A stretch of 32,998 bases of DNA from Clostridia bacterium (GTDB lineage Bacteria; Bacillota; Clostridia; Oscillospirales; CAG-272), in the NCBI GenBank assembly GCA_017623975.1, contig JAGANX010000057.1, positions 1-32,998 on the forward strand. Reading direction: 5' to 3'. Positions 1-32,998 of the stretch are shown here, piece after piece (within the stretch, counting starts at the first letter, position 1; each line of letters begins with the position of its first letter). The notes beneath the pieces were generated by a model. It was not told the DNA's origin. It made no database searches and was given only the letters and a program-made list of their open reading frames with translations. The position numbers were made by a program, and so were the translations under genes.

Positions 1-224
1 AGATTATCACAGAAGAAACAAAGAAGGCTATGAAGCAGGTGCTTAAAGACATTCAAGACGGTACATTTGCAAAGGACTTCTTGCTTGATATGTCTGATGC
101 AGGCTCACAGGTTCACTTCAATGCTATGAGAAAAATTGCTGCTGAGCATCCATCCGAGGTAGTTGGTAAGGATATTAGAAAGCTTTACAGCTGGGCTGAC
201 GAAGAAAAGTTTATCAACAACTAA
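1..224 (+). CDS. ilvC: Ketol-acid reductoisomerase, 3' end (partial)
   Basis: This is the last 74 or so codons of ketol-acid reductoisomerase, the NADPH-dependent enzyme that isomerises and reduces 2-acetolactate (or 2-aceto-2-hydroxybutanoate) in valine, leucine and isoleucine synthesis. The reading frame is open from the window edge (frame starts at base 3), so the internal ATG at 30 is not the start. What is visible is the end of the helical C-terminal knotted domain, including the stretch GTFAKDF and the ending SWADEEKFINN, where the usual (I/L)RxLxSW pattern appears as IRKLYSW. It is followed by ilvD, so it is most likely the upstream member of the same operon. Which acetolactate synthase genes precede it cannot be seen here. 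Confidence 0.93.
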   Translation, partial: IITEETKKAMKQVLKDIQDGTFAKDFLLDMSDAGSQVHFNAMRKIAAEHPSEVVGKDIRKLYSWADEEKFINN

Positions 225-241
225 TATAAATATAATTTCAT

Positions 242-272
242 TGTAGGGGCGAGCATTGGCTCGTCCACTACA
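242..272. repeat. Imperfect palindrome between ilvC and ilvD
   Basis: TGTAG (242-246) pairs with CTACA (268-272), and the inner CGAGC (250-254) pairs with GCTCG (259-263); there is one mismatch and a one-base bulge between them. No T-tract follows, so it is not an obvious terminator. It looks like the short GC-rich palindromes (GTAGGGGCGAGC type) that I associate with intergenic regions of many Clostridia. Dispersal in this genome cannot be tested from one window. Confidence 0.5.
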
Positions 273-292
273 TTTTGAAAAGGGTAAAGAAA

Positions 293-1954
293 ATGATTAA
301 AGATAAAATAGTAAATGGTTCACATAACGCCCCACACCGTTCTCTTTATAAGGCGCTTGGCTTAACAAGAGAAGAGCTTGACAGACCCTTAATCGGTATT
401 GTAAGCTCTTATAACGAGATTGTACCGGGACATATGAACCTTGACAAAATAACAGAAGCAGTTAAGCTTGGCGTTGCAATGGCGGGCGGAACACCGATTA
501 TGTTCCCTGCAATTGCCGTTTGTGACGGTATTGCAATGGGTCACGTGGGTATGAAATATTCTCTTGTAACAAGAGATTTGATTGCGGACTCAACCGAGGC
601 TATGGTAATGGCGCACGGCTTTGACGGTCTTGTTATGATTCCAAACTGCGACAAGAATGTGCCGGGTCTTTTGATGGCTGCTGCAAGACTAAATATTCCT
701 ACCGTATTTGTAAGCGGCGGACCAATGCTTGCAGGTAGAGTTGACGGACACAAAACAAGTCTTTCAAGTATGTTTGAGGCAGTTGGCTCCTACAAAGCAG
801 GTACACTTGATGAGTGCGGACTTTGTGAATTTGAAAACAAGGCTTGCCCAACGTGTGGCTCTTGCTCCGGTATGTACACTGCAAACTCAATGAACTGCTT
901 AACAGAGGTTCTTGGTATGGGTCTTTGCGGCAATGGCACTATCCCTGCTGTTTATTCTGCAAGAATTGAGCTTGCAAAGCACGCGGGTATGCAGGTTATG
1001 GAACTTATTCGCAAAAACATAAGACCAAGGGATATTATGACAGCCTCTGCTATTAAAAATGCTGTAACTGCTGATATGGCACTTGGTTGCTCTACAAACA
1101 GTATGCTGCACTTACCTGCAATCGCAAATGAGTGCGGAGTAGAATTTAACCTTGACGATGTCAACGTAATCAGCGAAAAAACACCTAACCTTTGTCATCT
1201 TGCTCCTGCCGGTCCCACATATATGGAGGATCTTTATCAAGCAGGCGGTGTTTATGCTGTGCTTAAAGAAATTGATAAGCTTGGTTTGCTTGATACAAGC
1301 GTTATGACCGTTACAGGCAAAACACTTGGAGAAAATATAGCAAGCGCGGTTAACCGTGACCCTGAGACAATTAGACCTGTTGAAAATCCATTTACAAAAA
1401 CAGGTGGAATTGCAGTGCTTAAAGGTAACTTGGCACCGGACGGATGCGTTGTTAAGAGAAGCGCAGTAGCTAAGGAAATGCTTGTTCACGAAGGACCTGC
1501 AAAGGTTTACGAAAGTGAAGAGGAGGCAATTGCCGCAATCTACGCAGGCAAAATTGTAAAGGGTGACGTTGTCGTTATCCGTTATGAGGGTCCAAGCGGT
1601 GGTCCGGGTATGAGAGAAATGCTTTCTCCAACATCTGCAATTGCAGGTATGGGACTTGACAAGGATGTTGCTCTTATAACAGACGGTCGTTTCTCAGGTG
1701 CTACAAGAGGTGCTTCAATAGGACACGTTTCACCGGAGGCGGTAAGCGGCGGTACAATTGCCTACGTTAAAGACGGTGATATCATTTCAATCAATATTCC
1801 GGAATATAAGATTGAATTAAAGGTATCTGATGAGGAGCTTGCAAAGAGAAGGGCTGAGATGCCAATTAAGAGAAAGGAAAACATTACAGGCTATCTTAAA
1901 AGATATGCTCAAATGGTTTCCAGTGCCGATAAGGGTGCCATTATTAATAAATAA
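293..1954 (+). CDS. ilvD: Dihydroxy-acid dehydratase
   Basis: Dehydrates 2,3-dihydroxy-isovalerate and 2,3-dihydroxy-3-methylvalerate to the 2-oxo acids, the penultimate step of valine and isoleucine synthesis. It is full length at 553 aa. Visible cluster and active-site motifs are NCDKNVPG (Cys119) and [16 protein letters not shown] (Cys188, Cys191). Near residue 45 the sequence reads [12 protein letters not shown], with Gly-His where many [2Fe-2S] relatives have Cys. The E. coli enzyme, which carries an oxygen-sensitive [4Fe-4S] cluster, has the same Pro-Gly-His, so I infer a [4Fe-4S] type suited to an anaerobe. I chose the ATG at 293 because AAAAGGG lies 8-15 bases upstream; an in-frame TTG at 275 would place the start before that ribosome site. 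Confidence 0.97.
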
Positions 1955-1986
1955 TTAGCAAGAGTATTATGTAATGTAGCGTATAA

Positions 1987-2047
1987 CCCACCACTTTTTG
2001 TGGTGGGCATACCAAAAAGCATTAATTTTTGGTGCTTTTTGGTATGC
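1987..2047. promoter_or_regulatory. Paired hairpins in ilvD-leuC gap (possible RNA switch)
   Basis: Two adjacent perfect hairpins fill the ilvD-leuC gap. The first is CCCACCAC (1987-1994), loop TTTTT, GTGGTGGG (2000-2007). The second is a 15-bp stem, 2007-2021 with 2033-2047, and an 11-base loop. The segment ACCAAAAA (2011-2018) can alternatively pair with TTTTTGGT at 2026-2033 instead of 2036-2043, so two exclusive folds exist. Neither hairpin is followed by a T-tract on the plus strand, so a simple intrinsic terminator is unlikely. RNA processing, stability control or a dispersed palindromic repeat are possible. Confidence 0.6.
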
Positions 2048-2075
2048 AAAAAACTATTGAAAGGAAATAGATATT

Positions 2076-3335
2076 ATGTCAATGACAATGACACAAAAAA
2101 TCTTAGCGGCTCATGCAGGGCTTGATAAGGTAGAGGCAGGACAGTTAATTCTCGTTAACCTTGACAGAGTTTTAGGTAACGATATTACATCTCCTGTTGC
2201 AATTAAGGAATTTAACAAAATTGGTGTTGAGGGCGTTTACGACAAGGAAAAGGTAACCATGGTAATGGACCACTTTGCACCAAACAAGGACATTAAAGCA
2301 GCGGTACAGTGCAAAATGTGTCGTGATTTCTGTAACGATAAGGATATTACACACTTTTACGATGTTGGCAGAATGGGTATTGAGCATGCTCTCCTTCCTG
2401 AAAAGGGCTTGGTAGTAAGCGGTGATGTTGTTATAGGCGCCGACTCTCATACTTGTACCTACGGTGCTTTGGGTGCTTTCTCCACAGGCGTAGGCTCAAC
2501 AGATATGGCTTGCGGTATGGCAACAGGCAAGGCTTGGTTTAAGGTACCCTCTGCTATTAAATTTGTTTTAAAGGGAAAGCTTAATAAATACGTATCAGGT
2601 AAGGACGTAATTTTACATATTATCGGTAAAATCGGTGTTGACGGTGCGCTTTACAGGTCAATGGAGTTCTGCGGTGAGGGCGTTTCTGCCTTAACAATTT
2701 ATGACCGCTTGACTATTTGCAACATGGCAATTGAAGCAGGCGCAAAGAACGGTATTTTCCCTGTTGATGAACAAACGATCGCTTACATCAAAGAAAGAAG
2801 CGACAGAGAAATCGTTGCTTATGAAGCGGATGAAGATGCAGTATATGATGAGGTTTATGAAATAGACCTTTCACAAATCAAATCAACAGTTGCATTCCCA
2901 CACTTGCCTGAAAACACAAAGACCTTTGATGAAATCGGTGATGTTGTAATTGATCAGGTAGTTATCGGTTCCTGTACAAACGGTCAGTATAAGGATATTG
3001 AAGAAGCAGCTATGATTTTGAAGGGCAAAAAGGTTGCAAAGAATGTACGTGCAATTATTATCCCTGCTACACAGGATATTTATTTGAAGGCGATTGAAAA
3101 CGGTCTTGTTAAAATCTTTATCGAGGCAGGCTGCGTTGTTTCAACACCAACCTGCGGCCCTTGTCTTGGCGGTTATATGGGTATTTTGGCAGCAGGCGAA
3201 CGAGCAGTTGCCACAACAAACCGTAACTTCGTTGGTAGAATGGGTGATGTAACATCAGAGGTTTACTTGGCTTCCCCTGCGGTTGCGGCAGCAAGTGCTA
3301 TTGCAGGTAAAATTGCAGACCCAAATAAAATATAA
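2076..3335 (+). CDS. leuC: 3-isopropylmalate dehydratase large subunit
   Basis: Large subunit of the aconitase-type enzyme that isomerises 2-isopropylmalate to 3-isopropylmalate in leucine synthesis; it works as a heterodimer with LeuD. The three [4Fe-4S] ligands are visible: Cys300 in GSCTNG, and Cys360 and Cys363 in PTCGPCLGG. At 419 aa it matches the shorter clostridial/archaeal type rather than the roughly 465-aa enterobacterial form. The related homoaconitase/methylmalate enzymes look alike, but the adjacent leuD and leuB support LeuC. The start at 2076 is preceded by AAGGAAA about 10 bases upstream; ATGs at 2082 and 2088 are alternatives because the N-terminus reads MSMTMTQ. It begins 28 bases after a strong double hairpin. 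Confidence 0.95.
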
Positions 3336-3355
3336 GAAAGGGAGAATTAACGGAA

Positions 3356-3850
3356 ATGGTATATACAGGTAAAGTAATTAAATACGGTGATAATGTAGAT
3401 ACAGACGTAATTATCCCGGCAAGATATTTGAATACAAGTGACCATGCTGAGCTTGCATCTCACTGCATGGAAGACTTGGATAAGGATTTCACGAAGAAAG
3501 TAAATAAGGGCGACATTATGGTGGCAGGGGACAACTTCGGTTGCGGCTCGTCAAGAGAGCATGCGCCGATTGCCATTAAAGCAAGCGGTATTTCCTTGGT
3601 AATTGCGAACACCTTTGCAAGGATTTTCTACCGCAACTCTATAAATATCGGTCTTGCAATTCTTGAATGTCCCGAGGCGGTTGCCAATATTAGTGACGGA
3701 GATAAGGTAGAGGCTGACCTTGACAACGGTATTATTTATAACCGTACAACAGGAAAAGAGTTTAAAACTCAACCATTCCCAGAGTTTATCCAAAAGATAA
3801 TTGAAAACGGCGGTCTTATTGAAACAATTAAAAAAGGCGAATTGAATTAA
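3356..3850 (+). CDS. leuD: 3-isopropylmalate dehydratase small subunit
   Basis: Small subunit of isopropylmalate isomerase, supplying the swivelling domain that covers the LeuC cluster and binds substrate. At 164 aa it is the normal size for the short form. The N-terminal [15 protein letters not shown] and the loop [12 protein letters not shown] are the standard family signatures. It follows leuC by 20 bases with GAAAGGGAGAATT as its ribosome site, and is followed 10 bases later by leuB, so the three leu genes are clearly cotranscribed. Confidence 0.95.
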
Positions 3851-3860
3851 GAGGTTAATT

Positions 3861-4928
3861 ATGAATTACAATATAGCATTGTTAAAGGGTGACGGAATCG
3901 GTCCTGAAATTGTTGATAGCGCAGTCAAAGTATTAGAGCAAATCGGCAAAAAGTACGGACACGTGTTTAATTTTACACCATATTTGATAGGCGGATGCGC
4001 TATTGATGCGTGTGGTGAGCCACTTCCAAAGGAAACAGTTGACGGTTGCTTATCATCAGACAGCGTTTTACTTGGTGCTGTTGGAGGACCCAAATGGGAT
4101 ACCTTACCCGGTAATATGCGTCCTGAAAAGGCGCTCCTTGGCATCCGTGCAGCAATGGAGCTTTTCACAAATCTTCGTCCTGCAAAGCTTTATCCTGCAT
4201 TGAAGGGAGATTGCCCACTTCGTGAGGACATCGTTGCAAACGGCTTTGATATAATGATTGTGCGCGAGCTTACAGGCGGTATATATTTTGGTGAGCGCGG
4301 TATGAGAGAAGGCAAGTACGGTGAAGAAGCATACGATACAGAATGCTACTCCCGTATGGAAATTGAAAGAATCTGCAAGGTTGCCTATGAAACCGCAATG
4401 AAGAGAAACAAGAAGCTTATCAGCATAGATAAAGCAAATGTTCTTGATTCCTCCCGCTTGTGGAGAAAAATTGTGCATGAAATGGAAAAGGACTACCCTG
4501 AGGTAGAGTGTGCTGATATGCTTGTTGATAATGCGGCTATGCAGCTTGTTCGTAACCCTGCACAATTCGATGTTATAGTTACAACTAATATGTTTGGTGA
4601 TATTCTCTCTGATGAGGCATCACAAATTACAGGCTCAATAGGTATGCTCCCATCAGCATCCCTTGGCTATTCAACAAGAGGACTTTATGAGCCAATTCAC
4701 GGCTCAGCTCCTGACATAGCAGGTAAGAATATTGCAAATCCAATTGCTACTATTTTGTCAGCCGCTATGATGCTTTTATATTCATTCAACTTGAAAAAAG
4801 AGAGTGAAGCAATTGTCAACGCAGTTGATAAGGTGCTTGAAGCAGGGTACAGAACAGCAGATCTTGCTCACGGCGCACCATCACGTTCTACAACGGAAAT
4901 TACAGATAAAATAATAGAAAATCTTTAA
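3861..4928 (+). CDS. leuB: 3-isopropylmalate dehydrogenase
   Basis: Oxidatively decarboxylates 3-isopropylmalate to 2-oxoisocaproate with NAD and a divalent metal. At 355 aa it is full length. The N-terminal [13 protein letters not shown], the metal-binding stretch [24 protein letters not shown] and the NAD-binding [15 protein letters not shown] are all present. The C-terminus reaches the normal end with no truncation. leuA (2-isopropylmalate synthase) is not in the window and must lie elsewhere if the pathway is complete. The next gene starts 5 bases downstream, so transcription continues into it. Confidence 0.97.
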
Positions 4929-4933
4929 TAGCT

Positions 4934-6109
4934 ATGTCGAAAATCAAGGAATTATACACACGCCTTGCCACTTTTTCAGTATTTAACGGTATTTTTATGA
5001 AAACCATATTCAAAAAATTCCGTGAATATGTTAAAGAAAATAAGGGTGACGAAAAAATAAAAAAATACGGTGAATTTGTAAATAACCTATACACACACGG
5101 TGCAGACTTGACCGCCTATATAAGAAGAATAGCCTTTGAAGATGCAAATGTATATGTAAAGGCAGTCAGTGCAAAAAAGATGATTAATGATAACATAAAG
5201 GTGTCAGTAAAGTATGAGCTTGACACTTTAAGTGAATTTGCAAGCCTTACAAAAGAGGATTTTGCTCTTGATATGGAATACGGTGAGTATTTGCCATCCT
5301 TTGATAGTCATAAGGTTGACCTTTACAGCGAGTATCAAACAAGGCTTGAAAGTATTGAAAAATACGGTTATGGCATCTTTACCGCCAACTGTATGTTCTC
5401 GGTTACAGACACAGGGTCCGTTGTTCCTGTGGCAACTGCTGATGAAACATCTGTTGATGACTTTATTGGCTACAAAGAGGAAAGACAGCGAGTTATTGAC
5501 AACACACTTTCATTTATCGAAGGCAGAAGTGCTTCTAATATCCTACTTTACGGTGATGCGGGTACAGGTAAGTCTTCAACTGTTAAGGCAGTTGCAAACC
5601 ACTTCTTTGATGAGGGACTTCGCTTGGTTGAGATAAGAAAAAATCAACTTTTACTTTTGCCAAAGGTAATGGCAGAGATAAGCAAAAATCCACTTAAATT
5701 CATCATTTTTATTGATGATTTGTCATTTAACCAAAACGATGATAATTTTAGTATGCTCAAAGCAACTCTCGAAGGGTCTGCCAGTGCAAAGGCTAAAAAT
5801 GCTGTAATATATGCAACAAGCAACAGAAGACACATAGTTAAGGAAAGCTTCGGTGAGCGTGAGGGTGGAGATATTCACCGTAATGACACAGTGCAGGAGA
5901 CTCTTTCACTGTCGGAACGCTTCGGCTTGACAATCCGTTTTGCAAAGCCTGACAAAAAGCTTTATCTTGAAATCGTTCACGAGCTTGCAGCCCGTCACGG
6001 TGTAACGATGGAGCAGAGTGAGCTTGATATTAAAGCGGAAGCCTTTGCTTTGAATAGAGGTTACCGTTCAGCTCGTTGCGCTGAGCAATTTATAAATACC
6101 TTATTGTAA
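4934..6109 (+). CDS. DUF815-family AAA ATPase
   Basis: A 391-aa ATPase of the DUF815 group. Walker A is GDAGTGKS at residues 207-214 and Walker B is FIIFIDDLSF around 256-265 (Asp261, Asp262). A likely sensor-1 stretch is AVIYATSNRRHIV, and an arginine-containing ERFGLTIRF segment follows. Residues 1-150 are a helical family-specific region with no enzyme motif. No membrane segment or signal peptide is seen. These proteins are common in Firmicutes and other bacteria but lack a firmly assigned role. Here it sits inside a branched-chain amino acid operon, 5 bases after leuB and 14 before ilvA, so it is cotranscribed. The ribosome site is weak, suggesting translational coupling to leuB. A pathway link is only inferred from position. 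Confidence 0.85.
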   Translation: MSKIKELYTRLATFSVFNGIFMKTIFKKFREYVKENKGDEKIKKYGEFVNNLYTHGADLTAYIRRIAFEDANVYVKAVSAKKMINDNIKVSVKYELDTLSEFASLTKEDFALDMEYGEYLPSFDSHKVDLYSEYQTRLESIEKYGYGIFTANCMFSVTDTGSVVPVATADETSVDDFIGYKEERQRVIDNTLSFIEGRSASNILLYGDAGTGKSSTVKAVANHFFDEGLRLVEIRKNQLLLLPKVMAEISKNPLKFIIFIDDLSFNQNDDNFSMLKATLEGSASAKAKNAVIYATSNRRHIVKESFGEREGGDIHRNDTVQETLSLSERFGLTIRFAKPDKKLYLEIVHELAARHGVTMEQSELDIKAEAFALNRGYRSARCAEQFINTLL

Positions 6110-6123
6110 TTTTGGAGAAATTT

Positions 6124-7317
6124 ATGTTAACACTTGATAATGTATATCGTGCAAGCTACGCTTTAAAGGGTGTAATTCGCAAGACTGATATAATTCGTGC
6201 GCCAAAGCTTAATAAAGACGCAGATATTTATTTGAAAACTGAGAACCTGCAAATTACAGGCTCGTTTAAAATTCGTGGCTCGTATTATAAAATGACAACC
6301 CTGTCACAGGAGGAAAAGGCAAAGGGAGTTATCGCTTGCTCTGCCGGTAACCACGCACAGGGCGTCGCTTTGGCGGCGCAGAAAAACGGAATTAAAGCCG
6401 TTATTTGCTTGCCTGACGGTGCTCCTATTTCTAAAATTGAAGCGACTAAAAGCTACGGTGCAGAGGTTTGCTTGGTAGAAGGCATTTACGATGATGCCTA
6501 CAAAAAAGCACTTCAACTTCGTGACGAGTGCGGATATTCATTCATTCATCCATTTGATGATGAGGATGTTATAGCGGGTCAAGGAACGATAGCTCTTGAA
6601 TTAATGGAGCAAATAAGCGATATGGATGCGGTTATCGTGCCTGTTGGCGGCGGCGGACTTATTTCCGGTGTTGCTTATACAATTAAAATGCTTAATCCAA
6701 ATGTTAAGGTGTATGGCGTACAGGCAAGCGGCGCACCATCTATGGTTAAATCCATTGAGGACGGACAAATCGAGGAGCTTTCAAGCGTTTCCACTATTGC
6801 GGACGGTATTGCAGTTAAAAAGCCCGGAAGTGTTACATATGAGCTGTGCAGTAAATATGTTGACAAAATTGTAACGGTAACTGATGATGAAATTTCCGCT
6901 GCTATTTTAGCGCTTATGGAACAGCAAAAGCTTGTTACAGAGGGCGCAGGTGCAATTTCTGTTGCCGCCGCTATGTTCAATAAGGTGGACATTAAGGGCA
7001 AAAAGGTTGTTTGCTTGCTTTCAGGAGGTAATATTGACGTTACAATCCTATCAAGAGTAATCAAGCGCGGTCTTTTGATGTCGGGCAGAACTTGTCAATT
7101 GACAGTTGAGCTTGCAGATAAACCCGGTCAGCTTAAAAACGTTTCGCGAATTATTGCCGACCTTGGCGGTAATGTAACATCCGTTCACCACGAAAGAGCA
7201 AATGAAGGCTCTGATGTTACAGGCTGTTATCTAAGAATTGTTATGGAAACAAGAAACTACGAGCATATAGAACAAATAAAGAAAGGCTTGACCGATTTTG
7301 GCTTCAAGTTGGTATAA
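6124..7317 (+). CDS. ilvA: Threonine ammonia-lyase with ACT domain
   Basis: PLP enzyme deaminating threonine to 2-oxobutanoate and ammonia, the entry to isoleucine. The PLP lysine is Lys49 in TGSFKIRG and the phosphate-binding loop is VGGGGLISG at about 174. Residues from about 325 form a single C-terminal ACT domain (LTVELADKPGQLKNVSRI). This is the roughly 400-aa class with one ACT-like domain, not the longer two-domain E. coli IlvA. The ACT domain is expected to sense an amino acid, but which one cannot be read. The ATG at 6124 is preferred: TTTGGAGAAATTT gives a correctly spaced ribosome site, whereas the in-frame TTG at 6112 overlaps it. The operon context and adjacent ridA favour a biosynthetic role. 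Confidence 0.93.
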   Translation: MLTLDNVYRASYALKGVIRKTDIIRAPKLNKDADIYLKTENLQITGSFKIRGSYYKMTTLSQEEKAKGVIACSAGNHAQGVALAAQKNGIKAVICLPDGAPISKIEATKSYGAEVCLVEGIYDDAYKKALQLRDECGYSFIHPFDDEDVIAGQGTIALELMEQISDMDAVIVPVGGGGLISGVAYTIKMLNPNVKVYGVQASGAPSMVKSIEDGQIEELSSVSTIADGIAVKKPGSVTYELCSKYVDKIVTVTDDEISAAILALMEQQKLVTEGAGAISVAAAMFNKVDIKGKKVVCLLSGGNIDVTILSRVIKRGLLMSGRTCQLTVELADKPGQLKNVSRIIADLGGNVTSVHHERANEGSDVTGCYLRIVMETRNYEHIEQIKKGLTDFGFKLV

Positions 7318-7321
7318 AATT

Positions 7322-7696
7322 ATGTTAAAGAAAATAGCAACAGATAAAGCACCAAGCGCAATAGGACCTTATTCACAGGCTATTGTATTTGGTAATATGC
7401 TTTTCACATCAGGACAAATTCCAATCAATCCCCAAACAGGAAGCATTGAAGCGACAACAATAGCAGAACAAACGGAGCAGGTTATGAAAAACTTGGGGGC
7501 AGTTCTTAAAGAGGCTGGAACGTGCTTTGAAAAAGCAATTAAAACAACTTGCTTTCTTGCAAACATTGGTGATTTTGCTACATTTAACGAAGTGTATGCG
7601 AAATACTTTACCGAAAAGCCGGCAAGAAGCTGTGTGGCAGTAAAGGATTTACCAAAGGGCGCGCTTGTTGAGGTTGAGGTTATAGCAGAAATATAA
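7322..7696 (+). CDS. ridA: RidA family enamine/imine deaminase
   Basis: A 124-aa member of the RidA/YjgF family, which hydrolyses reactive enamine/imine intermediates released by PLP dehydratases such as IlvA. The motif SAIGPYSQAI near the N-terminus, TSGQIP, and the catalytic arginine region PARSCVAV (Arg102) are present, and the C-terminal PKGALVEVEVIA is typical. I use the ATG at 7322; an in-frame TTG at 7298 lies inside ilvA and would add eight atypical residues. It begins 4 bases after the ilvA stop with almost no ribosome site of its own, so translation is probably coupled to ilvA. It is the last gene of the operon. Confidence 0.95.
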   Translation: MLKKIATDKAPSAIGPYSQAIVFGNMLFTSGQIPINPQTGSIEATTIAEQTEQVMKNLGAVLKEAGTCFEKAIKTTCFLANIGDFATFNEVYAKYFTEKPARSCVAVKDLPKGALVEVEVIAEI

Positions 7697-7701
7697 AAAT
7701 A

Positions 7702-7730
7702 GGCTGATGCAAGCGCATCAGCCATTTTTA
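7702..7730. terminator. Bidirectional intrinsic terminator after ridA
   Basis: GGCTGATGC (7702-7710), loop AAGC, GCATCAGCC (7715-7723), then ATTTTTA on the plus strand. On the minus strand the same stem is followed by ATTTTTAT, so it can end both the ilv/leu operon and the convergent lipoprotein gene. Confidence 0.92.
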
Positions 7731-7743
7731 TGCAAACTATAAA

Positions 7744-8685
7744 TTATTGGTACAATTGGTCCACTTGGTGAGCTTCAAGCTCAGAGGAATTTCCCTTCCA
7801 GTCAAGAGCCCCGCCACTTATCCAGCCTAAAACTCCGCCGAGTGAGGAGGAAGCATCAAATTCACCGTAATAATCGTAGGACAAAGCGCCTGTACTTTTG
7901 CAAGAGGTGTATGTATTGGGGTTTTTCGAAAATGACTCGCCAACTATACCTCCCGAGTAAGCTGCACCGCCGAATGAGGTGCAATAGGTTGAAACAGAGC
8001 CGGTATTTTTACAAGAGATGAAAGTTGAATTGGAAGCGTAACCGCAAATACCGCCGCCAATGCCTGCGTACCTTCCGCTGACTATTGCTGCATTATTTGA
8101 GCAGTTCTCAACGGTTGCGCCGACAGTAAGACCGAAAAGCCCGCCTGTGAACGCACATCCGTTCGTGCAAACACTGTATGACACGGTTCCTGTTTTAACA
8201 CAAACATTTTCTGCCGTGCCGTAAAATGATCCCGCTAATGCACCGCAAAATACCTTTGTGGATTCATTATTTACGTTAGGACCTGTCATAGAAATGTTAA
8301 CGTTTTCAAATGTTAAATCAACAATTTTTCCCGTTCCGCCAACATGACCGAACAAGCCAAAATAAATTCTGCTGTTTTTTTCTGAAAATGATGCGGTTCT
8401 TCTTAGCCCGGTTATTGAATATCCGTCACCGTCAAGGGTGCCTGTGAAAATGCTTTCACCATATGCACCGCCAATTGGCTCCCAGTTTGGATAGGACGAC
8501 AGATCAATATTATTGACAAGAACATAATTCCCATCCATTTTTTCCGAGATTTTAATTAGGTCCTCGGCAGTTGCAATCTTGATTGCTCCGTCAGCTCCTT
8601 CTTCTCCGCAAGAGCAAAGCAGAAAGCATCCCAAAAGAACAAGAAGCATCACAGTAAAAATGCCCTTAAATGTTTTTCTTTTCAT
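7744..8685 (-). CDS. GLUG-repeat surface lipoprotein
   Basis: A 313-aa predicted lipoprotein: basic N-terminus, hydrophobic segment to about residue 25, and a lipobox-like LLCSCG with acylated Cys at 26. The mature part begins with an AEDLIKISEKMDGNYVLVNNIDLS stretch that commonly precedes GLUG repeats. Several repeats of about 30 residues follow with the pattern GG(L/I)(F/V/C)G...A.V.NC.N.G.(V/I), for example GGLFGLTVGATVENCSNNAAIV. Such repeats are expected to fold as a beta-helix and are found on secreted and surface proteins of gut bacteria; the ligand is unknown. GGAGG lies four bases before the ATG. It has its own near-consensus promoter at 8725-8753. Confidence 0.85.
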   Translation of the reverse strand: MKRKTFKGIFTVMLLVLLGCFLLCSCGEEGADGAIKIATAEDLIKISEKMDGNYVLVNNIDLSSYPNWEPIGGAYGESIFTGTLDGDGYSITGLRRTASFSEKNSRIYFGLFGHVGGTGKIVDLTFENVNISMTGPNVNNESTKVFCGALAGSFYGTAENVCVKTGTVSYSVCTNGCAFTGGLFGLTVGATVENCSNNAAIVSGRYAGIGGGICGYASNSTFISCKNTGSVSTYCTSFGGAAYSGGIVGESFSKNPNTYTSCKSTGALSYDYYGEFDASSSLGGVLGWISGGALDWKGNSSELEAHQVDQLYQ

Positions 8686-8724
8686 AAGCCCTCCAAATTA
8701 AATAAAAAATCTTTACTGAATTTA

Positions 8725-8753
8725 ATTATATACTAACTATCAGCAAAAGTCAA
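8725..8753 (-). promoter_or_regulatory. Sigma-A promoter for GLUG lipoprotein
   Basis: Read on the minus strand: TTGACT (8753-8748), 17-base spacer, TATAAT (8730-8725). It is about 40 bases upstream of the lipoprotein ATG. Confidence 0.8.
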
Positions 8754-8778
8754 TTAACATTACCGATAAACCTATTAT

Positions 8779-9063
8779 TTAGTCTGCTATCTTTATACAA
8801 GTCTTACAGGCGGTAAATTTCCGTGAACGAAGAAAATCAACATCCCTTGTTTCAAAACGGTTTTCTTCCTTTATCCTCTTTGCAATATAGCAGGACGGCA
8901 AATGGTAGGTTTTTGAGCTTGTATTTGCTATGTATAGAATTTTACCCTCGTTATGTGAATAAGGTGCCTTTGTGCTTTCGCCTGTCACAGTGTTTGTATG
9001 AGGTGTGCGGCAAGATGTTAATATAAACAGTAAAACAAATAAAATGGGTAATAGCTTTTTCAA
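8779..9063 (-). CDS. Small lipoprotein with Ada-like Cys motif
   Basis: A predicted lipoprotein of 94 aa: MKKLLPILFVLLFILTSC, with ILTSC as lipobox (Cys18). The rest carries YIANTSSKTYHLPSC ... FTACKTCIK, resembling the small Cys-containing domain found near the ends of some secreted clostridial nucleases and lipoproteins (His-x4-Cys ... Cys-x2-Cys, Ada-like metal-site fold). No enzyme motif remains. I chose the TTG at 9063 because AGGAGTGATTTT lies directly before it and the product then starts as a normal signal peptide. Starting at 9111 or 9081 would put 16 or 6 extra residues, including the ribosome site itself, into the protein. Confidence 0.75.
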   Translation of the reverse strand: MKKLLPILFVLLFILTSCRTPHTNTVTGESTKAPYSHNEGKILYIANTSSKTYHLPSCYIAKRIKEENRFETRDVDFLRSRKFTACKTCIKIAD

Positions 9064-9082
9064 AAAATCACTCCTTTCCATA

Positions 9083-9111
9083 ATTTTACAATAAAACCAA
9101 AGAAAAATCAA
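9083..9111 (-). promoter_or_regulatory. Possible promoter for small lipoprotein
   Basis: Minus strand: TTGATT (9111-9106), 17-base spacer, TAAAAT (9088-9083). Transcription would start near 9076, leaving a very short leader, so another promoter further upstream is possible. Confidence 0.4.
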
Positions 9112-9167
9112 CTATAATATAATAATATTAACTTATTTTACTATTTTACTTGACTAAAATGCAAATT

Positions 9168-9182
9168 TAGTATAAAATACTA
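9168..9182. promoter_or_regulatory. Palindromic operator candidate for his operon
   Basis: Perfect inverted repeat TAGTAT-AAA-ATACTA, directly abutting the -35 box of the his promoter. Position and symmetry suit a dimeric TrpR-like repressor, and the first gene of the operon encodes one. Binding is inferred. Confidence 0.55.
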
Positions 9183-9211
9183 TTGACAAAAATTAAGATG
9201 TGTTGTATAAT
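9183..9211 (+). promoter_or_regulatory. Consensus promoter of histidine operon
   Basis: TTGACA (9183-9188), 17-base spacer, TATAAT (9206-9211): a perfect sigma-A consensus. The predicted leader to the yerC ATG is only about 35 bases, too short for a T-box or riboswitch. Confidence 0.92.
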
Positions 9212-9253
9212 TTAGCATATTAACACTTTACTACACTAAAACGAGGTAAAAGG

Positions 9254-9547
9254 ATGAACAAGTTACATACAAAAGAAGTTGATACTTTATTCGAGGCAAT
9301 TCTTTCCTTAAACACTATCGAGGAGTGCTATAAGTTTTTTGAAGATGCTTGCACTATTAAAGAGGTTTTGGAAATTGCACAAAGATTAAAAGCTGCTAAA
9401 ATGCTTACAGACGGAGTTAACTATGCCGTAATCAGCAAGGAAACAGGAATGAGCACAGCTACTATCAGCCGTGTTAATAGGTGCCTTGAATATGGCGGCG
9501 GCGGTTACGCAATGATACTTGAAAGATTGGCAAAGAAAGAGCAATAA
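9254..9547 (+). CDS. YerC/YecD family TrpR-like regulator
   Basis: A 97-aa DNA-binding protein of the TrpR-like YerC/YecD family. The N-terminal helical part (TLFEAILSLNTIEECYKFFEDACTIKE) and the helix-turn-helix region (YAVISKETGMSTATISRVNRCLEYGGGGY) are clear. It has no enzymatic motif. It is the first gene of the his operon, 12 bases before hisZ. With the palindrome at 9168-9182 touching the promoter, it is the natural candidate for a histidine-responsive autoregulator of this operon. Histidine sensing is inferred by analogy with TrpR and from position, not seen in the sequence. GAGG lies about 7 bases before the ATG. Confidence 0.9.
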   Translation: MNKLHTKEVDTLFEAILSLNTIEECYKFFEDACTIKEVLEIAQRLKAAKMLTDGVNYAVISKETGMSTATISRVNRCLEYGGGGYAMILERLAKKEQ

Positions 9548-9559
9548 GAGGGATTTTAA

Positions 9560-10666
9560 GTGATAAACGAAAGATATTTAAAGAACGAAGAAAGGGTTAT
9601 ATACACTCTTCGTTCTCTTTATGATAGCTACGGTTACTTGCCTTTTACAATGAGCAAGTTTGAGGAATATGAGCTATATGTAAAGAATAAGGATTTTTTG
9701 GTTAGCGACGGTGTAATTACCTTCACTGACACAAACGGTAAGCTTTTGGCATTAAAGCCGGACGTAACGCTGTCTATTATAAAGAACGGACAGGACGAAA
9801 AGGGCGTTAAGCAAAAGGTCTATTACAGTGAAAATGTGTATAGGATTTCCGGCAGCACAAGACAGTTTAAGGAAATTATGCAAACGGGACTTGAATGTAT
9901 CGGCGACATTGATTTGTACGATGTTTTCGAGGTTGTGACCCTTGCATGCGCCAGCCTTGAAGCGATTTCAGAGAATTACGTAGTAGAAATTTCTCACCTT
10001 GGTGTTTTAAGTTCCTTGCTTGATTGTGCTTCTTCAAATGATGAATTTAAAAATGCTGTTATGGAGTGCATTAAGCAAAAGAATGCCCACGAAATCAAAA
10101 AGCTATGTAAGGAGTATGGTATAAAAGAGGATAAAGCCAATCTTCTTTGCAGCTTTGTTGGAATTTACGGTAAGGCAGACAGCGTTCTTAAAAAGCTTGA
10201 CGAGCTAAATGTAAGTGATGATTTTGCTTCTTCTGTAAACGAGCTTAAAGCTATCGTTGCGTTGCTCGACAGCACAAAATATAAGGATAAAATACAGCTT
10301 GATTTTTCAATTGTAAATGACATGAACTATTATAACGGTATCGTGTTTAACGGCTTTATAGAGGGCGTTTGTGAAACTGTTCTTTTTGGTGGAAAATACG
10401 ATGGCTTGCTTGATAAGTTGGGCAGACAATCAAAGGGCATTGGCTTTGCTATATATATTGACCTGCTTGAAGAAATGGGCGGGCAATCACGTTCTTACGA
10501 TGTTGATGTACTTGTGCTTTACGATAAAACGGATGCAAAAACTTTAAGCGAGGTAGTAGCATCCTATATTTCCAAGGGTCAAAGCGTGACAACACAAAAG
10601 GAAATACCCGAAAGAATTAGATATAAAGAGCTTGTTGATTTAAGAGGAGGGAAGATAAATGATTAA
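9560..10666 (+). CDS. hisZ: ATP phosphoribosyltransferase regulatory subunit
   Basis: HisZ is a paralogue of histidyl-tRNA synthetase that lacks aminoacylation and instead activates and regulates short-form HisG. At 368 aa it covers the class II synthetase-like core; motif-2-like YYSENVYRISGSTRQFKEIMQTGLECIG is visible, as is the FDFSIVNDMNYYNGIVFNGF-like region (LDFSIVNDMNYYNG here). The C-terminus (SYDVDVLVLYDKTD...) is shortened compared with true HisS, which also argues for HisZ, as does the directly following short hisG. It starts with GTG at 9560, with AGAGGGA just upstream. It overlaps hisG by 8 bases. Confidence 0.92.
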   Translation: MINERYLKNEERVIYTLRSLYDSYGYLPFTMSKFEEYELYVKNKDFLVSDGVITFTDTNGKLLALKPDVTLSIIKNGQDEKGVKQKVYYSENVYRISGSTRQFKEIMQTGLECIGDIDLYDVFEVVTLACASLEAISENYVVEISHLGVLSSLLDCASSNDEFKNAVMECIKQKNAHEIKKLCKEYGIKEDKANLLCSFVGIYGKADSVLKKLDELNVSDDFASSVNELKAIVALLDSTKYKDKIQLDFSIVNDMNYYNGIVFNGFIEGVCETVLFGGKYDGLLDKLGRQSKGIGFAIYIDLLEEMGGQSRSYDVDVLVLYDKTDAKTLSEVVASYISKGQSVTTQKEIPERIRYKELVDLRGGKIND

Positions 10667-11288
10667 TGTAGCCCTTCCAAAAGGACGCCTCGGTGAAAAG
10701 GTTTATCAAATGTTTGCAAAGGCAGGCTTTGAGTGTCCGTCTATTCTTGAAAATAACAGAAAATTGATATTTGAAAACAAAGAAAAGAATGTAAGATATT
10801 TTTGGGTTAAACCGTCAGACGTTTCGATTTATGTTGAACGTGGTGCTGCGGACATAGGTGTTTGCGGCAAGGATATTTTGTTGGAATACGAGCCTGATAT
10901 ATACGAAATTCTTGATCTTAATATGGGTAAGTGCCGTATGGCAGTTGCTGCAAAAAAAGACTTTTATGATGATACAAACAAGACATTGAAGGTTGCAACT
11001 AAATTTGCAAATATTGCAAAAAAATATTATGCATCTAAATGCAGAAATATTGATATTATCAAATTGAACGGCTCAATAGAGTTAGCACCGATTTTGGAGC
11101 TTTCCGATGTTATTGTTGACATAGTTGAAACAGGTACAACATTAAGGGAGAATAACTTAGAGGTTTTTGAAGAAATCGTGCCAATTTCAGCTCGCTTGAT
11201 AGTTAATAAATCAAGCTTTAAATTCAAAACAGCGGAAATTGAAAAAATTGCAAGCAGTTTAAAAGAACAGGTAGAAGCAAATGATTAA
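10659..11288 (+). CDS. hisG: ATP phosphoribosyltransferase, short form
   Basis: Catalyses the first committed step of histidine synthesis, joining ATP and PRPP. At 209 aa it is the short form lacking the C-terminal regulatory domain, so it should need HisZ, which is encoded immediately upstream. The N-terminal ALPKGRLGEKV and the PRPP-binding motif DIVETGTTL (from residue 154) are present. The start overlaps hisZ by 8 bases with GGAGGGAAGATAA just before it, and the end overlaps hisD by 8 bases, indicating tight translational coupling. Confidence 0.97.
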   Translation: MINVALPKGRLGEKVYQMFAKAGFECPSILENNRKLIFENKEKNVRYFWVKPSDVSIYVERGAADIGVCGKDILLEYEPDIYEILDLNMGKCRMAVAAKKDFYDDTNKTLKVATKFANIAKKYYASKCRNIDIIKLNGSIELAPILELSDVIVDIVETGTTLRENNLEVFEEIVPISARLIVNKSSFKFKTAEIEKIASSLKEQVEAND

Positions 11289-12558
11289 AATTTATAAGTA
11301 CGGTGAAGTGCCAAATAGCGAGATTTTCGCCCGTGACAATATTGATAGCGGTGTTGAAGGCATAGTTGCCGATATAATTGAAAATGTAAAAGCAAATGGG
11401 GACAAGGCTCTTTTTGAATACTGTGAAAGATTTGACAAGGTTTCCCTTTCCACATTAGAGGTTAGCCAAGGTGAGATTGAGGAGGCTTTTGAAATAGCCG
11501 ACCCTGAGTTTGTAAAGATAGTGGAGGAAGCGGCAGAAAACATTCGTGCCTTTCACGAAAAGCAGGTAAGAAACAGTTTTATAATAAGTGAAAAGGATGG
11601 GGTTATTACAGGACAAAAGGTAACACCGATTGAAAAGGTTGGTCTTTATGTTCCCGGTGGTACAGCAGCATATCCTTCAACGGTGCTTATGGATAGTATT
11701 CCGGCAAAAATTGCAGGATGTCAAGAAATTGTTATGGTTACGCCCCCGTCAAAGGACGGCAAGGTAAATCCAAATATTTTGGCAGCAGCTAAAATAGCGG
11801 GTGTTACACGCATATTTAAGGTAGGCGGAGCACAAGCGATAGCGGCACTTGCATACGGTACGGAAAGTGTGCCTTGCGTTGACAAAATTGTAGGTCCCGG
11901 CAACGCTTTTGTAGCAGAAGCAAAAAAACAGGTGTTTGGCAAGGTTTCCATTGATATGATAGCGGGACCAAGTGAAATACTTGTTGTTGCAGACTCTACT
12001 TGCAACCCTGTTTACGTTGCTGCGGATTTGCTTTCACAGGCTGAGCACGATAAAATGGCATCAGCGGTTTTGGTAACAGATACTACTGAGTTTGCAAAGG
12101 CAGTAAGCGATGAGCTTGAAAGACAAATCCCTATGCTTCCAAGGGCTGAAATTGCGAGATATTCTATTGATAACAACGGAAAAATTATAGTTGCGGAAAA
12201 CAATTTGATGCTTGCAATTGATATAGCAAATGAGATAGCACCTGAACATTTGGAAATTTGCGTTGATAATCCGTTTGATTACCTTGACAAAATTAAACAT
12301 GCCGGCTCGATATTTATGGGCAAATACTGTCCTGAGGCTTTGGGTGACTATTTTGCCGGTCCTAACCACACGCTACCTACAAGCGGCAGTGCAAGGTTTT
12401 CATCCCCGTTGTCTGTTGATGATTTTGTAAAGAAGTCACAGTTCACATACTTTACCAAGGATGCACTTTCCAAGGTTTATGATAAAGTGGCAATTTTTGC
12501 AGAAAAGGAGGGCTTGCACGCCCACGCAAAAAGTGCAACAATTCGTTTCGAGGAATAA
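11281..12558 (+). CDS. hisD: Histidinol dehydrogenase
   Basis: Zinc enzyme that oxidises L-histidinol to L-histidine in two NAD-dependent steps, the end of the pathway. At 425 aa it is full length. Visible motifs are GLYVPGGTAAYPSTVLM, VGPGNAFVAEAKK, the Gln253/His256 pair in SQAEHD, EHLE (His323) and GPNHTLPTSGSARFSSPLSV. No residue of these conserved stretches is missing. It is the third pathway gene although it acts last, a common order in Firmicute his operons. Confidence 0.97.
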   Translation: MIKIYKYGEVPNSEIFARDNIDSGVEGIVADIIENVKANGDKALFEYCERFDKVSLSTLEVSQGEIEEAFEIADPEFVKIVEEAAENIRAFHEKQVRNSFIISEKDGVITGQKVTPIEKVGLYVPGGTAAYPSTVLMDSIPAKIAGCQEIVMVTPPSKDGKVNPNILAAAKIAGVTRIFKVGGAQAIAALAYGTESVPCVDKIVGPGNAFVAEAKKQVFGKVSIDMIAGPSEILVVADSTCNPVYVAADLLSQAEHDKMASAVLVTDTTEFAKAVSDELERQIPMLPRAEIARYSIDNNGKIIVAENNLMLAIDIANEIAPEHLEICVDNPFDYLDKIKHAGSIFMGKYCPEALGDYFAGPNHTLPTSGSARFSSPLSVDDFVKKSQFTYFTKDALSKVYDKVAIFAEKEGLHAHAKSATIRFEE

Positions 12559-12563
12559 GTAAA

Positions 12564-13625
12564 ATGAGTAGATTTTTCAGCAATAAATATAGCACCCTTG
12601 TGCCATACACACCGGGGGAGCAGCCAAAGGATTTGAAGTATATAAAACTGAATACTAACGAGTCACCGTTTCCACCCTCAAAAAAGGTTTTGGATGCGGT
12701 TAAATGCGAGGCTGGAAGCCTTCAACTCTACTCCGACCCCGAATGTAGTGCTTTGCACGAGAAAATAGCGGAGCTATGCGGCGTTGCAAAAGGTGAAGTT
12801 CTTTCAACAAATGGTAGTGACGAGATTTTGAATTTTGCTTTTATGGCGTTTTGTGACAAGGAAAGACCTATTGTTTTTCCTGATATTACTTATGGATTTT
12901 ATCCTGTTTTTGCTGAGATAAACGGTATCCCATACGAAAAAATTCCATTGAAGGACGATTTTTCAATAGATGCCAATGACTATATAGGTATTAACAAAAA
13001 TATTGTTATTGCAAATCCAAATGCACCGACAGGCATGTATATGGGTCTTGACGATATTGAAAGAATTGTCAAGTCTAATCCAAACAATGTTGTTATAATT
13101 GATGAAGCATATATTGATTTCGGCGGTGAAAGTGCAATTCCGTTAACGAAAAAGTATGATAACTTAATAGTTACAAGAACATTTTCAAAGTCTTATTCAA
13201 TGGCAGGCGCACGCCTTGGCTTTGGCGTAGCGAATGAAAGCTTAATTAGGGATATGAACACAATTAAATATTCCACCAATCCATACAACGTAAACCGTAT
13301 GTCACAAGGGGCAGGTATTGGCGCGATTATTGATAATGTGTATTATATGAACAACTGTGCCACGATTATAAAAAATAGGCAATATACGGTTGATGCACTT
13401 ACAAGCTTAGGCTTTGAGGTGCTTCCTTCAAAGGCAAACTTTGTGTTTGCAAGGTGCCATAAAATAGGCGGCGAAGAATTGTATCTTGAATTGAAATCAA
13501 GGGGTATTCTTGTACGTCATTTTACACAAGAGCGTATTAAGAATTTTAATCGCATTACAATCGGCACTATGGAACAGATGGAAGCCTTGATAAAAGAAAT
13601 CGAAAATATTTTGGAGGGCAGATAA
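12564..13625 (+). CDS. hisC: Histidinol-phosphate aminotransferase
   Basis: PLP-dependent aminotransferase converting imidazole acetol phosphate to histidinol phosphate with glutamate. At 353 aa it is normal. Fold-type I landmarks are LNTNESPFPPS near the N-terminus, ANPNAPTG, the DEAYIDF stretch, and the PLP lysine Lys209 in TFSKSYSMAGARLGFG. Broad-specificity HisC homologues also act on aromatic amino acids, but the operon position makes histidine synthesis the main role. The stop shares one base with the hisB start (TAATG). Confidence 0.96.
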   Translation: MSRFFSNKYSTLVPYTPGEQPKDLKYIKLNTNESPFPPSKKVLDAVKCEAGSLQLYSDPECSALHEKIAELCGVAKGEVLSTNGSDEILNFAFMAFCDKERPIVFPDITYGFYPVFAEINGIPYEKIPLKDDFSIDANDYIGINKNIVIANPNAPTGMYMGLDDIERIVKSNPNNVVIIDEAYIDFGGESAIPLTKKYDNLIVTRTFSKSYSMAGARLGFGVANESLIRDMNTIKYSTNPYNVNRMSQGAGIGAIIDNVYYMNNCATIIKNRQYTVDALTSLGFEVLPSKANFVFARCHKIGGEELYLELKSRGILVRHFTQERIKNFNRITIGTMEQMEALIKEIENILEGR

Positions 13626-14212
13626 TGAGAGAGGCGAAAATTGTCAGAAAAACAAATGAAACCGACATTGATTTGTATCTTTGCTTAGACGGAACAGGCA
13701 AAGGAAATATCGACACGGGATGCGGTTTTTTAAATCATATGCTAACACTCTTTTCAAAGCATGCCCGTTTTGATTTAGATGTAAAATGCGTTGGTGATAC
13801 GGACGTTGATTATCATCACACCGCAGAGGATATTGCAATATGCTTGGGTAAGGCATTTAGCGTGGCAATAGGTGATAAAAAGGGCATACTAAGATATGCA
13901 GATATAATTTTGCCAATGGATGAAGCGCTTATTATGTGTGCCCTTGATATTTCGGGCAGAGGCGGACTGTATTTTGATCTTGATATTCCCGCTTGCAAGG
14001 TTGGCGATTTTGACACTGAGCTTTGTGAAGAATTTTTCCGTGCCTTCGTTCGTGAAAGCGGAATAACGCTTCACATAAGACAGCTAAGCGGTTCAAACTC
14101 ACACCACATTATAGAGGGTACCTTTAAGGCAGTTGCAAGAGTGCTTTCTAAGGGTGGTAGCATTGATGAAAGATTCAAGGATGAAATTCCATCTACCAAA
14201 GGGGTAATTTAA
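13625..14212 (+). CDS. hisB: Imidazoleglycerol-phosphate dehydratase
   Basis: Dehydrates imidazoleglycerol phosphate to imidazole acetol phosphate using manganese. At 195 aa it is the monofunctional enzyme; the phosphatase domain fused in E. coli HisB is absent and its role is taken by hisJ at the end of the operon. The duplicated metal-binding histidine motifs GFLNHMLTLFSKHARFDL, DYHHTAEDIAI and SNSHHIIEGTFKA are all visible. It overlaps hisC and hisH by one base each. Confidence 0.97.
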   Translation: MREAKIVRKTNETDIDLYLCLDGTGKGNIDTGCGFLNHMLTLFSKHARFDLDVKCVGDTDVDYHHTAEDIAICLGKAFSVAIGDKKGILRYADIILPMDEALIMCALDISGRGGLYFDLDIPACKVGDFDTELCEEFFRAFVRESGITLHIRQLSGSNSHHIIEGTFKAVARVLSKGGSIDERFKDEIPSTKGVI

Positions 14213-14832
14213 TGATAGCGATAGTTGACTACGGTGTTGGAAATTTATTTTCCCTAATTTCATCCTTTAAGTACATTGGTGCTGATATAATGGTATCATC
14301 AGACCCTGATGAAATTAAAAAATGCGACAAAATTATTTTGCCGGGTGTTGGTGCTTTTGAGGATGCAAGACGTAAATTAAGCGACACTGGGCTTGACAAA
14401 ATTATAATAGACGAAGCAAAAAAAGGCAAACCGATTATGGGTATATGCCTGGGCATGCAAATGCTTTTTGAGAAAAGCTACGAGTATGGGGAGCATCTCG
14501 GATTAGGTCTTTTAAAGGGAAGCATTGTTCCGATGCAAGGCGTTATTCCCAAGGAGCTTAAAATTCCGCACATTGGATATAACCCACTAATCTTCAAAAA
14601 GGAGTCTCCACTTTTTAAATACATAAAGAATGGAGATTGCGTTTATTTTGTTCACTCCTACTATGCAGCTGACTGTGATGACAGCGTTATCGCAACCGCT
14701 GAGTATGGAAGGGAATTGACTGCCGCTGTTGAATGTGGCAATATTATGGGCTGTCAATTCCACCCTGAAAAAAGCGGTGAGGTTGGACTAAATATATTAA
14801 GAGCATTTTGTGAAATGGGGGAAGAAAAATGA
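14212..14832 (+). CDS. hisH: Imidazole glycerol phosphate synthase, glutaminase subunit
   Basis: Class I glutamine amidotransferase subunit that delivers ammonia from glutamine to HisF. The catalytic triad is visible: Cys79 in GICLGMQMLF, and His184 and Glu186 in QFHPEKSG. At 206 aa it has the normal length. GVGAFEDARRKL matches the usual oxyanion and interface region. It overlaps hisA by 4 bases (ATGA), so hisH, hisA and hisF are translationally linked. Confidence 0.97.
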   Translation: MIAIVDYGVGNLFSLISSFKYIGADIMVSSDPDEIKKCDKIILPGVGAFEDARRKLSDTGLDKIIIDEAKKGKPIMGICLGMQMLFEKSYEYGEHLGLGLLKGSIVPMQGVIPKELKIPHIGYNPLIFKKESPLFKYIKNGDCVYFVHSYYAADCDDSVIATAEYGRELTAAVECGNIMGCQFHPEKSGEVGLNILRAFCEMGEEK

Positions 14833-15542
14833 AAATATTTCCTGCCATAGACTTATATGATAAGAAAGCAGTTAGGCTTTACAAGGGCGATTATGCTCAA
14901 ATGACGGTTTATTCCGAAAATCCCATTGATGTAGCCCGTGAGTTTGAGAAAGCGGGGGCGGAATATATTCATATGGTTGATTTGGAGGGGGCTAAAAGCG
15001 GCACAACTCCAAACCTTAATATTGTAAAGGATATCGCAAAAAATACAGGTCTTTTCGTCGAAATTGGCGGCGGTATTCGTTCAATGGAAACTGTAAAAAA
15101 ATATCTTGACAGTGGTGTAGGTAGGGTTATCCTTGGTACAAGTGCAGTAACTGATGAATGTTTTTTAACGGAAGCTGTAAAGACTTACGGTGAGAAAATT
15201 GCGGTCGGTGCTGATGTTAAGGATGGCTATATTGCCATTAAAGGTTGGATAGAAAAAAGTGAGTATTCACTGGAAGAATTCCTTTCTAAAATGGAAAGAA
15301 TAGGCGTAAAGACTGTAATTTGCACAGATATTTCCAAGGACGGCGCTATGAGGGGTACTAACTTGGAGCTTTATAAGAGCTTAAACGAAAAATACTCCCT
15401 TGATATAATTGCGTCAGGGGGAGTGTCCAAAATTGACGATATTGTAGCGCTGAAACAGATGGATATGTACGGTGCGATTATTGGCAAGGCTTATTATACA
15501 GGTGCTATTGATTTAAAAGAAGCAATCGAGGTGGCAAAATGA
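14829..15542 (+). CDS. hisA: ProFAR isomerase
   Basis: A (beta-alpha)8 barrel that isomerises the ProFAR aminoaldose to the ketose PRFAR. At 237 aa it is full length. The two half-barrel signatures are visible: [18 protein letters not shown] with the first catalytic Asp, and [14 protein letters not shown] with the second. Phosphate-binding loops are IGGGIRS and IASGGVS. It is not a PriA-type dual TrpF/HisA as far as context shows, since it sits in a dedicated his operon. It overlaps both neighbours by 4 bases. Confidence 0.96.
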
Positions 15543-16297
15543 TAACAAAGCGTATAATTCCGTGCCTTGATGTGCGTAATGGCAGAGTGGTTAAGGGTAC
15601 GAATTTTGAAGGCGTTAAGGATGTTTCCTGTCCTGTGGAGCTTGCAAAATACTATTCTGCAAACGGTGCAGATGAGCTTGTTTTTTATGATATTACCGCA
15701 TCCTTTGAGGAAAGGCGATTGTTTACTGAAATTTTAACAAAGGTTGCCGAAAATGTTTTTATTCCCTTAACCGTTGGCGGCGGCATAAACACTGTTGAAG
15801 ATTTTGACAGAGTTTTAAAGTGCGGTGCAGATAAGGTCAGTGTCAACTCAGGCGCTATAAAAAACCCACTTCTCATTCGTGAGGCAGCTATGAAATATGG
15901 CAACCAGTGTGTTGTCATTTCTGCTGACATTAAGCGTGTTGACGGTCAATTTATGGTTTTTGCCAAGGGCGGACGTGAAAACACGGGAATGGAAGCTATT
16001 TCTTGGATAAAGAAATGTGTTGAATTAGGTGCTGGTGAGGTTGTTGTAAATTCCATTGATACAGACGGAGTGAAGGGCGGCTTTGACATTGAGCTTTTGC
16101 GTCTTGTATGCGAAGCGGTTAACGTGCCCGTAATTGCCTCAGGGGGCGCAGGTAATATGCAGCATTTTGTTGACCTGTTTAATGCAATTCCAAGCATAGA
16201 TGCAGGGCTTGCTGCATCTATATTCCACTTTGGTGAGGTTAAAATTAAAGATTTAAAGGCAGAGCTTAAAAAGAATAACATAAGGGTTAGGTTATAA
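15539..16297 (+). CDS. hisF: Imidazole glycerol phosphate synthase, cyclase subunit
   Basis: The cyclase barrel that joins HisH-derived ammonia with PRFAR to give imidazole glycerol phosphate and AICAR. At 252 aa it is full length. Motifs are [19 protein letters not shown] (catalytic Asp), [34 protein letters not shown] (second catalytic Asp) and [11 protein letters not shown]. It is strongly coupled to hisA by a 4-base overlap and is followed two bases later by hisIE. Confidence 0.97.
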
Positions 16298-16299
16298 TT

Positions 16300-16950
16300 A
16301 TGATAGACATTGAAAAACTTAAATTTGACGAAAACGGTTTAATACCTGCTGTTGTAGTAGATGCGTACTCTAAAAAGGTTTTGACTGTTGCATATATGAA
16401 CAGAGAAAGTCTAAAAGTATCTATGGAAAAGGGACTTACCTGTTTTTACAGCCGTTCGAGGAAGGAGCTTTGGTTAAAGGGCGAAACAAGCGGTAACTAT
16501 CAACACATAGTGTCAATCACAGCGGATTGTGATATGGATGCTTTAACAGTAGTTGTGGAAAAGGACGGACCTGCTTGCCACACAGGAACAGATACTTGCT
16601 TCACTAACGAGGTTTATCAAGCGGAGGATAGACACGAGTTTTGCATTGAGGGTCTTTATGACTTGCTTGTTGGCAGAAAAGAGAAAATGCCCGAGGGCTC
16701 CTATACTACCTACCTTTTCCAAAAAGGAATTGACAAAATTCTTAAAAAGGTTGGCGAGGAATGTACTGAGGTTATTATCGCAGGCAAAGCAGACGATAAA
16801 AAGGAAACAATATACGAAATTGCAGACCTTGCATATCACGTAATGGTTTTGATGGTTGAAATGGGTATTTCTGTTGAGGATATTCAAAAGGAGCTTGCTT
16901 CTCGCCACGTTATTGACCATAAGGTGAAACAGGAGAAAATGACAAAATGA
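16300..16950 (+). CDS. hisIE: Bifunctional PR-AMP cyclohydrolase / PR-ATP pyrophosphatase
   Basis: A fused enzyme for steps two and three of the pathway. Residues 1-110 are the HisI cyclohydrolase: [27 protein letters not shown], the metal-binding DCDMDAL, and [13 protein letters not shown]. Residues from about 124 are the HisE pyrophosphohydrolase: [32 protein letters not shown] and [14 protein letters not shown]. At 216 aa it has the usual fusion length, and both halves look intact. It overlaps hisJ by 4 bases. Confidence 0.96.
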
Positions 16951-17738
16951 GTCTTTCAAGCTATCATACCCACTCAAAGTACAGTGACGGTAAAAATACA
17001 CTTGAAGAAATGGTGCAGTCAGCCATTGAAAAGGGATGCAAAGAAATAGGCTTTTCCGACCACGCTCCAATGATTTTTGATTGCGGTTGGAGTATGAAGC
17101 AGGAACAGGTAGAAAGCTATAAAAAAGAAGTAACCGCATTAAAGGAAAAATACAAGGACAAAATAAAAATCTATCTTGGTATTGAGCAAGACTATTTTTC
17201 CACTCCTGCCGAGGGATACGACTATATAATCGGTTCAGTTCACTTCATTTTAAAGGACGGAGAATATCTGCCTAACGATTTGAGCGCCGATGCTATGAAA
17301 GAGTTTGTTGATAGGTGCTACGGCGGCGATGTGTACGCATATTGTGAAGATTATTATAAAATGATGGCAGACATTGTTCGCGTTACAAAGTGCCAAATCG
17401 TAGGACATTTTGACATTGTTACTAAATTTAATGAAAAAATGCCTATGATTGACATAAATCATCCTCGCTACATAAATGCAATTGATTACGCATTGAAAGA
17501 ACTTTCAAAAACAAACGCAATATTTGAAGTGAATACAGGCGCTATTTCTCGCGGATATAGGACATCTTCTTATCCTGATAATAAAACCCTTGACAAAATA
17601 GCAAAAAGCGGCAAACCTTTCGTTATCACTTCCGATACACACAATGTAGAAACGGTAAACTTCAATTTTGCAGAAGAAAAGGAAAAACTTGACCAAAAAG
17701 GTTACAAGTATATAAAATCTCTTGAAGAAATCATATAA
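16947..17738 (+). CDS. hisJ: PHP-type histidinol-phosphatase
   Basis: A 263-aa PHP-domain phosphoesterase. The metal-binding PHP motifs are visible: [25 protein letters not shown], the Glu in LGIEQDY, VGHFD and the C-terminal ITSDTHN. As last gene of a his operon whose hisB lacks a phosphatase domain, it very probably dephosphorylates histidinol phosphate, as B. subtilis HisJ does. With it, all enzymes of the pathway are present in one transcript. It ends at a strong terminator shared with the convergent gene. Confidence 0.93.
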
Positions 17739-17776
17739 AACACAAAAATCCGACCACAGGGTCGGATTTTTGTGTT
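17739..17776. terminator. Bidirectional terminator between his operon and LRR gene
   Basis: A perfect 17-bp stem, AACACAAAAATCCGACC (17739-17755) with its complement at 17760-17776 and a four-base ACAG loop. The T-run sits within the right arm on each strand. It starts at the hisJ stop and reaches into the stop codon of the convergent gene. Confidence 0.88.
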
Positions 17777-19490
17777 ATTCAATAGAAGCTGCGTCGTAAA
17801 CAATTGTGTATTCACTTGCATTCCATTGGTCATCCCAATTTGTATTTTCAGTACTTCCTGCATAATAGATAATAGCACCTTTGCACAGCTTCCAAAAAGC
17901 ACCTTCACCAACGAAAATAAGTTCTTTTGGAAGAAAAACTTTTTGCAAATTTTTGCATTGTGAAAAAGCGTAATCGTCAATATAAGTAACGCTGCTTGGT
18001 ATAATTAAAGTTTCGATTTGAGTGCAACTATCAAAGGAATGATATCCAATTTTTTTAAGACTATCGGGGAAAGTAAGGCTCTTTAAGCTGGAATTGCTAT
18101 AAAAAGCGGAATCTTCGATTTCTTCAAGAGAACTTGGAAAATCAATTTCTTCTAATGATGTACTTTTATAAAAAGATTCGTAATTTATTGCTTTGAGAGT
18201 ATTGGGAAAAACAATTTCTTTTAAGTTTGAGTTTTCGTAAAATGCCTGATTTCCAATAATTTCGATTCCTTCCGGTACTTTAAACACTGTTTCACTTTTT
18301 CCGCGGGCATAAAGAATAAAAACAGTTTTGTCTTTGCTTAAAATGTTTCCGTCAAAAGAAACGAATGCTTCGTTATCTATGTCAACTATATATTCTGATA
18401 TGGAAGAACAACCGATAAAAGCGTAACCTCTAATTTCATTTATATTTTTAGATATATAGAAGGATGTTAGGGAAGAACAATCCCTAAAACTATAATTCGG
18501 AATTTTCACAGTAGTGTCCGGTATGGTAACGGAAGTCAAACTTGTACAACGATCAAAAGCACCGAAGGTTAACTCGCCCGTTAGAATAACTTCTGACAGT
18601 GACAACGGTATGTAATACTCCATAATATAATTTGCATTAATAAATGGGGAAGGATATGCTTGTTTTACTGAGTACGAGCCATCAAACTCAACTTCGCTGA
18701 AAATGTAGCCGAACAACGCTTCTTTATCTTTGGCATCTCTACTTTTGCCAACAAAGGGGATTGTGATTTTTTGCAAATTGCTGCAACCTTTAAATGCCCC
18801 TGCTTCAATAGTTAAAATTGAATCAGGTATAATTATTTCTTTAAATGTTCCGTTATTAAAAGCGGTTCCTTCAATTAAAGTAACGGGCAAACCTTTGTAT
18901 TTGTTTGGAATTATTACTTTATCGTCATCGCAAACACCCAAAGAAACTTTATAAGATGTACTGTCGTTATTTAAAGTAAATGTTAGGCTTTGACTATAAT
19001 TTTCTATATGGCAAACTTCACAAATGTTATTTGAAAAAATATGCTCGGCTTTCGGAATAATATCCTGTGGCAAAAGAATTTTTCTGCAAATGCCGCAAAT
19101 AACTCCATTTGTTAAACCTGTTTTTTCGCATGTTGCAGCAGTACCGTTTATGACCGATGGCAAATGCTCTGTAATAGGAATTTCTTCTTGCTCTACTAAA
19201 ATTTTATCACAAACCGCACATTTAACTCCTTCGGTTAGCCCTGGAACAGAGCAAGAGGGCTCGACTCTTTCAATGGCGATTCTTGTATGATCGGTTTTGT
19301 CAATTGAATCGGTTTTGGAAAGGTTGCAGAGTGAACAATAAGTAATTTTTGTGCCTTTATCCACACAGGTAGCCTCTTTCATCGTTTCCCAACTGCCAAA
19401 CTCGTGTTTACATTCGCCGCAAGAGGACAGCAAGAGTGATAAACAAACAGTAAAAATTGTACATAATAAAAAAGAAATTTTGCGTTTCAT
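17775..19490 (-). CDS. BspA-type leucine-rich repeat lipoprotein
   Basis: A 571-aa surface lipoprotein. The signal peptide ends in LLLSSC (lipobox, Cys24). Residues 27-150 hold three repeats of about 40 aa with the pattern Cys-x3-G...Cys-x2-Cys...H (TYCSLC, VKCAVC, VICGIC, then ICEVC), a Cys-pair repeat common in clostridial surface proteins and probably metal or disulfide stabilised. From about residue 195 there are many BspA-type LRRs (for example FKEIIIPDSILTIEAGAFKGCSNLQKITIP). Such LRR proteins are usually adhesive or binding; the target is unknown. The start is the second ATG (19490), which has AGGAG nine bases before it; the first ATG (19496) is only three bases away. It is divergent from an XRE regulator. 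Confidence 0.88.
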   Translation of the reverse strand: MKRKISFLLCTIFTVCLSLLLSSCGECKHEFGSWETMKEATCVDKGTKITYCSLCNLSKTDSIDKTDHTRIAIERVEPSCSVPGLTEGVKCAVCDKILVEQEEIPITEHLPSVINGTAATCEKTGLTNGVICGICRKILLPQDIIPKAEHIFSNNICEVCHIENYSQSLTFTLNNDSTSYKVSLGVCDDDKVIIPNKYKGLPVTLIEGTAFNNGTFKEIIIPDSILTIEAGAFKGCSNLQKITIPFVGKSRDAKDKEALFGYIFSEVEFDGSYSVKQAYPSPFINANYIMEYYIPLSLSEVILTGELTFGAFDRCTSLTSVTIPDTTVKIPNYSFRDCSSLTSFYISKNINEIRGYAFIGCSSISEYIVDIDNEAFVSFDGNILSKDKTVFILYARGKSETVFKVPEGIEIIGNQAFYENSNLKEIVFPNTLKAINYESFYKSTSLEEIDFPSSLEEIEDSAFYSNSSLKSLTFPDSLKKIGYHSFDSCTQIETLIIPSSVTYIDDYAFSQCKNLQKVFLPKELIFVGEGAFWKLCKGAIIYYAGSTENTNWDDQWNASEYTIVYDAASIE

Positions 19491-19519
19491 TTTCATTAAC
19501 TCCTTTGCTTATTTATTTA

Positions 19520-19548
19520 ATTATAGTACAAATATTTACTAATGTCAA
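19520..19548 (-). promoter_or_regulatory. Consensus promoter of LRR lipoprotein
   Basis: Minus strand: TTGACA (19548-19543), 17-base spacer, TATAAT (19525-19520), a perfect sigma-A consensus. Its -35 box lies inside the dyad at 19534-19556. Confidence 0.9.
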
Positions 19549-19556
19549 TAGTAAAT
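19534..19556. promoter_or_regulatory. Dyad operator between LRR lipoprotein and XRE gene
   Basis: ATTTACTA (19534-19541), 7-base spacer, TAGTAAAT (19549-19556), a perfect 8-bp inverted repeat covering the -35 box of the lipoprotein promoter. A further GTAAA...TTTAC half-site pair overlaps its right side (19551-19564), reaching the -35 of the XRE promoter. A binding site for the neighbouring XRE protein is inferred. Confidence 0.6.
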
Positions 19557-19585
19557 TTGTTTACTTGATATAATATGATTATAAT
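19557..19585 (+). promoter_or_regulatory. Promoter of small XRE regulator
   Basis: TTGTTT (19557-19562), 17-base spacer, TATAAT (19580-19585). Transcription would start near 19592, which excludes the upstream ATGs at 19575 and 19584 as starts. Confidence 0.6.
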
Positions 19586-19610
19586 GAATTGCGTGGAGTT
19601 GATTTGCTTT

Positions 19611-19814
19611 TTGAATTATGTGAAACGAATCAGGGATTTGCGTGAAGATCATGACAAAACCCAACAAGAAATAGCAGACATTTTGGGAACATCTCAAACT
19701 ATGTATGCTCGCTATGAAAGGGGCGCAAACGAGTTGCCCATACATCATTTGATTAAATTATGTCAGTATTATAATGTCAGTTCTGACTATATTTTGGGAA
19801 TAGATAAGAAATAA
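19611..19814 (+). CDS. Small XRE-family HTH regulator
   Basis: A 67-aa single-domain Cro/C1-type DNA-binding protein. The HTH core is KRIRDLREDHDKTQQEIADILGTSQTMYARYERG, followed by the usual ELPIHHLIKLCQYYNVSSDYILGI ending, so it is complete. The likely start is TTG at 19611, giving MNYVKRIRDLRED; GGAG lies 12 bases upstream, somewhat far. Upstream ATG codons fall in or before the -10 box. With no other domain it probably acts as a simple repressor. The dyad over the divergent LRR lipoprotein promoter makes that gene, and itself, the likely targets. Confidence 0.82.
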   Translation: MNYVKRIRDLREDHDKTQQEIADILGTSQTMYARYERGANELPIHHLIKLCQYYNVSSDYILGIDKK

Positions 19815-19843
19815 CCGTCCATCTGAATGGGCGGTTATTTTTA
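19811..19843. terminator. Terminator after XRE gene
   Basis: ATAACCGTCCAT (19811-19822), loop CTGA, ATGGGCGGTTAT (19827-19838; one G-T pair), then TTTTT on the plus strand. It lies between convergent genes and may also serve the minus-strand glycosyltransferase gene, though the T-run there is poorer. Confidence 0.85.
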
Positions 19844-19845
19844 TA

Positions 19846-21675
19846 TTACTTCTTTTCTTCTGTTGTATAGGTTAGAGGCATGCAGTATTCTTTTTCGTAA
19901 ATCTTTTTCCAAACCTTAAAGTTTTCCTTTGCCATATGCTCTATGTTTTCTCTTGTGCTTCTGTTAGCATCAGGATAAATAGGCTTACCTATGTGAATTG
20001 TGTATTCCTGAACGAAATATCCGTTTGGCAAGAAGTTTTCGTCAATGTCAAAATCTTTAATTTCACGGCGTAAATCTTCACCAAGAATGTCGGAATCCTT
20101 CATAGTGATAAAGCAGGGGAGAACAGGTACGTTGTTCTTCACAGCAAATTTATAAGCACCGGGCTTTACAGGGCGAGGCTTGCGGTAGTTCCACCACATT
20201 GCTTGTTCAGGATAAAACAGAACAAAGTTACCTTTTTGTAAAAGAGTGTTAGTTGCTTCTGTAAATTTAACCATTGTTTTCATATTTGAGGACAATGGCA
20301 AGGTGTAAAAGTGGCGCATAAGCTCACCAAAGAAGCCTGGGAAGGAAGTGTAATTACCTTCGCGGATAACACGGTAGAATTTTCCCTTAGGCCATTTTTT
20401 AGATGCATGGTATGCCTCTTGAATAGCAAAGCTGTCAAAGGCGTTAAAGTGGTTGCAGGTAACAATTGCACCGCTGTTCAAGTTTTGCCAGTTTTCAATC
20501 CCCTTGATATCCTTGATAATCATAATCTTTTTATCAAGAATAGTTTTCAAAAATACCTTTGCCTTTTCGTGGGCAATTTTTGTTTTAAGCTTTGCAATAG
20601 GGCTTCTTCTTAAATAGTCAATTTCGTCAGGCATAATCATACGGGATGGCGGGTCCTTTTCCACATCCTCGTCAAATCTACCCTCACGCTCATATTTTTC
20701 GATTTTTTTGTTTAAATCTACTCTATACTTTGAGCGTCGTGTTTCGTTTAATTGATTTTGATAGTTGTCTTTTTTATTAGTTTCGTCAATAGCCATTTGG
20801 TAAAGGTTATCCCCGGACAAACGGTCTCTTTCTCTTTGCTCATCAGTGTAAGCATTAAGCTCATCCTGCAAAATGCTATAAACAGAGGTTTCACTTGCGT
20901 ATTTCCAGAATATATCTGCACAGCGGCAATTGTGATAGTGCCAAGGCTTATTTACCATAATATAGTGCAAAATATTCGCTTTTGTAACATCGTAGTTGTA
21001 TTCCAAGCCGTCTGTTAATTCGGTGTTCCATTTTTGGTCAAGCCAAAATACCTGGTCCTTGCAAATTAAGTTAAGATAATCCTCATCCTGTGTAACAACA
21101 AAGGTGTATTCCCAAAGATACTTTAAGAATTTCTTTAAAACCTTTTTGTCGCGGAACTGCTGACAGTTAATCAGCATCATACCTGCGTTGAAGAAATTGT
21201 GGCGGGAAACACCAACAACCTTTTCGCAGTAAGTACCGTAAACATCTACCTGCACCATTGCCTGCTCGTGACAAGCACCCACATAGCAATCCCCAATATC
21301 GGTGCTATAAAGCTTTGAAATATCACCCAAAACAATAGTATCGCTGTCAATGTAAATTGCTTTGTCATATTGTGGGAACATTTCAGCAATAAAGAACCTG
21401 TAATAGGTTGTTTTGGAGTAGTAGTGGCGGATAGGTAAGTCTTTTGTGATGCTGTTCAAATAATCGCTAACATCTACAAAGTTAACCTCAAAATTTTCGT
21501 TTGCCAAATCGGAAAGCTTATTTCTCATATCCTTTCCAATATTGGTGTTGAGTACATAAATCTTGTATTGATAATCCTTTGATGCGTTTTTGATAATTGA
21601 GTGCAAAGAAACAATGGTGTATTTTACAAAAGCATCATCACACGCATAGAAAATAGGAATTATTTTATCGTTCAT
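19846..21675 (-). CDS. GT8 glycosyltransferase fused to PlsC-type acyltransferase
   Basis: A 609-aa two-domain protein. Residues 1-270 are a GT8 glycosyltransferase: IPIFYACDDAF start, the metal-binding D110-S-D112 in AIYIDSDTIV, NAGMMLIN, and HYIMVNKPWHYH. A charged linker (about 270-380) leads to a PlsC-type acyltransferase with H409-x4-D414 in NHFNAFD and FYPEQAMW (Glu490) as the second motif. No clear membrane span is seen. The domains suggest that one polypeptide transfers a sugar from a nucleotide sugar and an acyl chain onto a membrane glycolipid or polymer precursor; donor and acceptor are unknown. The ATG at 21675 (AGAGG nine bases upstream) is preferred over a TTG at 21696. It overlaps the frameshifted GT8 gene by 11 bases. 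Confidence 0.88.
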   Translation of the reverse strand: MNDKIIPIFYACDDAFVKYTIVSLHSIIKNASKDYQYKIYVLNTNIGKDMRNKLSDLANENFEVNFVDVSDYLNSITKDLPIRHYYSKTTYYRFFIAEMFPQYDKAIYIDSDTIVLGDISKLYSTDIGDCYVGACHEQAMVQVDVYGTYCEKVVGVSRHNFFNAGMMLINCQQFRDKKVLKKFLKYLWEYTFVVTQDEDYLNLICKDQVFWLDQKWNTELTDGLEYNYDVTKANILHYIMVNKPWHYHNCRCADIFWKYASETSVYSILQDELNAYTDEQRERDRLSGDNLYQMAIDETNKKDNYQNQLNETRRSKYRVDLNKKIEKYEREGRFDEDVEKDPPSRMIMPDEIDYLRRSPIAKLKTKIAHEKAKVFLKTILDKKIMIIKDIKGIENWQNLNSGAIVTCNHFNAFDSFAIQEAYHASKKWPKGKFYRVIREGNYTSFPGFFGELMRHFYTLPLSSNMKTMVKFTEATNTLLQKGNFVLFYPEQAMWWNYRKPRPVKPGAYKFAVKNNVPVLPCFITMKDSDILGEDLRREIKDFDIDENFLPNGYFVQEYTIHIGKPIYPDANRSTRENIEHMAKENFKVWKKIYEKEYCMPLTYTTEEKK

Positions 21676-22509
21676 TTGGCAAAACCTCTTTTTCAAATTT
21701 GTTTTTTAAGTAAATATATTCAAATAAAATGTCATCAAATTGATAATATTTGAAAACCTTATGCACACGGCTAACGTGCCATTGCTTAATGTTATCAATA
21801 TGAGGAAACGGTAACCAAAACATTCTTTTAGAAAAATGTCTGACAACTGTTGACTTGTGTAAAAATTTTTGGTCATTAAACTTTTGCGGAAGCATTTTTT
21901 TCTTGGTGGTTGAACGTATAATTGCGCTTTGGTCGGCAAAGGTTAATTTTTTTACCTTTAAAATCTCTCGTGCTTTTTTCAAAAACCCTGTTTCCTTCAT
22001 CCGTTTAAGATTGAAAAGAAGAACACCGGCATTAATATAATTCGGGTTAATTAAGTATTTGCCATAGTGGTCACGTGCAGCCGCATATTCATAATTCTCT
22101 ACGTCAATGTCATAAAGCAAGTGAATATCACGGTTGAACATAACATCAATATCTAAATACAAAAGCTTGTCAGGTAAGACGGCTACCCGGTCAGCTAAAA
22201 GACGAATTAATGTATATGGAGAGCAGTAGGCGCTTTCGTTGGGCAACTATCAAATTCTTCCATATATAAGCTCGTCACGTCAATCTTAATAGCTCTGTTT
22301 TCAGGATTGTATTCTTTAATTATTTTATCAAAAAAAGCTACCTGAGTGTCGCTAACCGGCAAATATGTATCCTTAATGTGAGAAACATCCATTGTAAAGA
22401 TATAAAACGTAAACGGCTCAGACAAGCTGCTTCTTTTAAGTATGGAAAGAGAGCAGGTTAGTATCCCGTCAAAGACCTTGTCGTTTCCACAATATAATAT
22501 GTTAATCAT
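21665..22509 (-). pseudogene. GT8 glycosyltransferase, frameshifted
   Basis: One GT8 gene split over two frames. The first part (from ATG 22509, MINILYCGNDKVFDGILTCSLSILK) runs to about 22240, then reads out of frame as CPTKAPTALHIH and stops near 22207. The second part resumes as NESAYCSPYTLIRLLADRV...LPDKLLYLDIDVMFNRDI, with the metal-binding Asp-x-Asp, and runs to 21665. At the junction the minus strand reads GATAGTTGCCCAACGAAAGC; one extra C in the CCC run restores SCPNESAYCSPY, the expected continuous sequence. The repaired product would be about 281 aa. No canonical slippery heptamer is present, so a real one-base deletion or a sequencing error in the C run is likelier than programmed frameshifting. 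The gene overlaps its upstream neighbour by 8 bases. Confidence 0.85.
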
Positions 22510-23287
22510 TCTCTTCTTCCTTTTTAATATATTGTATCCATTGGACATTTGAATTTTCAGCCCTTTTGCACATGCAATTATATACTTGATTTCTCAAATC
22601 CGCACGCTGCTCCTTAAAAGATAATTCTTTGTTTGGGAAAAAAGGACCGTCAACGTAGGTAACAATTCTCGGTTTTTTTGAAAAACGCCTTTTTTGGTAA
22701 GTGTTAGTGAAGCAAAATGTAGGTACATCCAGCTTTATCGGGTATTGAAAGGATGTGTCAGCAAAAGGGCGAATTCCTGTGTAGAAGGGCCAAATATGAG
22801 CCTCAGGGTAGATAATGACGCACTTTTTTTGATTAATTCGTTTCTCAATAACCTTAATAAAGTTTTTATAAGCGACCATATCGTCGGGCAAGGGGATAGC
22901 ACCGAGAGAAGGTGTTAACTTGCCAAGCACGGGCATTGAGACATTGTTGGGATGTACAATAATGTATTTGCTTTTACCCTTATTAATTCTCTGGGGTAAA
23001 AATGCATCTCCTATGTCCTGTGTATGATTTCCGTACATGAAGTACCCGTTTTTTTTGTAAGGCTTGATTACCTTTTGATTTATAATCTTGTGGTGAAACT
23101 TGATTTTTGAATGGAGAATTGCAATTGGGAAAAATACAATTCTGTACCAAAAGAATCTTGTAAACCGCTTGAAAAGGGATTTATGGTCGTAAACGTAATT
23201 TTTATCTATGACTCTTGGCGTAATCTGCGCCAAGGAAAATTCATCATTTAATTCATCATTGTAATATATTACTTTTCTCTTGTCCAA
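22502..23287 (-). CDS. PlsC-like acyltransferase
   Basis: A 261-aa protein of the glycerophospholipid acyltransferase superfamily. FWYRIVFFPIAIL (about 46-58) is a hydrophobic segment that may anchor it to the membrane. The active-site region reads GNHTQDIGDAF: His88 with Asp94 gives H-x5-D, one residue longer than the standard H-x4-D, with Asp91 also nearby. The second motif is IIYPEAHIWPF (Glu162). Acyl transfer to a lipid or sugar is inferred from these. It starts with TTG at 23287, preceded by a strong AGGAGG seven bases upstream, and is first in an operon with the two GT8 genes. An own promoter lies at 23346-23374. Confidence 0.82.
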   Translation of the reverse strand: MDKRKVIYYNDELNDEFSLAQITPRVIDKNYVYDHKSLFKRFTRFFWYRIVFFPIAILHSKIKFHHKIINQKVIKPYKKNGYFMYGNHTQDIGDAFLPQRINKGKSKYIIVHPNNVSMPVLGKLTPSLGAIPLPDDMVAYKNFIKVIEKRINQKKCVIIYPEAHIWPFYTGIRPFADTSFQYPIKLDVPTFCFTNTYQKRRFSKKPRIVTYVDGPFFPNKELSFKEQRADLRNQVYNCMCKRAENSNVQWIQYIKKEEEND

Positions 23288-23345
23288 GCCTTAACCTCCT
23301 AACAAAAATTCTCTGCGAGTCGCGAATCACAGATCTTACGTAATT

Positions 23346-23374
23346 ATTATAATGATTTTGCAAGCATATGTAAA
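23346..23374 (-). promoter_or_regulatory. Promoter of acyltransferase/GT8 operon
   Basis: Minus strand: TTTACA (23374-23369), 17-base spacer, TATAAT (23351-23346), about 55 bases before the TTG start. Confidence 0.75.
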
Positions 23375-23421
23375 GTAACAGTTTGGACTTTCACCTCTCA
23401 ACTTTTTTCTCACAGGGTGAA

Positions 23422-23456
23422 AAATTGTAGAATTTGCACTCTACAAATTGTAGAAT
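23422..23456. promoter_or_regulatory. Operator-like repeats upstream of membrane XRE gene
   Basis: AAATTGTAGAAT occurs twice as a direct repeat (23422-23433 and 23445-23456). Between them TCTACAA (23440-23446) forms an inverted repeat with TTGTAGA at 23425-23431. The cluster ends 12 bases before the -35 box of the XRE gene, so a regulator site, possibly for that protein itself, is likely. Confidence 0.55.
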
Positions 23457-23468
23457 GCTCTGAAACAC

Positions 23469-23497
23469 TTGATTTTTCAAGGAAAATGGTGTATAAT
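23469..23497 (+). promoter_or_regulatory. Promoter of membrane XRE regulator
   Basis: TTGATT (23469-23474), 17-base spacer, TATAAT (23492-23497). Transcription would start near 23504, inside the longest open frame, which shows the translated gene begins further down at 23537. Confidence 0.8.
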
Positions 23498-23536
23498 GCC
23501 TGTGGAACGAAAAATAAAGTGAGAGGAGATGGAGTT

Positions 23537-24139
23537 GTGAAGGACGTAAAAAGTATAGTCGCCAAGAATTTGACAATGCTACGGAAAAATAAGGGCTTAA
23601 CACAGGTTGAGCTTGCAGAACAGTTCAATTATTCGGATAAAGCCGTTTCGCGCTGGGAGCATGGTGACACCCTGCCGGACATTAATGTTTTGTGCGAGCT
23701 GTGTGAGTTTTATGGAATTACAATGAATGATTTAATTGACGATGAGTGTAAAATTGAGGAGATAGACAAAGCACAAGAAAAGAACATTATGAAATACAGA
23801 ATTTGGTTAGGCGTACTAACCGCCTCCGTTGTTCTTTTGTTTGCAACGGTTTGGTTTGCTTATTCTCAAATTGCTCACAGTAGTGGCTACTGGTTAGCCT
23901 TTGTTTGGGCAATCCCTGTGTCGTGCATCTTCGTTTCGTATATCTGTAAGCGTGTTTTTGGTTGGATACCGAAATTTGTATTTGCTTCTATAATAATTTG
24001 GACAACTATCGCCTCAATGTATTTGCATATTCTTGTTAATTCTAATGCGAATTTGTGGATGATTTTCTTAATTGGTGTGCCGCTTGAAGCATTGGCGTTT
24101 CTGTGGCAAAAAATGAGAAAATACAAAAAAATTATATAA
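23537..24139 (+). CDS. XRE regulator with four membrane segments
   Basis: A 200-aa protein with an N-terminal Cro/C1-type HTH (IVAKNLTMLRKNKGLTQVELAEQFNYSDKAVSRWEHGDTLPDINVLCELCEFYGITMNDL) and then four hydrophobic segments, beginning at IWLGVLTASVVLLFATVWFAY and ending in GVPLEALAFLWQ. This layout is common in Firmicutes for membrane-tethered regulators of unknown signal. The start is GTG 23537, with GAGAGGAG eight bases upstream; 40 further in-frame codons before it lie partly ahead of the promoter and include the operator repeats. It is followed by a weak hairpin and the thioesterase gene. Confidence 0.88.
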   Translation: MKDVKSIVAKNLTMLRKNKGLTQVELAEQFNYSDKAVSRWEHGDTLPDINVLCELCEFYGITMNDLIDDECKIEEIDKAQEKNIMKYRIWLGVLTASVVLLFATVWFAYSQIAHSSGYWLAFVWAIPVSCIFVSYICKRVFGWIPKFVFASIIIWTTIASMYLHILVNSNANLWMIFLIGVPLEALAFLWQKMRKYKKII

Positions 24140-24144
24140 AATTC

Positions 24145-24165
24145 GACACCCTGTGTCTGTTTTTT
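24145..24165 (+). terminator. Weak intrinsic terminator after membrane XRE gene
   Basis: GACAC (24145-24149), loop CCT, GTGTC (24153-24157), then TGTTTTTT. The stem is only 5 bp, so read-through into the thioesterase gene is likely. Confidence 0.5.
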
Positions 24166-24180
24166 GAGGAGAGTTGAAAT

Positions 24181-24567
24181 ATGATTGAAGTTGGAATGAG
24201 ATATACAGTTAAAACAACAGTGGAAGAAAAGGACACTGCCAAGACAGTTGGCAGCGGTACGTTGGCGGTTTTAGCGACCCCGCGTATGATTGCACTAATG
24301 GAGGAAGCAGCATACAAGTGTATTAGTGCTGAGCTGGAAGAAGGTGCTTCAAGTGTTGGTACAAATATGTCTGTCAAGCATTTAAGTGCCACCCCCGTTG
24401 ATATGGATGTGACCGCTGTTGCAGAAGTAGTCCTTGTTGAAGGCAGAAAAATAGTCTTTAAGGTTGAAGCCTATGACAAGGTCGGCATAATAGGCGAAGG
24501 CACGCATGAAAGATTTATAGTAGGTGAAGAAAAGTTTATTTCTAAAACGTACGCAAAACTAAATTAG
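24181..24567 (+). CDS. Hotdog thioesterase, FlK-like
   Basis: A 128-aa single hotdog domain resembling fluoroacetyl-CoA thioesterase FlK and the wider group of small thioesterases. The three FlK catalytic positions appear kept: Thr33 in VLATPRM, Glu41 in ALMEEAAY, and His67 in VKHLSATPVD; GEGTHERFIV near the C-terminus also matches FlK's GSGTHERAVI. Natural substrates in gut Clostridia are unknown, and fluoroacetate is unlikely. It would hydrolyse some acyl-CoA. AGGAGAGTTGAAAT provides a good ribosome site. It may be cotranscribed with the upstream XRE gene past a weak hairpin. Confidence 0.85.
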   Translation: MIEVGMRYTVKTTVEEKDTAKTVGSGTLAVLATPRMIALMEEAAYKCISAELEEGASSVGTNMSVKHLSATPVDMDVTAVAEVVLVEGRKIVFKVEAYDKVGIIGEGTHERFIVGEEKFISKTYAKLN

Positions 24568-24569
24568 AG

Positions 24570-24607
24570 AAAAAACCTAAATCGATTTGCTTCGGTTTAG
24601 GTTTTTT
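24570..24607. terminator. Bidirectional terminator, thioesterase/AraC
   Basis: AAAAAACCTAAATCGA (24570-24585) pairs with TCGGTTTAGGTTTTTT (24592-24607; one G-T pair) around a 6-base loop. T-runs on both strands suit the convergent genes on either side. Confidence 0.9.
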
Positions 24608-24669
24608 GTTGGTTCGGTGTTAAATTCTTGAAAGAAAAAGTACGCTTTGCTTTTGCTATAAAAATAGTG

Positions 24670-25497
24670 CTATCTTTCAAATGGATTGTTTTTTCGATAA
24701 GCACGAGGAGATATTCCCATATATTTTTTAAATTTTTTACTGAAATACAAAGCATCCTCAATACCGCAGAGCTTAGCAATATCATTTACGCTGTAATTAG
24801 TGTTTAGCAGCATATTGGAGCTTTTGTCTATTATAAGCTTCGTGTAATATTCCTGCGGTGCAAGACCGGTGTGTTTTTTGAAAAATTTTATGAAGTAAAA
24901 CTTACTTAAACCGCAAAGGGAAGCAAGCTCCTCATTTGAACGCCGTATGTGACATTCTGATTTCATAATTTCAATGGCAGGCCGTAGCTTGGACAGTTCA
25001 GCATTCTTGCTCGTACCTTGATTTACAAATTGAGATATGCGAGCAATAATTGTTATCAGCAGTCCGTCCAAAAGAAGCTCAGCACTTTCTTGTTCGTCTT
25101 GAAAGCCACTCCAAAGACTTTTACAAAAATGTTCAAATTCCGGGAATGCTCCTATATGGTATGAACGGTTTTTGAAAAAAGAAAGCATTCTTTCTACTTG
25201 GTTGCCTGTGAAAAGAATCCAATAGTGAGTTGTATTCTCGCCATCAATACTGTATATCTGAGGTTCATTTGGTCTAAATAGGCAAACGTCCCCACTTGTC
25301 AGCTCGTGTTTTTGGTTTTGCTCATATAAAGTCATAGTTCCGTGTTTAACGTAAATAAGCTGGTAATCTAACCTGCCGTTTTCCCGATATGTGAACATTT
25401 TTGAGTAGTCTTGGCAATATCCAAAATCGTTAACAAAGATAAAGCTATCAGTTTCGGTATATTTGCCGCCACTTGATTTACCGGAATAAAAGTACAT
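24670..25497 (-). CDS. AraC-family transcriptional regulator
   Basis: A 275-aa regulator. The N-terminal half (about 1-130) is a cupin-type sensing domain (LIYVKHGTMTLYEQNQKHELTSGDVCLFRPNEPQIY), typical of sugar-responsive members. The C-terminal 100 residues hold the two AraC HTHs: SNEELASLCGLSKFYFIKFFKKHTGLAPQEYYTKLII and YSVNDIAKLCGIEDALYFSKKFKKYMGISPRAYRK. The effector cannot be read. AGAGGTG lies five bases before the ATG, and TGTACA-17-TATAAT upstream is a plausible promoter. It is divergent from the large secreted hydrolase gene, 171 bases away, which makes that gene a plausible target. Confidence 0.92.
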   Translation of the reverse strand: MYFYSGKSSGGKYTETDSFIFVNDFGYCQDYSKMFTYRENGRLDYQLIYVKHGTMTLYEQNQKHELTSGDVCLFRPNEPQIYSIDGENTTHYWILFTGNQVERMLSFFKNRSYHIGAFPEFEHFCKSLWSGFQDEQESAELLLDGLLITIIARISQFVNQGTSKNAELSKLRPAIEIMKSECHIRRSNEELASLCGLSKFYFIKFFKKHTGLAPQEYYTKLIIDKSSNMLLNTNYSVNDIAKLCGIEDALYFSKKFKKYMGISPRAYRKNNPFER

Positions 25498-25569
25498 ATT
25501 TTCACCTCTCTTTTACAATATTATATCACTAAAAAGCACTTTTGTACATATATTGCCAAAAAAATCCTA

Positions 25570-25598
25570 TTGAACAGTCGTGTATTGGGTGTTATAAT
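25570..25598 (+). promoter_or_regulatory. Promoter of secreted hydrolase gene
   Basis: TTGAAC (25570-25575), 17-base spacer, TATAAT (25593-25598). The leader is about 65 bases and ends in AAAGGAG before the ATG. Confidence 0.8.
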
Positions 25599-25668
25599 TA
25601 AAATGGTAAAAAGGTACTTTTGCATTGTGCTAAGCAAAGCCTTATATCAAGAATAAAAGGAGAAAATT

Positions 25669-28600
25669 ATGAAAAAGCGTTTTTTGACTTTAATCACAGC
25701 GATAATGTGTATGTTTTTGCTTGCTATTTTTGTAAGTGCGGAAACATATACGGTGTCAAGCGACAGCGAGTATGCGGAAGTGTATGAAAAAGCAGTAAGC
25801 GGAGATACGATTATAATTGACTCAAAGCTCACCTGTGACATTTACGCAAATAAGAGTGTAACCTATGTATTAAGGGCAGACTGGGAAAGCTCTAAGCTCG
25901 TAATCAACCAATCAAATGTAGAGGTTTCATTTATTGCAGATGGTGGTAACTACAAAATCCTGCCTACAAATTATTCTACAACAGACGGTTGGATGAATAT
26001 TAGCGATATTTACGAAAAGGTAGTAATCAATTTAGGCGGTATGAACGGTGGAACTGTTACAATTGATGGCTCAAATGCCACACACGATAGAGTTAGCTAT
26101 GTGCCAGTAATGCCCGAGACAGTTCAGTATGATATATCTGTATTCCCTGATATTTGTTTGAACCTACTAAGCGGCTCTACGATTGCTAATTTTAATACCA
26201 CAACAAAGGATGATAATGTAAATGCATGCATTCTTTATGCAAAAACCGTCAATATGTATGATGGTGCTCAGATTTATGCAAACAAAGTAATTAGCGCACC
26301 GCTTATTAAGTCCTGTTACTTTAATCTTTTTGGCGGTGAGATTTTTGGTAATGTGCTTGAAAGTATTAGAATGGGTGTCACCGGTATGGCGTTTATATAC
26401 GCGGATAGGCACTTTGTAATGTATGACGGACGAATTTCCGAAAATATTTTCAATGCAAAAAACGGTAAATACCAATTCAATGTAGCGGGCTTTATTTCAA
26501 CAAACCAATACCACTATGGAAGTAGGGGAGTAGCCGTTTTAGGTGGCGAAGTTGGTGACCGTTATGTATCAGGCACGGGCAATAATGAAATTAGTGCTGT
26601 GTTTGGAGTATACGTTAAGGACAACGGACTAACTAACTTTTGCTATAACACAGGAATCGAGGTTGGTGACAGATATACATTTACTGACACTCCGCAGCTA
26701 ACATTTGACCCGATCTTAGGCAAAACAATATGGAAAGTAAGTAATGTTTCTGCTAACAATGTTAGTGTAAATAACTATGGATTCTGTTGGAACCAAACAA
26801 AAAAATCTGGTGATAAGGCGGTTGTATTCCTTGACGCAGAGAAAAAGACTATTGCAGGAAGCAATTTTGATACATATGAAGTAATTAACGCATATATAGA
26901 TGGTGTTTATGCTCATAGTGGTTCAACAACCATCTCAATTCCAAGTGGTTATAGCCTCTGGTCAACCTCTGGCACAGAGTATTGCCATACAGGAAGGGCA
27001 TACACTCTTGACGAGGTGAAAGCGGCTAATGCCATTGCATATTATACTGCGTATGAGGCAGAAATAGTAACCAATAATGGAGTAACATCCTGCTCCGGAT
27101 GCGGAAAGGTTTATTCCTGTAATAACCCTGAGCATGAGCATGAAATTATTTCCTTCAATTATGAAAGCTACGACAAACAGGGTGAAAAGACAGTAAAATG
27201 CAAGACTTGTAATGTAGTTAACTCATTTTCAACTCCTGCATTGTTTACCTGCTTAGGTTATTCTGCTCCTGATGATGGCAGTAACGGCATTGCTGTTGGA
27301 TATGCAGTAAACATTGAGGCAATCGATGCCTATGAAATAGCAACCGACAAAACTATCAATTACGGTGTATTCGTGGTGCTTGCGGATAGATTGGGAGATC
27401 AGCCAATATTCACAGAGGATGGAACAGTGGCTGACGGAGTAGTTAGCGAAGATATAACAAGCTATAAATTTACAGCCTTTGACTTGAAGATTGTGGGCTT
27501 TGCAAATGAACACAAGGATACAAGGTTTGCAATGGGTACTTATATTGCAACCGTTAGCGGTGATGCAACGGAATATACATATATTCAAGGCGGCACTGTA
27601 AATGAAAATGAAAAATATCATTTTGCTTCCTATAATGACGTTATTGATTTAATTCCTGACGAAATTGTAGAATTTGATGACTTTGTAATTAAAGCGGGTG
27701 AGGAAATTATCCTTCCATCTACCGTAAAGGTGAACGGAAAAGATAAGGAGATTACATACAGCTTTGAGGGTGAGAGCATTTCTATTGAAAATAACGTTCT
27801 CAAAGGACTTGTCAAGGGAAGTGAAACAGTAGTAACCGTAACAGGAGAAAAGATTACAGGAACATTCAAGGTAAAGGTAGAATCAGATAAATATAAGTAT
27901 GTAGTGGTTATTGGTGTTGACGGTGCAGGCGCATTTTTTAAGAATGCAGAAACACCAAACATTGATGCAATCTTTGCAAATGGAGCAGTAACCTATGATT
28001 GCTTAACTGCCGATCCAACTATAAGTGCGCAGTGCTGGGGCTCTCTTATGCACGGTGTAACTCCATCGGTTCACGGACTTACAAATGCTGTCGTAAGCTC
28101 AACAGCATTTCCAAGCAACTCAAAATATCCAAGCTTTTTCCGTGTAATAAGGGAAAATGATGAAAATGCGGTTCTTGCTTCCTTCTGTAACTGGAATCCG
28201 ATTAATGTTGGAATTATTGAAAACGATATTGGCGTTCACAAGGTTGGCGGCATTTCCGATTCAAAGCTAACTGACGAAATACTTGCATACCTTGAAAGCA
28301 ACAATCCAACAGCATTGTTTGTTCAATTTGACGAGGCTGACGGTGCGGGCCACTCTTATGGCTACGGTACAGAGAACCAGCTTGCAAAAATATCAGAAAT
28401 TGACGGCTATATCGGACGCATTTATGATACATATGAGCAAAACGGCATACTTGACGAAACACTCTTTATCGTAACCTCTGACCACGGCGGCTCAGGAACA
28501 AGCCACGGCGGACTTTCAGATGCAGAAAAGTATGTAATGTTTGCAGCAGCAGGAAAGAATGTTCAAAACGGCACAATAGGTGATATAGAAATTCGTGATA

Positions 28601-29433
28601 CTGCGGCTATCGTTCTTCACGCATTAGGCTACGAAATTCCTGAAACATGGACGGCAAGAGTACCCTCCGGCTTGTTTGAAGGCGTTGTAGCAGGCGAGCG
28701 ACCCGTTTATGTTGACAAGGAATCAGACCGTTATCACGAAACAGAGCCAACACCGGAGCAGGGAAGCACAGGCTATGTAACTAATTACATTAAAGATCAT
28801 GAATTGAACACATATTTAACATTTGACGGTGTCATTACAGACAATTGTGGCGGTACAACCACACAAGGCGGCAACCTCTATTTTGTTGAGGATGGATATT
28901 TTGGTAAGGGTGTAGCACTTGATGACGGATATGTTTCACTGAATGACTTTAAACCGGGAACTGACAGCTATACCTTTGCATTTTGGATAAATACAAAAGC
29001 CATTACCTCTGACCCTTGTATTATTTCAAATAAGAATTGGGATTCGGGATATAATCTTGGCTTTACAATAACTATCAGATCAAGCGGAGTTTCCTTGAAT
29101 ATTGGTAATGGCACTACTCGAAGTGACTGCACGGTGGAACTTCCTACTGATTATACAGAGGGCTGGATGCATGTGCTTGCATTTATTGATAGCACAAACA
29201 ACAAGATAGGTGTATGTTTAGACTTTGGAACAATCGTAACAGTTGATATACCAACAGCGTTGCAAGGTGTGTCTATGGATACAAATTATGCAACTAACAT
29301 CGGACAAGATGGAAGAGGCAACTATAATGTATCACTGCCCGCAACAATTGACGAGCTTATGATTTTTGAAGGTGCATTTGACCAATCGGACGTGGATGCT
29401 CTGAAAGAGTATTACGGATTGACAAATAATTAG
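25669..29433 (+). CDS. Secreted alkaline-phosphatase-superfamily hydrolase with LamG-like domain
   Basis: A 1254-aa exported protein (signal peptide to VSA at about 24). Residues 30-420 look beta-helical (repeated GGxVxI-like strands). About 470-524 carries Cys pairs (SGCGKVYSC, CKTC). About 525-660 is a domain shared with the LRR protein at 29767-31908. About 663-740 is Ig-like. About 743-990 is a type I phosphodiesterase/nucleotide pyrophosphatase-like core: metal Asp751 in VIGVDGAG, nucleophile region DPTISAQCWGS (Thr784 or Ser786), FDEADGAGHSYG (Asp891, His895), SDHGG (Asp938, His939) and SHGG (His946). Residues from about 1040 form a LamG/concanavalin-like domain. The superfamily includes phosphodiesterases, phosphatases and sulfatases; no sulfatase C-x-P-x-R is seen. 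Substrate is unknown; no LPXTG anchor or dockerin is seen. Confidence 0.85.
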   Translation: MKKRFLTLITAIMCMFLLAIFVSAETYTVSSDSEYAEVYEKAVSGDTIIIDSKLTCDIYANKSVTYVLRADWESSKLVINQSNVEVSFIADGGNYKILPTNYSTTDGWMNISDIYEKVVINLGGMNGGTVTIDGSNATHDRVSYVPVMPETVQYDISVFPDICLNLLSGSTIANFNTTTKDDNVNACILYAKTVNMYDGAQIYANKVISAPLIKSCYFNLFGGEIFGNVLESIRMGVTGMAFIYADRHFVMYDGRISENIFNAKNGKYQFNVAGFISTNQYHYGSRGVAVLGGEVGDRYVSGTGNNEISAVFGVYVKDNGLTNFCYNTGIEVGDRYTFTDTPQLTFDPILGKTIWKVSNVSANNVSVNNYGFCWNQTKKSGDKAVVFLDAEKKTIAGSNFDTYEVINAYIDGVYAHSGSTTISIPSGYSLWSTSGTEYCHTGRAYTLDEVKAANAIAYYTAYEAEIVTNNGVTSCSGCGKVYSCNNPEHEHEIISFNYESYDKQGEKTVKCKTCNVVNSFSTPALFTCLGYSAPDDGSNGIAVGYAVNIEAIDAYEIATDKTINYGVFVVLADRLGDQPIFTEDGTVADGVVSEDITSYKFTAFDLKIVGFANEHKDTRFAMGTYIATVSGDATEYTYIQGGTVNENEKYHFASYNDVIDLIPDEIVEFDDFVIKAGEEIILPSTVKVNGKDKEITYSFEGESISIENNVLKGLVKGSETVVTVTGEKITGTFKVKVESDKYKYVVVIGVDGAGAFFKNAETPNIDAIFANGAVTYDCLTADPTISAQCWGSLMHGVTPSVHGLTNAVVSSTAFPSNSKYPSFFRVIRENDENAVLASFCNWNPINVGIIENDIGVHKVGGISDSKLTDEILAYLESNNPTALFVQFDEADGAGHSYGYGTENQLAKISEIDGYIGRIYDTYEQNGILDETLFIVTSDHGGSGTSHGGLSDAEKYVMFAAAGKNVQNGTIGDIEIRDTAAIVLHALGYEIPETWTARVPSGLFEGVVAGERPVYVDKESDRYHETEPTPEQGSTGYVTNYIKDHELNTYLTFDGVITDNCGGTTTQGGNLYFVEDGYFGKGVALDDGYVSLNDFKPGTDSYTFAFWINTKAITSDPCIISNKNWDSGYNLGFTITIRSSGVSLNIGNGTTRSDCTVELPTDYTEGWMHVLAFIDSTNNKIGVCLDFGTIVTVDIPTALQGVSMDTNYATNIGQDGRGNYNVSLPATIDELMIFEGAFDQSDVDALKEYYGLTNN

Positions 29434-29447
29434 TACGAGGTGATATA

Positions 29448-29588
29448 ATGAAATATGAAACACCAAAATATGAAATAAATGCTGTTGAAACAGAAGACAT
29501 CTTAATTGCTTCATCCGGCTTTGAAATATCAAGGACGGATACAGGAGAGGGAAAGGTTCAGCTTGATTTTTCATCATTATTTCGCTGA
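29448..29588 (+). CDS. 46-aa acidic peptide, unknown function
   Basis: A 46-codon gene: MKYETPKYEINAVETEDI, then LIASSGFEISRTDTGEGK, then VQLDFSSLFR. It starts 14 bases after the hydrolase stop with AGGTGAT four bases upstream and is followed by a terminator, so it is a real cotranscribed unit. It has no signal peptide and no Cys. A decayed copy lies after the second secreted protein (31929-32009), with 12 of 24 aligned residues identical, which supports a conserved coding role. Short proteins of the type MKYxxPxxE...E-x-x-D-(I/V)-(I/L)-x-(A/T)-S occur in Clostridia as far as I recall, without known function. A propeptide, export partner or peptide precursor are possible; none is shown. Confidence 0.75.
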   Translation: MKYETPKYEINAVETEDILIASSGFEISRTDTGEGKVQLDFSSLFR

Positions 29589-29599
29589 TATTTAATACT

Positions 29600-29635
29600 A
29601 AAAGCCGTGTAGATTCTGTCTATACGGCTTTTTGT
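29600..29635 (+). terminator. Terminator after 46-aa peptide gene
   Basis: AAAAGCCGTGTAGA (29600-29613), loop TTCTG, TCTATACGGCTTTT (29619-29632; one G-T pair), then TTG. It closes the hydrolase-peptide operon. Confidence 0.88.
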
Positions 29636-29664
29636 TCGAAATAAAATTGCACAATTTACCGCAC

Positions 29665-29693
29665 TTGAAATTTATATTACATTATGCTATAAT
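29665..29693 (+). promoter_or_regulatory. Promoter of second secreted protein
   Basis: TTGAAA (29665-29670), 17-base spacer, TATAAT (29688-29693), about 70 bases before the ATG at 29767. Confidence 0.8.
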
Positions 29694-29766
29694 TAATTTG
29701 ATTAATTAAGAATAGCAATAAGAGAAACAGGAACACGCTTTTATACAATAATTAGAGGTGAATTTT

Positions 29767-31908
29767 ATGAAAAAGAGAATCTATTTGGTGCTTGCAATGA
29801 TAGCGTTGCTGGCTTGTGCTTTTGCAATAAGTGTAAATGCAACTACTGTTTATGTGGACGAGGACGGTAATCAACTATTTAGCTATGAGGTGGATGATAG
29901 CCAAATAATTACCTCCTACACAGGCTATTTTCCGAAAGAAGATTCACAGGGGAATGCTCTTACCTGGTATGTTACCGCTACAAATACGGAGAATGGAAGT
30001 ACGGTAAAAACAGTTGCTTCTGTTTTAACTCTTGACGAAAATTATGCTACCTTGAATAACGGTACATATAGCTACAAAGCAGGCACGGTAAGCACCAAAA
30101 CGGTGGTTTCGGTTAATTTCCCAAGTGATATGGGAATAACTACACTCAATCTTAATAATGGTGGTTATAAGAATAATAATGGCTGGGATCCAAGCGGTAC
30201 AGAAATTTTGTTTGTTTATTTGCCATCAACCTTAACCACTCTTCCGGAAAGAATAATTCAGGGTTCAAAGACACTTGTGTGTGAAATGCCAAGCGAAATG
30301 CCTATTAAGGAGATTTCACGTGTTGCTTTTTATGAGGCAAAGTGCCTTCGTGAGATCAACATTCCGTCAAGTGTTACAGTAATCCACGGTACAAGTAAAA
30401 ATGATGGTGCGGCATTTTACGCATGCGACTCACTTGAAAGAGTAACCTTTGGCGATAATTCTCAGCTTGAAGTCATAGAAAAAATGGCGTTTAATCTGTG
30501 CGGCAGCTTGAAGTATGCGAAAATTCCTGACGGGGTAAAAAGGATTGGTGAGCATGCATTTAGCTATACTGATTTAAGGGAAAGTCCCTTCGGTCTCGGA
30601 TCTCTTTGTGAGGAAATGGGCGGTAGATGCTTTGGTAATATACCAAATCTTGAAAGCTTTATCGTTCCTGCTACTCTTAAAAAGGTACAAATTCTTGGAA
30701 GTAATGACTGGGGACCTATTGCCGAAACAAATGTTAAGCTTGTCACCTTTGGTAATTCGGCGCCTATTACTGAGCTTGCACCGTCATTCTTTGGCAGAGC
30801 CATAATTGAAAAGATAATTTTGCCCAATGGACCTACAAATATTCCGAATAGATATTTTATCAACGCAACTCTTAAAGATATTTGCTTCTCAGATACTATC
30901 GAAACCGCTGATGAGCGTGTGTTCCAGGCTGCATATGTTGAGGTAATTAGGCTTGGAGCTAATTTTAAGCATTTTACCAACACGATCGATGATAATCACA
31001 GCTTTACAAACATTGTAAAGGGGCTTAAAGAGATTTATTTGCCTGCGTCCTTTTATGCTGAAAATGTGGATGTGGAATACCATGTTGGCTATGCCTTCAC
31101 TCTTGACGGAGCCGATACTGTAAACACCAAGTTCTTCTACACAGGCGATGCGGCACAGTTAGCTACTGCTATTGAAAACTTTAAAAATGACACAAAGGCA
31201 TCAAACACAAACAACTGGAAATTTACAGGTGCAACACAAATTAGCTATATTGATTACATAAGCGATACCGAAAAATATTCAACCGGCAACTACATTATTT
31301 ACGGCTATAACCCATGTGAAGCCTTTTGTGAGCCCTTCTATACCAACGATATGGATTTCAACACAACCATAGCATATGAAAGCTACTTGGAGTATGGTAA
31401 AAAGGCAGTTGTTTGCCCTGTATGCAAGACATTAGGTGACGGCGTAGAGGTAGCCCCACTCTTTACTTGTCTTGGGTATTCAGCTTCCGAAAGCGGCATG
31501 TGCGGAATTGTAATAGGCTTTACTCAAAATAACGAAGCTATTCTTGAATACAAAAATGTAATAGGAAAATTCTTTAAATATGGAGCCTTTGCGGCTTCAA
31601 GGAATGCACTTGCAGACAAGGATATATTCGGAAAGGATGGAACGGCAGAAAAGGGAGTAATTAATGTTGAATTTACAAATTATAGGTTTGATGCGTTTGA
31701 ACTTAAAATAGTTGGCTTTACAGATGCACAGAAGGACATTAAATTTGCTATGGGCGCATATGTGGTTGTAACAGACGGTGAAACGGTAGAGTATTCCTAT
31801 CTTCAATCTGACGAGCCTAACGGAAATGAAAAATACTGCTATGTATCATATAACGATATCGCAGGAAGCTCTTCAAAAGACAAAGCAAGAGCGCAGATAA
31901 ATGGGTAA
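29767..31908 (+). CDS. Secreted BspA-type LRR protein
   Basis: A 713-aa exported protein with signal peptide MKKRIYLVLAMIALLACAFA and a probable cut after SVNA. There is no lipobox. Residues from about 160 to 430 are BspA-type LRRs (for example CLREINIPSSVTVIHG, SLERVTFGDNSQLEVIEKMAFNLCGSLKYAKIPDGVKRIGEHAF), interspersed with degenerate repeats. A Cys pair VCPVC precedes the C-terminal domain (about 565-698), which matches the hydrolase (LFTCLGYSA, DGTAEKGV, DAFELKIVGF, KFAMGAYV). The ATG at 29767 follows AGAGGTGAATTTT; a GTG at 29758 is part of that ribosome site. It has its own promoter. Binding or adhesive function is likely from the LRRs but unproven. Confidence 0.85.
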   Translation: MKKRIYLVLAMIALLACAFAISVNATTVYVDEDGNQLFSYEVDDSQIITSYTGYFPKEDSQGNALTWYVTATNTENGSTVKTVASVLTLDENYATLNNGTYSYKAGTVSTKTVVSVNFPSDMGITTLNLNNGGYKNNNGWDPSGTEILFVYLPSTLTTLPERIIQGSKTLVCEMPSEMPIKEISRVAFYEAKCLREINIPSSVTVIHGTSKNDGAAFYACDSLERVTFGDNSQLEVIEKMAFNLCGSLKYAKIPDGVKRIGEHAFSYTDLRESPFGLGSLCEEMGGRCFGNIPNLESFIVPATLKKVQILGSNDWGPIAETNVKLVTFGNSAPITELAPSFFGRAIIEKIILPNGPTNIPNRYFINATLKDICFSDTIETADERVFQAAYVEVIRLGANFKHFTNTIDDNHSFTNIVKGLKEIYLPASFYAENVDVEYHVGYAFTLDGADTVNTKFFYTGDAAQLATAIENFKNDTKASNTNNWKFTGATQISYIDYISDTEKYSTGNYIIYGYNPCEAFCEPFYTNDMDFNTTIAYESYLEYGKKAVVCPVCKTLGDGVEVAPLFTCLGYSASESGMCGIVIGFTQNNEAILEYKNVIGKFFKYGAFAASRNALADKDIFGKDGTAEKGVINVEFTNYRFDAFELKIVGFTDAQKDIKFAMGAYVVVTDGETVEYSYLQSDEPNGNEKYCYVSYNDIAGSSSKDKARAQING

Positions 31909-31915
31909 TATCAAA

Positions 31916-32024
31916 ATGTTAAACTTATAATATAAAATCAGAAGATATTTTGACTGCTCAATCCAATCCTGAAATATCAAAAGCATATAACAGAAATGGT
32001 AAAATACAAAACCGTTGCTATTAG
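31916..32024 (+). pseudogene. Decayed copy of 46-aa peptide gene
   Basis: Just after the LRR protein stop. The frame through 31929-32009 reads NIKSEDILTAQSNPEISKA then YNRNGKIQ, matching the 46-aa peptide at EDIL, A, S, EIS, GK and Q: 12 identities in the 24 residues from ET(E)D to (V/I)Q. The frame has a TAA at 31920-31922 and no usable start; the ATG at 31916 is in another frame and stops after four codons. There is no ribosome site. It runs into a perfect hairpin and stops at 32022-32024. I read it as a broken paralogue. Confidence 0.6.
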
Positions 32025-32062
32025 CAAAAGTGGCTAATGTTAGCAACGGTTTTGTATTTTTA
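32001..32062. terminator. Long perfect hairpin after LRR protein
   Basis: A 20-bp perfect stem, AAAATACAAAACCGTTGCTA (32001-32020) with its complement at 32041-32060; an inner TTAGC/GCTAA pair lies within the loop. TTTTTA follows on the plus strand, so it can terminate the LRR transcript. The left arm overlaps the end of the decayed peptide copy. Confidence 0.8.
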
Positions 32063-32212
32063 ATATGTGCTGATCTTTTGAAAATCAGTCCTTAGCAAAT
32101 GGAGAAATCATCGGTTGTGTACTAAAATAATCAGTGCTTCTTTATATAGCGATACTGTATGAGCTGAAACAAATCTTGCTTCCCAAATTATTCGTTGAAT
32201 AATTGATAATCT

Positions 32213-32244
32213 AAAAGCTGTATGGAGAAATCCATACAGCTTTT
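32213..32244. terminator. Terminator-like hairpin
   Basis: AAAAGCTGTATGGA (32213-32226), loop GAAA, TCCATACAGCTTTT (32231-32244): a perfect 14-bp stem. It resembles the terminator at 29600-29632 in sequence and in its distance from a CG(C/T)TGA upstream, but no intact gene precedes it here. Confidence 0.65.
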
Positions 32245-32289
32245 GTTGTACACCTAAAACTACGATATACGGGTGGATATTTATTGCTT

Positions 32290-32333
32290 AAAAAGTAAAC
32301 CCACAACACCTTTTGAAAAAAGCATTATGGGTT
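32290..32333 (-). terminator. Terminator of histidine kinase gene
   Basis: On the minus strand AACCCATAATGC (from 32333) pairs with the segment ending TGTTGTGGGTT (to 32298), with several G-T pairs and about 17 bp of stem, then TACTTTTTAAG. It lies just after the kinase stop. Confidence 0.7.
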
Positions 32334-32341
32334 ATAAGTAT

Positions 32342-32998
32342 TTATTTTTCAGTTGGAAAAATTACAGTAAAGGTTGAGCCTAAACCAAACTCACTCTCAA
32401 TAAAAAGCTCTGCCCCAATAAAAGCACAAATATGCTTGACGATAGCAAGCCCAAGACCTGTTCCGCCGGTACGCTTGGAATGGGACTTATCAACACGATA
32501 GAAGCGTTCACATAAACGAGGTAAATGCTCTTTTTCGATGCCGATTCCCGTGTCTTTAACTTGCATAGTTATTCCACAAGCGGTGTTTGAAAATGAAACG
32601 GTAATTAAGCCATTATCTTTATTGTATTTTATAGCGTTTGATATAAGATTTTCTATAAGCTCAAATATCATATGCTGTTCAGTGACAAGGCTTGCAGAAC
32701 CAATAATTTCAGTTGATATTTTTTTCTTTTTAATTTCCTCTGAAAATTCAGTAATAATTTCCTTGACTGTTTCATCAAGAGAAATTAATACAGGTGCATT
32801 TTGTGTAGCATCCTTATTTTCTATTTTCGACAACATAAGCATATCGGAAATGAGAGAGCCAAGACGAATACTTTCCTTGTGAATACGTGCTATCTGCTTT
32901 TTAGAGCCTTCATCAATACCTTCCTTGTTCATAAGAACCTCGGAAAAGCCCTGCATAACTGTTATTGGTGTTTTAAGCTCGTGAGAAGCATTTGCAAA
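32342..32998 (-). CDS. Sensor histidine kinase, C-terminal part (partial)
   Basis: The C-terminal 218 or so residues of a membrane sensor kinase of the PhoR/WalK type, cut by the window edge. The frame is open to base 32998. The dimerisation/phosphoacceptor H-box is ASHELKTPITVMQGFSE, just at the edge. The ATP-binding domain follows with N-box ENLISNAIKYN, G1 DTGIGI, F-box ERFYRVDKSHS and G2 GGTGLGLAIVKH. All catalytic boxes are present, so the kinase should be active. The sensing part and the partner response regulator lie beyond the window, so the signal is unknown. The ATG at 32956 is internal, not the start. Confidence 0.93.
   Translation of the reverse strand, partial: FANASHELKTPITVMQGFSEVLMNKEGIDEGSKKQIARIHKESIRLGSLISDMLMLSKIENKDATQNAPVLISLDETVKEIITEFSEEIKKKKISTEIIGSASLVTEQHMIFELIENLISNAIKYNKDNGLITVSFSNTACGITMQVKDTGIGIEKEHLPRLCERFYRVDKSHSKRTGGTGLGLAIVKHICAFIGAELFIESEFGLGSTFTVIFPTEK

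Follow-up and report, generated by a model that had tools for sequence, protein, structure and literature searches.

A gene of 46 codons follows the gene for an exported hydrolase in a 32,998 nt stretch of a Clostridia assembly (contig JAGANX010000057.1, the whole of which is here called the window), and what appears to be its decayed copy follows a second exported protein. Is the small gene paired with the secreted proteins that precede it and, if so, what kind of product might it encode? The features of the region are as follows.

25669..29433, + strand: exported hydrolase, 1254 aa, first gene of the intact unit
27160..27669, + strand: shared domain, internal in the hydrolase (seeded domain profile; 44% identity to the copy in the LRR protein)
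29437..29444, + strand: ribosome-binding site GAGGTGAT of the peptide gene, read from the sequence
29448..29588, + strand: intact 46-codon peptide gene; leader YxxP...ETED...S22, then an acidic tail
29600..29632, + strand: terminator-like hairpin 3' of the peptide gene, followed by T's (-20.8 kcal/mol, z -6.5)
29767..31908, + strand: exported BspA-type LRR protein (PF13306, 6.2e-26), first gene of the decayed unit
31375..31905, + strand: shared domain, C-terminal in the LRR protein (domain profile; 44% identity)
about 31926..32024, + strand: decayed peptide-gene copy without a start, N-terminus lost (score 60)
32001..32060, + strand: terminator-like hairpin that starts within the 3' part of the decayed copy (-30.9 kcal/mol, z -8.4)

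The intact unit and its decayed counterpart

The hydrolase has a signal-peptide-like N-terminus (judged by eye), a type I phosphodiesterase/nucleotide pyrophosphatase domain (PF01663, 2.5e-20) and a LamG-like C-terminus (PF13385, 1.1e-10). The ATG of the peptide gene at 29448 lies 15 nt past the hydrolase stop, behind the ribosome-binding site GAGGTGAT, and none of 200 shuffles was as stable as the hairpin at 29600-29632, which was absent from the list of a simple terminator scan. The gene, ribosome site and terminator that had been noted behind a secreted hydrolase were all recovered. The promoter scan was uninformative, since it yielded 10 promoter-like sites versus 9.8 in shuffles. No Rfam match was obtained in 25500-32998, nor any Pfam or NCBIfam match for the peptide. 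A second copy of the peptide with 77% identity is encoded elsewhere in the same genome; between the two, pN was 0.15 and pS 0.53 (one gap codon dropped). The window peptide gene behaves as coding.

The LRR protein likewise has an N-terminus judged by eye to be signal-peptide-like. The decayed frame (31932-32009) begins 23 nt past its stop codon, is preceded by in-frame stops and has lost the start and the conserved N-terminus. It scored 60 against the other genomic copy and 56 against the window peptide; neither 2000 dinucleotide shuffles of that sequence (maximum 41) nor 940 other stretches of the contig (maximum 37) gave a score as high as 60. In a whole-genome search its E-value was 0.37, and it was not among the matches of the peptide profile search; it is accepted as real because of its position and the shuffle test. 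The parallel placement originally proposed is therefore borne out. The 12 identical residues counted earlier also stand, over 26 aligned columns rather than 24.

The two exported proteins share a domain of approximately 160 aa at 44% identity. It had been described as C-terminal in type, which holds for the LRR protein but not for the hydrolase, where the domain is internal and the protein continues past it with its phosphodiesterase and LamG domains. The duplication therefore comprises the domain and the peptide only, and the notion of a duplicated unit does not extend to the whole proteins. Against the PDB, the shared domain gave only weak matches (0.04 over 36 positions), which were taken as chance.

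The peptide family

Homologues, on whose existence the original prediction depended, were found by profile search (E <= 0.01), with at least 165 matches in 25 of the 29 genomes of the genus. Fifteen matches fell in the genome of the window, which is 54% complete, and at least 20 in each of two others (G008 and G025). The genomic places of 148 of the at least 165 matches were examined; these are not independent, as two assemblies may have a contig in common (L138/L141) or carry near-identical ones (L197/L198). Clustering of 141 of the 148 peptides (full, with a start, 30-90 aa, L068 left out) yielded 86 representatives, 62 of which were typed into an alignment (A2). Pfam and NCBIfam searches with 62 relatives returned single weak matches only, one of them to ryptide RrrA at 0.0093.

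Column entropies over the 86 representatives revealed a conserved N-terminal leader and a variable C-terminus. The motif YxxP, which makes the leader resemble those bound by RiPP recognition elements (RREs), was present in 86/86 representatives and all 141 peptides, although the search profile itself contains it. An Asp occurs 11 residues after the Pro (Y+14) in 83 of the 86, and every representative has a Ser within Y+17 to Y+20, at Y+19 in 77 or 79 depending on register. The window peptide reads Y3xxP6 ... E14-T15-x-D17-I, with S22 as the conserved Ser. Downstream of this Ser lies an acidic tail of several types, with Cys in the tails of three representatives. Tail pN/pS was 0.01-0.24 in six groups.

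Position behind secreted proteins and the DNA cassette

Tabulating the genes upstream of the homologues bore out the predicted neighbourhood: at 76 of 148 places a secreted-type protein, called by a home-made signal-peptide rule, ended between -45 and +60 nt from the peptide start, versus a secreted-type first gene in 28 of 255 other close same-strand pairs from the same loci. At the remaining places the peptide lay behind a gene truncated at the start of its contig (12), at the contig start (8), behind another ORF (5) or with none that near (47). An ORF with the shared domain was directly adjacent at 99/148 places (89 upstream, 10 downstream) and absent at 49, including nine uninformative contig-edge cases. 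Within the genus the commonest distances between gene and peptide were 0 and -3 nt; the two are therefore coupled. The pairing of the peptide with secreted proteins is real but not universal.

The same position recurs further afield without the shared cassette. In other genera, 11 of the 15 places viewed that are not linked to the enzyme trio described below sit at most 157 nt behind a large ORF; in other families, 22 of the 26 places viewed (of 37 matches) lie at -7 to +39 nt.

The C-terminal domain and the peptide together form a DNA cassette that recurs behind different heads. Within genomes the copies share 80-97% nucleotide identity over a stretch that typically opens 419-455 nt before the peptide start and includes the peptide; their heads differ. 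A second breakpoint lies 10-35 nt upstream of the peptide, so that recombination also involves the peptide by itself. The similarity of tails goes with that of the domains (Mantel r 0.62, 0/999 permutations, 68 pairs), as does that of the leaders (r 0.54, 0/999 permutations); the correlation of tail and domain would also be expected from co-inheritance of the cassette alone.

The idea that tails mimic their partner proteins was rejected. The mean local score was 27.9 against the own partner and 28.1 against others, with 1275 of 2000 permutations as high, and against the last 40 partner residues the own score was the lower (17.2 vs 18.4). One oddity was seen in this comparison, in genome G070.

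A trio of a putative kinase, an RRE and a putative peptidase

In the genus loci viewed, genes for a putative HprK-like kinase (K), a discrete RRE (R) and a putative signal-peptidase-like protease (S) are adjacent. R matches PF05402 at 1e-15, above the cut-off, and 17 of the 29 genomes have strong PF05402 matches in frames that stand alone (open frames of 90-114 aa). Against the PDB its profile matched the lasso RRE TbiB1 (3.5e-7) and two 2026 PqqD-family entries (5.4e-5 and 3.1e-4). The invariant N35 and D73 align with Asn and Asp of 9x8z_B, which we infer to be LppB, and the first of these positions is Gly in 9x90_B; residues of this kind, N33 and D70 of LppB, are reported to bind Tyr-type leaders (PMC13381572). 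K gave matches to ScmC (1.5e-6) and an HprK-related model (0.0064), both below cut-offs, and none in Pfam; its P-loop SGTGKST is invariant in seven rows. S matches Peptidase_S24 (PF00717; 2.3e-5 in the genus), just above cut-off in two cases, and sigpep_I_arch below it (3.1e-6 in the genus, 8.3e-9 in G080, 1.8e-9 in G071); Ser28 and His66 are invariant in six aligned rows. The K and S profiles had no PDB match at 0.01. Among the ten proteins around the trio of G016 there was no MsbA-like transporter, no lasso cyclase and no transglutaminase-type leader peptidase.

The same 17 genus genomes carry K, S and the strong discrete RRE, and all 17 have peptides. In four genomes where the flanking RlmA gene is intact and the trio is lacking, there were no peptide matches (0/4); these four do match PF05402, but in longer frames of 239-619 aa. 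Of the eight peptide-bearing genomes without the trio, seven lack the flanking gene and in the eighth it is cut short by the end of the contig, towards the trio. The genome of the window, 54% complete, yielded no trio gene and lacks the flanking gene. With unassembled loci counted as absent, the test within the genus gave only p 0.02. In other genera of the family, K was present in 15/15 peptide genomes versus 87/143 overall (p 3.4e-4), and in a sample of the class in 12/12 (eight families) versus 84/290 (p 1.9e-7); all of these statistics ignore kinship, and the genus genomes without trio and peptide may be largely one clade. In many genomes K was present but no peptide was detected: 72 of the 87 with K in other genera, and 72 of the 84 in the sample of the class. 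Either divergent precursors escape the peptide profile, therefore, or K serves others.

The ORFs listed up to about 5.5 kb from the 17 trio loci of the genus (those of at least 80 aa, shorter ones only near the RRE) included no precursor. Linkage in cis was observed in four other genomes, in the orders peptide-K-R-S-NTP_transf_5 (G071 and G080), peptide-exported protein-K-R-S-Wzz-tyrosine autokinase (G070) and peptide then kinase (G393). K scores in G070, G071 and G080 are similar to those in the genus. NTP_transf_5 (PF14907) is encoded in 23 of the 29 genus genomes, including that of the window; it adjoins the trio in G071 and G080 and lies elsewhere in the genome in three genus loci viewed.

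Proposed function and alternatives

The family, its constraint, its position, the cassette, the co-occurrence with the trio and the cis linkage in four other genomes are established by computation. We consider it likely that the product of the 46-codon gene is a precursor of RiPP type and belongs to an LPP-like system, whose precursors are scattered as second genes of secreted-protein operons and matured by the trio. Judged from sequence, the small gene is probably one of many precursors processed by a separately encoded kinase, adaptor and leader peptidase. By analogy with the LPP paper, the leader Y3xxP6 ... E14-T15-x-D17-I would be bound by the discrete PqqD-type RRE, the HprK-like kinase beside it would phosphorylate the conserved Ser (S22 here), and the archaeal-type signal-peptidase-like Ser/His protease encoded by the third trio gene would remove the leader. 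Release or export of the acidic tail could then yield a linear, (poly)phosphorylated peptide, which might, more speculatively, act together with the secreted protein encoded beside it, for instance as a surface anchor, ligand or attachment point.

An alternative is that the peptides are secreted signals or bacteriocins of the usual LPP- or lasso-like sort, matured by the trio, and that their position means nothing for function but results from the mobility or recombination of a 3' cassette. The repeated cassettes, near-identical copies and contig breaks at peptides, the second breakpoint with recombination of the peptide alone, and the copies with other neighbours are all in keeping with this, but the same position behind large ORFs without the shared cassette (11/15 in other genera, 22/26 in other families), the coupled distances of 0 and -3 nt and the conservation of tails within types make it rather unlikely. 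An unmodified cytosolic helper, such as a secretion chaperone or a monitor of translation or secretion, with the YxxP likeness and trio co-occurrence coincidental, appears improbable: translational coupling, the lack of a signal peptide in the peptide itself (by eye) and the failure to find the trio in the window's own genome would suit it, yet it is opposed by the kinase co-occurrence (12/12, 15/15 and 17/17), by precursors that adjoin the trio in four genomes (the kinase in G393) and by the invariant YxxP with a Ser at fixed distance. A chance small ORF with spurious similarity behind the second gene, to which the E-value of 0.37 for the decayed copy alone would lend colour, is hardly credible and is already contradicted by the at least 165 matches in 25/29 genomes, purifying selection and the shuffle test.

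Peptides of this kind are usually regarded as free-standing natural products and not as partners of secreted proteins. If the precursor reading is extended, trans-acting RiPP machinery in many Clostridia families would make dozens of dedicated phosphopeptides. Each would serve a single large extracellular protein as its partner subunit, anchor or ligand, and a 3' cassette that joins a docking domain to the peptide gene would have spread them. This may hold, though we lean slightly against it. If true, RiPPs would be parts of the secretome rather than free natural products, and overlooked small proteins behind secreted-protein genes would gain a concrete maturation pathway. LPP-like RiPPs would then comprise, besides single Bacilli clusters, systems of many dispersed precursors in uncultured Clostridia of the ruminant gut and their relatives, and a role in the service of secreted proteins would be suggested for them; their discoverers call that role unknown (PMC13381572). 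The arrangement was not described in the literature found, mostly abstracts, and a word search of PMC12710340 gave no occurrence.

Comparison with known systems

On sequence features, the nearest known kind appears to be the LPP RiPPs, linear polyphosphorylated peptides typified by the lpp cluster of Paenibacillus alginolyticus (PMC13381572). Both have a YxxP leader with a variable C-terminus and a discrete RRE, and the HprK-like kinase and archaeal-type signal-peptidase-like protease of the LPP system have putative counterparts here, with K and sigpep_I_arch scores below cut-offs. The phosphorylated S3 of LPP precursors lies 18 residues after the Tyr (Y-16 to S3), and the conserved Ser here usually 19. 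NTP_transf_5, an LPP core gene, accompanies the cis-linked trios of G071 and G080, and a polysaccharide locus (Wzz, autokinase) lies beside the trio in G070. The LPP leader consensus YxxPxVLxHQxIxFETxxS, by contrast, is matched by 0/141 peptides here and FET alone by seven; the trio-linked precursors of G080 and G071 contain FETEDII at a spacing other than that of the consensus. LPP clusters are reported to hold one to three precursors, whereas some genomes here have at least 20, which in the window's genus are unlinked to the trio and lie behind secreted-protein genes; a precursor within the cluster was seen in G071, G080, G070 and G393 (with the kinase).

Lasso systems such as paeninodin likewise have a discrete PqqD-type RRE for a Y/WxxP leader, an HprK-like kinase (putative here) and a nucleotidyltransferase (PMC13381572 and the survey of ruminal lasso peptides PMC7533575). 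They differ in that no macrolactam cyclase or transglutaminase-type B2 was among the ten proteins around the G016 trio, and in that the putative leader peptidase here resembles signal peptidases. Readings as a lasso peptide or bacteriocin were ranked below the LPP-like one. The SynChlorMet cassette offers a further parallel through matches of the kinase to TIGR04249 (ScmC, 1.5e-6) and of the PqqD relative to TIGR04248 (ScmD, 6e-4), but both scores are far below the model cut-offs. In prochlorosin-type systems, many dispersed precursors are served in trans by one enzyme set with lanthipeptide chemistry. The organisation proposed here is alike in its many dispersed precursors and single trans-acting enzyme set, but its tails are almost without Cys (3/86) and its precursors lie in secreted-protein operons.

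Peptide genes of the window

The window comprises the whole of its contig (G000:C6), from an assembly of 1.49 Mb that is 54% complete. Each of two exported proteins is followed by a peptide gene, intact in one case and decayed in the other:

25669-29433, +: exported phosphodiesterase-type hydrolase, 1254 aa
29448-29588, +: 46-codon peptide gene, 15 nt after the hydrolase stop, preceded by a good ribosome site and followed by a terminator-like hairpin
29767-31908, +: exported BspA-type LRR protein, 713 aa
23 nt 3' of the LRR protein stop: decayed peptide-gene copy, start and N-terminus gone

The last frame is clearly a descendant of the same kind of peptide gene. A second decayed copy (L068, G008:C90:14474-14596) has a frame ending after MKYVTPKYEMAVVETEDI. 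The two exported proteins have a domain of ~160 aa in common (44% identity), C-terminal in the LRR protein and internal in the hydrolase. The window also encodes a fluoroacetyl-CoA-thioesterase-like (FlK) hotdog protein (24181-24567, +; 2.7e-38) and another BspA-type LRR protein of 573 aa (17775-19496, -), beside which the peptide searches listed no match.

Size and constraint of the peptide family

As a single query, the window peptide found 9 places in its own genome including the decayed copy (E ≤ 10). A profile built on eight own-genome copies found 16 there and, at E ≤ 0.01, at least 165 matches in 25 of the 29 genomes of the genus, with at least 20 in the richest. Named relatives (63 matching stretches, of which 17 loci were confirmed) belong to uncultured Clostridia and Oscillospiraceae MAGs from the gut of goat, roe deer and water deer, plus one other MAG.

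Clustering of 141 peptides at about 70% identity left 86 representatives. Tyr and Pro of a YxxP motif were invariant in all 86, as was the presence of Ser somewhere in Y+17 to Y+20 (counted from this Tyr), while Asp at Y+14 and Ile or Val at Y+15 each occurred in 83; this invariance is partly by construction, since the family was gathered with a profile of these very features. Tails after the conserved Ser are acidic (mean net charge -3.3), are of several recognisable types and contain Cys in 3/86. Within six groups of close copies, pN/pS was 0.01-0.24 for tails and 0.05-0.92 for leaders: the peptide is coding and its tail no neutral filler. The leader was the more variable part at the amino-acid level in one group (L060, L061, L062, L063, L067, L069 and L079; 0.92 vs 0.10 for the tail), contrary to what is usual for RiPPs.

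Pairing with secreted proteins

A secreted-type protein ends between -45 and +60 nt from the peptide start in 76 of 148 places examined in the genus, against 28 of 255 control gene pairs from the same loci with a secreted-type first gene. The remaining places lie behind a gene truncated where the contig begins (12), at the contig start (8), behind another ORF (5) or without any ORF so near (47). The commonest end-to-start distances were 0 (18 places) and -3 (16 places). The adjacent ORF carries the shared domain in 99/148 places, and the domain ends at most 19 residues from the protein end in 155 of 188 counted matches, which come from overlapping fetched loci and are not independent.

Three other contexts recur. 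The peptide follows an ABC-permease-like gene (METVKVKKETKNKIRVDFERAP; labelled by eye) in L078, L117, L120, L121, L144, L162, L165, L180 and L195; several such loci have a big secreted protein downstream, with the shared domain in the three checked (L225-L227). In L154, L157, L160, L172, L178, L183 and L192 it follows a pyruvate:ferredoxin-oxidoreductase-like gene and/or precedes an ABC ATPase gene (labels by eye), the latter possibly an exporter. In the third, a small conserved gene stands in front of the peptide.

In other genera, 3 of 18 peptide places are linked to the predicted maturation genes described below; of the other 15, 11 lie behind a large same-strand ORF at 15-157 nt and 4 otherwise. 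Of 37 matches in other families, 26 loci were viewed, and 22 of them have a same-strand ORF that ends -7 to +39 nt upstream; these ORFs were mostly seen to 1.5 kb only, with export checkable for some. Eight of 20 such upstream proteins scanned had Pfam matches above cut-off (LRR, exo/endonuclease-phosphatase, metallophosphatase, GDSL lipase, Ig-like, GLUG) and 12 had none.

A recurrent 3' cassette

Copies within a genome share 80-97% nucleotide identity from typically 419-455 nt upstream of the start (up to 554 in some pairs) through the peptide, behind ORFs that vary from 1.6 to 2.7 kb. In a second class of pairs, identity covers only the peptide and 10-35 nt upstream. Domain plus peptide, or peptide alone, are therefore exchanged as a unit, and many copies lie at contig ends for this reason (e.g. 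near-identical cassettes in G000 C13, C20 and C52, and G008 C52 and C75), so that the family is probably under-counted in these MAGs. An identical 24345-base contig in two assemblies (L138, G004:C9; L141, G006:C37) represents shared or misbinned sequence.

Tail type tracks domain type across 68 pairs (Mantel r 0.62, 0/999 permutations), as does the leader (0.54, 0/999); between genomes the values are 0.55 and 0.43. A cassette would be expected to produce this correlation, which does not prove contact. No similarity was found between tails and their own partner proteins. In L327 (G070:C39, peptide at 432), MPENMTCIS closes the precursor tail and MPENMTPIS the exported protein encoded next, a common C-terminus that is no rule elsewhere.

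Predicted maturation genes

Discrete RiPP recognition elements (RREs) bind YxxP in the conserved N-terminus of peptides with a variable C-terminus. In a PqqD search, 17 of the 29 genus genomes showed a strong stand-alone frame. In those loci this RRE gene (88 aa) lies between the other two members of a trio, a putative kinase (~240 aa; cut by the contig end in G005 and G024) and a putative protease (~155 aa). The RRE matches PF05402 (1e-15). For the kinase the similarity is to ScmC and HprK-related kinases, and for the protease to archaeal-type signal peptidase I, with Ser and His invariant; these matches all score below the model cut-offs. NTP_transf_5 occurs in 23/29 genus genomes including the window's own; in the loci inspected it lies away from the trio. 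Two tandem copies lie at G000:C9:121346-123277, on a contig bearing two of the peptides.

Kinase and protease profiles match the same 17 genus genomes, all with peptides. Eight of the 12 genomes without the trio also have peptides; seven of these lack RlmA, the housekeeping gene flanking the trio, and G025, the eighth, has a contig that breaks off within RlmA towards the trio. RlmA stands in intact surroundings in the remaining four (G007, G010, G017 and G020), which have neither trio nor peptide and show PF05402 matches in longer frames. Among judgeable genomes, peptides thus occur in 17/17 with the trio vs 0/4 without (P = 1.7e-4); with unassembled loci counted as absent, the comparison is 17/17 vs 8/12 (P = 0.02), kinship being ignored in both.

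The kinase is found in 15/15 peptide genomes of other genera vs 87/143 overall (P = 3.4e-4), and in 12/12 of eight other families vs 84/290 overall (P = 1.9e-7). Kinase genomes without a peptide at E ≤ 1e-4 number 72/87 and 72/84, respectively; some weaker kinase matches, being longer proteins, may belong to other systems. Linkage in cis outside the genus is seen in G071 and G080, where kinase-RRE-protease-NTP_transf_5 come immediately after a precursor with a FETEDII leader; in G070, ordered precursor, exported protein, kinase, RRE, protease, Wzz and polysaccharide tyrosine autokinase; and in the one-contig genome G393, where precursor and then kinase were the two genes viewed.

Comparison with linear polyphosphorylated peptides

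The nearest known system is that of the linear polyphosphorylated peptides (LPP) of Paenibacillus alginolyticus (PMC13381572). We take the peptide as an LPP-like RiPP precursor that the trio would mature. The RRE would bind the precursor through YxxP, the conserved Ser would be phosphorylated, and the signal-peptidase-like protease would free the peptide of its leader; the mature peptide would then work with the secreted protein encoded in the same operon. The maturation half of this reading draws on co-occurrence, linkage and analogy, the partnership half on position and coupling only.

The full LPP leader consensus occurred in 0/141 peptides, and in the window's genus no in-cluster precursor was seen within about 5.5 kb of the 17 trio loci (ORFs of at least 80 aa, plus shorter ones near the RRE); for these reasons we do not class the peptide as a true LPP. 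A literature search found no description of many precursors dispersed into secreted-protein operons, the trait that distinguishes the present system from LPP.
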